Source of the DNA: Arthrobacter wenxiniae
GTDB lineage: Bacteria > Actinomycetota > Actinomycetes > Actinomycetales > Micrococcaceae
DNA: 56,826 nt
Direction of reading: 5' to 3'
Assembly: GCF_013376105.1 (NCBI RefSeq)
Contig: NZ_JAAMFM010000029.1
Location: 1-56,826 of the forward strand
Notes under the pieces: model-generated
Told to the model about the DNA's origin: nothing
The model's database searches: none
Seen by the model: only the letters and a program-made list of their open reading frames with translations
In this document: positions 1 through 56,826 of the stretch, piece after piece
Position numbering within the stretch: the first letter of the stretch is position 1
How the letters are laid out: each line of letters starts with the position of its first letter
Made by a program: the position numbers and the translations under genes

Positions 1-6
1 AAAGGC

Positions 7-35
7 CCGGGGAGGCGGGCGGCCCGCCTCCCCGG
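7..35 (-). terminator. GC-rich hairpin, probable terminator of the leftward secreted-protein gene
   Basis: Bases 7-19 pair perfectly with 23-35 around a 3-base loop, giving a 13-bp GC-rich stem. Read leftward the stem is followed by GGGCCTTT and then the window ends, so the T run may continue outside. It lies about 35 bases past the stop of the leftward gene ending at 70. This fits an intrinsic terminator, but the full T tract cannot be seen. Confidence 0.55.
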
Positions 36-69
36 CACCCTGGGCCCTGCTGTTGACCCGGCGGCCCGG

Positions 70-816
70 CTATTGCCCCGACTGCACGTCGATGTTGCGT
101 TGCACGGAGGTGGCCCCCACGTCCTTGAGGATGATCTGCGCCAGCCGCGCCGCGGTGTCATCCGTAAGGCTCTTGGCCAAAGGGGCGGACCGCTGCAGGC
201 CCTGGCTGGGCGGCGTGTTCTGGAGCCGTTGTCCCAACTCGGCCTGAATCTGGCCAATCATGTCCTTGGCCTGGGTGGACAGGTCCCGGCGCGTGCCCCC
301 CGAAATGACGAACTGGATGGCCGCCGACGTGGTTCTGCATTCAGTGCACTCGAGGTTGAGGGCAAGGGCCCGGTTGTTGACGGTCAGCGTCGTTGCCCGA
401 CGGGCCACCACCAGTTGCACGGAGACTGCGGAGGAGGAACACCCGGCACAGCTTGACCAGGCCGCCGCGGAATTGTCAGCACTGGCCATTTTGCCATCAA
501 AGTAGACCACCTGGAAGGTGGTGGCCACGCCCGAACAGCCGTCGCAATTGCTCGTAGCGATGGAGACGGATCCAGCCTTGGTCGTCGAGGAGGACGTCCG
601 CACGGCGCTTTCAGCGCTGTCCGAAACCGTCGGCTGCCCCACCGTGGGAATCGCCGTGGACACGGTGTCCAGGCCGTTGGACCGGTGGATGGTCACATGG
701 GTCCCTTGGGGCGCGGCATCGGCCGGGATCACTCCGCCGGTGGCCGGCCCGATGAGGAGCATCCCCGACACCAGGATGAGTACGCCAAAGGCGCTCTTGA
801 CCAACTTTGTTCGCAT
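70..816 (-). CDS. Secreted protein with three CxxC motifs, function unknown
   Basis: The 248-residue product begins with a signal peptide: basic MRTKLVK, a hydrophobic stretch to about residue 27, and an ADAA-type cleavage region near residues 32-36. The mature part is rich in Ser, Thr and Ala and carries three CxxC pairs at about C91/C94, C123/C126 and C157/C160, each before a predicted beta-rich segment. The C-terminal third looks helical and has no Cys. The start has a good GAGGA site about 6 bases upstream. The gene lies 76 bp downstream of a SARP regulator on the same strand and may be its target or share its transcript. The CxxC pairs could form disulfides or bind metal. I do not recognise the family. 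Confidence 0.75.
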   Translation of the reverse strand: MRTKLVKSAFGVLILVSGMLLIGPATGGVIPADAAPQGTHVTIHRSNGLDTVSTAIPTVGQPTVSDSAESAVRTSSSTTKAGSVSIATSNCDGCSGVATTFQVVYFDGKMASADNSAAAWSSCAGCSSSAVSVQLVVARRATTLTVNNRALALNLECTECRTTSAAIQFVISGGTRRDLSTQAKDMIGQIQAELGQRLQNTPPSQGLQRSAPLAKSLTDDTAARLAQIILKDVGATSVQRNIDVQSGQ

Positions 817-892
817 TGCTATTCCTCATATCTACTATGAACTGCCGATCGGATCGAAGTCACTGCTGCAATACATGAGGAGACCGCGAAAA

Positions 893-1648
893 TCATTGGT
901 AGGCACTGCGGGAACGGGTTGGGGCGTGGACAGCCGAGGCCTGGACCGGGTGCAGGGAATCCACCAATGACTCAAAAATCGATGAGGGCCTCACGCCCAG
1001 CTCCCGGTTCAACCGGCCACGAAAGTCGTGAAACGACTGCAGTGCCGAGGCGTTGTTGCCGGCCTGGACGTGACACTGCAGCAGGACCAGCTGCGCGCTT
1101 TCACGAAGCGGCTCGATCGAGGTGGCGGCAAGCGCGGCCTCCGTGGCCCGCCCGGTGTCGCCGATCTGGAGGAAGCTGCGGGCAAGGGCCTCCAAGCCGT
1201 CAAGGCGCAGCTGCTGCAGGCGTTCCTGTTCGAAGATGACCCAATCGTCGTACCAGCCGGGCAGGAGGTCCGCATGGTAAAGCAGGTGGGCCGATCCCGA
1301 AGGGGCAGCGTTTCCGTCCTGGATATCGGCGATGAGCCAGCGGATCTTGTGAAAATCGACGTCGACGTCCGGTTCCAAGGACAGGTAGTCGTGCTTGGGA
1401 TCCAAGATTCCGGGAAGCTTGTGCGTTATGTGAAACAAGCTTGCCCGGAGATTTCCCGCGGCCTGGGCCTCGGAACTATCCGGCCACAGCAGACTTGCCA
1501 GAGAGAGCCTGGACCGGGTGCCGAAAAGTGCCAGGGCGGAAATGACGCGTTGCTGGCGATGGCCAACTTCGACCCTGCCGCCATTGATCCGGAGTTGCCA
1601 TGAACCCAGCAAGGTGAGTTCCCAATTTTGACTTACGAGACCATCCAT
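893..1648 (-). CDS. SARP/AfsR-type transcriptional activator (BTAD domain)
   Basis: The 251-residue protein has an N-terminal OmpR-like winged helix (LTLLGSWQLRINGG to about residue 95, including the LLWPDSSEAQAAGNLRASL segment typical of SARPs). It is followed by a bacterial transcriptional activator (TPR-like) domain with the hallmark LLPGWYDDWVIFEQERL and EPLRESAQLVLL stretches. SARPs activate secondary metabolite or stress genes by binding direct repeats near the -35 box. There is no ATPase domain, so it is a small SARP. The start at 1648 was chosen over an in-frame codon nine residues earlier because a GGGGGGAG site lies just upstream. No biosynthetic cluster is adjacent. The only same-strand neighbour is the secreted CxxC protein. 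Confidence 0.8.
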   Translation of the reverse strand: MDGLVSQNWELTLLGSWQLRINGGRVEVGHRQQRVISALALFGTRSRLSLASLLWPDSSEAQAAGNLRASLFHITHKLPGILDPKHDYLSLEPDVDVDFHKIRWLIADIQDGNAAPSGSAHLLYHADLLPGWYDDWVIFEQERLQQLRLDGLEALARSFLQIGDTGRATEAALAATSIEPLRESAQLVLLQCHVQAGNNASALQSFHDFRGRLNRELGVRPSSIFESLVDSLHPVQASAVHAPTRSRSAYQ

Positions 1649-1838
1649 GTCTCCCCCCGACCCCGGCATCACCACGGAATTGTGGTTCAGACAGCTGCAC
1701 CGGTTTCGGATGCTTAGGAAGCCAGTGCGCGTCCGTCGCCGACAAGAAGAGCATGGCCGCAGGGGGCGGCCATTGTCAATCGAATTCTGGCATAAAGTTC
1801 AGTTTGGCGGCGTGTCGCAACGGCTAATTTCTGATGGG

Positions 1839-2075
1839 TCAGTCGGGATATTTTTCCAGCCACTCGCTGACTGTCTCGAGCAGCCGCTCATGGCTGGCCA
1901 CAACAACTTCCTGCGGCGGCTCGTCCCCGGTGCCGGCAAACGTCAAGCGGCTGCGAAAGGATCCATCGGCGCTGGCCTCGGACCAAATGCGAATCACCAT
2001 GGTGCCACGCCCGGCGGTACTATCCGCGGCGTCATCATCATGCATGGTGACTACTGCCAGTTCCTCTTCGTTCAT
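1839..2075 (-). CDS. Small acidic hypothetical protein
   Basis: This 78-residue protein starts MNEEELAVVTMHDDDAADS, so its N-terminus is acidic. The rest reads like a beta-strand core (TMVIRIWSEA, SRLTFAG) ending in a helix (ERLLETVSEWLEKYPD). A strong GGGGGG run lies about 8 bases before the ATG, supporting translation. It stands alone between the SARP gene and rmuC, which runs the other way. I do not recognise the family. Confidence 0.6.
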   Translation of the reverse strand: MNEEELAVVTMHDDDAADSTAGRGTMVIRIWSEASADGSFRSRLTFAGTGDEPPQEVVVASHERLLETVSEWLEKYPD

Positions 2076-2245
2076 TGCGGACCCCCCTAAGACCCGTTAC
2101 ATGAATACCCATCAGTAGTTTGCCCAGTCTATGCCCCAATACCCGATCCAGCCATTCAGCCGTCCCCTCCGTGGCCAGGCCGGTCCATCGCGGTCCCGGG
2201 TCTCCACTCCACCGGATTGTCAGCCCCTCGTGGGAAGGTGGAAGC

Positions 2246-3436
2246 ATGACTGGAATTGGATGGCTTGTGGCCGTATTGATGTTGTTGGCCGGGCTGATGG
2301 CAGGGGCCGCCGCGGCTGCGTGGCTGATGCGCGGGCGGCTCCTTTCAGCGCAGGGCGAGGCTGCGGCCGCGCAGCGGCACGCGGGCGAAGTAAATGCCAG
2401 CTTTGCGGCCGCCGACGCCGAACGCCGCCTCCTGTTCAACCAGAACCGGGCCCTCTCCGCCCAGCAGGGCTCGGACTCCTCCGTGCTGCAGGCCCTCGGG
2501 CCGGTGTCGGAGAAGCTGAACGCGGTGCAGCGCCAGGTGGCCCTGCTGGAGCGCGACCGGGTGGAGCAGTACGGCCAGCTTGCGGAACAGTTGCGTGAAG
2601 CCAAGGCCGCGGATGCCCGGCTGCTGGCCACCACATCCTCGCTGGAGTCCGCGCTGCGCTCCAACAATGCCCGCGGCAAGTGGGGCGAGGTGCAGCTGCG
2701 CCGCGTCGTCGAGGCCGCCGGCATGCTCGCCCACGTGGACTTCGAGGAACAGGTCCACACAGCCACGGACGACGGCGCCCACCGCCCCGACATGGTGGTG
2801 CGGCTGCCCGGCGGCAAGGAGCTTGTCCTGGACGCCAAGGTCCCCCTGTCCTCCTACCTTCACGCGCACGACGCCGGACCGGCCTCAGGCGCCCAGGCGG
2901 ACGAGCACCTGGCCCGCCATGCGAAGGCGGTCAAGGCTCACGTGGATGCGCTGGCCGCCAAGAAGTATTGGACGTCGGCCCACAATTCACCGGAACTGGT
3001 GATTTGCTTTGTGCCCGTGGAGTCCATCCTGTCCTCGGCCCTGCTCGCGGACCCTGCGTTGCTGGACTATGCCATGGGGAAGAGTGTGGTGCTGGCATCG
3101 CCGATTTCGCTGCTGGCCATCTTGAAGTCCATCGCGTTCAGCTGGCGGCAGGACGTGTTGACGGAAAGCGCCAAGGAATTGTTTGACCTTTCGGCACAGC
3201 TGTATTCGCGCCTGGGCGTCATGGGCGAGGCCGTCTCGGGGGTCGGCGCCTCGTTGAAAAGCTCCGTGGAGCGCTATAACAAGCTGGTGGGGACACTGGA
3301 GGCGCGGGTGCTTCCCACGGCCAGAAAGCTGAATGCCTTCGACCCCCACACGCTGGCGGCCCCGGCGCTGGTGGAAGCCACGCCGCGGTCGCTGACGGCG
3401 CCGGAACTGGAGGAACGCGCCGGCCAACGCCCGTGA
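2246..3436 (+). CDS. rmuC: DNA recombination protein RmuC
   Basis: The 396-residue protein has an N-terminal membrane anchor (about residues 3-25) and a coiled-coil region to about residue 130. The RmuC domain follows, with the conserved SNNARGKWGEVQLRRVVE segment, PDMVVRLPGGKELVLDAKVPL and the SPISLLAILKSIAFSW stretch. RmuC proteins limit inversions between short inverted repeats and contain a PD-(D/E)XK-like nuclease fold. The ATG at 2246 was chosen over the upstream open frame because it follows GGAAGGTGG and starts exactly at the transmembrane segment. It converges on ispH, 12 bp away. The length is normal for actinobacterial RmuC. Confidence 0.92.
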   Translation: MTGIGWLVAVLMLLAGLMAGAAAAAWLMRGRLLSAQGEAAAAQRHAGEVNASFAAADAERRLLFNQNRALSAQQGSDSSVLQALGPVSEKLNAVQRQVALLERDRVEQYGQLAEQLREAKAADARLLATTSSLESALRSNNARGKWGEVQLRRVVEAAGMLAHVDFEEQVHTATDDGAHRPDMVVRLPGGKELVLDAKVPLSSYLHAHDAGPASGAQADEHLARHAKAVKAHVDALAAKKYWTSAHNSPELVICFVPVESILSSALLADPALLDYAMGKSVVLASPISLLAILKSIAFSWRQDVLTESAKELFDLSAQLYSRLGVMGEAVSGVGASLKSSVERYNKLVGTLEARVLPTARKLNAFDPHTLAAPALVEATPRSLTAPELEERAGQRP

Positions 3437-3448
3437 ACGCCGGGCCGG

Positions 3449-4522
3449 CTAGCGCCCGTGACCGCCCAGGCTGCGGGTGGTGTCTCCGGCCGCCTTCAGC
3501 GTGGCGCGCAGTTCCTTGGGCAGGGAGAACAGGATGTCCTCCTCCGCGGTGACCACTTCCTCCACCCCGCCGTAACCGTACTCGGCGAGGAGGTGCAGCA
3601 CGTCCTGAACCAGGATTTCCGGGACGGAGGCACCGCTGGTCACGCCGACAGTGGCCACGCCTTCAAACCAGGATTCGTCGATCTCGTTCGCGAAGTCCAC
3701 CCGGTGTGAGGCCTTGGCGCCGTATTCCAAGGCGACCTCCACCAGCCGCACTGAGTTCGACGAATTGGCGGAGCCCACCACAATGACAAGGTCGGCCTGC
3801 GGGGCAATCTGCTTGATCGCCACCTGGCGGTTGGTGGTGGCGTAGCAGATGTCGTCGCTGGGCGGGTCCTGCAGCTTGGGGAAGCGTTCGCGCAGGATCT
3901 TCACGATCTCCATGGTCTCGTCGACCGACAGCGTGGTTTGCGACAGCCAGATCAGGTGGTCCGGGTCCGCCACCTCCACTGTGCGCGCCTCGGCCGGGTT
4001 GTTCACGATCGTGGTGCTTTCCGGCGCCTCGCCGTAGGTTCCCTCGACTTCCTCGTGGCCTTCGTGGCCGATGAGCAGGATGTGGTTGTTGGCCTTGGCG
4101 AAGCGCACGGCCTCGCGGTGGACCTTGGTGACGAGCGGGCAGGTGGCGTCGATGGTGCGAAGCTTCCGGTCTTCGGCGGATTGGACCACGGCTGGGCTCA
4201 CGCCGTGCGCCGAGAAGACGACCAGCGCGCCCTCAGGGACCTCGTCGGTTTCCTCGACAAAGATCGCGCCGCGTTCCTCCAGGGTCGAGACGACGTGGAC
4301 GTTGTGAACAATCTGCTTGCGCACGTAAACGGGCGCGCCATAGTGTTCCAGCGCCTTCTCCACGGCGATCACCGCCCGGTCCACTCCGGCGCAGTAGCCT
4401 CGCGGGGCGGCCAGCAGGACGCGCTTGGGGCCGGCAACCGGGGCGGCCGCAGCCACCGCTGCGGGCGAACGGCGGCGGCGCGGAACGGCCGGCATGGGAA
4501 CGGAAACGGCAGTGGTGCTCAT
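3449..4522 (-). CDS. ispH: 4-hydroxy-3-methylbut-2-enyl diphosphate reductase
   Basis: IspH is the last enzyme of the non-mevalonate (MEP) pathway. It reduces HMBPP to IPP and DMAPP using a [4Fe-4S] cluster. The 357-residue protein keeps all three cluster cysteines: C44 in [13 protein letters not shown]128 in [11 protein letters not shown] and C226 in [11 protein letters not shown]. The acid and substrate motifs [11 protein letters not shown] and [10 protein letters not shown] are present. An Ala/Pro/Arg-rich N-terminal extension of about 30 residues precedes the core, as is common in Micrococcaceae. It lies 9 bp downstream of a membrane-protein gene on the same strand, probably co-transcribed. 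Confidence 0.96.
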
Positions 4523-4531
4523 GCCCCCATC

Positions 4532-5365
4532 CTACGGTGTCCGGGTCCTCCCCAGCGCTCCGGTGAGCAGCCCCACAACCACCAGGGCGGCCGCCACGAT
4601 GAATCCAAGTGTGATGCCCCAGTGCCAGCTCGCCTGCGCCTGGGTGGCGAGTTCGCCCCCGAGCTGGGCCACCACGTCGCTCCCGGCACCCATCGATCTG
4701 GCCCGGCCGCCCACAATTCCGGCTCCCAGCAGCCAGGCCAGTGCAACCAGGGCCATGCCGAGACCGGCGAGGACCAGCGTCAAGGATCTCCTTCGCGCCA
4801 CGATCAGGGCCAGCAGGATAAGGCCGGCGGCGACAAGTGCCGCCCAGCCGCCCATTCCGCCCACCTTGGTGAGCAGCGGCACGGCCTTGGCCACCACCGG
4901 CTGGTCGAAGCTGACGGTCGCGTCTTTCGGCGTGGGCAGAGTGACGCCGGTGTCGGCGGAAGCCTTGGCAGCCACGAGCACGACCAGCGGCGTGATGTCC
5001 AGGTGCACGTCGCCATTGCCCCGTTGCTGCGCCGTCGGGGCAAATGTGAGGGCGTGGCTGCGCCGCAGTGTTTCTGACCAGGCGTCGGCGTAACCGGGCT
5101 GCGTGTACAGGGAATGTGCCGTCGACCCGATGACACCTGCGGCGAGGTCCGCCAGTTGCGGCGGCAGGTTGAGCTGGGCGCCCGACTGCCGGGCCACCAT
5201 GGATGCAAGTCCCTGCTGGAAATCGGCATTGCCGCCCAGCGGCCCGGCCAGCGCCACGAAGCCGGACTCGCTGACAATGTTGCGTTCGGCCCAGATGGCC
5301 GGTCCGGCAACGGCTGCCAGCAGGAGCGCAAGAACGACGAGCACTGCCGAAACCAATGAGCGCAT
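4532..5365 (-). CDS. Membrane protein of unknown function, upstream of ispH
   Basis: The 277-residue protein has an N-terminal membrane segment (LVSAVLVVLALLLAAVAGPAIW). A long extracytoplasmic region of about 150 residues follows (ERNIVSESGFVALAGPL onward). Three more hydrophobic segments lie in the C-terminal third (WAALVAAGLILLALIV, LVLAGLGMALVALAWLL, ITLGFIVAAALVVVGLL). This architecture resembles a widespread actinobacterial membrane family of unknown role. It is transcribed away from xseA and runs into ispH with a 9-bp gap, so it is the likely first gene of that operon. No catalytic motif can be seen. Confidence 0.8.
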   Translation of the reverse strand: MRSLVSAVLVVLALLLAAVAGPAIWAERNIVSESGFVALAGPLGGNADFQQGLASMVARQSGAQLNLPPQLADLAAGVIGSTAHSLYTQPGYADAWSETLRRSHALTFAPTAQQRGNGDVHLDITPLVVLVAAKASADTGVTLPTPKDATVSFDQPVVAKAVPLLTKVGGMGGWAALVAAGLILLALIVARRRSLTLVLAGLGMALVALAWLLGAGIVGGRARSMGAGSDVVAQLGGELATQAQASWHWGITLGFIVAAALVVVGLLTGALGRTRTP

Positions 5366-5549
5366 TAACTTCTTCCGTGGTAGATGTGGTGAGCTTCCAC
5401 TTTATGCGAAGAACGGCGGCGCTCTTCCCGGGGGCGCTCGAGGTCCCGGGGGTCCGGCCCCTGCTGTGGACAACGGCACGGTTGTGTCGGTGGCCGAAGC
5501 TAGAGTTGAGGCATGAATTGTGGCCCCCGAAGGACGGAGCGCGTTGCCC

Positions 5550-6791
5550 ATGCAGGAAACCCCTGAACGGAAAGTGATTCCCGCCACGGCGGCTGAAACG
5601 TCCCCGGACAATCCGTGGCCGCTGGCGATGCTGAGCCAAAAGCTCAAGTCCCACATTGAAAAGGCCCCGGCCGCCTGGGTCGAAGGCCAGATCATTGAGC
5701 TGAACAAACGGGCCAATGTCAGCTATCTGACCATCCGGGACGTCGACGCCGAGGTCTCGCTCAGCGTCACCGTCTGGGGGTCCGTTCTCAGCCAGCTCGC
5801 CTCCCCGCTGGAGCGTGGGGCACGGGTGGTGGCCCAGCTCAAGCCGGACTTTTGGCTAAAAACCGGCCGCCTCTCCATGCAGGGCCGGGACATCCGCCCC
5901 GTGGGTCTGGGCGACCTCCTGGCCCGAATTGAACAACTGCGCCAGGCACTGGCCGCCGAAGGGCTGTTTGACCCGCGCCGCAAAAAGAAGCTGCCGCTGC
6001 TCCCCCACCGGATCGGGCTGGTCACCGGACGCAATTCCGACGCCATGAAGGATGTGCTGCGCAATGCGGCGCTGCGCTGGCCGGCAGTCGAATTTGAGGT
6101 GCGCGAGGTGGCCGTTCAGGGCGTCAACGCCGTCACGGCCGTCATTGGCGCCCTGCGCGAACTCGATGCCGACCTGGCCGTGGACGTGATTGTCATTGCC
6201 CGCGGCGGCGGTTCACTGGAGGACCTGCTGCCGTTCAGCCACGAGTCGCTGGTACGGGCCGTCTCCGAGGCCGCGACGCCCGTGGTCAGCGCCATTGGCC
6301 ACGAAGCCGACCGCCCGCTGCTTGATGACGTGGCGGACCTGCGCGCCTCCACGCCCACCGATGCGGCCAAGCGGATCGTGCCCGACGTCGGCGAGGAACT
6401 GGGGCGCGTGGACCAGGCCCGCACCCAGCTCAACCGCCGCATCAACCAGCTGTTGGAGCGCGAGGCCGACCGCCTGGCGCAGTTGCGCTCCCGCCCCGCC
6501 CTGGCCCACCCGGAGGCCAGGCTCACCGCCAGGGCCGACGACGTCGCCCGGCTGGGCGGGCGCGCCCTGACCGCGGTGCGAACGCAAGTGGGGCGCCATG
6601 CCGACCAGCTCAGGCATCTCCGTGCCCAGGTGCGCGCGCTGTCCCCGCAAAAGACGCTCGACCGCGGATACGCCGTCGTCCAGCTGGAGGACCGCAGCAT
6701 TGTTCGCGACCCGGAACAGGCCCCGGACGGGACGCCCCTGAAGATCCGCGTGGCCGGTGGCGACTTCGCCGCGGCGGCCACATCCAACTGA
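5550..6791 (+). CDS. xseA: Exodeoxyribonuclease VII large subunit
   Basis: XseA with XseB forms exonuclease VII, which degrades single-stranded DNA from both ends. The 413-residue product has an N-terminal OB fold (VEGQIIELNKRANVSYLTIRD), the central catalytic core (LPLLPHRIGLVTGRNSDAMKDVL, VIVIARGGGSLEDLLPF, ISAIGHEADRPLLDDVADLRASTPTDAAK as separate blocks) and a helical C-terminus that carries the small subunits, ending in the LDRGYAVVQ barrel strand. The ATG at 5550 is preferred to an earlier GTG at 5520 because AAGGACGGAG lies about 10 bases before it. xseB follows after 37 bp. Confidence 0.96.
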   Translation: MQETPERKVIPATAAETSPDNPWPLAMLSQKLKSHIEKAPAAWVEGQIIELNKRANVSYLTIRDVDAEVSLSVTVWGSVLSQLASPLERGARVVAQLKPDFWLKTGRLSMQGRDIRPVGLGDLLARIEQLRQALAAEGLFDPRRKKKLPLLPHRIGLVTGRNSDAMKDVLRNAALRWPAVEFEVREVAVQGVNAVTAVIGALRELDADLAVDVIVIARGGGSLEDLLPFSHESLVRAVSEAATPVVSAIGHEADRPLLDDVADLRASTPTDAAKRIVPDVGEELGRVDQARTQLNRRINQLLEREADRLAQLRSRPALAHPEARLTARADDVARLGGRALTAVRTQVGRHADQLRHLRAQVRALSPQKTLDRGYAVVQLEDRSIVRDPEQAPDGTPLKIRVAGGDFAAAATSN

Positions 6792-6828
6792 ACCACCCAC
6801 CCAGACAGCTTGACGTAAAGGACGGACC

Positions 6829-7056
6829 ATGAGCCCTGAAACACCCGCACAGAATGCCGACGTTGCATCGCTGAGCTACGAGCAGGCGCGTGAACAGCTG
6901 GTGGCGGTGGTCAACCAGCTCGAGGCAGGCAGTTCGAGCCTCGAGGACTCGCTGGCCCTCTGGGAGCGCGGAGAGTCCCTGGCCAAAAAGTGCGAGGAAT
7001 GGCTTGAGGGCGCCAAGGCCCGGCTCGACGCCGCCCGCGCCACAACTGAAGGCTGA
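6829..7056 (+). CDS. xseB: Exodeoxyribonuclease VII small subunit
   Basis: The 75-residue helical protein has the family signature LSYEQAREQLVAVVNQLEAG followed by SSLEDSLALWERGESLAKKC, two helices that pack on the XseA C-terminus. AAAGGACGG lies 8 bases before the ATG. It is the second gene of the xseA-xseB operon. Its stop codon (TGA at 7054-7056) is already part of the first unit of the 71-bp tandem repeat array that follows, which is unusual. Confidence 0.95.
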   Translation: MSPETPAQNADVASLSYEQAREQLVAVVNQLEAGSSSLEDSLALWERGESLAKKCEEWLEGAKARLDAARATTEG

Positions 7057-7403
7057 CCGCCGCGGGCCAGGCAACCGGGTCTCGACGCGCTCGCAGAGCT
7101 CGCTGCTCGACCACCGCGGGCCAGGCAGCCGGGTCTCGACGCGCTCGCAGAGCTCGCTGCTCGACCACCGGGACGGGCTGACCGCCGCGGGCCAGGCAAC
7201 CGGGTCTCGACGCGCTCGCAGAGCTCGCTGCTCGACCACCGGGACGGGCTGACCGCCGCGGGCCAGGCAACCGGGTCTCGACGCGCTCGCAGAACTCGCT
7301 GCTCGACCACCGGGACGGGCTGACCGCCACCGGCCAGGCGCCCGGGTCTCGACGCGCTCGCAGAGCTCGCTGCTCGACCACCGGGACGGGCTGACCGCCG
7401 CGA
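7051..7403. repeat. Tandem array of a 71-bp intergenic repeat, five cores
   Basis: The core GGTCTCGACGCGCTCGCAGA and the following GCTCGCTGCTCGACCACC occurs five times, with GGTCTCG at 7078, 7132, 7203, 7274 and 7345. The last three spacings are exactly 71 bp; the first is 54 bp, as if 17 bp were lost. Between cores the linker GACGGGCTGACCGCCGCGGGCCAGGCAACC repeats with few changes (given here only as a description of the unit between cores; its first copy overlaps the xseB stop). Each core is an imperfect palindrome (GGTCTCGA near one end, TCGACCACC at the other). Copies differ by only a few substitutions, so the array is recent or kept uniform by recombination. It separates convergent xseB and ppk2. 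Confidence 0.9.
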
Positions 7404-7431
7404 CCAGGCCGCCGGCCTGTCGATCCGGACA

Positions 7432-7461
7432 ATTCGGCCTCGGGGTTCCGTTTCGGCGTCC
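7432..7461. repeat. Diverged half-copy of the 60-bp palindrome found at 47642-47701
   Basis: The sequence shares 22 of 30 positions, without gaps, with the right arm of the palindrome at 47672-47701: TCGGCCTC, then a different five-base centre, then TCCGTTTCGGC and TCC. The matching left arm is absent here. It lies between the tandem repeat array and the 3-prime end of the ppk2 gene. This suggests a dispersed intergenic repeat family rather than a site specific to either locus. Confidence 0.55.
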
Positions 7462-7484
7462 CCGGCGCTTTCAGCCCCCGGGGG

Positions 7485-8339
7485 TCAGGCGTCCTTGAGG
7501 CGGGCGCGTTCGTGCTGGAGGTCGAAGTTGCCGGCGGGCCATTGCAGGTTCAAGGATGCCAGGGCATCAATGAGGATTTCCTGAACGGCCAGGCGCGCGT
7601 ACCATTTTTTGTCGGCCGGCACCACGTGCCACGGCGCCGTTGCTGTGGAGGTGCGCTCGAACACCTTTTGGTAGGCGTCCATGTAGTCGGACCAGTTGGC
7701 ACGCTCATCAAGGTCGCCGGGGCTGTATTTCCAGTACTTCGTGGGATCGTGAAGGCGCGCCCGCAGCCGTTCCAACTGTTCCCCGGCGCCCAGGTTCAGC
7801 ATGACCTTGACCACCGTTGTCCCGGCCGCGGACAGCTCCGCCTCAAAGTCGTTGATGGCCTTGTACCGGCGCTCAAGCTCGGCAGCGTCGGCCCAGCCGT
7901 GGACGCGGTGGATCAGCACGTCCTCGTAGTGGGACCGGTCGAACACGCCGAACATGCCCGTGCGGGGCACCGCCGGGCGGATGCGCCACAGGAAGTCGTG
8001 GGCCTTCTCCTCCTCCGTGGGGGCCTTGAACGCCGTCAACTGCACGCCTTGGGGGTCCACTGCGCCCACCACGTGCGCCACGATTCCGCCCTTGCCCGCC
8101 GTGTCCATGGCTTGGAGCACCAGGAGGATCGACTTGCGGCAGCCAAAGCGGCTCTCGGCGAACAGTTGCTCCTGGAGCCGCGCCAAAACCGGCGCCCGCT
8201 CGGCCAAGGCGGCGGCGCCGTCGTCCTTCCTGCCGGAAAACCCGGGGGACGCATTGGTGGGCTGGGCGGCCAGCGAAAATCCGGGACCCACCCGGAGCAG
8301 CTCGGACGGGCTGGCGGTGAATCCAAGGGACAGCGACAC
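7485..8339 (-). CDS. Polyphosphate kinase 2 family phosphotransferase
   Basis: PPK2 enzymes move phosphate between polyphosphate and nucleotides. The 284-residue protein has the Walker A motif (LQAMDTAGKGG, about residues 75-85), the Walker B region GVFDRSHYEDVL, and the lid and C-terminal block RLHDPTKYWKYSPGDLDERANW followed by TSTATAPWHVVPADKKWYAR. The single-domain length fits class I or III PPK2. Whether it makes NDPs, NTPs or polyphosphate cannot be told from sequence alone. It lies 13 bp downstream of the aminotransferase gene on the same strand and is probably translated from the same mRNA. The functional reason for the pairing is not evident. Confidence 0.9.
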   Translation of the reverse strand: MSLSLGFTASPSELLRVGPGFSLAAQPTNASPGFSGRKDDGAAALAERAPVLARLQEQLFAESRFGCRKSILLVLQAMDTAGKGGIVAHVVGAVDPQGVQLTAFKAPTEEEKAHDFLWRIRPAVPRTGMFGVFDRSHYEDVLIHRVHGWADAAELERRYKAINDFEAELSAAGTTVVKVMLNLGAGEQLERLRARLHDPTKYWKYSPGDLDERANWSDYMDAYQKVFERTSTATAPWHVVPADKKWYARLAVQEILIDALASLNLQWPAGNFDLQHERARLKDA

Positions 8340-8352
8340 GGTGGCACCTTTC

Positions 8353-9570
8353 CTAGGGTTTGTACGTGCTCAGGAACTCGGCAATCCGCCCCACCGCCTC
8401 CTGAAGGTCCTCGACGTTGGGCAAGGTGACCAGCCGGAAGTGGTCGGGGCGGATCCAGTTGAAGGCGGTCCCGTGGGAGACGAGGATCTTTTGCTGCTCC
8501 AGCAGGTCCAGGGCAAACTTTTCATCGCTCTTGATCGGGTAAACCCCCGGGTCCAGCTTGGGGAACAGGTACAGCGCGCCCTTGGCCTGTGCGGTGGAGA
8601 CTCCGGGGATCTCATTAAGCAGCCGGTAGGCGATGTCGCGCTGTTCGCGCAGCCGCCCGCCGGGCAGGACCAGGTCCTCGATGCTCTGGTGTCCGCCCAG
8701 GGCTGTCTGGATGGCGTGCTGGCCGGGCACGTTGGCGCACATGCGCATGTTGGCCAGCAGGTTGATGCCCTCCAGGTAGTCGGCCGCCCGCGACTTGGGT
8801 CCGGAAATGGCCAGCCAGCCGGAGCGGTAGCCGCAGATGCGGTAGGCCTTGGACAGGCCGCTGAAGGTCATGCAGAGCACGTCCTCGCCGGTGATGGCGG
8901 CGGTGTTGGTGAATTCCGTGCCGTCGTAGAGGATCTTTTCGTAGATCTCGTCCGAGAACACAATGATCCCGTGCCTGCGCGCCAGCTCCACCATGCCCGT
9001 CAGGATGTGGGGCGGGTAGACGGCGCCGGTGGGGTTGTTCGGGTTGATGATGACCAGCCCCTTGGTGCGGGGCGTGATCTTCGCCTCGAGGTCTGCCAGG
9101 TCCGGCCACCAGTCGTTGTCCTCGTCGCACAGGTAGTGTACGGGGCGGCCGCCGGCAAGGCTGACGGAGGCCGTCCACAGCGGGTAGTCGGGGGTGGGCA
9201 CCAGGACCTCGTCGCCCGTGTCCAGGAGGGCCATGAGGGAGAGCGTGATGAGCTCGCTCACGCCGTTGCCCAGGTACACATCGTCGACGCTGATGTTGTG
9301 GATGCCGCGCGTCTGGTAGTACTGGACGACGGCGGTCCGCGCCGAGAAGATGCCGCGCGAGTCACTGTAGCCCTGGGCATGCGGCAGGTGGCGGATCATG
9401 TCCACCAGGATGGCGTCCGGCGCCTCAAAACCAAACGGGGCCGGGTTGCCGATGTTCAGCTTCAGGATGCGGTGGCCCTCGGACTCCAATTGTTGGGCCC
9501 GTTCCAGGACGGGGCCGCGGATGTCGTAGAGGACGTTGTGAAGCTTGGTGGACTGCTTGAAATCTGCCAT
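8353..9570 (-). CDS. alaA: PLP-dependent aminotransferase, AlaA (glutamate-pyruvate) type
   Basis: The 405-residue class I/II aminotransferase closely follows AlaA: LKLNIGNPAPFGFEAPDAI near the N-terminus, YSDSRGIFSAR, NGVSELITLSLMALL, the substrate loop INPNNPTGAVYP, SDEIYEKILYDG, and the PLP lysine in FSGLSKAYRICGYRSGW. The C-terminal GTAFNWIRPDHFRLVTLP carries the carboxylate-binding Arg. The likely reaction is transfer between glutamate and pyruvate to give alanine. It is the first gene of a two-gene leftward unit with ppk2. Confidence 0.9.
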   Translation of the reverse strand: MADFKQSTKLHNVLYDIRGPVLERAQQLESEGHRILKLNIGNPAPFGFEAPDAILVDMIRHLPHAQGYSDSRGIFSARTAVVQYYQTRGIHNISVDDVYLGNGVSELITLSLMALLDTGDEVLVPTPDYPLWTASVSLAGGRPVHYLCDEDNDWWPDLADLEAKITPRTKGLVIINPNNPTGAVYPPHILTGMVELARRHGIIVFSDEIYEKILYDGTEFTNTAAITGEDVLCMTFSGLSKAYRICGYRSGWLAISGPKSRAADYLEGINLLANMRMCANVPGQHAIQTALGGHQSIEDLVLPGGRLREQRDIAYRLLNEIPGVSTAQAKGALYLFPKLDPGVYPIKSDEKFALDLLEQQKILVSHGTAFNWIRPDHFRLVTLPNVEDLQEAVGRIAEFLSTYKP

Positions 9571-9637
9571 TTATCAAATATGGCACACCGCCGTTGCCGG
9601 TGCCGGTGTGACGTGCCCTCCCGGGCCGTGCCAATGG

Positions 9638-10588
9638 CTAGGAAGTGGCCTTCAGGAGGCCTTTTTGCACGAGCCAGGCGTGCGCCACCTGGGCCGGGGA
9701 GCCAAAGTGGCTGCCGGAGCCGATCCGGTTCAGGTTGACCAGCTCGTCACCGCTCAGGGCCCCGGTGACCTTATTCAGGACTGCCTGCACATCCTTGGAG
9801 ACCTTGTCCGCATTGATGACGGGCACCACCGTTTCCGGCCGGAAAATGCCCTTGGTGTCGGTCAGTGTCACCAGTGCGTTGTCGTCGATGGCCGGCGAGG
9901 AGCTGTGGATGTCGGCCACCTGGATGTCGTCGCGCAGCAGCGCCAGCAGCAGCTCGTTTTTGGTCGATGGCAGTTCACGGTAGGACTTGGGGACGCAATC
10001 GTAGTCCGACGCCACGGCGGACAGCCCGCGGCCCTTGGCGCGGAACGCGGCCGAGCCGCCAAAGTCGAGCTTGCCGCACACCTTGGCGAGGTCGGCGATG
10101 GTCTTGAGGTGGTACTTTTCCGCCGTCACGGCGGTGACCACGAGGGAATCGTTGTCCTCGGCCTTGGCCGGGTCAAGCATCGCGGTGCCCGTGGGAAGCG
10201 CGGCCTTCAGGGCGTCGAGGACCGGCCCCGTGGCGGACGCCTCCGTTGAGGGGTCGAGCTGCAGGAGCATGGCGCTGGAGTAGCCGGGGGCCACGTCCAC
10301 TGTTCCTGCCGCAAGCTGGCCCAGCACTGTGGGGTCCTGTGGGTCCTCCGCCTTGACCGTGGCGGCCAGCCCCGCGGCGTTCAGGGCCGCAGCATAAACG
10401 TTGGCCAGCAGTTCGCCCTCCTTGGGGCTGGCGCCGTCGGGCACGGCCGGGGTGCCCACCTCCAGCGCCGGCCCCGTTGACTGCGTGGCGCTCGGGATGA
10501 CCACGATGGGGCTTGGCGTGCAGGCGGTGGCCCCCATGAACAGCAGCGACGCCACGGCCGCCACGGCGGCCAAACGTTTGAGGCGCAT
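9638..10588 (-). CDS. Glycine betaine/choline-type ABC substrate-binding lipoprotein
   Basis: The 316-residue protein has a lipoprotein signal (MRLKRLAAVA, hydrophobic core, lipobox GATAC with C23). The mature domain is of the ProX/OpuAC type II binding-protein fold: SPKEGELLANVYAAALNAAGL, VAPGYSSAML, KCGKLDFGG-like segment VCGKLDFGG, and a C-terminal block LNKVTGALSGDELVNLN typical of quaternary-amine binding proteins. The ATG at 10588 was chosen because AAGGGAGAG lies upstream and the signal peptide begins there; an earlier in-frame ATG adds 15 unlikely residues. No permease or ATPase gene lies beside it, so it must work with a transporter encoded elsewhere or have another role. Confidence 0.85.
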   Translation of the reverse strand: MRLKRLAAVAAVASLLFMGATACTPSPIVVIPSATQSTGPALEVGTPAVPDGASPKEGELLANVYAAALNAAGLAATVKAEDPQDPTVLGQLAAGTVDVAPGYSSAMLLQLDPSTEASATGPVLDALKAALPTGTAMLDPAKAEDNDSLVVTAVTAEKYHLKTIADLAKVCGKLDFGGSAAFRAKGRGLSAVASDYDCVPKSYRELPSTKNELLLALLRDDIQVADIHSSSPAIDDNALVTLTDTKGIFRPETVVPVINADKVSKDVQAVLNKVTGALSGDELVNLNRIGSGSHFGSPAQVAHAWLVQKGLLKATS

Positions 10589-10892
10589 GCTCTCCCTTGG
10601 TGTCTGGCGGCACGGTGCCGCCCGCCGGTGCAACGGGTTGGGGCCTGCGCACCCGCACGGCTCCAGGAACCAAGCTTACCGGTGGCGCCGGCGTGCATTG
10701 CCCAAGCCCCGGGGACTTGCCGGGCCGTTTCCCGGCTGTCAACGGTGCGATGCCGGCCGTCCGCATGGCGGCCGCCGCCGGCCTCTGCGCAACGGACATG
10801 CTTCAAGGCCGGGGGCGTCGTTGCCCTTCGCTGCCGGTGGACCAGGCGCGGACGGCAACAACTACCCCCGCACGCCAAAAGCTCCCCGCGGA
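10589..10892. other. Intergenic region with a leader hairpin
   Basis: About 300 bp between the ends of the leftward beta-galactosidase gene and the start of the binding-protein gene. Bases 10606-10622 form a perfect 8-bp stem (GGCGGCAC / GTGCCGCC) with a one-base loop, 18-34 bases upstream of the binding-protein ATG and so inside its probable 5-prime leader. It could affect translation or simply be part of the promoter region. No ORF in this stretch looks coding. Confidence 0.4.
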
Positions 10893-12803
10893 TCAGCCCA
10901 GGTCTTCGACGTGGGCCGGGCCTGCGGCGCCGAGTTCGGGCTCCTCCCGCAGCTCTGCGCGGGTGCCGCCGCGCTCCAGCTCCAGTACCGAGACGCGGTT
11001 GGTGCCGGCCCGCAGCAGCGGTGCCGGGACGTAGAGCGTCACCTGCGGCCCCACTTCCCAGTGCCGGCCCAGGAGGAAGCCGTTGACCCAGACGAAGCCC
11101 TTGCCGAAACCGGGAAGGGCCAGGAACGTGTCGGCAGGCTCCGCAAGATGGTGCTCGCCGTGGAACCAGCCCGGGCCGGCGGGGGGTGGCGCCCCGCCGG
11201 CCAGCGCTGCCCCGCCGCCCAGCTCCAGCAGCTCCTCCAGCGGCCGTTCCAGGTTCAGGGCGCGCTGCTCCCAATGGAAGATGTAGCGCTGGTTGACAAG
11301 GACGCCCCCCAGGATGCCCTTGTCCTGGCCAAGGAGGGGGCCATAGTTGATCCGGCCCTGGTTTTCCACCAGGATTTCGAGCACCACCGGGCCGCCCGAG
11401 TGCTCCACCTTCAGGCCGGACCCGGCGGTGCCGTCCGTCAGGACGCCCGCCGGCACCCCGTCAATCCACAAGTACGCGCGGTCGTGCAGGCCGCGGAGCC
11501 GGATGGTGCCCCCGCCGGGCGGCAGCACGGCCGTGGCCGTGTAGTGCACCATGCCGCGGTCCAGCCCCAGTTCCCCGAAGGACAGCGGCTTGACGCTGGT
11601 GACGGCCCCGCCGGCCCGGGCCATTTCCAGCAGCCCGGTGCCCGGCGCGAGCTCAATGACCGACGCCGGAAGCGGCGCCGCCGGGCGGGCCAGGGCCTCG
11701 GGCACGGGGGTCAGTTCCCGCCCTTCGGCGGCAAAGAATGCCTCCCGCATGGCGTGGAACTTCAAGGTGAGTCGCCCGTCCTCGCCGATGGGCGCATCGG
11801 AGTCGTAGCTCGTGACGGTGGGTTGGATGACGCCGTCATGGTTGCAGCCGGAGGTGAGGCCGAAGTTGGTTCCGCCGTGGGCCATGTAGAGGCAGACGGA
11901 ACCGTCCAGGTCCAGGATCTTGCGCACCTCGGCCGTGGCGTCGGCGGCGCCGCGGGTGTGGTGGTTCTCGGTCCAGTGGTCAAACCAGCCGTTCCAGAAT
12001 TCAACGTTGAAGAAGGGTTCGCCGGGCCGGCGTCGCTGCCACACCGCGTCGGCCTCGTCGCCGCGTGAGCCCAGGGTCGCCGTCGCCCAGGTGTCCGGCA
12101 GGGAGCCGCCGTCCAGGAAATAGTCCGTGCCGCCGTCGGCCGTGAACAGCATTTCGGTGATGCCGCGGGACTGCAGCGCCGCGCGGTTCCAGCGCAGGTA
12201 CTCTGCGTCGTCGCCGTAGCTGCCGTATTCGTTTTCAATCTGCACGGCGACCACGGGGCCGCCGTTGGCAGCCTGGAGCGGTGTGATGACCGGCAGGAGC
12301 GCGTCAAACCAGTCCGCGACGACGGCGGTGAAGCGTGGGTCCGAGGAGCGCAGCACCATTCCGGCGTCGGAGACGGCCCAGGCCGGGAAGCCGCCGTTGT
12401 CCCATTCGGCGCAGATGTACGGTCCGGGGCGGACGATCACGTCCAGGCCGGCGTCCCCCGCGAGCGTGATGAAACGGGCGAAGTCGCGCCAGCCGGAGAA
12501 ATCCGGGGCCTGTCCCTTGTTTGGCTGGTGGAAGTTCCAGGCTACGTAGGTGTCCAGCGTGTTCACGCCCATGGCCGCCAGCCGGGCGATCCTGTCCTCC
12601 CACTGCCCCGGATGGACGCGGAAGTAGTGGATGGCGCCCGCGATGATGCGGTGCGGCCGGCCGTGCCTGTACAGCTTCCGGCCTGCGAAGGACAGGGCAG
12701 GAACAGTTGTTGCGCGCGCGCCTGTTCCGGCCCCCTGGGAGCCGCCGTTGGAGTCGTCCCCGGAAAGGCGTTCGGCCGTCACGGCGGGCAGTGCGGCATT
12801 CAT
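10893..12803 (-). CDS. Glycoside hydrolase family 35 beta-galactosidase
   Basis: The 636-residue enzyme hydrolyses terminal beta-galactosides. The GH35 signature GGPVVAVQIENEYGSYG holds the acid/base Glu (about E192) and NVEFWNGWFDHW the nucleophile (about E268). The N-terminal barrel begins with GRPHRIIAGAIHYFRVHPGQW, and two jelly-roll-like beta domains follow. No signal peptide is seen from the chosen start, so it is probably cytoplasmic. The start at 12803 follows AGGAGAAG; the open frame continues 103 codons upstream through the regulatory region but that part is Arg-rich and unlike the family. It is transcribed divergently from a LacI-type regulator, which probably controls it. Confidence 0.92.
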   Translation of the reverse strand: MNAALPAVTAERLSGDDSNGGSQGAGTGARATTVPALSFAGRKLYRHGRPHRIIAGAIHYFRVHPGQWEDRIARLAAMGVNTLDTYVAWNFHQPNKGQAPDFSGWRDFARFITLAGDAGLDVIVRPGPYICAEWDNGGFPAWAVSDAGMVLRSSDPRFTAVVADWFDALLPVITPLQAANGGPVVAVQIENEYGSYGDDAEYLRWNRAALQSRGITEMLFTADGGTDYFLDGGSLPDTWATATLGSRGDEADAVWQRRRPGEPFFNVEFWNGWFDHWTENHHTRGAADATAEVRKILDLDGSVCLYMAHGGTNFGLTSGCNHDGVIQPTVTSYDSDAPIGEDGRLTLKFHAMREAFFAAEGRELTPVPEALARPAAPLPASVIELAPGTGLLEMARAGGAVTSVKPLSFGELGLDRGMVHYTATAVLPPGGGTIRLRGLHDRAYLWIDGVPAGVLTDGTAGSGLKVEHSGGPVVLEILVENQGRINYGPLLGQDKGILGGVLVNQRYIFHWEQRALNLERPLEELLELGGGAALAGGAPPPAGPGWFHGEHHLAEPADTFLALPGFGKGFVWVNGFLLGRHWEVGPQVTLYVPAPLLRAGTNRVSVLELERGGTRAELREEPELGAAGPAHVEDLG

Positions 12804-12853
12804 GGGCAAATCTTCTCCTGGCACTGGGGCGGCAGTCGCGGGCAGGCCACGTC

Positions 12854-12867
12854 TGTTATGGATAACA
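12854..12867. promoter_or_regulatory. Candidate LacI-family operator between beta-galactosidase and its regulator
   Basis: TGTTATGGATAACA is a perfect 6-2-6 palindrome in the 230-bp divergent spacer, 51 bases upstream of the beta-galactosidase start. A second, weaker dyad TGTTACAAGAAACA starts near 12932, closer to the lacI-type gene. Symmetric sites with a short centre are typical of LacI-family repressors, so this pair may mediate sugar-responsive control of both genes. The assignment is by position and symmetry only. Confidence 0.5.
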
Positions 12868-13033
12868 AGCATAGCCACATGTTGCTGCCCCCGCGAACTT
12901 ACCGGCCAGTTCACGGACCACCGGACGCGGATGTTACAAGAAACAATTACACTGATACCCACAAGATCGAACCAAGGCAGCACCCGCCACGCCTGCACCG
13001 CGGGCACGGCCCACCCGAGCGAGGACGCCCACC

Positions 13034-14050
13034 ATGGAACCCAACTACCGGAGGGGCCCCGCAATGCGCGACGTCGCCGCGGCGGCCGGCGTCTCGGCAC
13101 AAACCGTCTCACGCGTCCTCAGCGACCACCCCAACGTCCAGGAAGCCACCCGGCGCCGCGTGCTGGCGGCCGTGGAAGAGCTCGGGTACCGGCGGAACAA
13201 CACGGCCAGGGCCCTCGTCACCGGCCGGTCCAAGACCATCGGTGTGCTGACGCTGGCCACGAACAACTACTCACGGTCCTCGCTGGCGCTTGGCGTGGAA
13301 CTGGGCGCCCGCGAGGCAGGCTACACCGTCAACTCCGTGACCTCCAGCCTAAGCGTGCAGGCCCTGACCGACGCCGTGAGCCGGCTGCTGCTCCAAGGCG
13401 TGGACGGACTCATCATCGCCACGCCGCTGCGCGAGGCGGCCGCGAAGGTCCGCCAGCTGACGGCCCGCATCCCCACCGTCACCACGGACGCTTCGGCCGG
13501 AGGTGGCGACGGCCTGGTGGGCGTGGACCAGGACCTCGCAGCCGTCCTGGCCACCCGGCACCTCCTTGACCTGGGGCACAAGACCGTCTGGCACGTGGCC
13601 GGCCCCGTGGAATGGTCCGACGCGGCCAGCCGCCTGGAAAGCTGGCGCCGCACGCTGACGGAGGCCGGGCGGGAGGTGCCCCCGGAACTCCATGGGGACT
13701 GGAGCCCGGAATCCGGTTACCGCAACGGCCTGATATTGGGGCGGATGCCCGAGGTGACGGCCATCCTGGTGGCCAGCGACGAAATGGCGTTCGGCGTCAT
13801 TCGCGCGCTGAGTGAACTGGGCCGGCGCATCCCCGAAGACGTGTCCGTGGTGGGGATCGACGACATTGACCTGGCGGCGTACGCCAACCCTCCCCTGACC
13901 ACCATCCGGCAGTCATTTGAGGACACCGGGCGCCGGGCCGTGCTCCACCTCATTGCGCAGATCGAGAACCCGGACTTGGGCGACTATCCGGAGTTGGTGG
14001 CCCCGACGCTCGTGGTGCGCAGCAGCACCGCCCCGCCGCCAGCCGGCTAG
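13034..14050 (+). CDS. LacI-family transcriptional regulator
   Basis: The 338-residue protein has a classic LacI N-terminus: MRDVAAAAGVSAQTVSRVLS is the HTH, followed by the hinge RRNNTARALVTGRSKTIGVL. The periplasmic-binding-protein-like effector domain runs to the end, with GVDGLIIATPL, MAFGVIRALSELGRRIPEDV and SVVGIDDIDLAAYANPPLTTI. It should repress the divergent GH35 beta-galactosidase until a galactoside binds. The next gene on the opposite strand encodes a sugar kinase and converges on it. Confidence 0.92.
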   Translation: MEPNYRRGPAMRDVAAAAGVSAQTVSRVLSDHPNVQEATRRRVLAAVEELGYRRNNTARALVTGRSKTIGVLTLATNNYSRSSLALGVELGAREAGYTVNSVTSSLSVQALTDAVSRLLLQGVDGLIIATPLREAAAKVRQLTARIPTVTTDASAGGGDGLVGVDQDLAAVLATRHLLDLGHKTVWHVAGPVEWSDAASRLESWRRTLTEAGREVPPELHGDWSPESGYRNGLILGRMPEVTAILVASDEMAFGVIRALSELGRRIPEDVSVVGIDDIDLAAYANPPLTTIRQSFEDTGRRAVLHLIAQIENPDLGDYPELVAPTLVVRSSTAPPPAG

Positions 14051-14095
14051 ACATTCCGCGTTCGCAGCCCGGAACGCCGCCGGCGGTTCCCGCGG

Positions 14096-15031
14096 CTACT
14101 TCTTGCCGGCCGCGGCGCGGTCCGCCACCAGCAGTGGCACGCCAAAAATGGGGTCCTGGTGCAGGATCCGCACATCCGCCAGCCCCCTGGCGGCCAGGTG
14201 CCGCCGGAACGCTTCCTGCAGGGCCGGCACATTGCTGCCCAGGCCGCTGCCCAACACGATGGGCCCGGCCACGCCCAGCTGCGCCGCCACCTGGCTGGCC
14301 ATGGCGGCCAGCTCGGCGCCGGCCCGGTCCACCATGGCCAGCGCCGCGGCATGGCCGTTGGCGGCCGCCGCAACCACCACCGGCGACGCCGCTGCCCAGT
14401 AGCGGCGCGTGGTGCCCTGGTGGAAGTGGCCGATCAATTCGCCGGGGCTGTCCAGCTTGCAGTACTCCAGGAGTCCGCGCGTGAGCCCGTCCGGTTCGGC
14501 GCCCAGGTCCATTTGGTGCAGGCTGTAACGGACGGCCTCGCGCCCCAGCCAGTAGCCGCTGCCCTCGTCTCCCAGCAGGTAGCCCCAGCCCCCGGCGCGC
14601 GCTTCGGCCCCGTCGGCGTTGGTGCCCCATGCGGCCGACCCCGTGCCGGCAATCACGGCCACGCCGGTGGAGGCCCCGCCGGCGGCGAGCAGGAGGCGGG
14701 TGTCGTGCACCACTGTGATCACGGCACCCGGCACGAAAGGTGAGATGAGCGCGCGCAGGGCGGCGGCGTCGTCGTCCGTGTCCACGCCGCCGGCGCCGGC
14801 AAACACCACGTCCGGGTGAGGGCTGCCCAGGTCCCCAAAGAGTTCAGCCAAGTGTTCGCGGGCCGTTTCGACGCTCACGTTTTGCACGTTGGCGCTCCCG
14901 GCGCTGGCGTCCGCGGCGATTTCACCCTCCACCCAGAGCATGCCGCGCGTTTTGGAGCCGCCAATGTCCAGGCCCAGGACGGCGTGTGGCAGGACCCGGG
15001 GAGCCTCGTCAGTCACTGTGTGCTTTGTCAC
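14096..15031 (-). CDS. N-acetylglucosamine kinase-like protein (BadF/BcrA ATPase fold)
   Basis: The 311-residue protein starts with the ASKHA phosphate-binding loop VLGLDIGGSKTRGMLW. It has the second phosphate motif IAGTGSAAWGTN and the adenosine motif VLGSGLGSN, in the order expected for eukaryote-like GlcNAc kinases and BadF/BadG ATPases. The loop RAGGWGYLLGDEGSGYWLG is diagnostic of the GlcNAc-kinase branch. The likely role is ATP-dependent phosphorylation of an amino sugar. The start is GTG. It is divergent from the nitronate monooxygenase with only 17 bp between start codons, so the promoters must overlap the coding ends. Confidence 0.8.
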   Translation of the reverse strand: MTKHTVTDEAPRVLPHAVLGLDIGGSKTRGMLWVEGEIAADASAGSANVQNVSVETAREHLAELFGDLGSPHPDVVFAGAGGVDTDDDAAALRALISPFVPGAVITVVHDTRLLLAAGGASTGVAVIAGTGSAAWGTNADGAEARAGGWGYLLGDEGSGYWLGREAVRYSLHQMDLGAEPDGLTRGLLEYCKLDSPGELIGHFHQGTTRRYWAAASPVVVAAAANGHAAALAMVDRAGAELAAMASQVAAQLGVAGPIVLGSGLGSNVPALQEAFRRHLAARGLADVRILHQDPIFGVPLLVADRAAAGKK

Positions 15032-15048
15032 CCACCTAGACTAGTGGC

Positions 15049-16077
15049 ATGTTCGCTTCCCCCATCATTGTTGCCCCCATGGCCGGCGGAACCACGACGC
15101 CGGAGCTCGCCTTGGCTGCCCGCGGCGCCGGTGCCTTTGCGTATGCCGCGGGCGGCTACAGGAGCGCCGAATCCCTCGCCGAACACCTGGCGCCGCTGCG
15201 CGCCGCCGGAGGCGACTTTGGCGTAAACCTGTTTGTGCCGCGCAGCGGGCCGCTGGCATCCGGGGACGCCTCCTCGCTCGCCCGCTACCGCCTTGAGCTG
15301 GCCGGGGACGCGGAACGCCTGGGGGCGGAGCTGCCGGCGGAGCTGCCGCCCGCGGACGGCCCCAGGGCCCGGGATTATTGGGACGAGAAGCTGGACCTGC
15401 TGCTGCACGATCCCGTGCCGCTGGTCTCCTTCACGTTCGGGCTGGCGCCGGAACCCGTGGTCACGGCGCTGCGGGCCAAGGGCACCCGGGTGGTGGCGTC
15501 CGTGACCAGCGTGGCGGAAGCGTTGGCGGCTGCCGCGACGGGCGTTGACGCCCTGGTGGTGCAGCACTCCGACGCGGGCGGCCACTCGGCGGCGTTCCTG
15601 CCGGGCGCCGAGCGTGCAGCGCCCGGCGTGGCGGGGCTGGTGGCCCGGGTGCGGGCCGCCGTCGGTCTTCCCCTGGTGGGGGCCGGCGGGATTGGCGACG
15701 CGGCCACCGCCAAGGCCGTGCTGGCTGCGGGCGCCGAGGCGGTACAGCTGGGGACGGCCGTGCTGCGCAGCGATGAAAGCGGGGCCCGCGCCCTCCACAA
15801 GGACGCCCTGGCAGACCCTGCCTACACGGCCACGGGCGTCACCCGCGCGTTTACCGGCAGGGCGGCGCGGGCGCTGGTCAATGGCTTTGTCCGGGACCAT
15901 TCTGCCAACGCGCCGCACGCCTATCCCGAGGTGCATTTCCTGACCGGTCCGCTGCGCGCCGCCGCGGCAGCCGCCGGCGACCGGGAGTCCGTGAACCTGT
16001 GGGCCGGGACGGCGTGGCAAAAGGCGGCGGCGGGGCCGGTGGCCGGCATCGTCGAGGGGTTCCTGCGCATGCTGTAG
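15049..16077 (+). CDS. Nitronate monooxygenase (FMN-dependent)
   Basis: The 342-residue TIM-barrel protein has the family start SPIIVAPMAGGTTTPELALAA, the glycine-rich FMN region VQHSDAGGHSAAF and the phosphate-binding block LVGAGGIGDAATAKAVLAAG, followed by AVQLGTAVLRSDESG. Such enzymes oxidise alkyl nitronates to carbonyl compounds and nitrite. The ATG is preceded by TAGACT seven bases away and no ribosome binding site, so the mRNA may be leaderless. It is divergent from the sugar kinase. Confidence 0.88.
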   Translation: MFASPIIVAPMAGGTTTPELALAARGAGAFAYAAGGYRSAESLAEHLAPLRAAGGDFGVNLFVPRSGPLASGDASSLARYRLELAGDAERLGAELPAELPPADGPRARDYWDEKLDLLLHDPVPLVSFTFGLAPEPVVTALRAKGTRVVASVTSVAEALAAAATGVDALVVQHSDAGGHSAAFLPGAERAAPGVAGLVARVRAAVGLPLVGAGGIGDAATAKAVLAAGAEAVQLGTAVLRSDESGARALHKDALADPAYTATGVTRAFTGRAARALVNGFVRDHSANAPHAYPEVHFLTGPLRAAAAAAGDRESVNLWAGTAWQKAAAGPVAGIVEGFLRML

Positions 16078-16100
16078 GCAGCCGCCCCGGGCCCTGGCGC

Positions 16101-17057
16101 TTACGTCACACCGCGTGCCGTGCCGTCCAGCAGGTGCCCGCCTTCGGCCAGCACCATGTTCCTGAAGCGCGCCACCTGGACGGGCCCGTCCGGCCGGTTG
16201 CGCCAGACCAGGCCGATGTCCCGGCGCGCCTCGGGCCAGGTGATGTCCACTTCGCGCCAGCCCAGGGTGCTCCCGTGCGGGACCCCGCGGCTGGCCCGGG
16301 CAGCAGGCGCCACGGCCACACCCAAGCCCGCGGAGACCAGCCCGCGAATGGTGTGCAGGTCCTGGCCCTGGAAGGCCACGCGCGCCCGGAAACCCGCACT
16401 GCGGCACAGGGCCTCCACGATGGAACGCATGCCATAGCCGGGTTCCAGCATCACAAACCCTTCGTCCCGGACGGAGTCGAGCCGGATCCCGCCCGAGCCG
16501 GCCAGCCGGTGGCCCTCGGGAACCACGAGCTTCAGCGGTTCCGAATACAGCACCTCGGAGCCGAGGGTCCTGCTCGGCGCCGGCGGCGGGGCGACCAGCG
16601 CGAGGTCCGCCGCGCCGCTTTCCAGAAGTTCCAGGCAGAACTGCCGGCTGCCCTGCTGGAGATCGAAGGTGACCGCCGGGTGCTCCTTGGCGAAGGCCCT
16701 GATGAGCTGGGGCAGCACGGCCTCGCCGAAGGTGTGCTGAAAGGCCACTGCGATCCGTCCGAATGACTTCCCCGACTCCTGCCGGGCCAGCGCCAGGCCC
16801 GTGCGGACAGCATCCAGCGCCTCGGCCGCCTTTGGTATGAGTGCGAGCGCCGCGGGCGTCAGCTCCACGCCGCGGCCCCGGCGCAGCAGCAGCGGTGTGC
16901 CCACGACGCCGGCCGCCCGGGACAGTGCCCGGCTGACCGTCGACTGCGGGATTCCCAGCGCCTGCGCGGCGGCCGTGACATGGCGGCTGGCCCCCAGTTC
17001 CACCAGGATCGGCAGCACCGGCAGCAGCCGGGAGAGCTCGGCGTGGTCATCTTCCAT
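16101..17057 (-). CDS. LysR-family transcriptional regulator
   Basis: The 318-residue protein has the LysR N-terminal HTH: LVELGASRHVTAAAQALGIPQSTVSRALSRA, then LLLRRGRGVELTPAALALIPKA, followed by the periplasmic-binding-like effector domain (GRIAVAFQHTFGEAVLPQLI to the C-terminus). It is divergent from an MFS transporter, 108 bp apart, the usual arrangement for a LysR regulator and its target. It probably activates that transporter in response to an unknown compound and represses itself. Confidence 0.92.
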   Translation of the reverse strand: MEDDHAELSRLLPVLPILVELGASRHVTAAAQALGIPQSTVSRALSRAAGVVGTPLLLRRGRGVELTPAALALIPKAAEALDAVRTGLALARQESGKSFGRIAVAFQHTFGEAVLPQLIRAFAKEHPAVTFDLQQGSRQFCLELLESGAADLALVAPPPAPSRTLGSEVLYSEPLKLVVPEGHRLAGSGGIRLDSVRDEGFVMLEPGYGMRSIVEALCRSAGFRARVAFQGQDLHTIRGLVSAGLGVAVAPAARASRGVPHGSTLGWREVDITWPEARRDIGLVWRNRPDGPVQVARFRNMVLAEGGHLLDGTARGVT

Positions 17058-17165
17058 GCTTCATGGAACCACGCCGGCCCTCGGACTGTCATCCACATGC
17101 GGATCAATTTGCCAAATATCATGCATTGGACGCATTGTTCTGGCGGCCCTACGGTTGAACTTGTG

Positions 17166-18410
17166 ATGAGCGCGAACCAGCCAGGAGCCACCACGGCCGC
17201 CCTCCCATGGGCCGGCCACGGACTCGGCAGCACCGGTTACCGGCGGGTCCTGGCCGCGCTGGCCTGTTCGGGCGTCGCGACGTTTGCGCAGCTGTACTCC
17301 GTCCAGGGCCTGCTCCCGCTGATGTCCCGCGACCTGGGGGTCACGGCGGCACAGGCGTCCCTGGCCATTTCCGTCGCCACGATGGGCCTGGCCGTGGCGG
17401 TGCTGCCGTGGTCGTTTGTGGCAGACCGGGCCGGCAGGGTCCGGACCATGGGGCTCGCCGTCATGCTGGCCACCGTGTTTGGCCTGCTGGTTCCCGCTGC
17501 GCCCAATTTTGAGGTGCTTCTGGTCCTGCGGGCTTTGGAGGGAGCGGCCCTGGGCGGCGTGCCGGCCCTTGCCATTGCCTACCTGAGCGAGGAAATCAGC
17601 CCGCGCCACGCCGGCGCCGCGGCCGGAGCCTATGTGGCCGGCACGACGCTGGGCGGCCTCTTCGGGCGGCTGCTGGCCGGACCCGTGGCAGACCTTGCCG
17701 GCTGGCGGGTCGGGACCCTTGCGGTGTCCATTTGCGCTGCTGCGGCAGCCGCCGGATTCCTGCTGTTGGCACCACGCCCGCGCGGCTTTGTCCCGGTCCA
17801 CCGGGGCGGCTTTGGCGCGGCCCTGGCCAGGCTGCTCCCGCAGCTGCGCAACAAGAGGCTGCTGGCCTTGTACGCGCAGGCGTTTCTGCTGATGGGCGCA
17901 TTCGTCAGCGTTTACAACTACCTGGGGTTCCGTCTGGAGGCGCCCCCCTACCTGCTGCCGGCCTCGGCCGTGGCACTGCTGTTTCTGGCCTACCTGGCCG
18001 GCACGGTATCCTCCCGCGCCGTGGCAGGTCTGGCGGCGCGGTTTGGCCGGCGCAACATGCTGCTGGCGTCCACCGCCGTCATGGTGGGCGGCCTGGCGGT
18101 GACGCTGTCCGGGGTGCTGCCCGTCATCCTGGCCGGCCTGGTGTTGTTCACGGCCGGCTTCTTCGGCGCCCACAGCATCGCATCCGGGTGGACGGGGGCC
18201 CTGGCCACCTCGGGCCGGGCCCAGGCCTCCTCGCTGTACAACCTCAGCTACTACGCCGGCTCCAGCCTGGTGGGCTGGGCCGCGGGGCTCGTGTTTCAGG
18301 GGGCCGGGTGGGCCGCGCTGGCGGCTGCCTTGGCGGTCCTGGCCGTGCTGGCGGCTGTCACGGCGGCGGTGCTGCTGCCCGCCGGACACCCCCAACGTTC
18401 CTTCAGATAA
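17166..18410 (+). CDS. MFS transporter (YnfM/AraJ-like exporter)
   Basis: The 414-residue protein has about 12 hydrophobic segments. The loop FVADRAGRVRTMGLAVML between TM2 and TM3 and the TM5 region GGLFGRLLAGPVADLAGWR are typical of DHA1-type drug and sugar efflux carriers such as YnfM. The ATG at 17166 was selected because the preceding open frame lies in the LysR promoter region and has no membrane character. Substrate unknown. Regulation is probably by the divergent LysR protein. Confidence 0.9.
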   Translation: MSANQPGATTAALPWAGHGLGSTGYRRVLAALACSGVATFAQLYSVQGLLPLMSRDLGVTAAQASLAISVATMGLAVAVLPWSFVADRAGRVRTMGLAVMLATVFGLLVPAAPNFEVLLVLRALEGAALGGVPALAIAYLSEEISPRHAGAAAGAYVAGTTLGGLFGRLLAGPVADLAGWRVGTLAVSICAAAAAAGFLLLAPRPRGFVPVHRGGFGAALARLLPQLRNKRLLALYAQAFLLMGAFVSVYNYLGFRLEAPPYLLPASAVALLFLAYLAGTVSSRAVAGLAARFGRRNMLLASTAVMVGGLAVTLSGVLPVILAGLVLFTAGFFGAHSIASGWTGALATSGRAQASSLYNLSYYAGSSLVGWAAGLVFQGAGWAALAAALAVLAVLAAVTAAVLLPAGHPQRSFR

Positions 18411-18471
18411 TTCAGCCTTCAGGTATGGACTTGATCGCTCCTTGGCGGTGGCCTGTGTCCAGGTGACGCGC

Positions 18472-18735
18472 TCAGGGACGCTCCTCGGCTGCTCCTTGAG
18501 GGCCCGCTACCGGTTTGTGAATAGTTACTCGGGACATTCCGGGCTCGCGTGCAACCTGCGTGGCAGGTTCGCCGCCCTCTTCCAGGTGCCTTGCGCTTTG
18601 AATCCGGCGGCCCGTGACGCGGCGGGGCGGCCGCCCACGTCCTTCGGTGTCGACCTCGACGCCGCCGAGCTTGAGGCCCCGCAGGCCCGCACCCTGGCTG
18701 CTGACGGTGCGTGCGATCAGCGATCCGCTGGACAC
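18472..18735 (-). pseudogene. Relic of a serine recombinase/resolvase C-terminus
   Basis: The leftward reading frame carries the C-terminal DNA-binding end of a Hin/resolvase-type recombinase: a GLRGLK... GRGRPPRRVTGRRIQSAR segment corresponds to the arm region, and LEEGGEPATQVAREPGMSRVTIHKPVAG to the resolvase helix-turn-helix (family form: EGxPATQIARELGVSRATLYRHL). A Pro replaces the conserved Leu in the first helix and HKP the usual YRH, both helix-breaking. The catalytic N-terminal domain with its Ser is missing. This is a decayed remnant of a mobile element at the left edge of a gene-poor stretch. Confidence 0.65.
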
Positions 18736-18938
18736 TGGATCGGTAGGCCCGTCGGCTTACCTTGCCGCGTCAAGACGCCCTGCACCGAAAAGCGATGCGG
18801 GACACCGAGACGAATGTGGACAGAGACGCGGAGACCAGCCTGCGCTGGCGATGGCGCGACGAAAACCTGGGCCGAGGTCGGCGGTGTTCGTCATTCTGGA
18901 TGCCCCGTCGAGCCACGTGAGGCAGAACTGTCGCCGCT

Positions 18939-19157
18939 TCAGTTGCCGGTCCTGGTTTGACCGGCCGTGGTTTCACGGGTGGTGCAGTCAATGACGTGGG
19001 CTGTGCCGGCGATTTCCCGGAAGGTAAAGACGCCGTCCAGCGCGGCTCGTACCGACCCGAACTTTGCGGACAGGGCCAGCGTGCGCATGAGGTCATCGAC
19101 TATTTTTATGCGGTAGGCCCCGTCGGTCTCTTGGTGCAGTTCGATTCGTCCGGTCAT
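18939..19157 (-). CDS. Small protein, possibly DUF1508/YegP-like
   Basis: The 72-residue protein begins MTGRIELHQETDGAYRIKIV and continues with LALSAKFGSVRAALDGVFTF. This resembles the strand-strand-helix layout of DUF1508 (YegP) domains, where a short beta hairpin reports on the matrix and a helix starts with xxSKAAALNGI. The match is weak. A GAGGAGA site lies about 7 bases before the ATG at 19157, giving good support for translation. It lies in a gene-poor region beside a recombinase relic. Confidence 0.6.
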   Translation of the reverse strand: MTGRIELHQETDGAYRIKIVDDLMRTLALSAKFGSVRAALDGVFTFREIAGTAHVIDCTTRETTAGQTRTGN

Positions 19158-19502
19158 CTGTTGTCTCCTCGTTGAGCCATGGTTGTGTGGTTGGTCAATG
19201 CCCGGCGCCGGCGCTGCCCGGCCGTTCCGCGCACACTGTCCGCCATCCGGTTCGTGCCCGGGAAGGGAAAACTCGGGGGCTGCTCCCCCTGATCGCGTGC
19301 CGGTCTGGCACAGTCCACTGGGTTCCGGTTCATTTTGTCCCGTTTTCATTTGGTGCAGGGGCCGTTTGTGCCGCCAGGCAAACCTTTGCCGCATCGATCC
19401 GGCGGGTGCCCAGTTTGGTCCGGCCGCGCCCGGGTGTCCCATGTTTGACGGCGAAATGACCGTCTCCGCGGGCGTGCTGGAGTACGGAGCCGCAGGGATG
19501 GC
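19158..19502. other. Intergenic stretch without recognisable genes
   Basis: About 345 bp between two leftward genes. Open frames exist on both strands but none has a plausible start site or a recognisable domain. It must hold the promoter of the small gene ending at 18939. No convincing -35/-10 pair or hairpin was identified. Confidence 0.4.
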
Positions 19503-19925
19503 TCATAGCGGCACGTCCAGCTGGAATCCACAGCTGCACGTGAGCCGGCGGGTGTGAATCGAAATCGCGTCGCCCGGATTGTCTTGGCTGTCCGCGGGAG
19601 GGTGGAGATGTGAAACACCTTCAGCGATTTCCTCCATCGGCTCACCGCAATGGATGAAGTAGCGCCCGAAGTGCAGGACCCCCGGGGCTGTGGCACCTGA
19701 GTTGAGGAGCTCGGCCACCTGCTGGACCGTGGCATCCTGGGCGCAGAAGGCACCGCAGGCTGAACATGAGTACTCTACGGCGATACGGTCGGCGGTCTTC
19801 GGCTTGATCGGCCCAATGAATTCGATGATCAAGTCATCGGTGCCACCGCACCCGCAGCAGTTCAACGCCTGCGTCCCAGGGGCGTCGCTTCCCCCATGAA
19901 GACTTGCAGCTGGCGTGGCGGCCAT
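19503..19925 (-). CDS. Cys-rich, zinc-ribbon-like hypothetical protein
   Basis: The 140-residue protein has several Cys pairs: CCGCG near residue 23, CSACGAFC near residue 54, a C in HCGEPMEE and CSCGF close to the C-terminus. This spacing suggests two zinc-ribbon-like or knuckle sites. Between them lie hydrophobic strands (LIIEFIGPIKPKTADRIAVEY). GGGAGAAT lies upstream of the ATG. No homologue with known function is recognised. It shares strand and neighbourhood with the small gene at 18939 and the duplicated-module protein at 20438. Confidence 0.65.
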   Translation of the reverse strand: MAATPAASLHGGSDAPGTQALNCCGCGGTDDLIIEFIGPIKPKTADRIAVEYSCSACGAFCAQDATVQQVAELLNSGATAPGVLHFGRYFIHCGEPMEEIAEGVSHLHPPADSQDNPGDAISIHTRRLTCSCGFQLDVPL

Positions 19926-20437
19926 GAAGATTCTCCCGAATGACGTTCAAGAGACCAGGACGTGATTGTTTAGGCGGTGACCGGAACTGACCCGGCCACC
20001 GCTTACCCCCAAAGAGAGTGTGCACCCCCCCGGATAGTCACACAATCATTAGTTTTCCATAATCTCATGAAAGAGTGAATGGTTTGGGAGCGCTTTTTCA
20101 AGATCTGCGCGCATATGACGTCCCGAGCGGCGCCAGGCTGGTTCCCAAAACTGGACGAAGCCGTATCAGATGGCACCCGTCACAGCGCACCGTGCCGGGC
20201 GGATCCCGGGGCACCCGGGATGAGGCCGACCGCGGGAGGTCTGCCGCAGGGGTGAAGGCAATCCCGAGCCGGCCGCTTCGCCGGTGCGGGGCCGCGGGGC
20301 CTTGGCCAAAGAACCGGAGAAGTCAGTTACGGGCCGGTGCCGCGTGCACCGCACGGAACAGGGCGTGATCGGGAATCCCACCGGACTGGCGACCGGCACG
20401 CCGCTGCCCGCCAGTGCGGCCCACTTCAGGATTCTTC
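19926..20437. other. Intergenic stretch, AT-richer than its surroundings
   Basis: About 510 bp. The part near 20030-20110 is clearly AT-richer than the window average (runs such as CAATCATTAG and TTTTCCATAATC) and probably contains the promoter of the leftward Cys-rich gene. The remainder is GC-rich with only shadow frames. I see no complete gene, tRNA or repeat here. Confidence 0.4.
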
Positions 20438-21172
20438 TCATCCAAGGTTCGCCCAAACCGCCTGCGCCGCCGCAGCGTCCTGCTCCCTGCGCCGCAACAT
20501 GCGGCTGAGGGCCTCCATTCGATCGGCAACCAGCGCCACCAGTGCGCTGTTGGCGGTTTCACGAAGGGCTTCCGCACGCGCGCCGGGCGCCCAGCCAGCC
20601 TCGGCGGGCGTGATCAAGCCGGTGGCCACCAGACCATTGGCGAGGCCTACGCCGGCGATCCGGGCGCAACAGACGGCGAGTCCGGGAGTGAGCCGGTTGG
20701 CCGAGATTTGCGTGGAAAGGTTTTGCGGTGCAATCCCGATACTGCGGGACAGCCTTTGGCGCAGACCGGAGGGGCCGATGGCATCCAACCACGCCCGCAC
20801 GGACGCCCGGTGCGGGATGGGGGAGAACTCGATCTGGACTTCATCGCTGCCGCTCTCCGCGGCGGCACTCCGGGCCAGGACCTCCCGAAGCAGGTCCATA
20901 TCGGATATTTGACTCAGCAGCTCAGCATCAGTGGGCTGGGAAACCCCTTCAGCCACATCCCGATAATCCGGGAACGCAGAGAGGGATTCAACCACCGAAA
21001 GCCCTCTGGAACGGCTCACGGCGACCACCGTGGCAACGCTGACACGACCGCGCACCAATTGCTGGGCCAGAGTCGTGCGCTTGATCCCGGCCGCACGGCA
21101 CACCGCCGCATGGCTCATCGTCGGCGCCACGACGTCAAGCCATTGCTGGAACGACACCGCAGGAACCGTCAA
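20438..21172 (-). CDS. Hypothetical protein with two copies of an HTH-like module
   Basis: The 244-residue protein contains two similar halves. Residues about 7-75 (FQQWLDVVAPTMSHAAVCRA, then GIKRTTLAQQLVRGRVSVATVV, then SRGLSVVESLSAF) align with residues about 120-195 (VRAWLDAIGPSGLRQRLSRS, then GIAPQNLSTQISANRLTPGL, then AGVGLANGLVATG). Each copy reads as WLD, a helix, GI, a second helix ending in Gln/Arg, and a third helix, consistent with helix-turn-helix folds. It may be a DNA-binding regulator of plasmid or phage origin. The longest frame begins with TTG; a GTG five codons later is also possible. Function unknown. Confidence 0.7.
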   Translation of the reverse strand: MTVPAVSFQQWLDVVAPTMSHAAVCRAAGIKRTTLAQQLVRGRVSVATVVAVSRSRGLSVVESLSAFPDYRDVAEGVSQPTDAELLSQISDMDLLREVLARSAAAESGSDEVQIEFSPIPHRASVRAWLDAIGPSGLRQRLSRSIGIAPQNLSTQISANRLTPGLAVCCARIAGVGLANGLVATGLITPAEAGWAPGARAEALRETANSALVALVADRMEALSRMLRRREQDAAAAQAVWANLG

Positions 21173-22046
21173 GGCCGCACTCTCTTCGCGACTGCACCGA
21201 ATAAGGACGAAAGCTGCGGATCACGTGCCATGCACGCATATGCGTGCCGGTGGACGGGGGATTCCAAGGCGCCCCGCGTGGCGCAGGCGCCTGCGGGGCA
21301 GCAGCCCCAGAAATCGGTGTCAGAGTTAGGCCGGAAGGACATCTTTAAAGACGGTGTCTCACGGGCTTGATTTTCGCAGCGATGATTATCGCGCCCTACC
21401 GGGCCGTGCCTGTCCAATGGCGGATGCCCTGGGTAGCGGAAGCAACGCTTCGACGACCCCGGAAGAAGGCCCATGACAGCAGCCTGCCCCTGCTCCCCGT
21501 CATCCAGCTGTGCCCTGTCAGGGACCTTCCAGACATCCGATACCGATCTCATGGCGGGCCGCCAGCCGCTATAAGGGACGAAGAAAGCCACAGGCAGCGA
21601 ATGGGCTGCATGTTCCCGGGAGCCAACCATCGCGGCAGTCACCTTCCAAAAAATCAGGAAATTAAGGTTCTGCCGGGGTCTGGGGCGTACTCACCACGCT
21701 AACAGGCTTCGACGTCCGCCGATAGTGCAGCCATGGCGCCAAGCAGGTGGTGGCATGCTTACATCCATGAGGGGCAAACGGTGTCCGCCGTTTCACTGAA
21801 CCCCAGTGAAGCCCAGGGAGGACCGGACCGCGCGTAATAATGGTTTCCCGAAATACCCCTGTCAATGCCCAGCCTCGGGCCTTGCAGACTTCGGTGCAAT
21901 CGTTTGCCGATGCAGCCACCATCATCCTGCTGCGGGAGCCGGCCCTTGCAACCCATGAGATGCACGACGACGACAGGTCCGGGGGTGCGGCTTCGAGCGG
22001 TCACAAAACACCGCCCACCATCGCCAAGCAATTATCTGCAGGGGCG
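21173..22046. other. 874-bp region with no gene that I can support
   Basis: Open frames of 80-160 codons occur on both strands (for example 21367-21702 rightward and 21169-21642 leftward). They lack ribosome binding sites, are rich in Arg/Pro/Ser/His and show no domain. The sequence is less GC-biased at third positions than flanking genes, as expected for decayed DNA. It contains the promoter of the leftward gene that ends at 20438 and the terminator region of the PLP enzyme ending at 22047. Confidence 0.4.
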
Positions 22047-23225
22047 TCAGTGACAGACCGCTTCGATGGCATGGACCAGGTCCGCCAGAATGTCCTCCGC
22101 GTTTTCCAGCCCCACGGAAACGCGCAGCATCGTGGCGTGCGGCTTGGCTTCCGCCGCCACGGGCCGATGCGTCAGGCCCGCCGGGTGCTGGATCAAGGTG
22201 TCCACCCCGCCCAGCGAGACGGCGTGGGTCATGAGCCGGGCATGCCCCGGGATGGCCTCGGCATGCTCGGCCGTGTCCACCTCAAATGACATCAGGGAAC
22301 CGGGCCCGGCCATCTGCGTGCCGACCAGGCCCCGCGGGTCGCATTCGGGCAGGCCCGGGTACAGCACGCGTGCCACGGATTCGTGCGACTGGAGCGCGGA
22401 GGCCACCTTGTGGGCGGTTTCCTGCTGTGCGCGGACCCGGACCGGCAGCGTCGCCAGACCGCGGTGCAAAAGGTAGGCGGGCCAGGGAGTCAGCAGCCCG
22501 CCCGTGATGGCACGGACCTGCCGCAGCCGTGACGCCCAGCCGGCATCCGTGGCCACCACGCCGCCCATCGCGTCGCCGTGGCCGCCCAGGAACTTCGTGG
22601 CACTGTGCAGCACCAGGGACGCCCCCAGCTCCAGCGGCCGCTGCAGGACCGGCGTGGCGAACGTGTTGTCAATCATGACCGGCACGCCGTCCGCCTCGGC
22701 CACGAGCGCGTTGATGTCCAGGAGGCGCAGGTCCGGGTTGGCGGGCGTCTCGGCAATGACCAGTCCGGTGTCGGGACGCAGCGCGCCGCGGACCCCGCCC
22801 GGCTGCACAAACGTCACCCGCGTCCCGAGCAGGCCGGTGGCCAGCACATGGTCGGAGCCGCCATAGAGCGGGCGGACGGCCACCACATGGGGCTTTCCGC
22901 CCGCGACGGCGGCGAGCAGCACCGCGGCCAGCGCCGCCATGCCGGTGGCAAAGGAGACGGACTCCGCGGAGCCTTCCAGCGCCGAGACCCCGGACTCAAA
23001 GCGGGCAACGGTGGGGTTCCACAGCCGCTGGTACACAGTGGTCTGGCCGGGGCCGGGCACACCTCCCGTGGCCAGGAGCTCATAGGCGTCGCCGCCGGAC
23101 CCCACACCTGCCAGGGGTGCCGTGGTGGACATGTCTAGTGGAATGGCATGCACGCCCAGTTCCGCCAGGTCCTCACGCCCTGCATGGACCGCCGTTGAAT
23201 CCCAGCCCAGTTCGATGCCCAACAT
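22047..23225 (-). CDS. Trans-sulfuration PLP enzyme (methionine gamma-lyase/cystathionine lyase type)
   Basis: The 392-residue Cys/Met-metabolism PLP enzyme has STAVHAGREDLAELGVHAIP at the N-terminus, YQRLWNPTVARFE, the cofactor-binding VSFATGMAALAAVLL, VRPLYGGSDHVL, the PLP lysine in HSATKFLGGHGDAMGG, and the C-terminal SLGGVDTLIQHPAGLTH. It could be methionine gamma-lyase, cystathionine gamma-lyase or a synthase; the motif set seen here does not decide. The ATG at 23225 was chosen because the earlier in-frame codons do not match the family. It is divergent from an Lrp/AsnC regulator, which suggests amino-acid-responsive degradation, perhaps of methionine. Confidence 0.88.
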   Translation of the reverse strand: MLGIELGWDSTAVHAGREDLAELGVHAIPLDMSTTAPLAGVGSGGDAYELLATGGVPGPGQTTVYQRLWNPTVARFESGVSALEGSAESVSFATGMAALAAVLLAAVAGGKPHVVAVRPLYGGSDHVLATGLLGTRVTFVQPGGVRGALRPDTGLVIAETPANPDLRLLDINALVAEADGVPVMIDNTFATPVLQRPLELGASLVLHSATKFLGGHGDAMGGVVATDAGWASRLRQVRAITGGLLTPWPAYLLHRGLATLPVRVRAQQETAHKVASALQSHESVARVLYPGLPECDPRGLVGTQMAGPGSLMSFEVDTAEHAEAIPGHARLMTHAVSLGGVDTLIQHPAGLTHRPVAAEAKPHATMLRVSVGLENAEDILADLVHAIEAVCH

Positions 23226-23311
23226 TGCCAACCTGCTTTCCCCGGCGCCGTTGCCGGAAGGGTTCCTCAAGTAGCAGCAAGTATGGCCCAAAAACACAGA
23301 TATTTGGTAGA

Positions 23312-23323
23312 ATAGTGAACTAT
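23312..23323. promoter_or_regulatory. Candidate Lrp/AsnC operator
   Basis: ATAGTGAACTAT is a perfect 5-2-5 palindrome in an AT-rich patch between the divergent PLP enzyme and its Lrp/AsnC-type regulator, 52 bases upstream of the regulator ATG. Lrp-family sites are usually AT-rich imperfect dyads of about this size. The local AT richness (23290-23365) contrasts strongly with the GC-rich window and marks it as the shared promoter region. Confidence 0.45.
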
Positions 23324-23374
23324 AGGCATGATCAAACGCCAGAATCGCGTTTTTATATCATTTCGGAGGATCCA

Positions 23375-23890
23375 ATGGCGTCACCAGCGAAGAACATTCG
23401 GCGGGATATGCCCGCGCGTCCCCGGCCCATGGAGGCCCTGGACACCGTGGACCGACAGATTATTGACGCGCTTGTGGCGGATGCGCGCATCACGAACCGC
23501 GACCTTGCCGACGCCGTGGGCATTGCCCCCTCCACGGCGCTCATGCGCACGCGCGCGTTGCTGGAGCGCGGCGCCATCGAGGGCTTCGAGGCCAAGCTGA
23601 ACCTGGCCGTGATCGGCCGGGCAGTCCAGGCGCTGATCGCCGTGCGGCTGCGCGCCCACGACCGCGACCAGATCGACAACTTCACCTCCCGCGTCCCCCA
23701 GCTGCCCGAGGTCCTCTCCACGTTCCACACCTCCGGCTCCGTGGACTACCTGCTCCACATCGCCGTCCGCGACACCGACGCCCTGCGCGACTGGGTGCTG
23801 GACAACCTGACCACGGACCCGGTGGTGGGCCACACCGAAACCACGCTGGTGTTCAAGCACATGCCCGGCCACACGGGCCCGCTGGACTAG
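23375..23890 (+). CDS. Lrp/AsnC-family transcriptional regulator
   Basis: The 171-residue regulator has an N-terminal winged HTH (LDTVDRQIIDALVADARITN, then RDLADAVGIAPSTALMRTRAL) and a C-terminal RAM ligand-binding domain (FEAKLNLAVIGRAVQALIAV to the C-terminus). GGAGGA lies 5 bases before the ATG at 23375. It is divergent from a trans-sulfuration enzyme and probably regulates it in response to an amino acid. Its stop overlaps that of the convergent MFS gene in a CTAG tetranucleotide. Confidence 0.92.
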   Translation: MASPAKNIRRDMPARPRPMEALDTVDRQIIDALVADARITNRDLADAVGIAPSTALMRTRALLERGAIEGFEAKLNLAVIGRAVQALIAVRLRAHDRDQIDNFTSRVPQLPEVLSTFHTSGSVDYLLHIAVRDTDALRDWVLDNLTTDPVVGHTETTLVFKHMPGHTGPLD

Positions 23891-25125
23891 CGGATCCTGC
23901 CGGCAAGGCACTGTGCGGCCACCGCCAGGGCGGCGCAGGCCAGGGCGATGGGGACGGCAAAGCCGGAGACCGAGGCCTGCAGCCCCCACAGTTTGACGGC
24001 CACTCCGAGTCCCAGCACGGGAACGGCGCTGCCCAGGTAGGTCACGATGTAGACGGCGGAAATGACCTGCGCATGCCTGGCCGGCTCCACGGCGGCGGCC
24101 ACGTCGTTGAACACCACACGGAACGCCGCGCCCTGGCCAAACCCGGCGCTGATGCTGGCCAGCACCAGCAGCACCGGCGAGTGGAGCGTCCCGGCGGCGG
24201 CGATGAGGACCACCGAGGCGCCGAGCAGGAGCAGCCCCGTCGGGACCAGGAAGCGCCCGCGCAGCGAGAGCAGCTGGCTCAGCGCCGAGCACCCCAGCGT
24301 GAGGGCGGCCAGCAGTCCGATCAGCGGGCGGGAGTCGGCGTGCATGATGTGGGCAAAGTACCCCGGCGCCAGTGAGAGGCAGAAGCCAAAGACGGCAAAG
24401 CTGACGAAGCCGGTGGTTGCCGCCAGCCAGAACGTGCCGCGTGCCGAGCGGCCAAGCGCCGGGAGGCGGGGCCGCAGGTAGTTGCGCCCCTGGCCGGCCG
24501 GAGCCGGGCTGAGTGCGGGGCGGGCGTTGAGCAGGAGCAGGGGAACCAGCAGCACCAGCAGTATCACCGAATGGACAAGGAACGGCGCCTGGGTGTGGCC
24601 GGGCAGCAGCGAGAGCAGCCCGCCCACCACGGGCCCGGCCGCCACGCCGCCCGACGAGGACAGCAAAGTGAAGCGGGACGCCCAGTCCGGCCTGCTCGGC
24701 ATCAGGTCGCGGAGGGCCGCGGCGCTCGCACCGGTGCCGATGGCCACGGCCAGACCCTGCAGCGCCCGCCCGGCCACCAACAGCGGCAGCGAACCGGCCG
24801 AACCAAACACCAGCCCGCCCGCCAGCCCGACGACCACGGCCAGCACCAGGGCCGCCCGCCTGCCGATGTGGTCGGACCAGTGGCCGAAGAGGACCAGTCC
24901 GCCGATCAGGGCCACCACGTACGCGGTGAAGGCAACCGTGACGCCCACGGAGTCGAAGCCAATCCGCGCCTGCAGCAACGGGTACAGCGGCGTGGCCAGG
25001 TTGGCTCCCACGAGCAGCGTGAAGATGACCGTGCCGGCCAGGAACAGCCGGGTGCCAACGGAGGCGTTCCACGACCACCGGGCGGCGGGCGCGGGACGCA
25101 TGGCCAGTTCCTGCAGGACTGTCAC
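23887..25125 (-). CDS. MFS transporter
   Basis: The 412-residue membrane protein has about 12 hydrophobic segments and the MFS loop LFGHWSDHIGRRAALVLAVV between TM2 and TM3. TM4-5 contain VAGRALQGLAVAIGTGASAA. It belongs to the DHA1-like group. I place the start at the GTG at 25125, where AAAGGA lies 7 bases upstream and the membrane domain begins soon after. An ATG at 25221 in the same frame would add 32 residues but sits inside a probable operator. It faces the second AsnC-type gene, which probably regulates it. Confidence 0.85.
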   Translation of the reverse strand: MTVLQELAMRPAPAARWSWNASVGTRLFLAGTVIFTLLVGANLATPLYPLLQARIGFDSVGVTVAFTAYVVALIGGLVLFGHWSDHIGRRAALVLAVVVGLAGGLVFGSAGSLPLLVAGRALQGLAVAIGTGASAAALRDLMPSRPDWASRFTLLSSSGGVAAGPVVGGLLSLLPGHTQAPFLVHSVILLVLLVPLLLLNARPALSPAPAGQGRNYLRPRLPALGRSARGTFWLAATTGFVSFAVFGFCLSLAPGYFAHIMHADSRPLIGLLAALTLGCSALSQLLSLRGRFLVPTGLLLLGASVVLIAAAGTLHSPVLLVLASISAGFGQGAAFRVVFNDVAAAVEPARHAQVISAVYIVTYLGSAVPVLGLGVAVKLWGLQASVSGFAVPIALACAALAVAAQCLAGRIR

Positions 25126-25205
25126 GGGCGGATCCTTTCGCGGTTTGGCGGTGGCGGGCGGAGCGGGCTCCATCAGTTGCCCGATGGCACAAATCCATCT
25201 ATAGA

Positions 25206-25221
25206 ATGAGGCATCACTCAT
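25206..25221. promoter_or_regulatory. Candidate operator of the second Lrp/AsnC regulator
   Basis: ATGAGGCATCACTCAT is an inverted repeat (ATGAG / CTCAT with a six-base spacer) flanked by similar ATCTAT tracts, in the AT-rich stretch between the MFS gene and the divergent AsnC-type gene. It covers an alternative MFS start codon at 25221, which argues that translation starts further downstream. Inferred from symmetry and position. Confidence 0.4.
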
Positions 25222-25298
25222 CTATTGATTCAACTTTTCCCGATGAATGAACCAGAACAGTCAATACAGCCCCGAAGGCAGATCCCGGAGTGAACCGC

Positions 25299-25769
25299 AT
25301 GAGCAATTTGGACCCCCTGGACGTGCGCCTGATCCTTGCCCTGATCGCCGATCCGCGTGCCCAGATTGGGGAACTTGCGGACACCTTGGGCGTGGCCCGC
25401 AACACGGTCCAGTCACACCTGCGGCGCCTGGCCCGCAGCGGCGCCCTGCGGCAGGGCGGGCGCGAGGTAGACCTGGCGGCGATCGGCTACGACGTGGTCG
25501 CCTTCATCACCATTGAGGTGAACCACCGGGACCTCGACGGCGTCATCGCCGCCATGCGGGCCGTGCCGCAGATCCTGGAAGTGTACGAAATTTCCGGCCG
25601 CGGCGACGTCTGGTGCCGCCTGGCCGCCCGGGACGTCCACCACCTCCAGGGAGCGCTGCGGCAGCTGCTGCGCATCAGGGGCGTCATCCGCACGGAGACG
25701 TCGCTGGCCCTCCACGAGCACATCCCCTACCGGCTCCAGCCGCTGCTGGAGGGCATGAGCCACGGCTGA
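25299..25769 (+). CDS. Lrp/AsnC-family transcriptional regulator
   Basis: The 156-residue protein has the AsnC HTH (LDVRLILALIADPRAQIGEL, then ADTLGVARNTVQSHLRRLAR) and a RAM domain (AFITIEVNHRDLDGVIAAMR to the C-terminus). GGAG lies 8 bases before the ATG at 25299; a GTG three codons earlier is an alternative. It is divergent from an MFS transporter, so an amino-acid-linked export system is likely. It is a second, different Lrp-type regulator within 1.5 kb of the first. Confidence 0.92.
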   Translation: MSNLDPLDVRLILALIADPRAQIGELADTLGVARNTVQSHLRRLARSGALRQGGREVDLAAIGYDVVAFITIEVNHRDLDGVIAAMRAVPQILEVYEISGRGDVWCRLAARDVHHLQGALRQLLRIRGVIRTETSLALHEHIPYRLQPLLEGMSHG

Positions 25770-25831
25770 CGCCACGCCGGGGCCCGGCGGCGGGAGCCCG
25801 CCAGCCGCCGTCGGACGTCCATAATGGGCAG

Positions 25832-26827
25832 GTGACCATCATTGACAACGGCGTGTACGTGGACGGTGTCCGCGTCTCCTCCCCGGTAAGCCTCGACCAG
25901 ACCTACGAAGCCATGGCGGCGTGCGGCGGCATGGCATGGATCGGCCTGTTCCGCCCCGACGCCGCGGAAATGGCGTCGCTCGCCGCCGAATTCCAGCTCC
26001 ATGAGCTCGCCGTGGAAGACGCCATCAAGGCGCACCAGCGGCCCAAGATGGAGAGGTACGACGACGTCCTGTTCACTGTGCTGCGCCCCGCACGCTACCT
26101 GGATGCGGAGGAGGCGGTCGAGTTTGGCGAGTTGCATGTTTTCACCGGGCCGAACTTCGTCATAACCATCCGGCACGCCGAAACGCCCGGGCTCGCGTCC
26201 ACCAGGCACCGGCTGGAGGAGGACGCGGCCCTGCTTGCCCGGGGCCCCGAGGCCGTCCTGTACGCCATCATGGACCAGGTGGTAGACGATTACCTGCCCG
26301 TGGTCAGCGGGCTGGAAAACGACATTGACGAGATCGAGGACCAGCTGTTTGCCGGCTACCCCCATGTCTCGCGCAGGATTTACCAGCTATCCCGCGAGGT
26401 CATCCACTTCCAGCGCGCCATCCACCCGCTCCGTGAGACGCTCGGACGGCTCAAGGCGGGGTTTGAGAAGTACGGCGTCGACGTGGAGCTCCAGCGCTAC
26501 CTGCGCGACGTCGAGGACCACGTGGAGTCGCTGACCGCGAAGTCCGACTCCTTCCGGCAGCTGCTGCAAAATGCGCTCACCGTGGACGGCACGCTCACCG
26601 CCAACCGCCAGAACGAGGCCAGCACCGCACAAAACGAACAGGTCAAGAAGATCTCCTCCTGGGCCGCCATCCTGTTCGCCCCGACGTTCGTGGCCGGCGT
26701 CTACGGCATGAACTTCCACAACATGCCGGAGCTGGCGTGGCCGTGGGGCTACCCGATGGCGATCGGCCTCATGGTCCTCATCGGAGCCGCCATGTACGTG
26801 ATTTTCAAGCGGAAGACCTGGCTGTAG
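25832..26827 (+). CDS. corA: CorA-type magnesium/cobalt channel
   Basis: The 331-residue protein ends with two transmembrane helices and the diagnostic YGMNFHNMPE motif (GMN about residues 290-292) between them. It has a large N-terminal cytoplasmic domain and a long helix (LLQNALTVDGTLTANRQNE, then STAQNEQVKKISSWAAIL). CorA pentamers move Mg2+ and Co2+ across the membrane. The start is GTG at 25832; upstream codons in that frame belong to the AsnC gene region. Its last 23 bp overlap the 3-prime end of bioD on the opposite strand. Confidence 0.93.
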   Translation: MTIIDNGVYVDGVRVSSPVSLDQTYEAMAACGGMAWIGLFRPDAAEMASLAAEFQLHELAVEDAIKAHQRPKMERYDDVLFTVLRPARYLDAEEAVEFGELHVFTGPNFVITIRHAETPGLASTRHRLEEDAALLARGPEAVLYAIMDQVVDDYLPVVSGLENDIDEIEDQLFAGYPHVSRRIYQLSREVIHFQRAIHPLRETLGRLKAGFEKYGVDVELQRYLRDVEDHVESLTAKSDSFRQLLQNALTVDGTLTANRQNEASTAQNEQVKKISSWAAILFAPTFVAGVYGMNFHNMPELAWPWGYPMAIGLMVLIGAAMYVIFKRKTWL

Positions 26828-27551
26828 CGCTGCGGCGGCGCGTCGGCCCGGCCGCGGCAGGCAGGCGCAGCCAGTCCGGCGCCTGTTCCTGGAAGGTGTG
26901 CGGGTCCAGGCCGGCGGCCCCGGCCGGCAGCGCACCCAAATACGGGGTGGGCAGCCGCTGGAAATAGCTGCGGTTGTCCTCGTCAATGACCGACGGCGAT
27001 GCCGGCCAGGAGCCCACCACCAGTCCGGCGGCGGGCAGGCCGCGGCGTTCCAGTGCCTCCAGCGTCAGCAGGGTGTGGTTCAGCGTGCCCAGGCCGCTGC
27101 GGCAGGCCACAACGATCCTGCAGCGGGCGGCCCCGGCCGCTCGTCCCACAGCCGCCGCGAGGTCCGCGACGGTGTGGCCCTCCGCGTCCAGCTCCACGAG
27201 CAGGCCGCCTGCGCCTTCGACGAGGACGTGGTCGAAGCCCGCGGCCAGTCCCGAGATCCGGTCCACATGGTGCGCCAGTGCCGGCAGCGCCCGGCCTTCG
27301 CGGGCTGCGGCGGCCACCGGCGCCATGGGGGCAAGGAGACGGATGCCTTCACAGACCGTCCCGACGCCGGAGAGCCGGGCCACCTCGTCCATGTCGCCGG
27401 TGCCGCCCGGGGCCACTCCCGTCTGGGTCGGCTTGTAGGCGGCCACGGCGGCCCCGCCGGCGGCGAGCGCGGCGGCGAGGGCCGCCGTCGTGACGGTCTT
27501 GCCGACGTCGGTGTCCGTGCCGGTGACAAAGGTGATGGCGGCTTCTTTCAC
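26805..27551 (-). CDS. bioD: Dethiobiotin synthase
   Basis: BioD closes the ureido ring of biotin using ATP and CO2. The 248-residue protein has the P-loop FVTGTDTDVGKTVTTAAL (about residues 8-25), YKPTQTGV, and VLVEGAGGLLVELD with the conserved acidic and Gly residues. The start is GTG at 27551, overlapping the TGA of the upstream P450 gene as GTGA, so translation is coupled. It is the last gene of the biotin operon. The C-terminal end runs 23 bp into corA on the other strand. Confidence 0.94.
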   Translation of the reverse strand: MKEAAITFVTGTDTDVGKTVTTAALAAALAAGGAAVAAYKPTQTGVAPGGTGDMDEVARLSGVGTVCEGIRLLAPMAPVAAAAREGRALPALAHHVDRISGLAAGFDHVLVEGAGGLLVELDAEGHTVADLAAAVGRAAGAARCRIVVACRSGLGTLNHTLLTLEALERRGLPAAGLVVGSWPASPSVIDEDNRSYFQRLPTPYLGALPAGAAGLDPHTFQEQAPDWLRLPAAAGPTRRRSATARSSA

Positions 27552-28684
27552 GGTTTTCCTTGGGTCGCGGTGACGGTGAGCGGGGCCTGGAAGGACAGCA
27601 GCCGCAGCCACTGCGGCGGCTGCCCGGCCAGGCGCAGCCCGGGAAGGGCGGCGGCGGTCTCCTGCACGACCAGCACGGTCTCCAGTTCGGCCAGCCGGGC
27701 CCCAAGGCAGCGGTGCAGGCCGTGGCCGAAGGCCAGCGAATAGGCGGTGGGCCCCGCCTCGGCGGGGTGGCGTCCGCTGAGTTCGAGCAGGATCTCCGCC
27801 CCCGCCGGCAGGCTCGCGCCGGCCAGCATCGTGTCGCGGAGGGCGGCCCGCCGCCAGGTGTGGACGGAGGACTCGGTGGCGAGGACCCGGCGGACGTGGG
27901 CCTGTGCCTTCTCGTGCGCGGCCAGGGCGGCCCATGGGACGGCGGCCGGGGCCCCGAAGGCGTCCACTTCCGGGGCTCCGGAGGCGTCCGCTTCCGGAGC
28001 ACCGGCGGCGTCCGCGGAGTCAAGGCCGCGGTACAGGGCCGTGTTGATGAGCTGCGAGGTGGTCTCCTGCCCGGCGATGACCAAGAAATACCCCAGCGAG
28101 CACACTTCGGCGGCGTCCAGTCCGGCCGCGTCCAGCACCCCGAACAGGGACGCCGTGCCGCGGGCACGCGCGGCCTCCTCCCGGAGCCACACGTAGAATT
28201 CGGCGGCACTGTGCGCCAGGACCTGCTGCCGGTCCGGGTCCGGCCAGCCCCAGAACAGCTCAAGCGAATCGCGGCTCCAGCGCTTGAGAAGGCCCAGCTC
28301 CGGGGTCGGATGGCCCGTCAGCTCGGCCATGACGAGAGGCGGGATGTGGCGGGCCACGGCGTCGGCCAGGTCCACGGGCCCGTGCAGCAGCCCGGCCGCC
28401 GCGACGGCCAGCCGCTGCCGCGCCAGTTCACGCACCCGCGGCGCGATGGCGGCCACCTTGGCAGGCGTGAAGAACCGCCCCACCACGGTCCGCACGGTGC
28501 GGTGCCGCTCCCCCGTGGCGGAGGCCAGCACGGGCGGCAGGGCAAAACGCACCCTGCTCAGGATGCGCAGGGTGGCCGGGGCCAGCGGCACCACCGACGT
28601 CAGCGCGTTTGTCGGGGCAAAGTCCTCCGTGCGGCGCATGACCTCGCGCACCTGCACAGGGTCCCCGATCACCGTGAAGGTCAT
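27548..28684 (-). CDS. Divergent cytochrome P450 inside the biotin operon, lacking ExxR
   Basis: The 378-residue protein keeps the P450 heme-Cys motif (AFGHGLHRCLGARLAELE, C326), the I-helix AGQETTS (about 204-210) and the C-helix HRTVRTVVGRFFTP. The K-helix position that should read ExxR is RRVLA (about 265-269), and the meander between K helix and Cys loop is shortened to about 20 residues (ELSGRHPAEAGPTAYSL), so the whole Glu-Arg-Arg triad is missing. A repeat-like Ala/Gly/Pro/Asp insert (about 222-250) replaces the J helix. It overlaps bioF (ATGA) and bioD (GTGA). By position it could be a BioI-like pimelate-forming enzyme, but its fold or activity may be altered. No redox partner gene is adjacent. 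Confidence 0.85.
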   Translation of the reverse strand: MTFTVIGDPVQVREVMRRTEDFAPTNALTSVVPLAPATLRILSRVRFALPPVLASATGERHRTVRTVVGRFFTPAKVAAIAPRVRELARQRLAVAAAGLLHGPVDLADAVARHIPPLVMAELTGHPTPELGLLKRWSRDSLELFWGWPDPDRQQVLAHSAAEFYVWLREEAARARGTASLFGVLDAAGLDAAEVCSLGYFLVIAGQETTSQLINTALYRGLDSADAAGAPEADASGAPEVDAFGAPAAVPWAALAAHEKAQAHVRRVLATESSVHTWRRAALRDTMLAGASLPAGAEILLELSGRHPAEAGPTAYSLAFGHGLHRCLGARLAELETVLVVQETAAALPGLRLAGQPPQWLRLLSFQAPLTVTATQGKP

Positions 28685-29853
28685 GCGGCACCCACTGCCC
28701 GGGCGACGGCGGCGGCTGCCCGGTCCAGTTCCCCGTCACTCAGGTTCGCCCGGGCCGTGAGGCGCAGTCGGGACACGCCGTCGGGCACGCTGGGCGGGCG
28801 GAAGCACCCCACGGCCACGCCCGCGTGGCGCAGTCCGGCGGCCAGCGAAGCGGCGCGGTCCGCCGTCCCGACGGGGATGGACTGCACGGCGCCGGCCGCG
28901 GCAACCGTCCCGCACCGCTGCGCCAGCGCGGCGGCGTTGCCAAGCACACGCCGGGCCAGCGCGGGTTCCGCCAGCACGATCCGCGCAGCCTCGGCCGCTG
29001 CCGCCGCCGCGGAAGGCGCCAGGGCCGTGTCGAAGATGAAGGTCCGCGCCGTGTTGGCCAAGTGCTCGCGCAGCAGCTGCGAGCCCAGGACGGCGCCGCC
29101 CTGCGAGCCGAGTGCCTTGGACAGCGTGGCCGTGACGGCCACATGCGCCGCACCGGCGAGCCCGGCCGCATGCACGGCCCCGCGGCCGGCACCGGCCACC
29201 CCGATCCCGTGCGCCTCGTCGACCAGCAGCAGCGCGTCGTATTCGCCGCACAGGGCCGCCGCCTCCGCCAGCGGGGCGGCGTCCCCCAGCACCGAATAGA
29301 TGGATTCAAGCACGACGACGGCCCGTGGCTGGGTGCGCCCGGCCAGTGCCGCCCTGATCCCCGCCGTGTCCTGGTGGGCCACGGACACTGACGGCGAGCG
29401 CGAGAGCCGGATGCCGTCGAGCAGCGAGGCGTGCACGTGGGCGTCGTGGACCATGAGGGTTCCGGGGCCGCCCAGTGCCGCAAGCACCCCCAGGTTGGCG
29501 GTGTAGCCGCTGGAGAAGGCCAGCGCGGCGTCCTGGCCGGTGAGCAGGCACAGCCGCCGCTCCAAGTCCAGGTGGGCGGACGTGGTGCCGCACACCACCC
29601 GGGACGCGCGGGCACCGGCACCGTGCTCGGACAGCGCCCTGGCGGCGGCGGCGATGACGCGCGGGTCGGCGGACAGCCCCAGGTAGTCGTTGGAGGCCAG
29701 ATCGATGAGCCGTGGCGGCAGCTCCGTGCCGCGGACAAGCCCGCGCCGTGCGCGGACGGCGGCCCGGGAGGCCAGCCAGGCGTCCATGGCCGTCGCTGGG
29801 CCTGGCGCCGCCGTGCCTGGCGCCGCCGTGCCTGGTGCACCCAAGCCGGCCAT
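28681..29853 (-). CDS. bioF: 8-amino-7-oxononanoate synthase
   Basis: BioF condenses pimeloyl-thioester with alanine. The 390-residue alpha-oxoamine synthase has SNDYLGLSADPRV, GARASRVVCGTTSAHLDLER, VHDAHVHASLLDGIRLSR, the aspartate motif LLVDEAHGIGVAG, and the PLP lysine K246 in TLSKALGSQGG. The N-terminus carries a short GTAAP-type tandem repeat (a 15-bp direct repeat in the DNA) not needed for the fold. Start and stop overlap neighbours as ATGA at both ends, indicating translational coupling with bioA and the P450. Confidence 0.95.
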   Translation of the reverse strand: MAGLGAPGTAAPGTAAPGPATAMDAWLASRAAVRARRGLVRGTELPPRLIDLASNDYLGLSADPRVIAAAARALSEHGAGARASRVVCGTTSAHLDLERRLCLLTGQDAALAFSSGYTANLGVLAALGGPGTLMVHDAHVHASLLDGIRLSRSPSVSVAHQDTAGIRAALAGRTQPRAVVVLESIYSVLGDAAPLAEAAALCGEYDALLLVDEAHGIGVAGAGRGAVHAAGLAGAAHVAVTATLSKALGSQGGAVLGSQLLREHLANTARTFIFDTALAPSAAAAAAEAARIVLAEPALARRVLGNAAALAQRCGTVAAAGAVQSIPVGTADRAASLAAGLRHAGVAVGCFRPPSVPDGVSRLRLTARANLSDGELDRAAAAVARAVGAA

Positions 29854-31193
29854 CAGCCGTGCACCCGGGCGACGGCCGCGCGGATGCCGGCGCCGATCGT
29901 GGCGACATCCTCCGGTGTGCTGGTGTACGGCGGCATGGTGTAGACGAGGTTGCGGAAGGGCCGCACCCACACGCCGAGTTCCAGCGCCGCGCGCGTCACC
30001 GCCGGCACGTTGACCGGCCCGGTGAGTTCGACCACGCCCACCGCTCCGAGTACACGCACCTCCCGGACGGCAGCGAGGGAGGCGGCCGGGGCCAGGGTGG
30101 CCTGCAGGCCCCGCTCGATCCCCAACACCTGGTCCTTCCAGCCAGCGGAGACCAGCAGTTCCAGGGACGCGCAGGCGACGGCGCAGGCCAAGGGGTTGCC
30201 CATGAAGGTGGGCCCGTGCAGCAGGGCGCGCAGCGGCGAGGCCGTGATGGCGCGGGCGACGTCCGCCGAACACAGCGTTGCAGCCAGCGTGAGGTAGCCG
30301 CCCGTCAGCGCCTTGCCCACGCACATGATGTCCGGGACCACGCCCGCCCAGTCGGAGCCAAAAAGCTTCCCCGTCCGGCCCAGGCCGGTGGCGATCTCGT
30401 CGCCAATGAGCAGCAGCCCGTTGTCGCTGGCCACGCGCCGGGCCGCGGCGAGCGCACCTGGGGCGTAGGCGTGCATGCCGCCGGCGCCCTGCAGCACCGG
30501 CTCCAGGATGATGGCGGCCAGCTCGTCGCGGTGGCGGGCCACGGTGTCCTCAAGGACGCCGACCCAGCGGGCGAGCTCGTCCGCGTCGGCCACCAGTTCG
30601 CCGCCCAGCTGCCGGGCGGCGGGCGGGCGGGGCAGGAAAAGCTGTTCGGCAATGAGTGACGGAAAGGCCGAGTGCATGCCGTCCACCGGATCGCACACGC
30701 CCATGGCGGCAAACGTGTCCCCGTGGTAGCCGCCGCGCAGCGCCAGGAACCGCGTCCGCCGGGGCCGGCCGCGGCCCAGCTGGTACTGCACGGCCAGCTT
30801 CAGGGCCACCTCCACGGACACCGAGCCGGAGTCCGCCAGGAACACGTGGTCCAGGCCGCCCGGCGTCATTGCCACGAGCCGTTCGGCCAGCTCGACGGCC
30901 GGCGCGTGGGTCAGTCCGCCGAACATGACGTGGCTGAAGCGGCCGGCCTGCTCCAGGAGGGCGCGGTCCAGCACGGGGTTGCGGTAGCCGTGGATGGCGG
31001 ACCACCAGGAACTCATGGCGTCCACGGCCTCGAACCGGGTGCCGTCGGCCGCGCCCAGGCTCAGCCGCGTCCCGGACGCGCCAAGGACGGCGTAGGGCGC
31101 GTCGCCGTCCAGCGGCGCGTAGGGGTGCCACAGCAGCCCCCTGTCTCGGGCTATCAGCTCGGGGGCTGCGGCCGGTGCCGCGCACTCAGGCAT
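29853..31193 (-). CDS. bioA: Adenosylmethionine-8-amino-7-oxononanoate aminotransferase
   Basis: BioA converts KAPA to DAPA with SAM as amino donor. The 446-residue class III aminotransferase has [11 protein letters not shown], the diagnostic [82 protein letters not shown] and the PLP lysine in [17 protein letters not shown]. The start at 31193 lies eight bases inside the 3-prime end of bioB. It is the second gene of the operon. Confidence 0.95.
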
Positions 31194-32280
31194 TGGGGGC
31201 CACGGCCGTCCCCGCCCCGCGGCGGCGGATGGTGGCGGGCGCGCCCGGGGAGGCGCCGGCGTCGTCCGCCGCCTCCGGCCGGGAGGACGGGCCGGAAGAG
31301 CCGGTGCCCAGGACCACAAAGCCGTTGTCGGCGATCATGTCCAGGTCGGCCCGTCCTTCCTGACCTTCGCTGGTGAGATAGTCGCCCAGGAAGAGGGAGT
31401 TCGCCACGTGCAGGGCGAGGGGCTGGAGGGTGCGCAGGTGCATTTCGCGCCCGCCGGCCATGCGGAGCTCGGTGGCGGGGCAGGCGAAGCGGACCATGGC
31501 CAGGATGCGCAGGCACTGGGCCGGCGTGAGCAGCCAGGTGCCTTCCAGCGGCGTGCCGTCGAAGGGCATGAGGAAGTTGACCGGGATCGATTCGCTGCCG
31601 AGCGCGCGGAGGGTGAAGACGGCGTCGACGAGGTCGCTGTTGCTCTCCCCCATGCCGGCGATCAGTCCGGAGCACGGCGACAGGCCGGCGTCCTTGGCGT
31701 GCTCCACGGTCTGCACGCGCTCGGTGAAGGTGTGCGTGGAGCAGATGTCGGCGTAGTTGCTTTCGCTGGTGTTGAGGTTGTGGTTGTAGGCGTCGACGCC
31801 GGCGTCCTTGAGGCGCCCGGCCTGCCCGCCCTTCAGGATGCCCAGGCAGGCGCAGACCTCCACGCCCGGGTGCTCGCCCTTGAGGCCGGCGACCATGCCC
31901 GCCACGCGGTCCACGTCGCGGTCGCTGGGGCCGCGGCCGCTGGCCACCAGGCAGACCCGCGAGGCCCCGGCGCGGATGCCGGTGGCCGCCTGGGCCGCCG
32001 CCTCCTCCGGCTTGAGCCAGCTGTACTTCAGGATCTGGGCGGCCGAGCCGAGGCGCTGGGAGCAGTAGGTGCAGTCTTCCGGGCACAGGCCGGATTTCAG
32101 GTTGACGAGGTAGTTCACCTTGACGGTGTTGGCGAAGTGGGCCCGGCGCAGGCGGGCGGCGGCGGCCACAACGTCCAGCAGCTGGGCGTCGGATGATTCG
32201 AGGACGGCGAGGGCTTCTTCGCGGCTCAGGGTGGCGCCGGCGAGCTGCCGGTCGGCGAGGTCTTGAAAGTAATTGAACAC
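31186..32280 (-). CDS. bioB: Biotin synthase
   Basis: BioB is a radical SAM enzyme that inserts sulfur into dethiobiotin. The 364-residue protein has the CxxxCxxC cluster (C66, C70, C73 in [12 protein letters not shown]), the second-cluster Cys residues and the EVCACLGIL and [11 protein letters not shown] segments of the family. The predicted start is GTG at 32280 with no ribosome binding site; a -10 box lies just upstream, so the mRNA may be leaderless. A BioQ-type palindrome covers this start. A C-terminal Ala/Pro/Arg extension of about 35 residues follows the core. Confidence 0.95.
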
Positions 32281-32287
32281 CGTTCAA
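32273..32287. promoter_or_regulatory. BioQ-type operator on the bioB start codon
   Basis: TTGAACACCGTTCAA is a perfect 6-3-6 palindrome that includes the bioB GTG start. BioQ regulators of actinobacteria bind TGAAC-N3-GTTxx palindromes in front of bio genes, and a BioQ-like TetR gene lies divergently 180 bp away. Binding here would block both the -10 box and the transcription start. The match was made by eye. Confidence 0.75.
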
Positions 32288-32315
32288 GTTTGTGGCGGGG
32301 CGCGCCTGCTGTCAA
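32287..32315 (-). promoter_or_regulatory. Predicted sigma-70 promoter of the biotin operon
   Basis: Reading leftward, TTGACA (complement of 32310-32315) is followed by a 17-bp spacer and CAAACT (complement of 32287-32292). Only part of the -10 is canonical. The expected transcription start then falls on or beside the bioB GTG at 32280, so the message would have essentially no leader. The -10 touches the operator palindrome. Confidence 0.55.
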
Positions 32316-32468
32316 CACCGGGCGGAGGCCGGCGGCGCCCTGCGGGCCGCGGACGGGGTTCCGATGGGGGAAGATGGAGGGACGCGCCGCCATGGCGCGC
32401 GGCGGTGCCGGGCAGCGACCCCCCACCCCGCCGGACGGCACCCCGGAGCATGGGACAGGAGGGCGGCC

Positions 32469-33071
32469 ATGCCGCTGACACGCGAGGCAATCGTGGATGC
32501 CGCGATGGGGATCCTGCGCGAATACGGCCTCGCCGACCTCTCCATGCGCCGCCTGGCCCGCGACCTCGACGTCCAGCCGGGGGCGCTCTACTGGCACGTC
32601 AAAAACAAGCAGGAGCTGCTCACGGTCCTCGCCGGCCTGATCCTGGCGCCCGTTGCCGGCCGCGAGGCCGCCACGGCGCGGGAGCTGGCGGTGGCGGTCC
32701 GCGCCGCGTTGCTGGCCGTGCGCGACGGCGCCGAGGTGGTGGCCCTTGCCCATGCGCTGAAACCCGACGCGCCGCCGCCGCTGCCGGGCTTCGGCGCGCT
32801 TCTGGCCGGCCAGGGGCTGCCCGAACGCGTGGCGGATGGTGCCGGCCGCGCACTGGTGCACTATGTCCTCGGCTCGGCCATGGAGGAGCAGACGCGCACC
32901 GGATTGTCCCGTGCGGGTCTGCTGGACGCCGTGGACGGACCCCCTGCCGGCAGCGCCGAGGAGGTTTTTCTGCTGGGCCTGGAGCTGTTCCTGGCCGGCG
33001 TCTCCGGCCGGGCGGCTGCGCCCGGAAGCCACGGAACGGCGCCCGGAAGCCACGGAACGGCGCCGGCGTAG
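32469..33071 (+). CDS. bioQ: TetR-family biotin regulator, BioQ-like
   Basis: The 200-residue protein has the TetR HTH at the N-terminus: LTREAIVDAAMGILREYGLA and MRRLARDLDVQPGALYWHVK, with KNKQELL following. The C-terminal half is a variable ligand domain. BioQ proteins repress bio genes; its divergent position against bioB and the nearby palindrome support this. GGAGGG lies upstream of the ATG. The C-terminus has an APGSHGT repeat encoded by 21-bp tandem copies. The specific identity as BioQ is inferred from context rather than from a diagnostic residue. Confidence 0.82.
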   Translation: MPLTREAIVDAAMGILREYGLADLSMRRLARDLDVQPGALYWHVKNKQELLTVLAGLILAPVAGREAATARELAVAVRAALLAVRDGAEVVALAHALKPDAPPPLPGFGALLAGQGLPERVADGAGRALVHYVLGSAMEEQTRTGLSRAGLLDAVDGPPAGSAEEVFLLGLELFLAGVSGRAAAPGSHGTAPGSHGTAPA

Positions 33072-33111
33072 GCGCGCGGCGCCAGCCTTGAGGTGCGGCG
33101 CCTGCGGCCCG

Positions 33112-34392
33112 CTACGTCCGCGCCAGCGCCTCAATGTCCTCCAGGAAGTCCTGGGCCACCGCGTCGCTGACGGTGGCACGGGTGTCCGCAATGGTCTCCA
33201 GGTAGTCGGCGGTGACGGGCCCGCCCGCCGGGGCGCCGCCGTCGTACACGGCCTTTTCCAGGGCGCGCTGGGACGCGCTGCGGGCGGCAAACTCGATGTC
33301 CGCCGGGGAGAAGCCGGCGCTGGCGGTGACCAGCCCCGCCACGTCCACCCGGTCCAGCGCGGCGGCCGGAATGAAGCGCGTCCACATGGCGGTGCGGGCC
33401 TCGGCATCGGGCAGGCCGATGGGGATGACGTAGTCGAAGCGGCCGTGGCGCAGGAAGGCCGAGTCCAGCGAGCGGATGAAGTTCGTGGCGCACACCAGCA
33501 GACGGCCGGGCTGGTCGCGGAACGCCGGGATGATCTTCAGCAGCTCATTGGTGACGCCCTGCATGGGCGACGGCGGCTCGCCTGAGCGCTGCGAGGCGAT
33601 CTCCTCGACCTCGTCGATGAACACGACCGCGTGCTCCAGCTCCGCGATGTCCAGGAACGTCTGCCGCAGGGCCCCGGCCAGCCCGCCCGGCTCCCCCGCG
33701 AGACGCGAGGGGAAAACCTCCACAAACGGCCACTCGAGCCGGGACGCGATGGCCTTGGCGAAAGTCGTCTTCCCGGTCCCGGGAGGGCCGAACAGCACCA
33801 CGGCGCGCGGCGGCACCACCCCGAACTCCTCCGCCAGCTCCGACTCGGCCAGCGGCAGGACCAGCCTGCGCTCCAGCAGCTCCTTTTCCGCCGTCATGCC
33901 CGCCACGCGGTCCCAGAGGTCGCGCGGGAGGAGCCTGCCGCCGAGCTCCTCCAGCGCCCCGAGCTCGGCGCGCTGGACGGGGACCCGTCGCTCAAAGTAG
34001 CGCAGGTTTTTCTTCACCACGAAGCCACGGTTGGAAAACGCCTCCACGCGCGTCTCGGTTTCCGGCATGAGGGCGGAAAGCTTGTTGAGCCCGTGCGCCG
34101 CCATGCGGTTTTCGACGGCGGCCAGCAGCGAGGTGCCGATCCCCCGGCCGCGGAACGGCGGCAGGGTGGACAGGAACACGATCCATCCCTGGTCGTGCGC
34201 CGCCCGGGCCACGGCGGCGCCCACCAGCTGCTCGCCGTGGACGGCCACCACGGCATGGTCCTTTTCGCAAGAGGCCAGCACCTCGGACAGGTCGTAGACG
34301 GGCTCCACGCCGTTGGCCCTCAGCGACTGCCACAGGGCCAGGATCCCCTCCACGTCCTGCGGATGAAAGTCGCGAATCTTCCACGTCGTCAT
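33112..34392 (-). CDS. Fusion of GNAT acetyltransferase and AAA+ ATPase
   Basis: The 426-residue protein joins two unrelated domains. Residues 1-135 are a GNAT domain with the acetyl-CoA loop RGRGIGT (81-87). Residues about 165-410 are an AAA+ domain with Walker A GPPGTGKTT (202-210), Walker B VVFIDE (256-261) and FLRHGRFDYVIPIGLP carrying the putative Arg finger. The AAA part is closest in look to FtsH/Cdc48-like remodelers but has no protease domain. AAGGGAG lies before the ATG at 34392. It could acetylate a protein as it is unfolded, or use ATP to gate acetylation. The target is unknown. Confidence 0.85.
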   Translation of the reverse strand: MTTWKIRDFHPQDVEGILALWQSLRANGVEPVYDLSEVLASCEKDHAVVAVHGEQLVGAAVARAAHDQGWIVFLSTLPPFRGRGIGTSLLAAVENRMAAHGLNKLSALMPETETRVEAFSNRGFVVKKNLRYFERRVPVQRAELGALEELGGRLLPRDLWDRVAGMTAEKELLERRLVLPLAESELAEEFGVVPPRAVVLFGPPGTGKTTFAKAIASRLEWPFVEVFPSRLAGEPGGLAGALRQTFLDIAELEHAVVFIDEVEEIASQRSGEPPSPMQGVTNELLKIIPAFRDQPGRLLVCATNFIRSLDSAFLRHGRFDYVIPIGLPDAEARTAMWTRFIPAAALDRVDVAGLVTASAGFSPADIEFAARSASQRALEKAVYDGGAPAGGPVTADYLETIADTRATVSDAVAQDFLEDIEALART

Positions 34393-34565
34393 GCTCGCTC
34401 CCTTGCGTCGTGCGGGCCGGCCTGCACACTCCGGTGCCAGCATCATGGCACACCCCCCGTGAATGTGCCCCAATGTGTCCTGTTCCGCGTCCGGCTGGAT
34501 GCCGGCGGTGCGCACAACAGCGTCATGCGTCCTGCCAGTGCCGACGGCTCCGCACCACAGGATTG

Positions 34566-35975
34566 CTACCGCGTCCGCACCACTTCCCCGGCGGAGCGGT
34601 GCATGAGCAGCACCTCCACCACGGGGCAGAGCATCAGCACCGCCAGGACGGCGAACGTCCACTGAAAGCTGGCCACGGGCGCGGCGCCCGCCAGCAGGGC
34701 ACCGGCCGCCCGCAGGATCAACGCCCCGACCGCAACGCCCAGGCCCGTGGCAACCTGGGCGATCGTGGAGGACAGCGTGTTCGCCCCGGACATGCGGGCC
34801 TTCGGCACGTCCGCGAACTGCAGCGTGTTGTAGGCGCTGAAGCCGATGGAGCGCAGCACGCCGCTGGCAAACAGCGCGGCGGCGATCACGGCGAGCGGGG
34901 TGCCGGGCCCCAGCAGCGCACACCAGCCCAGCACCAGGGCGCCGCCCGCGTTGCTGAGCAGCAGCACATTGCGGAAGCCAAGGCGTCGGATCAGCGGCGA
35001 GGTGGCCGGCTTGATCAGGACGTTCCCGGCAAACACGGCCATGGTCATCAACCCGGCCTCAAACGCCGTCCAGCCAAAGCCGACCATGAACATCAGGGGC
35101 AGCACAAACGGCACCGCGTTGATGACCAGCCGGTACACCGCCCCGCCGCCGTTGCCCGACCGGAAGGTCGGGATCCGCAGGGCGCGCAGGTCCAGCAGCG
35201 GATGCCGCGAGCGCCTGAACCACCACAGGGCGGCCGTTCCGCCGGCCAGTGCCAGCAGCAGCCAAAGCACGACGCCGGCCCACGGGGTGGGTGCCGAGCC
35301 CACCTGTTCCAGCCCGATCACCAGGGCGGCGAGGGACGCGCCGCAGAGCACAAAGCCAATCCAGTCCGGCGGCGGCACCTTCCGGGCCCGGATGTCCGGC
35401 ACCACCCGCAGCGCCACCACCTGGGCCACGATCCCGAGCGGGACGTTGATGAGGAAGATCCAGTGCCAGCTGGCATACGTGGTCAGCAGCCCGCCCAGCG
35501 CCGGAGCAATGACGGGGGCCACCAGCGCCGGCCAGGTCAGGTAGGCGATGGCCTCGAGGAATTCCTTCCTGTCCGCGTCGCGCAGCACCACCAGCCGGCC
35601 TACCGGGACCATCATGGCCCCGCCCATGCCCTGCAGCATCCGCGCGGCACAGAGGAAGGCGAGGTTCGGGCTCAAGGCGCACAGCAGCGACGCCGCGGTG
35701 AAGACCGCAATGGCGGCGGTGAAGACCTTCCGGGCGCCAAAGCGTTCGGCCAGCCAGCCGCTGATGGGGATGCCGACGGCGAGGGTGATCAGGTACGCCG
35801 TCATGGCCAGGTTGAGGTCGACAGGCCGGACGTGCAGGTCCGCGGCCATGCCGGCCGCGGCCGTGGCAATGATGGTGCCGTCCAGGATCTCCATGAAGTA
35901 GGTCCCGGCCACCAAGAGCGCCAGGGCGCGGCTGAAGGACCTGGTGCCGGCCGACGTCGCACTGGAGATTCCCAC
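34566..35975 (-). CDS. DHA2-type MFS drug exporter
   Basis: The product of about 469 residues has some 14 hydrophobic segments. The N-terminus VAGTYFMEILDGTIIATAAAG matches the DHA2 (EmrB/QacA) family signature of LDxTIVNVALP type, and the TM2-3 loop is WLAERFGARKVFTAA. TM5 has LGGLLTTYASWHWIFLINVPLG (written here as a location near residues 165-185). Such pumps export drugs or metabolites by proton antiport. The start is uncertain: GTG at 35975 or ATG at 36023; neither has a strong ribosome binding site. It is divergent from the RutE-like gene. Confidence 0.85.
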   Translation of the reverse strand: MGISSATSAGTRSFSRALALLVAGTYFMEILDGTIIATAAAGMAADLHVRPVDLNLAMTAYLITLAVGIPISGWLAERFGARKVFTAAIAVFTAASLLCALSPNLAFLCAARMLQGMGGAMMVPVGRLVVLRDADRKEFLEAIAYLTWPALVAPVIAPALGGLLTTYASWHWIFLINVPLGIVAQVVALRVVPDIRARKVPPPDWIGFVLCGASLAALVIGLEQVGSAPTPWAGVVLWLLLALAGGTAALWWFRRSRHPLLDLRALRIPTFRSGNGGGAVYRLVINAVPFVLPLMFMVGFGWTAFEAGLMTMAVFAGNVLIKPATSPLIRRLGFRNVLLLSNAGGALVLGWCALLGPGTPLAVIAAALFASGVLRSIGFSAYNTLQFADVPKARMSGANTLSSTIAQVATGLGVAVGALILRAAGALLAGAAPVASFQWTFAVLAVLMLCPVVEVLLMHRSAGEVVRTR

Positions 35976-36096
35976 CGCACCAGCGTAGCCACCGGCGAGG
36001 CACGTGACGCAACTCACGCACATCCGGGGAAACAATTGCGGCCCCGCCGGCGCTGAAAAGCACGTAACAGCAACCCCTCAACAGAAAGCTGGGCCC

Positions 36097-36726
36097 GTGA
36101 GCGTTGACGTCGCATCGGAAATTAATCTGCAGGATGAACTGATCGTTGACTCGGAGGCCGCCGCAGCGCTGTTTCTGGAGGCGCGCACGGCCAACAGCTG
36201 GGCCGAGGGCGAGATCCCGGAGGAAACCCTCGAGGCCGTCTACGCGCTGACCCGCATGGCCCCGACCGCCATGAACATCCAGCCGCTGCGCATCACCTGG
36301 GTCCGTTCGCCGGAAGCCCGCGAGCGCCTGGTGGCGCACATGGCGGACGGGAACAAGGCCAAGACCCTCACCGCCCCGATGGTGGCCGTGCTCAGCTACG
36401 ACACCGACTGGCACGAACTGATGCCCACCACGGCACCGCACGCCGCCGGCATGGTCCCCACCTTCGCCGCCAACGACGCCCTGCGCCAGGGCATGGGCGC
36501 AAACAACGCGCACATCCAGGCCGGCTTCTTCATCATGGCCGCCCGCGCCGCGGGGCTGGCTGCCGGCCCCATGGGCGGCTTTGACGCCGCGGGGATCGAC
36601 GCCGAATTCAACGAAGGCACGCAGCGCAAGGCCTTCCTGGTGGTCAACCTGGGCAGGCCGGACGGCATTGTGGACCGCGAACGCCTGCACCGTCTGGACT
36701 TCGACGCCGCGACCGCCACGGTCTAA
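36097..36726 (+). CDS. Malonic semialdehyde reductase/nitroreductase family (RutE-like)
   Basis: The 209-residue flavin protein resembles RutE, the reductase that converts malonic semialdehyde to 3-hydroxypropanoate in pyrimidine breakdown: LFLEARTANSWAEGEIPEET, YALTRMAPTAMNIQPLRITW, AVLSYDTDWHELMPTTAPH and GPMGGFDAAGIDAEF. No other rut gene is adjacent, so the substrate is not confirmed. The start is GTG at 36097, with poor Shine-Dalgarno. A strong hairpin terminator lies after the stop. Confidence 0.85.
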   Translation: MSVDVASEINLQDELIVDSEAAAALFLEARTANSWAEGEIPEETLEAVYALTRMAPTAMNIQPLRITWVRSPEARERLVAHMADGNKAKTLTAPMVAVLSYDTDWHELMPTTAPHAAGMVPTFAANDALRQGMGANNAHIQAGFFIMAARAAGLAAGPMGGFDAAGIDAEFNEGTQRKAFLVVNLGRPDGIVDRERLHRLDFDAATATV

Positions 36727-36744
36727 CGGGTCCGCTCCGCCCCG

Positions 36745-36776
36745 AGGCGCCGCCCCGTTCGTGGGCGGCGCCTTTT
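36745..36776 (+). terminator. Intrinsic terminator after the RutE-like gene
   Basis: AGGCGCCGCCC (36745-36755) pairs perfectly with GGGCGGCGCCT (36763-36773) around a seven-base loop and is followed by TTT. An 11-bp GC stem followed by T residues 19 bp past the stop codon is the clearest rho-independent terminator in the window. Confidence 0.88.
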
Positions 36777-36879
36777 CATGTTCCGGGACATGAGGGACCG
36801 GCCCTGACCCTGGCCCCTGGCCACCACGAAACCGTATACTTCGACCACGGCACCGAGGAGGAACAACTCAACGGAAGAT

Positions 36880-38136
36880 GTGTTTCCCATGGTCGAATCC
36901 GCACCCGTGGACATCCCAGTTCGGCTGGTACGCCGCCGAGCGGTATTGGGGATCGGGATCGGCACCTTGGCCGATGCCGCGCTGGCCGGATGCGCCGGGG
37001 CGCCCGTCACAGCGGGCACCCCCGAGGCGCCGGCGCCCGTACCGCGGTCACCTGCACCGCCGTCGACGGCTCCCCCGCCGGCCCCGCCGCCCTTGGCGGG
37101 CCTGCCCGGCATGCCGCCGGTCATCGACCCGCACAATGTGTACTCACAGGCCGGCGCCAACATGCTCTCCGGGGCCGTGCAGGGCGACAAGGCGCTGGTC
37201 TACGTCCCGCATGACGTCTCCGGGGACGTGTGGGTCATCGATCCGCGGACGTTTGCCGTGATCGCCAAGCATCCGGCCGGGAAGCAGGTCCAGCACGTCG
37301 TGCCCTCGTACGACATGCGCACCCTCTACGCGGCGGACGACGTCGGCAACCACCTTCTGCCCTTCGACGCCCGCACGGGGTTGCCAGGCAGGCCCGTCCC
37401 GGCGACCGCGCCCTACAACCTCTACTTCACCCCGGACGGACGGTTCGCGATCGTCGTCGCCGAAGCGCGGGCGGAACTTATCTGGTACGACCCCCACTCG
37501 TGGAAGCAGCTGGACGTCACCGCCCTGCCGGACTGCGCCGGGATCGACCATGCCGACTTTTCCGCCGATGGCCGCACCGCCGTCTTCACTGCGGAATTCT
37601 CCGGCCGGGCCGCGGTCATCGACGTCGCCAGCCACCGCCACGTTCGCACCATTGACATGCCCCACCGCAACACCGGCATGGGTCCGCAGGACATCAAGAC
37701 CGCACCGGACGGTTCCGCCTACTACATCGCCGACTCCGATGAAGGCGGCCTGTGGGTCTTGGACGGGGCGGCGACGAAGGTGCTCAGGTTCATCCGCACC
37801 GGAAAGGGAGCCCACGGGCTCTATCTCTCCCGCGACGCGCAGCAGTTGTATGTCACCAACCGCCTCGAGGGCAGCGTCAGCGTCCTCGATGCCTACTCTG
37901 GCGCGCCCGTGGCTAAGTGGAAGATCCCCGGCGGCGGGAGCCCGGACATGGGCAACGTCAGCGCTGACGGTTCGCGCCTGTGGCTGTCCGGGCGCTACGA
38001 CGACGTTGTCTACGTCCTCTCCACCGCGGACGGAAAGCTGATCCGCAAGATCCCCGTGGGCCGCGAACCGCACGGATTGTGCGTCTGGCCGCAGCCCGGC
38101 CGGTACTCCCTCGGCCACACCGGCATCACCCGCTAA
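36880..38136 (+). CDS. YncE-like beta-propeller lipoprotein
   Basis: The 418-residue protein has a twin-arginine-like start (RLVRRRAVLGIGIG) and lipobox LAGC (C38), so it is probably an exported lipoprotein. A Pro/Ala-rich linker (about 40-80) precedes a seven-bladed beta-propeller of the YVTN type, with repeating blades such as DGRFAIVVAEARAELIWYDP and LYLSRDAQQLYVTNRLEGSVSVLD. The start at 36880 is GTG; ATG at 36889 is an alternative. TATACT at 36835-36840 may be the -10 box. It is followed after 12 bp by a kelch lipoprotein on the same strand. Confidence 0.82.
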   Translation: MFPMVESAPVDIPVRLVRRRAVLGIGIGTLADAALAGCAGAPVTAGTPEAPAPVPRSPAPPSTAPPPAPPPLAGLPGMPPVIDPHNVYSQAGANMLSGAVQGDKALVYVPHDVSGDVWVIDPRTFAVIAKHPAGKQVQHVVPSYDMRTLYAADDVGNHLLPFDARTGLPGRPVPATAPYNLYFTPDGRFAIVVAEARAELIWYDPHSWKQLDVTALPDCAGIDHADFSADGRTAVFTAEFSGRAAVIDVASHRHVRTIDMPHRNTGMGPQDIKTAPDGSAYYIADSDEGGLWVLDGAATKVLRFIRTGKGAHGLYLSRDAQQLYVTNRLEGSVSVLDAYSGAPVAKWKIPGGGSPDMGNVSADGSRLWLSGRYDDVVYVLSTADGKLIRKIPVGREPHGLCVWPQPGRYSLGHTGITR

Positions 38137-38148
38137 GGAGCCGGCACC

Positions 38149-39258
38149 ATGACCGCCACACCGCACCACTTCACCCGCCATTTGGCAGACCCACGACGCC
38201 GGCGTGCCGCAGCCGGCGTCGTCCTGCTCGTGTCCCTGGCCGCCTGCAGCGTGGGACCGGGCGCAGTGCCGGGGCCGGGGGTCACGTCTGGATTCCCGCC
38301 GGGGCCGGTCACTGCGGCGACGGGCACCGGATCGTCCGGAAGCACTTCGCCGGGAAGCCCGGCGGCGGCCCCTCCGACTGTTCCGGCACAGGCCCCCGCG
38401 ACAACGTTCACTGCCACCATGCTGCCGTGGCGGCTGCCGCGCCCGCTTTCACGGGCCGTCGCGCTGCCTGACGGCAGGGACCTGCTGATCCTGGGCGGAC
38501 TCACCGCCGCAGGCACGTCCTCGACCGAGATGTTGCGCATCAACCCTGCAACCGGGCAGGCGGCACCGGCCGGAACCCTGGCCCAGGCGGTGCACGACGC
38601 CGGCGGCGCGGTGCTGGGCTCGAGGTTCTTCGTCTTCGGAGGCGGCGGCGACACCGTCCTGGGAACCGTGCAGGCCTTCGCTCCCGGCCAGGACAGGGCC
38701 AGGGTTGTCGGCCGGCTGCCGCGGCCGCGGGCTGACCTGTCCGTAGCGGCCGGCAGCGACGGACGCATGGCCTACATCGTCGGAGGGTTCGACGGGGCCA
38801 ATCCGGACCCGGCGGTGCTGGACACCGCCGACGGCATGAGTTTCAAGACCGTCGCCAATCTCCCCCAGCCCGTCAGGTATGCCGCCGTCGCCGTCCTGGG
38901 ACAGTATCTCTGGGTCCTCGGCGGTGCCGGCGGGACGACGGCGACCGCCGCCATCCAGCGCGTGGATCCGCGCACCGGAAGCGCAGCCGTCGTCGGCCGC
39001 CTTCCCGTGCCGCTTGACCATGCCGTGGCCGTGGTCCTGGACGGCAGCCTGCTGGTCATCGGCGGCATGGTCAACGGCAGGCCGAGTTCGACCATCTGGA
39101 GACTGGATCCGGACAACGGGACCGCCGCCCGGGCGGGGACCCTCCCCGAAGCGGTGTCAATTCCCGCCGCGGCCGTGCTCGGGGGGAACGCCTACGTGAT
39201 GGGCGGGGAAGGGCGGACAACGCTCGACACCGTGGTGCGGATCACGCGCGCCGGGTGA
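38149..39258 (+). CDS. Kelch-repeat lipoprotein
   Basis: The 369-residue protein has a signal peptide with lipobox LAAC (C33), a Gly/Ser/Pro-rich linker to about residue 85 and then kelch-type repeats (LPDGRDLLILGGLTAAGTSS, VVLDGSLLVIGGMVNGRPSS, AVLGGNAYVMGGEG) forming a propeller. It follows the YncE-like gene after 12 bp with AAGGAG before the ATG; the two probably act together at the cell surface. Ligands are unknown. Confidence 0.82.
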   Translation: MTATPHHFTRHLADPRRRRAAAGVVLLVSLAACSVGPGAVPGPGVTSGFPPGPVTAATGTGSSGSTSPGSPAAAPPTVPAQAPATTFTATMLPWRLPRPLSRAVALPDGRDLLILGGLTAAGTSSTEMLRINPATGQAAPAGTLAQAVHDAGGAVLGSRFFVFGGGGDTVLGTVQAFAPGQDRARVVGRLPRPRADLSVAAGSDGRMAYIVGGFDGANPDPAVLDTADGMSFKTVANLPQPVRYAAVAVLGQYLWVLGGAGGTTATAAIQRVDPRTGSAAVVGRLPVPLDHAVAVVLDGSLLVIGGMVNGRPSSTIWRLDPDNGTAARAGTLPEAVSIPAAAVLGGNAYVMGGEGRTTLDTVVRITRAG

Positions 39259-39309
39259 GCGGCCGGCCCCTGCTCGTCCCGGGTACGGCCGGCACCCACA
39301 GCGTTGCAC

Positions 39310-39504
39310 GGATCCGGATTGGGCGACCGCCTTTTCGACGAGCGCGCGAATCCCGGCGTCCGTCGCAGCATCCAGCGAGGTGATGGCCCACGCAACCGGG
39401 TGCATGTGGGCGCCCTCCTCGCGGGCGGGGTTCACGACTTCGCCAAGGCCGAACGCGATGAAGTCCTTATCCGGTTTGAGGTGGCAAATGTCCTCAGCCG
39501 TCCT
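39310..39504 (-). pseudogene. Possible relic of a DUF1801-like protein
   Basis: Leftward from a stop codon at 39505-39507 an open frame reads DICHLKPDKDFIAFGLGEVV, then NPAREEGAHMHPVAWAITSL and IRALVEKAVAQSG. This resembles the middle and end of DUF1801 (YdhG-like) proteins, which have a phenylalanine-rich core and end in a helix with xxLVRAAV. No start precedes it and the remaining N-terminus is missing. The similarity is modest. Confidence 0.35.
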
Positions 39505-39523
39505 TCACATGGAAAGGGAGTCG

Positions 39524-40006
39524 GTGTCCCCCAACGCCCTCCCGGCCGTGCTGCTCGCCGGCGGGGTTCAAATTGCGTTGGCGCGGCCGGCCCCTGACGG
39601 GGTTGATGCGCTTCGTCCCCGGCACCCGTCGGGCAATCGTCGTGGTGACAGTGGTGGCCGTTGCCGCCGGACCGAATGTGCCCGGCGTGGCCGGCGAGGG
39701 GGGCCCGAGCGGCGGGCTCCCTGGACTGACGCCGCTCCTGGCACCGCTGAACCCGGAAACCCTGCAGATGGTGTGGCCCCCGGCCATGAGCGTGGCATTC
39801 AGGGAGTTGTTGGAAAACCTACGGGCCGCCAGGCTGGTCGATGACATCACCGACACGCGTTCGCACAGGACCCGGGAGTCGTGGGCCTTGGGCGTGGCCG
39901 ACGGGAAGATCGGCCGGGTCACGAGCCGCATTTCGACGCCGGCCGCAGGGGTGCTGCCGTTGCTGCTCTACACCGGCTTGGGCACGGCCCTTGGCAGCAG
40001 TGGCCG
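39524..40006 (+). pseudogene. Decayed SulP-family anion transporter
   Basis: Three fragments of a SulP (sulfate/bicarbonate) transporter lie in order but in two frames. Frame one reads AVLLAGGVQIALA (39545-39590). Frame two resumes at LMRFVPG (39600) and jumps to AIVVVTVVAVAAGPNVPG, then LPGLTPLLAPLNPETLQMVW and LVDDITDTRSHRTRESWALG, and after another gap to STPAAGVLPLLLYTGLG. At least one frameshift and two internal deletions separate them. LVDDITDT is a signature segment of this family. The gene is not functional. Confidence 0.75.
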
Positions 40007-40011
40007 CCAGC

Positions 40012-41711
<1,700 letters not shown>

Positions 41712-41715
<4 letters not shown>

Positions 41716-41993
41716 GGCTTGGCCTTGCGTTGAAGTTCCCCCAAATGCCGCTCCAGCCGGTTCAGGCTCTCATCCCAATGCCGGCGGTATTTCTCCATGT
41801 AGGCGGCTTCCAGCACCTTCAGGTGCCGGGACATGGCCGGGAGCGAAATGCTGAATGGTTGGGCCAGCTGGCTGACCGGGGCCTCCCCTTCGTTGAGCCG
41901 GGCGAGTATTGCCCGCCGCGTGGGGTCGGCCAGCGCCCCGAAGATCAGGCACGGCAGGGCCGGCGGCGTGCCCCCGGTCCCGGACGTGCCGGC
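41712..41993 (-). pseudogene. Startless, internally deleted ArsR regulator
   Basis: The frame contains IFGALADPTRRAILARLNEG, VSQLAQPFSISLPAMSRHLK and then VLEAAYMEKYRRHWDESLNR, ending at a TGA that overlaps the next ATG. ArsR proteins paired with AHSA1 domains usually have about 25 more residues (the wing) between VLE and the C-terminal helix. Upstream there is no ATG, GTG or TTG before the TAG of the neighbouring gene at 41994. Both the start and the wing are gone. Confidence 0.65.
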
Positions 41994-42212
41994 CTACGTC
42001 CTGCGGCCCTTGGCAAAGTAGGCGATCGGCCCGGCAAAGTTGATGAACGACGCCGCCACCCAGGCCTTCCTTGGGCCGTTGACTTCCTGCGGGGTGCGTC
42101 GGGCGAGGTCGCACAGCGCGGCAACCTGCAGGGCCACCTGCACCAGCCCAAGCACCACGAAGGCCCGCCTCCTGCGCGGGCTGAGGTCCTTCCACCGCTG
42201 TCCAGCTGTCAT
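41994..42212 (-). CDS. Small membrane protein, PLDc_N-like
   Basis: The 72-residue protein has LSPRRRRAFVVLGLVQVALQ, VAALCDLARR and GPRKAWVAASFINFAGPIAY, resembling the PLDc_N (cardiolipin synthase N-terminal) family that has two membrane helices and a conserved KxxW motif. It is immediately followed in the same frame by the ArsR relic. Function unknown. Confidence 0.7.
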   Translation of the reverse strand: MTAGQRWKDLSPRRRRAFVVLGLVQVALQVAALCDLARRTPQEVNGPRKAWVAASFINFAGPIAYFAKGRRT

Positions 42213-42275
42213 GGCACCCTTCCGTGGCGATTTCCGCGTGTTGATCCGGCCTGCGTCCCTGCCGTCGGCCCCAGT

Positions 42276-43022
42276 CTAATCCGGCGCGGCCCCGCGCGTC
42301 ATGGACGGGCCGGTGTTTTCGAAAACCCAGGGCAGCGCTCTCATGTCCAGCCGGTGCCGGCCGCCGGGCGGGGCCGCGTCCCCGCCGGCCGGATAGGCCT
42401 CGTCCCCGGCCCACACGATCCCGGCGGGCCTCCCCGGGGAGGAGGGGCCGCCGTCGTCCGCCAGGAGGTGGCTGTTGTAGGAAAAGGGCGTGCCGGAGGC
42501 GGCCTGCGCCAGCGCCCGCGCCGCCGTGGCGAAGGCGCCCAGCTGGTGCAGGGTGACCCAGGTGGGGGGCACCAGCACCATCTGCCCGCGCGCGTGCCGG
42601 CCAAGCGCGTCGGCCGGGGCCAGCCAGGCAAAGGCCTCATGCTCGCCCGGATTCAAGACGACGCTCGACGACGGCGCCTCCGCGATCAGGAACCAGGTGC
42701 GGAAGCGCCGCGGGAGCCGCTGCATGGGCGTCCACAAGGAGAGGGCGGCCACGCGCCCAGGGTCCAGCAGCTGGCCCGTCTCCTCCGCCACCTCGCGCAC
42801 CCCCGCGGTCCGAGCGGCCAGGGCGTCGGCCAGCGCGGCGCCGTCGGGGCCCACGCGGTCCTGCGGATCGACCTTTCCCCCCGGGAAAACCCACGCCCCG
42901 GCAAATGCGCTGCTGGTGCGGGGCCTCTCCAGCATCAGCACCTCGAGCCCGTCCGCGCCGTCGCGCAGGAGCACCACGGTGCAGGCGTCTTCCAACGGGG
43001 CCAGGGGAACATGTTCGTCCAT
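42276..43022 (-). CDS. NUDIX hydrolase
   Basis: The 248-residue protein has the NUDIX box split by an insert: WVFPGGKVDPQDR, then GVREVAEETGQLL about 30 residues later, with the REVAEE catalytic Glu residues. The insert and length resemble NUDT19-like CoA or nucleotide-diphosphate hydrolases. The substrate is unknown. It is divergent from a TetR regulator 101 bp away. Confidence 0.85.
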   Translation of the reverse strand: MDEHVPLAPLEDACTVVLLRDGADGLEVLMLERPRTSSAFAGAWVFPGGKVDPQDRVGPDGAALADALAARTAGVREVAEETGQLLDPGRVAALSLWTPMQRLPRRFRTWFLIAEAPSSSVVLNPGEHEAFAWLAPADALGRHARGQMVLVPPTWVTLHQLGAFATAARALAQAASGTPFSYNSHLLADDGGPSSPGRPAGIVWAGDEAYPAGGDAAPPGGRHRLDMRALPWVFENTGPSMTRGAAPD

Positions 43023-43097
43023 GCTGCCAGCCTACCGGCGCGCCCGGGACCCGCCTTCCAGGATCCAAAATAGGGACCAAAGACCCTTTGCCAACCG

Positions 43098-43131
43098 CTA
43101 TACACACGAGTAGCCTCCTATACATGAGTAC
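43098..43131. promoter_or_regulatory. Direct repeat in the TetR operon promoter
   Basis: CTATACA occurs at 43098-43104 and 43118-43124, exactly 20 bp apart, each followed by a related CGAGTA/TGAGTA tract; the second copy overlaps the TetR start codon. It may be the autoregulatory site of the TetR protein or a promoter -10 duplication. There is no obvious Shine-Dalgarno before the ATG at 43124, so translation may be leaderless. Confidence 0.4.
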
Positions 43132-43816
43132 AGCGCAAGACGATCTGACGGGGCGCGCACGGCTGCGCGACGCGGCCATCGAGGGCTTCGCGGCGCAGGG
43201 ATTTGACGAATCCCTGCGCGCCATCGCGGCGCGCGCGGGGGTCAGCGCCGGGCTGGTCCGCCACCACTTTGGGTCCAAGGAAAATCTCCGGGCCGAGTGC
43301 GACGCCACGGTGCTGGAGCGCTACCGCAAACTCAAGGTTGACAGCATCAACGCCGAACCTTCCGTCATGTTCTCCCAGCTGCCCTCGTCCCGGGAAGGAG
43401 GCATCCTGATGGTCTACATCCTGCGCTCCGTCCGCGACGGTGGTGCGGCAGGACGCGCCTTTCTGGAAAACCTGGTGGCCGAGGGAATCGAGTTTTCCGC
43501 CGACGCCGTGGCCCGCGGGCTCGTGGTGCCCAGCCGGAACGAGGAGGCCCGCGTCCGCCACCTGGTCCGCCAGTCCGTGGGGGCACTGATCGTGCAGCTG
43601 GGCATGTGGCCGGACCTCGCACTCGACGACTTCGAGGGCGTCATGGAGCGGTTCTACGCGGAATCGATGCTGCCCACGCTCGAGCTCTACACGGAAGGCC
43701 TCTTCGCCGACCGCACCTACCTGGACCAGTACCTGGCCTTTGTGGCCGGCACCGAAACCACACCCGCGGCCCCCGCGGAGGAAACGTCATCGCACCACGG
43801 AAAGAGTAAGGAATAG
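43124..43816 (+). CDS. TetR-family regulator of an ABC exporter
   Basis: The 230-residue protein has the TetR HTH ([20 protein letters not shown], then [20 protein letters not shown] and KENL) and a long effector domain. It is followed after two bases by an ABC ATPase and then by a permease, so it regulates its own exporter operon. Regulators of this arrangement often respond to antibiotic-like compounds. Confidence 0.92.
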
Positions 43817-43818
43817 TC

Positions 43819-44757
43819 ATGTCCCCAGATATCCCCGCCATTGAAGTGTCCGGGCTGCGCAAGCGGTTTGGACAGGCCACCGCACTGGACGGCCTGGACC
43901 TCCGTGTCGACCAGGGCACCGTTGCGGGCTTCCTGGGACCGAACGGTTCCGGCAAGTCGACCACCATCCGCATCCTGCTGGGCCTGCTGAGGTCCGACGG
44001 CGGCAGCGCCACCCTGCTGGGCGGGGACCCCTGGCGCAACGCCGTGGAGCTCCACCGGCGCCTGGCCTACGTGCCGGGGGAGGTGAGCCTGTGGCCCAAC
44101 CTCACCGGCGGGCAGGCCATCGACATCCTCTCCAGGCTGCGCGGCGGCGTGGACAACGCCAAGCGCGACGAGCTGCTGGAGCGGTTTGAACTGGACCCCA
44201 CCAAGAAGGCGCGCAGCTATTCCAAGGGGAACCGGCAAAAGGTGGCGCTCGTGGCCGGCCTGGCGTCCAATGCCGAACTCCTGGTCCTGGACGAGCCGAC
44301 GTCCGGCCTGGATCCGCTGATGGAGGAGGTGTTCACGGACTGCATCCGGGAGGTAAAGTCCCAGGGGCGGAGCGTGCTGCTTTCCAGCCACATTTTCGCC
44401 GAAGTCGAAAAGCTGTGCGACACCGTGACCATCATCCGGGAGGGCCAGACCGTTGAGTCGGGCCGGCTCGACGAGCTCCGGCACCTGCACCGCACCACCG
44501 TTTCCGTGGTGCTGGACCGTGACGCCTCCGTGCTGGCCTCAGTCCCGGGGGTCAACGACCTGGTGGCCGAAGGGTTGAAGGCCACCTTCACCGTGGGCGA
44601 GGCGGAGCTGGGCGGCGTGCTGGCCGCCCTTTCGGCCTATTCACCGCGCCAGCTGGTCTCCAGCCCGCCGTCACTGGAGGATCTGTTCCTGCGCCACTAC
44701 GGCGGTGTCACCAAGGGCGCGGGGGCGGCCCCGGCGCAGGTGGCGGGCGCGCGATGA
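43819..44757 (+). CDS. ABC transporter ATP-binding protein
   Basis: The 312-residue protein has Walker [10 protein letters not shown], the signature [16 protein letters not shown] (a divergent LSGGQ) and Walker [16 protein letters not shown], followed by the switch His in [13 protein letters not shown]. It belongs to the ABC-2 drug-export group. It overlaps the permease start by 4 bases (ATGA). Confidence 0.94.
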
Positions 44758-46391
44758 GCGTCGCAGCCCCCCGCCTCCACGCAGCCGCGGCACGGCCCGC
44801 CGCGGGCACTCTGGCCGGCTTTGGCCTGTCCGTGCGGTTCATCCTGCGCCGAAACTGGCTGCGCCTGCTCATCTGGGCAGCCGTGCTGGCCATCATGATC
44901 CCGATCGTCTACACCTCCCAGCAGGAGGCCTTTCCCACCCAGGCGTCCCGGAACGCCTACGCCAACGTGGCCAACATGCCGGCCATTGCGGCCATGACGG
45001 GCCTGCCCTACGCGGCCGGCAGCCTGGGCGGCATCCTGGTCATCAAGATCTGGATGACCCTCGCCGTCGCCCTGGGCCTTGCCTCGGTCTTTCTGGTGAC
45101 CCGCAACGGCCGTGCCGACGAGGAGGCGGGCCGCACCGAACTGCTGCGCGGCTCCGCGCTGGGCCGGCACGCGTTCAGCCTGGCCAACTACGTGGTGGCG
45201 GGCGGCCTGAGCGTTGTGACGGGGCTGCTCATCTCGCTGCTCGCCTTGTCAGACGGGCTGCCCGCCGCCGGGTCGTGGGTGCTGGGCGGCTCGATCGCCG
45301 GCGTCGGGCTTGCGTTCGTGGGGATTGCCGCGCTGTGCGGGCAGGTGAGTTCCACGAGCCGCGGCGCCAATTCGCTGGGCGTGGCCGTGCTGGCCGTGTT
45401 CTACCTCATCCGGGCCATGGCGGACGTGAATGCCCATGACACCAACGTCACGGCCCTGAGCTGGCTCTCCCCGATCGGCTGGGGCCAGAACATGCGCTCC
45501 TACGCCCAGGACACCTGGTGGCCGTTCCTGGCCCTGCTTGCCCTGGCCGCCGCCGGCTCTGCCCTGGCCCTGCGCATAGAGACCCGCCGCGATCTGGGCC
45601 TGGGACTGCTGCCGGCACGCCGCGGGCCGGCGCGGGCCACCGCGTTCCTGTCCTCACCCCTCGGCCTGTCCCTGCGCCTGCAGCGTGCCACGCTCGTCTC
45701 GTGGCTGGCCGGGGCCGTCATCGCGGGGCTCTTCTTCGGCAGCGTGGCGAAGGCCATGACCACGGTCCTGGACCCGTCCAACACTTTCGCCAAGGCGTTT
45801 CTTGGCGGATCCCACGACATGCTCAACGGCATTCTGGGCACCTTCGTGCTCTTCAACGCCATGCTGGCCGGGGCGTTCGCGGTCCAGAGCCTTTCCGGCG
45901 CCCGCGCCGAGGAATCCGGCGGCAGGCTCGAGTCCCAGCTGGCCGGATCCCTGGCCCGGACCCGGTGGCTTGGCGCGCACGCAGCCGTGGCCGCGGTTGG
46001 TTCGGCCGTCATGCTGCTGCTGGGCGGCTGGCTCACCGGTGTCTCCTCCGACGGCGCCGCAACCGGTTCCGCCATGGCCTGGGCGTCGTTTGCCTACTGG
46101 CCGGCCGTCCTGCTGATGCTGGGCGTGCTGCTGTTCCTGCACGGCTACCTGCCGCGCCTTAGCGTGAGCCTGACGTGGGCGGTCTATGGCCTCTCCGTGG
46201 TGGTGGCCATGTTCGGGCCCCTGTTTTCCCTGTCCGAAAATGCCATCAAGGCCACGCCGTTCGGCGCCGTGCCCCGCATGCCGGCGGAGGACTTCGCCTT
46301 CCTGCCCCTGCTGGTGCTCACCGCCGTTGCCGTGGTCCTCGCCGCGTTCGGGATCCGGAGGTTCACCACCCGCGACATCGTGCCCGAATAG
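44754..46391 (+). CDS. ABC-2 exporter permease
   Basis: The 545-residue membrane protein has about 12 hydrophobic segments in two similar halves and resembles permeases annotated as exporters of polyketide antibiotics. It contains [20 protein letters not shown] and [20 protein letters not shown], a repeated RxEL/ERLG motif typical of that group. It is the last gene of the TetR-ATPase-permease operon. The substrate is unknown; efflux of an antibiotic is plausible. Confidence 0.9.
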
Positions 46392-47099
46392 GGGCCCCGG
46401 ACGCCGTTCCCGCAGGCCGCCGCCGGGGCCGTCGGCCGGCGGGGCCGGCGGCGTGCCGGACAGGCGGCGTGCTGGACAGGCGGCGTCGAACCACTGGGAA
46501 CGGCAGACGACGGCACGCTGCACGGCTCCAACGCTGCTTCCACAGCGCAGCAGGCTTCGCACCATGGCAAACATCCTGCCGGTCAATGCGGTTGTCAGCA
46601 GGTTTGCGCCAACTTCTGCCTCGGGGATTCTGACGCGCCCCATGCCGGCCAACAGGCAGCCGGGTCATTTTCGACTGGGGACGGCATTGCCCTACCAGAT
46701 GATCTCCCCGCGATGCACCCTGACGGGAGGGCTTTTCCGACGACGACGTGACGTAGCTCCGCAGAACCCGGTTCCGGGTCTGCGGCCCGGAGCCCAGCTT
46801 GCTTGCGCAATCCAGGACGCCAATGGTCATCCATCAGGTAATGGCTGCCCGCCTGCGATGTCCCGGTTCGGGGTTCGGATTGCGTTGGCCCAGATTCCCG
46901 CCAACGTGGCCTTCAGGCGCCCACCCAGTCCGATCCCGACTTGGCGCCGAACTTCCGGCTCCCACCATCCTGCCGACCTCGGCCGCATTTACTGTCTCCA
47001 GGACCGTCGTGGCCACAGATGTGACCCGGCTCCAAGGACGGGCATAGCCTGAAGGTGTCCGGTGCACCGGCAGCGGACGGGCGTGAGAAAGGATTTTCC
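46392..47099. other. 708-bp region with no recognised gene
   Basis: No ORF in this stretch has a plausible start site or domain; long frames are Arg/Pro/Gly-rich. A bulged hairpin (about 46760-46784, CGCAGAACCCGG pairing with CCGGGTCTGCG) may end the ABC exporter transcript or a decayed gene. The region upstream of 47100 should contain the promoter of the hemerythrin-like gene. Confidence 0.4.
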
Positions 47100-47570
47100 A
47101 TGGACGTGAACACCCTGGGCGGAGCCCTGGAGCGTGAGCACCGGCAGATCGACGGCGGGATTGAGGCCTACCTGAACAGCCTGGACGGGCCGGCGGACCC
47201 CGCGCCGCTGCTGGCGGCGCTCACCGGCCTGCGCCGCCACATCTATCTGGAGGAGCAGTTCCTGTTCCCGCCGCTGAAGGCGGCCGGGCTGATGGGCCCC
47301 ATCTTTGTCATGCTGCGCGAGCACGGCCAGCTGTGGACATCCATGGACGCCGTGGAGCAGTTGCTGGCGGACGGCGCGGATCCGGACGCCCGGCGCGATG
47401 CCTGCACCGCGCTGCTGTCCCTGCTGGATGCCCACAATTCCAAGGAGGAACCCATCATCTACACGCAGGCCGACGCCATTTTGTCCGCAGAGGCGGGCAG
47501 CGCGCTGCAGGAATTCCTTGCCGGGGGCACGACGCCGGACGGCTGGGTGTGCAGCGGCGCCTCCCGTTAG
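47100..47570 (+). CDS. Hemerythrin HHE-domain protein
   Basis: The 156-residue helical protein has the HHE ligands: LEREHRQID (H near residue 14), LRRHIYLEEQFLFPPL, LREHGQLW and LDAHNSKEEPIIY, suggesting a di-iron site of the type used in oxygen, NO or iron sensing and repair. AAAGGA lies 7 bases before the ATG at 47100. It stands alone. Confidence 0.85.
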   Translation: MDVNTLGGALEREHRQIDGGIEAYLNSLDGPADPAPLLAALTGLRRHIYLEEQFLFPPLKAAGLMGPIFVMLREHGQLWTSMDAVEQLLADGADPDARRDACTALLSLLDAHNSKEEPIIYTQADAILSAEAGSALQEFLAGGTTPDGWVCSGASR

Positions 47571-47641
47571 CGCCGGCCCGCCACATTCGAGATGACGATC
47601 CCGCCGGGGCGCGGCACCGGACGGCCGACACCACGCGCCCA

Positions 47642-47701
47642 GGATGCCGAAACGGACTTTTGAGGCCGATATATCGGCCTCAAAAGTCCGTTTCGGCATC
47701 C
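47642..47701. repeat. Perfect 60-bp palindrome without loop
   Basis: Bases 47642-47671 are the exact reverse complement of 47672-47701, a palindrome with no unpaired centre. It lies between the hemerythrin-like and dienelactone hydrolase genes, both rightward. The arm contains GCCGAAACGGACTTTTGAGG; the central eight bases are GATATATC. No T run follows, so it is not a standard terminator. A diverged single arm lies at 7432-7461, so it may belong to a dispersed repeat family. Confidence 0.9.
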
Positions 47702-47841
47702 GCTGACGATGGCCCCCACGCCTTGCGCGTCTCTTGGCGGCCGATCACACCGCCGGCACGGGGCCGGTTCCCGGGCCGGGACAGCAAGAATTCACGGCCC
47801 GGCCCCTGCCGCCGGCCAGCGCCCTGTGCCATGGTTGAGGC

Positions 47842-48582
47842 ATGGGAACAATGCTTGAATTTTCCGCTGCGGGGCAGGACTTTGGCGCCTACCGGGCGGA
47901 GGCAGTTGGCCGGGTCCGTGGTGCCGTGGTGGTGATCCACGAGATCTGGGGGCTGGCAGACCACATCAAGGACGTGGCGGACCGGTTCGCGTCCTCCGGG
48001 TATCTGGCCGTGGCACCGGACCTGATGGGCCTGGCGGGGTTGGATGCCACCCTGCTGGCGGAACTTGGGGCCGGCGCCGGGGACCCCGCCAGACGCGCGG
48101 AAATCCAGCCCAGGATCAGGGCGGCCACCGAACCCATGCGTGCGCCGGGCCGCGCCGGGAAGATCCAGGCCGGCGTCGCGGCGGTGTTCAACTATTTGGA
48201 AGCGACTGCCGAGGGTGCCGGGCGGACCGGCGTCGCCGGTTTCTGCTTTGGCGGCAGCTACGCCTTTGCCTTGGCTGTGGCCGAACCGCGGGTGGCCGCG
48301 GCTGTTTCGTTCTACGGCCACGCCAACTACTCTGTGGAGGAGCTGGCCGGGATTGCGTGCCCGGTGCTGGCGTTCTACGGCGAGGAGGACAAGGCGCTCA
48401 CGGACGGGCTCCCCGACTTGATCGAGCGCATGCGCCTGGCCGGCGCAGACTTCAAGTACACCGTTTTCTCCGGCGCGGGGCATGCCTTCTTCAATGACAC
48501 CAACCCGGTGACCTACCGCCCGGAGGCCGCCACGATTGCGTGGACGGAAACCCTGGGGTTCCTGGGCCACGCCCTGGGTTGA
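47842..48582 (+). CDS. Dienelactone hydrolase family protein
   Basis: The 246-residue alpha/beta hydrolase has the nucleophile Cys in GFCFGGSYAFA, the Asp in FYGEEDKALTDGLP and the His in GAGHAFFND, matching the DLH Cys-Asp-His triad. VVIHEIWGLADHIKDVADR follows the N-terminal strand. It may act on dienelactones or other lactone substrates; no aromatic pathway is adjacent. Confidence 0.9.
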   Translation: MGTMLEFSAAGQDFGAYRAEAVGRVRGAVVVIHEIWGLADHIKDVADRFASSGYLAVAPDLMGLAGLDATLLAELGAGAGDPARRAEIQPRIRAATEPMRAPGRAGKIQAGVAAVFNYLEATAEGAGRTGVAGFCFGGSYAFALAVAEPRVAAAVSFYGHANYSVEELAGIACPVLAFYGEEDKALTDGLPDLIERMRLAGADFKYTVFSGAGHAFFNDTNPVTYRPEAATIAWTETLGFLGHALG

Positions 48583-48664
48583 TGGGGAATCGAAAAGTCA
48601 GGCGATGAACCATGTCTACAGACGGGATTCAAGGCCTCGGGCTTCGCCCGGTAGCGTTAAGCCC

Positions 48665-51600
48665 ATGGATCTCTCCCTCGTCCCCTACGTGGACAATGCG
48701 GACATCAAAAACCTTGTTGGCGAAGCGTCGCTTACCCGTGCGCGCGCATATGCGAGCAACGGGCGTGTCCGCGGCGTCAGCTGGGTTGAAGACAAGCTGA
48801 TGCTGCAGGGACGCGTCACAGGCAGCCGGGCAGGCGACTACCGTGCTGGCGTCACCTTCGACGAGGAGCCGACCAGGATGAGGCTGGTCCGGGGTGTGTG
48901 CACGTGCCCGCTCCGTTCCAACTGCAAGCATGTTGCCGCCCTCATCCTGACAACCAACCGCCTGCTTGAGCAGGACGTCCCGCCGGTTCCGGCGAAGTCG
49001 CCGGTTCCGCGCGCCGCGGGCCAAGCAGCCGCGGGCAAGCCCGCACCCGTGAAAGTTCCCCAGCAGTCCGAGCCGCCCCGGCCCGCACCCTGGGAGAAGA
49101 GCCTCGCATCCGTACTGCGCGCCTCCCCGCCACATCAGCAGCTCGATACCTTCGGCGGCCAGCGAACCACCCGCCCCTTCGGCGCGCGCGCCCCCATGGC
49201 ACTGCAATTCGAGCTCATCGAAACACAGGCGCCAACGTTTGCCAACGCGGCGGCGCACGCTTCCGGCCGTCCACCAGCATCCAAGCCGCTCGTCCAGCTT
49301 GGTGTCCGGCCCGTTTCACTGAGCCCTGCGGGCAAGTGGGTCGCCAGCGTGGTTAGCTGGGACCGCCTCCAACACAGCTACTACACGATCAGCTTGAACC
49401 AGTCCCATGTGGAGTGGTTCAACGTTCTTCACGCCCTGGGTAAGCCGGCACAGTCACCGTACACCACGGGCAAACATATCTACCTGGACAAGGTCAACTC
49501 GCCGTTGTTGTGGCAGCTGCTCGACCAGGCGTCGCAGGCTGGCATTGCCTTCGTCACGGACCGCTTGTCGACCACCGTAAGCCTGCATGGGGAAGCAAGC
49601 GCCGCCCTGGATGTGCTCTCCGTGGACGGCGGCGGACTCAGGCTCTCCCCGCTCGTCGAAGTCGACGGCCAGCTGATGGATCCGGAGTCCGTCGGCACGC
49701 TGGGAACGCCGGTCCATGGCCTTTTCTACTGGGATGAAGCGCCGCCTAGGATCAAGAAATCCGGCAGGGCACCCGCATCCGGCGCCCGCAACATCCACCT
49801 GGCGCCGGCCACCGAACCCGTCAGCGAGGCGCTGCGGGCGCTGTTGGACGCCCGCACGCCCGTCGACATCCCCGCAGCGGGCCGGGACCATTTCATGAAT
49901 GCGTACTATCCGCTCCTGCGTCAGGGAATGAAGCTTGGTTCCAGCGACGGTTCGGCCGCGCTCCCGCAGATCCAGGATCCCGAGCTGGTGGTGACGGCCG
50001 TGCACGTCGCCCCGGCTCCGGCCGCCCGGCCAGCCCGCCGCTCCTCCAGGAAGGCCGGGGCGGCGGATGCCCAGCGTCCCACGGGTCCCGCCCTGGAACT
50101 GCACTGGCATTGGGAGTACACACTCGCAGGCATGGCCAGCCGGCGCCCCATGGTCAGCGACGGGTCCGGCTACCGGGATGAGCGCTTTGAGACGCAGCTG
50201 CTGCAGACGGTGGCGGATGTCTTGGCACCCTTCCCCGGTGCCGTGAGCGAGCCATTTCCACACGCCCCCAGCATGTACCCTGGCAGCAACGAACCGGTGT
50301 GCCTGAAGGATGTTGTCGCCGCCCGCTTCACCAACGAGGCCCTGCCCGCGCTCGCCGCCCTCGAACAGGTTCGCGTGGAAACGAAGGGCGAGGCTCCCGA
50401 CTACACCGAGCTGACCGGAACCCCGCAGATCGGCATCAGCACCCACGGCACGGACGACGGCGACTGGTTTGACTTGGCTGTCACCGTCACCCTTGACGGC
50501 ACTGACATTCCGTTTGGCGAACTCTTCCTGGCCCTGGCCTCGGACGGGGAACACCTGATGCTGCCCAACGGGCACTACTTTGCGCTGGACCAGCCCGAGT
50601 TCGCCCAGCTGCGCAAGCTGATTGAAGAGGCCCGGAGCCTGCAGGAACCGAATGAATCCCTGAAGATCAGCCGGTACCAGGCCGGACTGTGGGAGGAGCT
50701 CAAGGAGCTCGCCACCTCGGCCGAACAGGCCGAAGCCTGGCACAAGTCCGTCACCGGGCTGCTTGATTTGCATGAGGTCTCCCCCGTTCCCGTGCCCGAA
50801 AGTTTGCAGGCGTCGCTGCGCCCCTACCAGCAGGAGGGGTTCAACTGGCTGGTCTTCCTGCTGGAAAACAGGCTGGGCGGGGTGCTGGCCGACGACATGG
50901 GGCTGGGCAAAACGCTGCAAACCCTGGCCCTGATCAGCCACGCGAAATCCGCGGCAGGGTCGGGCGAGGCAGGGTCGGGCGAGGCAGGGTCGGGCGACGC
51001 TGCGCCGCAGCCCGCCACGCCGGACAGTGCGGCCGTGCCGGGAAAGTCATCCCTGCCCTTCCTGGTGGTGGCCCCCACCTCGGTGGTGCCCAACTGGGCC
51101 GCCGAATCCCGTCGGTTTGCCCCAAATCTAAGCACCACCGCTGTCACCGACACCCTTCGTAAGAGCGGAGGCGACGCTGCCACCCTGGTGGCAGGGGCCG
51201 ACGTCGTGGTCACCTCCTACACCCTGTTCCGGCTTGACTATGACGCCTACGCGAGCCAGGAATGGGCCGGGCTGATCCTGGATGAGGCGCAGTTCGTGAA
51301 GAACCACCTCACCAAGGCCAGCCAATTGGCACGGACCTTCCCGGCCCCGTTCAAGCTGGCCATCACGGGCACGCCCATGGAGAACAACCTGATGGAGCTG
51401 TGGGCGCTGTTTGCCGTCACCGCGCCGGGGCTCTTCCCGTCGTCGTCGAAATTCACTGACTACTACCGCACACCGGTGGAGAAGGACGGGGACGCCGGGA
51501 AGCTCAAGCAGCTCCGGCGCAGGATCCGTCCTTTGATCATGCGCCGCACCAAGGACGCGGTGGCCAAGGAGCTGCCGCCCAAGCAGGAGCAGGTCCTGGA

Positions 51601-52291
51601 GTTGGAGCTGGCGCCGCGGCACCGGACCATTTATCAGCGTCACCTGCAGCGCGAGCGCCAAAAGGTGCTGGGGCTGCTGGGCGACATGGACAGGAACCGG
51701 TTTGCCATCTTCAAGTCGCTGACCACGTTGCGCATGCTGAGCCTGGACGCGTCGCTGGTGGATCCGAAGTATGCCAGCGCCCCGTCCAGCAAGCTTGATG
51801 TGCTCTTTGAGCAGTTGGAAGACGTGGTGGCGGAGGGGCACCGGGCGCTGATCTTCAGCCAGTTCACCAGTTTCCTGGGCAAGGCCCGGGAGCGCCTGGA
51901 CGCGGCCGGCATTGAGTACGTGTACCTGGACGGCAAGACCCGCAAGCGCGGCGAGGTCATCGACAAGTTCAAGTCCGGCACCGCGCCGGTGTTCCTGATC
52001 AGCCTGAAGTCGGGCGGGTTCGGGCTGAACCTGACCGAGGCCGACTACTGCTTCCTGCTGGACCCCTGGTGGAACCCCGCCACCGAGAACCAGGCCGTGG
52101 ACCGCACGCACCGGATCGGGCAGACCAAGAACGTGATGGTGTACCGACTGGTCGCCAAGGACACCATCGAGGAAAAGGTCATGGCGCTGAAGGAGAAGAA
52201 GGCGAAGCTGTTCACCTCGGTGATGGACGACGACGCCATGTTCTCCGCCGCGATCACCGCCGACGACGTCCGGGGCCTGTTCGATGCGTGA
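48665..52291 (+). CDS. SWIM zinc finger SNF2-family helicase
   Basis: The 1208-residue ATPase has a SWIM zinc-finger (CTCPLRSNCKH at about residues 78-88), a long middle region and a C-terminal SNF2 ATPase: Walker A DDMGLGKTLQT (about 742-752), LILDEAQFVKN (DEAQ box, about 869), ITGTPMENNLMELW, and the helicase C domain with LIFSQFTSFLGKARERL and DPWWNPATENQAVDRTHRIGQ. A 15-bp DNA repeat encodes AGSGE three times (about 50953-50998) in the linker after motif I. Such bacterial SNF2 proteins remodel DNA-protein complexes. The ATG at 48665 was chosen because the earlier frame lies in the preceding gene. Confidence 0.93.
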   Translation: MDLSLVPYVDNADIKNLVGEASLTRARAYASNGRVRGVSWVEDKLMLQGRVTGSRAGDYRAGVTFDEEPTRMRLVRGVCTCPLRSNCKHVAALILTTNRLLEQDVPPVPAKSPVPRAAGQAAAGKPAPVKVPQQSEPPRPAPWEKSLASVLRASPPHQQLDTFGGQRTTRPFGARAPMALQFELIETQAPTFANAAAHASGRPPASKPLVQLGVRPVSLSPAGKWVASVVSWDRLQHSYYTISLNQSHVEWFNVLHALGKPAQSPYTTGKHIYLDKVNSPLLWQLLDQASQAGIAFVTDRLSTTVSLHGEASAALDVLSVDGGGLRLSPLVEVDGQLMDPESVGTLGTPVHGLFYWDEAPPRIKKSGRAPASGARNIHLAPATEPVSEALRALLDARTPVDIPAAGRDHFMNAYYPLLRQGMKLGSSDGSAALPQIQDPELVVTAVHVAPAPAARPARRSSRKAGAADAQRPTGPALELHWHWEYTLAGMASRRPMVSDGSGYRDERFETQLLQTVADVLAPFPGAVSEPFPHAPSMYPGSNEPVCLKDVVAARFTNEALPALAALEQVRVETKGEAPDYTELTGTPQIGISTHGTDDGDWFDLAVTVTLDGTDIPFGELFLALASDGEHLMLPNGHYFALDQPEFAQLRKLIEEARSLQEPNESLKISRYQAGLWEELKELATSAEQAEAWHKSVTGLLDLHEVSPVPVPESLQASLRPYQQEGFNWLVFLLENRLGGVLADDMGLGKTLQTLALISHAKSAAGSGEAGSGEAGSGDAAPQPATPDSAAVPGKSSLPFLVVAPTSVVPNWAAESRRFAPNLSTTAVTDTLRKSGGDAATLVAGADVVVTSYTLFRLDYDAYASQEWAGLILDEAQFVKNHLTKASQLARTFPAPFKLAITGTPMENNLMELWALFAVTAPGLFPSSSKFTDYYRTPVEKDGDAGKLKQLRRRIRPLIMRRTKDAVAKELPPKQEQVLELELAPRHRTIYQRHLQRERQKVLGLLGDMDRNRFAIFKSLTTLRMLSLDASLVDPKYASAPSSKLDVLFEQLEDVVAEGHRALIFSQFTSFLGKARERLDAAGIEYVYLDGKTRKRGEVIDKFKSGTAPVFLISLKSGGFGLNLTEADYCFLLDPWWNPATENQAVDRTHRIGQTKNVMVYRLVAKDTIEEKVMALKEKKAKLFTSVMDDDAMFSAAITADDVRGLFDA

Positions 52292-52724
52292 GCGTGCCTG
52301 CGCTGTTCAGCTGCAAGGCAGTGAGTCAAGGCTGTTGAAGGTGTAGGTTGCATGCCGGACGGTCGAGCCGAACCTGCCTACTTTCTCCGCGGAGAAGCAC
52401 ATCCGGGTGACCACATGGCACCGCCCGTCCGCACGCTTCTCCTTCCCGCCACGGCAGTTCTGTTGGCCGCCGTGGGCACTTCGATCGGCGTGAGCGTCGT
52501 TGTCATGCCGCTCCCCCCGCGGTCGTCGAAGGTGGCGACGAGGCACTGGGGCGCGGGCCTCAAGCCGACGTCCTGCGCCGGATACTGGGCCCGTCGCACA
52601 CTCTAACCGCCTGATGTGACCGCGCACGTCTGCGCCAGTTCAACGACAGCGACCGTCGTGTGTCCGACCCCCCAGAGAAACGCGTCATGTCTCCGGCAGC
52701 TCAACACCGCCGCCAACCCGGGGT
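52292..52724. other. Intergenic region, probable psu promoter
   Basis: About 430 bp after the helicase. A rightward frame at 52352-52606 contains a hydrophobic stretch but no ribosome binding site. Close to 52725 the sequence TTGACA appears, followed by AT-rich DNA to about 52764, which may hold the psu operon promoter. Spacing to a clear -10 is not canonical. Confidence 0.4.
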
Positions 52725-53609
52725 TTGACACACACCCTCAGTCATAGTCTTTTACTATGTAAATTGTCATTTGAGTCCACCATCTTCACCCACGGCCTCC
52801 CCCGTCCGCGCAACCTTGAAGTTGCCCTCGAAGCAGAGGCAAGCCTGCGCGCCGCCGGCGTCACCCCGGCCACCATCGGTGTGTACAACGGCGTCCCAAC
52901 GGTTGGCCTGACCACCGAGCAGATCACCGAGCTGTCCCAGGTGGACAACATGGACAAGGTCAGCCTCCGCGACCTGCCCGTCGTCGCCGCCCTGGGCGTC
53001 CACGGGGGCACCACCGTTGCGGCCACAGCGTTCCTGGCACACCACGCCGGCGTCAAGGTCTTCTCCACCGGCGGCCTCGGCGGCGTGCACCACGGCGCCA
53101 GCGAAACCTTCGATGAGTCCGCAGACATGACCACCCTGGCCCAGGTGCCGATCGTGGTCATCAGCGCCGGCGTGAAGTCCATCCTCGACGTTGCCGCCAC
53201 CCTGGAGCGCTTCGAAACCCTCAACATCCCGGTCATCGGCTACGGCACCACCAAGTACCCGGGCTTCTACGTTTCCGATTCCGGCTTCAAGGTCAACTAC
53301 GCCGTAAAGAACACGGACGAGGCAGCCAAGGTCATCAACGCCCGCGACGACCTCGGCCTGCCGCAGTCGGTCCTGTTGGCCAACCCGGTTGCCGAAGACA
53401 AGCAGCTCCCCCCGGAAGAGCTTGAGGACATCCTGGCCCGCGCCTGGGGCGAAGCCGAAGCCCAGGGCATCAGCGGCAACGCCAGCACCCCGTTCCTGCT
53501 TGACTTCATCCAGCGCGACACCAAGGGCCGCAGCCTGAAAGTCAACATCGACGTCTACCGCAGCAACGTGGCCCTCGGCGGCCAGCTCGCCACGTCACTG
53601 ACCAAGTAA
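52725..53609 (+). CDS. psuG: Pseudouridine-5-phosphate glycosidase with unclear N-terminus
   Basis: PsuG splits pseudouridine 5-phosphate into uracil and ribose 5-phosphate. The core is intact: FESTIFTHGLPRPRNLEVAL with the catalytic Glu, VSLRDLPVVAALGVHGGTTV with a conserved Lys-like region, VFSTGGLGGVHHGA and ISAGVKSILDVAATLE with the second Lys, then GYGTTKYPGFYVSDSG. Known homologues have about 30 residues before ESTI; here at most 14 precede FESTI and the longest frame starts with TTG inside a TTGACA. A TTG at 52764 would start just before it. The enzyme may be N-terminally shortened or the true start is unclear. Confidence 0.82.
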   Translation: MTHTLSHSLLLCKLSFESTIFTHGLPRPRNLEVALEAEASLRAAGVTPATIGVYNGVPTVGLTTEQITELSQVDNMDKVSLRDLPVVAALGVHGGTTVAATAFLAHHAGVKVFSTGGLGGVHHGASETFDESADMTTLAQVPIVVISAGVKSILDVAATLERFETLNIPVIGYGTTKYPGFYVSDSGFKVNYAVKNTDEAAKVINARDDLGLPQSVLLANPVAEDKQLPPEELEDILARAWGEAEAQGISGNASTPFLLDFIQRDTKGRSLKVNIDVYRSNVALGGQLATSLTK

Positions 53610-53623
53610 GGGCCTGAAGAATC

Positions 53624-54499
53624 GTGTTGGGAATCATTGGAGATCTCGTTGAAGACGTCATCGTGTGGCTTGCCGAGCCGATGCGGCACGGCACGGACAC
53701 CGATGTGGAGATTTTCCACACCCGGGGCGGCAGCGCGGCAAATGTTGCCAGCTTCGCCGGCCGCCTCGGGCCCACGCGATTCATGGGCTGCGTCGGGGAA
53801 GACTCCCTGGGCGACACCCTGGTGAGGAACCTCGAGGCGGAGGGCATCGACGTCGTTGTCCAACGCCGCGGAACCACCGGTTCCATCGTCATCCTGATCG
53901 ACCAGGACGGCGAGCGCACCATGCTCCCCTGCCGCGGGGCCGCAAAACTGTTCCAGGACGTGCCCGATGAGTGGCTCGACGGCCTTGAGCTGCTGCACGT
54001 CCCCGGCTACACCTTCGACGGCGACCCCGTCGGGGACGCTGTCACGGACCTGATCCGCCGGGCCCGCCGGCGGGGCATCCTGGTCTCCATCGATGCCTCC
54101 TCCACCGGCATGCTGGCCCACTACGGGGTGGAAAAGTTCTTGGATTTGATGACGGAACTGCGCCCCGACTTCATCATCGGCAACAAAAGCGAGTCCGAGT
54201 TCCTGGGGCTTGCCATTGACGGCGAGCCCGGGCCGAACTTTGCCCGGCTGCCGGGCACCATCATCGTCACCAAGGCCGGCGCAGACCCGACGGTCGTCCT
54301 TTACGGCGCGGAAGCAAAACTCTCCGTGCCGGTCCCGCCCGTATCCGAGGTGCGCGACCTCACCGGCGCGGGCGACGCCTTCGCCGCCGGTTTCCTTTCA
54401 ACGTATCTCGCCACCCGGGATTTGACGGACGCCTGCGTTGGGGGACACTCCTCCGCGGCACGCGTCCTCGGCTCCCCCGGCGCATCCATGGCCGACTGA
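53624..54499 (+). CDS. PfkB-family kinase, probable pseudouridine kinase
   Basis: The 291-residue kinase has the PfkB signature 1 region GGSAANVASFAGRLG and signature 2 DLTGAGDAFAAGFLSTYL with the catalytic Asp. Located 14 bp after psuG on the same strand, it probably phosphorylates pseudouridine (PsuK role) for PsuG to split. The assignment is from context. The start is GTG at 53624. Confidence 0.82.
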   Translation: MLGIIGDLVEDVIVWLAEPMRHGTDTDVEIFHTRGGSAANVASFAGRLGPTRFMGCVGEDSLGDTLVRNLEAEGIDVVVQRRGTTGSIVILIDQDGERTMLPCRGAAKLFQDVPDEWLDGLELLHVPGYTFDGDPVGDAVTDLIRRARRRGILVSIDASSTGMLAHYGVEKFLDLMTELRPDFIIGNKSESEFLGLAIDGEPGPNFARLPGTIIVTKAGADPTVVLYGAEAKLSVPVPPVSEVRDLTGAGDAFAAGFLSTYLATRDLTDACVGGHSSAARVLGSPGASMAD

Positions 54500-54549
54500 C
54501 GTCCCTCCATCCATTCTTCGTGGAGTTTCCACCTTAGTAAAGGGTTCCA

Positions 54550-55947
54550 ATGACGCACCCGCTGCACACCGACAAGAAGTCCCCGGGCATCGCCTCCGGT
54601 GCCGCCGACACGAAGGGCATCACCTCGCTCATGGTGGCGCTGCTGGCCGCCTGTGGCGCCTTCCAGCTCAATGCGAGCATGCTCAGCCCCGTCCTGGTGA
54701 CGATGGCCGCGCAACTGCACACCACCGAAGTCACCGTGGGCCTGTCCCAGACGGCGTTCTTCACCAGCACCGCCTTGTTTGGCCTGTTCCTGCCCCGTTT
54801 GAGCGACATTGTGGGCCGGCGCAAGATCCTGGTCCTGATGGTCGGTGTCATGGTGCTGGGCTCGGTCCTGGCCGCGTTTGCCCCGTACATCCAGGTCCTG
54901 ATCGTTGCCCGCGTGGTCCAGGGCATCTCCGGTGCCATCGTGCCGCTCTGCCTGATGGTGCTGCGCAGCAAGGTCAAGGACGCCAAGCAGTACGGCACAC
55001 TCATGGGCCTGATCACGGCCGTCAACGGCGGCATTGCCGGCATTGACGCGTTCGCCGGCGGCTTCCTGGCCACCACCTTCGGGTTCCGTTCCATCTTCTG
55101 GGTGATCGCCGCCGTCGGACTTGTCGCCGTCGCGCTGGTGGCCCGCTACGTGCCGGACACCCGGCCGTCGCAGGGCGTCCGCATGGACTGGTGGGGCGTG
55201 CTGGCCCTGGCCGTCACCATCTTGTTCCTGCAGACCGCCGTCAACGAACTCGGCAAGGGTCCGGCAGCCAACGGCGCGCTGACCATTTCCCTGCTGGTGG
55301 GTGCCGCCGTCTCCGCGGTGGTGTTCTGGAAGATTGAGGGCGCCGTGCGCCAGCCGCTGGCGACGCCGGCACTCATGAGGCAGCGCTCCACCTGGGCCAT
55401 CCTGCTGACCACCATGCTGACCATGACCGGTGCCTTTGCCACCGTGAACGGGATCGTCATGTCCGTGGCGCAAAACCACGGCTCCGGATTCGGGCTCCAG
55501 GCCGACGCGGCCTCGCTGATCCTGCTGACCCCATATGCGCTCCTCGGCTGGGTGGCCGGCCCGTTCTCCGGCCGCCTGGCCTCCACGCTGGGGTACCGCA
55601 CCATCCTGCGGATCGGCCTGCTCGGCAGCACGGTGGGCATTGTGGTGCTGGCCCTGGTGGGCACGCACAACCTGGTGTTCCTGGTGGGCGCCACGCTGCT
55701 GCTCGGCGTCACGTACGCCGGAATGGCCAACATCATGCTCAACGGCCTGGGCGTGGTGCTCTCGCCGCTGGACAACCCCGGGTTCCTGCCGGGCATGAAC
55801 TCCGCGGCCTTCGGCATGGGCGCCGGGCTGAGCTTCGCCGTCCTGCCCGCCATCCAGGCCAATGCCGGGGCTGGGGTTGCCGGCTACACGGCGGCCATGC
55901 TGGCCGGGGCGCCATCACGGTGGCGGCGTTCCTGGTGTCGCTGCTGA
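54550..55947 (+). CDS. MFS transporter with a C-terminal frameshift, probable pseudouridine/nucleoside carrier
   Basis: The 465-residue product has 11-12 hydrophobic segments and MFS motifs (FLPRLSDIVGRRKILVLMVG, VARVVQGISGAIVPLCLMVL). In this frame it ends with an odd Arg/Ser/Cys tail after AAMLAGA. One extra base near 55905-55912 would restore AITVAAFLVSLLIPAP, the last transmembrane helix, and a stop at 55989-55991. It follows the psuG and kinase genes and is probably the pseudouridine or nucleoside importer of that operon. The lesion may be real or a sequencing error beside a G run. Confidence 0.8.
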   Translation: MTHPLHTDKKSPGIASGAADTKGITSLMVALLAACGAFQLNASMLSPVLVTMAAQLHTTEVTVGLSQTAFFTSTALFGLFLPRLSDIVGRRKILVLMVGVMVLGSVLAAFAPYIQVLIVARVVQGISGAIVPLCLMVLRSKVKDAKQYGTLMGLITAVNGGIAGIDAFAGGFLATTFGFRSIFWVIAAVGLVAVALVARYVPDTRPSQGVRMDWWGVLALAVTILFLQTAVNELGKGPAANGALTISLLVGAAVSAVVFWKIEGAVRQPLATPALMRQRSTWAILLTTMLTMTGAFATVNGIVMSVAQNHGSGFGLQADAASLILLTPYALLGWVAGPFSGRLASTLGYRTILRIGLLGSTVGIVVLALVGTHNLVFLVGATLLLGVTYAGMANIMLNGLGVVLSPLDNPGFLPGMNSAAFGMGAGLSFAVLPAIQANAGAGVAGYTAAMLAGAPSRWRRSWCRC

Positions 55948-56001
55948 TTCCGGCGCCGTCCGATTCCGGCGTGGAAGTGCACAGGAACTAATGCCGTTTG
56001 T

Positions 56002-56017
56002 GGCGGATGCATCCGCC
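56002..56017. repeat. 16-bp palindrome after the MFS gene
   Basis: GGCGGATGCATCCGCC is a perfect palindrome 10 bases after the corrected MFS stop. It may be a transcription end signal, although no T run follows, or a protein-binding site. It lies immediately before the larger stem-loop at 56027-56076. Confidence 0.5.
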
Positions 56018-56026
56018 GCGGAATAA

Positions 56027-56076
56027 GGATCCCCGGGGTTTCGGTGCGGTAGGCCCGCACTGAGGCCCGGGGATCC
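56027..56076 (+). promoter_or_regulatory. Two-tier stem-loop upstream of trpF
   Basis: GGATCCCCGGG (56027-56037) pairs perfectly with CCCGGGGATCC (56066-56076). Inside lies a second perfect stem GTGCGG / CCGCAC with a five-base loop. The structure ends about 70 bp before the trpF start. It could end the upstream transcript, or act as a leader RNA element of trpF. After it comes CTTGCTG, not a T run, which argues against a simple terminator. Confidence 0.6.
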
Positions 56077-56147
56077 CTTGCTGTTAACATGAAAACGACG
56101 CCCGGGCTGCGCTGAGGTGCGCCGCCGGGCACGAAGGAGCTGCGGAA

Positions 56148-56762
56148 ATGTACGTAAAGATTTGCGGTTTGCAGACAGCCGAAACGGTTGCCACGGCCAT
56201 CGGGGCCGGCGCGAACGCCGTGGGGTTCGTGTTTGCGCCGGGCAGCCCCCGGACCATCACGGCGGAGCTCGTGCGCGAGCTGGGCCAGGCAGTTCCTACA
56301 GATGTTGAGACGGTGGGCGTGTTCCGCAACCAGCCCATCGAGCAGGTCCTGGAGATTGCCCGCGCCGCGGCCCTGACCACCGTCCAGCTGCACGGCAACG
56401 AGACCTTGGCCGACATGGAGCAGGCGCGCGACGCCGGATTCCGCACCCTGCGCGCGTTCTCTGCCGCCGCCTACGCCGCTTTGTCTCCGGCGGACAAGTT
56501 GGCGTGGGAGTCCGAGCGGATCCTGCTCGACGCCGTGGAACCCGGCGCGGGCGTGGCCTTCGACGTCAGCCTGCTCGACGGCGGCGCCCCGGCCGGTTTT
56601 TGGCTGCTGGCCGGCGGCCTGAATCCTTCCAATGTGGCCGAGCTTGCTGTGGCACTGCGACCCGACGGGGTGGATGTGTCCAGCGGCGTGGAGTCCAGCC
56701 GCGGCGTCAAGGACGGGGGCCTCATCAAGGCGTTTGTAGCGGCGGCGCGGTCCACCGTATAG
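56148..56762 (+). CDS. trpF: Phosphoribosylanthranilate isomerase
   Basis: TrpF converts PRA to CdRP in tryptophan synthesis. The 204-residue barrel has the start MYVKICGLQTAE with the catalytic Cys, GANAVGFVFAPGSPRTIT, the LHGNET segment after TTVQ, and DVSSGVESSRGVKDGG with the catalytic Asp. GAAGGAG is near the ATG. No other trp gene lies within the visible window; the region after 56762 may continue with more. Confidence 0.93.
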   Translation: MYVKICGLQTAETVATAIGAGANAVGFVFAPGSPRTITAELVRELGQAVPTDVETVGVFRNQPIEQVLEIARAAALTTVQLHGNETLADMEQARDAGFRTLRAFSAAAYAALSPADKLAWESERILLDAVEPGAGVAFDVSLLDGGAPAGFWLLAGGLNPSNVAELAVALRPDGVDVSSGVESSRGVKDGGLIKAFVAAARSTV

Positions 56763-56826
56763 GCGCTCAGCCGGATTCATCAGGAATGCGTCCTAGCTGA
56801 CGTCATGGCCGGAGGCGCGGTCGATG

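Follow-up and report, generated by a model that had tools for sequence, protein, structure and literature searches.

The ExxR triad is near-universal among P450s. A known precedent for P450s without it is CYP157 from Streptomyces (as presented in part of PMC3599690) which, compared by description only, resembles the enzyme presented here in its heme Cys, its incomplete ExxR and its conserved gene neighbourhood, but differs in that the members listed in that source retain the Glu (EVLW, EQSLW), with linkage to conservons. For biotin synthesis, the precedent is BioI (CYP107H1) from Bacillus subtilis, a P450 encoded in the biotin operon, which forms pimeloyl-ACP from acyl-ACP (passages of PMC12915131 and PMC11089781). 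The former paper, from 2025, describes BioI in the section cited as unique to B. subtilis, and states that deletion of bioI leaves the biotin synthesis of this organism unimpaired (PMC12915131). MkpG, from the mkp cluster of Streptomyces, is likened to the present enzyme by description only: it is a P450 proposed to make methyl-pimelate, encoded beside a BioF-like enzyme, but it belongs to secondary metabolism and is called BioI-homologous in the relevant passage (PMC13336041). The BioE diiron oxygenase from Elizabethkingia is a different kind of protein, with non-heme iron and a ferritin-like fold, and is not a P450. In the open-access literature, no publication was found joining biotin operon or bioF, P450 and Arthrobacter (an absence which is weak evidence), and among the matches listed, judging by titles and abstract starts, none deals with an ExxR-less P450 from an actinobacterial biotin operon. 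According to a passage of one survey, a P450 having one signature motif but not the other was scored as a fragment or pseudogene (PMC6408508), and such enzymes may therefore be filtered out.

The window, i.e. the whole stretch of 56,826 nucleotides from Arthrobacter wenxiniae that was analysed, contains a biotin operon in the order bioB-bioA-bioF-P450-bioD. The features considered in this study are the following:

26805..27551, minus strand: bioD
27548..28684, minus strand: P450-like gene (378 aa) without ExxR and meander (from ORF, alignment and model)
27707..27709, minus strand: heme-ligand Cys326 in FGHGLHRCLGA; C in 103/104 sequences, the other having an unread X
27731..27772, minus strand: 14-residue stretch (305-318) in place of the meander (alignment, model)
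27848..27859, minus strand: T-W-R-R, residues 276-279; W, R and R in 104/104 sequences (alignment)
27872..27916, minus strand: K helix, residues 257-271 (helix in model, alignment columns)
27887-27889 and 27878-27880, minus strand: codons of the ExxR columns, R266 and A269 (alignment)
27946..28013, minus strand: strain-specific 24-bp tandem repeat (period 24, 2.8 copies) encoding an Ala/Pro/Asp linker
28058..28075, minus strand: I-helix AGQETT, residues 204-209; A, G, T and T in 104/104 sequences, E in 98/104
28681..29853, minus strand: bioF
29853..31193, minus strand: bioA, start inferred
31186..32280, minus strand: bioB, start codon uncertain (inside the operator)
32274..32286, no strand: BioQ-type operator TGAACACCGTTCA, with the consensus given in part of PMC3398298
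32292..33071, plus strand: divergent TetR-family regulator (PF00440/PF02909), BioQ-like as named by context; likely true start 32469

The bioF stop codon (28683-28681) and the P450 ATG (28684-28682) have 4 bases in common, as do the bioD GTG (27551-27549) and the P450 stop codon (27550-27548), so that the ORF at 27548-28684 on the minus strand lies between bioF and bioD with a 4-base overlap at each end, as described in an earlier note made from the letters of this DNA. The operon contains no bioC, bioH or bioW, in line with that note, which saw none nearby. A search with the P450 as query (E 0.001) gave no second match in the window's genome. The ORF adjoining the BioQ-like gene (33112-34923, minus strand) fuses a GNAT acetyltransferase domain with an AAA ATPase domain.

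The first codon from which bioB could start falls within the operator at 32274-32286, so that the true start may lie elsewhere or the transcript may be leaderless. The sequence type of this operator, TGAAC-N3-GTTCA, corresponds exactly to the predicted BioQ site (PMC3398298, in the part cited). Of 69 loci scanned, all having a bioB over 55% identity, 67 carry it no more than 260 nt away from the projected start of bioB or overlapping that start. A TetR gene, divergent to bioB in the window, was found in 39 of the loci scanned, which is the arrangement of a BioQ regulon. Two BioQ-type sites are present in the window's genome versus one in the reversed control; the second one (C67:6049) lies in the end of a HAD-hydrolase ORF and may be there by chance. 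A second TGAAC-N3-GTTCA copy was also seen in one relative (G014), where it precedes bioY-bioM-bioN-like genes, annotated by eye.

The P450 scores 25.7 bits against PF00067 (cut-off 22.8), which places it in the superfamily, and its AlphaFold model, for which 78 aligned sequences out of the 104 at hand served as input, has a mean pLDDT of 93.2 and a pTM of 0.93. Cys326 is set in the heme-thiolate motif FxxGxxxCxG and, with the counts given above, both this residue and the I-helix AGQETT are indeed kept, as the earlier note had it. Its observation of RRVLA in the K helix instead of ExxR also holds, the corresponding columns being R266-V-L-A269. The K helix itself (257-271) is retained in the model, while the K' helix and the meander are absent from it; the meander segment comprises 14 residues, compared to 26 in canonical relatives, in agreement with the cut meander noted before. 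Helix J is missing as well: its place in the model is taken by a loop (about 228-250, pLDDT about 70) with only a 5-residue helix. The model of a canonical relative, L185 (pLDDT 93.1), has on the other hand an N-terminal helix, helix J (257-264) and a K' helix (317-320) followed by a 17-residue loop at the place of the meander. The claim that an Ala/Pro/Asp insert replaces helix J needs correcting: the insert is a repeat found in this strain alone, and the linker between helices I and K is of 12-20 aa in 89 of 94 orthologs. Other long linkers are seen elsewhere, with 37 residues in L046, 43 in L051 and 28 in two more orthologs.

The absence of the triad is a feature of the lineage and not a quirk of one strain. 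Among 94 full-length orthologs, 93 of which are from Micrococcaceae and one from Knoellia subterranea (L045), only five (L084, L086, L093, L095 and L096) have both E and R; 11 have just the E, one just the R and 77 neither. All 94 are found with bioF and bioD on a single strand. The Glu column (H in 20, R in 19, Q in 17, E in 16, others in the rest) has an entropy that ranks at the protein's 90th percentile; in the Arg column, 77 of the 94 have Ala. Close by, S273 and V274 are found in 94/94 orthologs, position 273 being Pro in 8 of 10 far relatives. The meander motif is present in 0/94 orthologs versus 7/10 far relatives. The stretch from L-x-L-x-G to FGxGxH measures 8-14 residues in 74 orthologs and 15-34 in the other 20, compared to 26 in the eight far relatives with ExxR, seven of which have the meander motif. 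Unlike the CYP157 members listed, which retain the Glu, 77 of the 94 orthologs lack both ExxR residues, and the meander motif is missing from all 94. An E-x-x-R one helical turn upstream (262/265) occurs in 13 of the 94 orthologs, including L093 and L096 which also have the canonical one, and may constitute a shifted E..R pair in these sequences. R265 is present in 67 of the 94; the window P450 has it too but lacks E262, so a shifted ExxR was rejected for this protein.

The ten far relatives, all of which were examined, lie outside the family; they were found in overlapping draws of 396 genomes from the order (E 1e-27) and 394 from the class (E 1e-25). Eight have both ExxR and a 26-aa loop. 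Three of these (L184, L185 and L190) directly adjoin bio genes on the same strand (bioA and bioB only for L190), in two (L188 and L189) the P450 lies 2.2-4.4 kb from bioD on the opposite strand, and for L187, L191 and L192 no bio gene was found within about 7-8 kb. The latter three genomes measure about 7 Mb, and the P450 of L187 sits between genes for a 6-phosphogluconate dehydrogenase and a SpoIIE-type phosphatase. The remaining two relatives lack ExxR: L183 has RxxA and a loop of 14 residues and is found inside a bio operon, and L186, which adjoins bioD, has QxxR and a loop of 8. The meander is absent in every sequence that has lost ExxR, and the five orthologs with ExxR lack the meander too. 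On a tree built without the K-helix columns, ExxR changes state 4 times, a number as low being reached in 0/500 shuffles. This tree has 50 rows (37 of the 94 orthologs, all 10 far relatives and 3 outgroups, of which out_L141 is 21% filled due to bad extraction), in which the label "other" was given to partial forms such as QxxR or ExxA and to one unreadable row. Most simply, these sequences can be read as a loss of the meander followed by drift of its partners Glu and Arg. Orthologues with the canonical motif, which had been named as grounds for refutation, do exist (8 of 10 far relatives, 5 of 94 orthologs), but they date the loss rather than refute it.

Among solved P450s, the resemblance in sequence to BioI is not specific. 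A phmmer search with the window P450 gave 255 distinct matches, with CreJ first among the best 60 of these, and CreJ (5gwe) was also the best match of the model in Foldseek (TM 0.84). The BioI chains have, at TM 0.76-0.78, the highest values after CreJ and CYP116B among the 50 matches listed. In a profile search of solved sequences, BioI only comes at rank 24 (E 9e-39, compared to 7e-66 for CreJ), and it is absent from the best 60 matches of the single-sequence queries, made with the window P450 and with a canonical relative. Judged by sequence and predicted fold, the window P450 is thus nearer to CreJ and the CYP116B heme domains, its nearest solved sequences and folds among the matches listed, than to Bacillus BioI. 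CreJ differs from it in keeping E-V-L-R in the K helix and in having a longer meander stretch, and residue 35 of CreJ is where the window family's profile begins. With BioI it shares the placement in a biotin operon and the same global fold (3ejb, TM 0.78), but identity in the structural alignment is 18-19%, the window family is meander-less and mostly ExxR-less, and no BioW was found.

The P450 was found in 20 of the 23 genomes of the genus and in 95 of the 395 genomes of the family (E below 1e-40), and all three genus genomes without it also lack bioF (E 1e-50). Across the 395 genomes, 94 have both P450 and bioF, one has the P450 only (G123, truncated by a contig edge), 21 have bioF only and 279 neither, meaning that bioF is present in 94 of 95 genomes with the P450 versus 21 of 300 without, counts which are uncorrected for shared ancestry. 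BioF was searched with the window's own BioF (E below 1e-58), TIGR00858 being confounded by a second, 36-39% identical enzyme which is presumably a glycine C-acetyltransferase. In the bioF search and in the P450 searches of family, order and class at most 4 candidates were scored per genome, and sub-threshold P450 matches were omitted, three outgroups apart. P450, bioF and bioD are on one strand in 94 of 96 loci, the other two being contig-edge halves of one gene. The gene order is bioB-A-F-P450-D in 68 loci, bioA-F-P450-D in 8, in whose stretches no bioB was found, and bioB-A-F-D-P450 in 18. In loci of this last order (L078, L080, L105-L108 and others) bioB is only about 32-35% identical to that of the window, and appears to have been replaced. 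Over 15 close pairs, the P450 has a dN/dS of 0.07-0.32; the values of bioF, bioD and bioA are 0.10-0.30, 0.13-0.34 and 0.11-0.32, with no change at all in one bioA pair. The P450 is therefore under purifying selection comparable to that of bioF. Linkage, co-occurrence with bioF, selection and phylogeny together support a P450 tied to biotin synthesis which evolved without the triad. This part of the earlier proposal is supported; the BioI-like reaction is a putative one, and membership of the BioI lineage is not supported.

BioF needs a pimeloyl thioester, the source of which is not encoded by the other genes of the operon. No match to BioW was obtained in sets of 80 and 21 genomes (99 distinct, two being in both sets), window's genome included. 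TIGR02072 (BioC) has matches in all 80 genomes, none of them over the cut-off; of 14 control genomes, however, just one exceeds it. In an incomplete ORF clustering, whose filter missed many real genes and which was not used for counts, no extra gene other than the P450 was seen to recur within the operons. Considering these points and the precedent of BioI, chemistry of the BioI kind carried out by another P450 lineage is proposed. We find it reasonably probable, by sequence, model and analogy, that the protein is a minimal but working heme-thiolate P450 devoted to biotin synthesis, making the pimeloyl group as BioI does.

The 21 bioF-bearing genomes without P450 (out of 115; six genera, 14 from g6), none of which has a BioW match, indicate that another pimeloyl source exists or that the P450 is dispensable there. 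The bioF match is broken or partial in only three of them (G057, G159 and G270), and one genome with the P450 (G035) has a stop in its bioF match. In the 20 that were fetched, bioA and bioF were found in 20/20, bioD in 19 and bioB in 18, some partial, so that most keep bioBAFD. The four genes are seen without P450 or BioW match in L142-L148, L150, L151, L155 and L157-L161. In the 19 of 20 fetched loci where both bioF and bioD were found, there is no room between them for a gene replacing the P450 (the neighbourhood of L142 was viewed). Such genomes, and the unimpaired biotin synthesis of B. subtilis after bioI deletion as stated in part of PMC12915131, would fit pimeloyl being provided by BioC-BioH-like or other enzymes encoded elsewhere, with the P450 as a redundant side route whose chemistry overlaps with that of the preferred explanation. 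Retention of the P450 in 94 of 115 bioF-bearing genomes, under selection like that on bioF, makes this rather unlikely.

The window's operon contains no redox partner gene. Such genes were found in only four loci of one genus (L098, L128, L129 and L133), with a Rieske ferredoxin ahead of bioB, and with a ferredoxin reductase and a second Rieske-like ferredoxin after bioD; L127 gave the first ferredoxin alone. These flanking proteins are candidate redox partners. A P450 of the biotin pathway with other chemistry, driven by peroxide, for example, or with a shorter acid or some late intermediate as its substrate instead of a long acyl-ACP to be cleaved, would agree with the lack of a partner in the window's operon, with evidence on the substrate that comes from the operon only, and with an acid residue in the I helix that is not strictly conserved (E in 98/104). 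The late steps are however already covered by bioF, bioA, bioD and bioB, and the step missing from the operon, BioW not being found, is the pimeloyl source; we thus regard other chemistry as unlikely.

P450-derived proteins can also have lost catalysis, and P450-derived glycosyltransferase activators act in antibiotic pathways. A non-catalytic role, as a scaffold, a heme or fatty-acid sensor or a partner of BioF or BioD, would account for the loss of a near-universal triad and for the 4-base overlaps with bioF and bioD, and seven relatives have weak matches to TIGR04515 (at most 109.4 bits, all under the cut-off of 343). The window P450 itself has no such match at E 0.01, and the residues expected to go first once catalysis is relaxed are kept. 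In the 78-sequence alignment, Cys326, A204, G205, T208, T209, H61, R65 and W277-R278-R279 are invariant, as are H324, L143, F144 and W145, with Q206 and E207 almost so; some of H61, R65, R278, R279, H324 and C326 presumably contact the heme. Since the oxygen-activation residues are retained, the heme protein with another role which the earlier note had offered as an alternative becomes less likely, and we consider it improbable. A decaying gene, or a sequencing or frameshift error (the latter listed in the earlier note as a possible refutation), would match the missing meander and triad and the 25.7 bits to the Pfam model but is contradicted by 94 full-length orthologs, their dN/dS of 0.07-0.32 and the retained operon, and is hardly credible.

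Under the preferred reading, a P450 devoted to pimeloyl formation, an enzyme from the neighbourhood of CreJ and CYP116B would have been recruited into actinobacterial bio operons, and helix J, the K' helix and the meander would have been lost in this branch. Loss of the meander would have freed its partners in the K helix, Glu and Arg, from constraint, while the residues for heme contact and oxygen activation remained unchanged. The electron donor would be a ferredoxin with its gene elsewhere, and the enzyme would cleave a long acyl chain, of an acyl-ACP or a fatty acid, oxidatively to a C7 pimeloyl unit, which BioF would condense with alanine. The order of losses, heme binding, catalysis and substrate are all inferred here.

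We see an even chance of a wider reading, in which actinobacteria would have evolved an O2-dependent route to pimelate via a P450 from a lineage other than that of BioI, the Micrococcaceae branch would use a minimal enzyme, lacking every part of the triad, in primary metabolism, and the triad would serve only to hold the meander, being unneeded for heme binding or catalysis. The related P450s, many of them in one vitamin operon, form a natural series with ExxR and meander, QxxR without meander, ExxR without meander, and neither, which makes the purpose of the P450 triad directly testable. For a large soil family, they also represent a possible source of pimelate.
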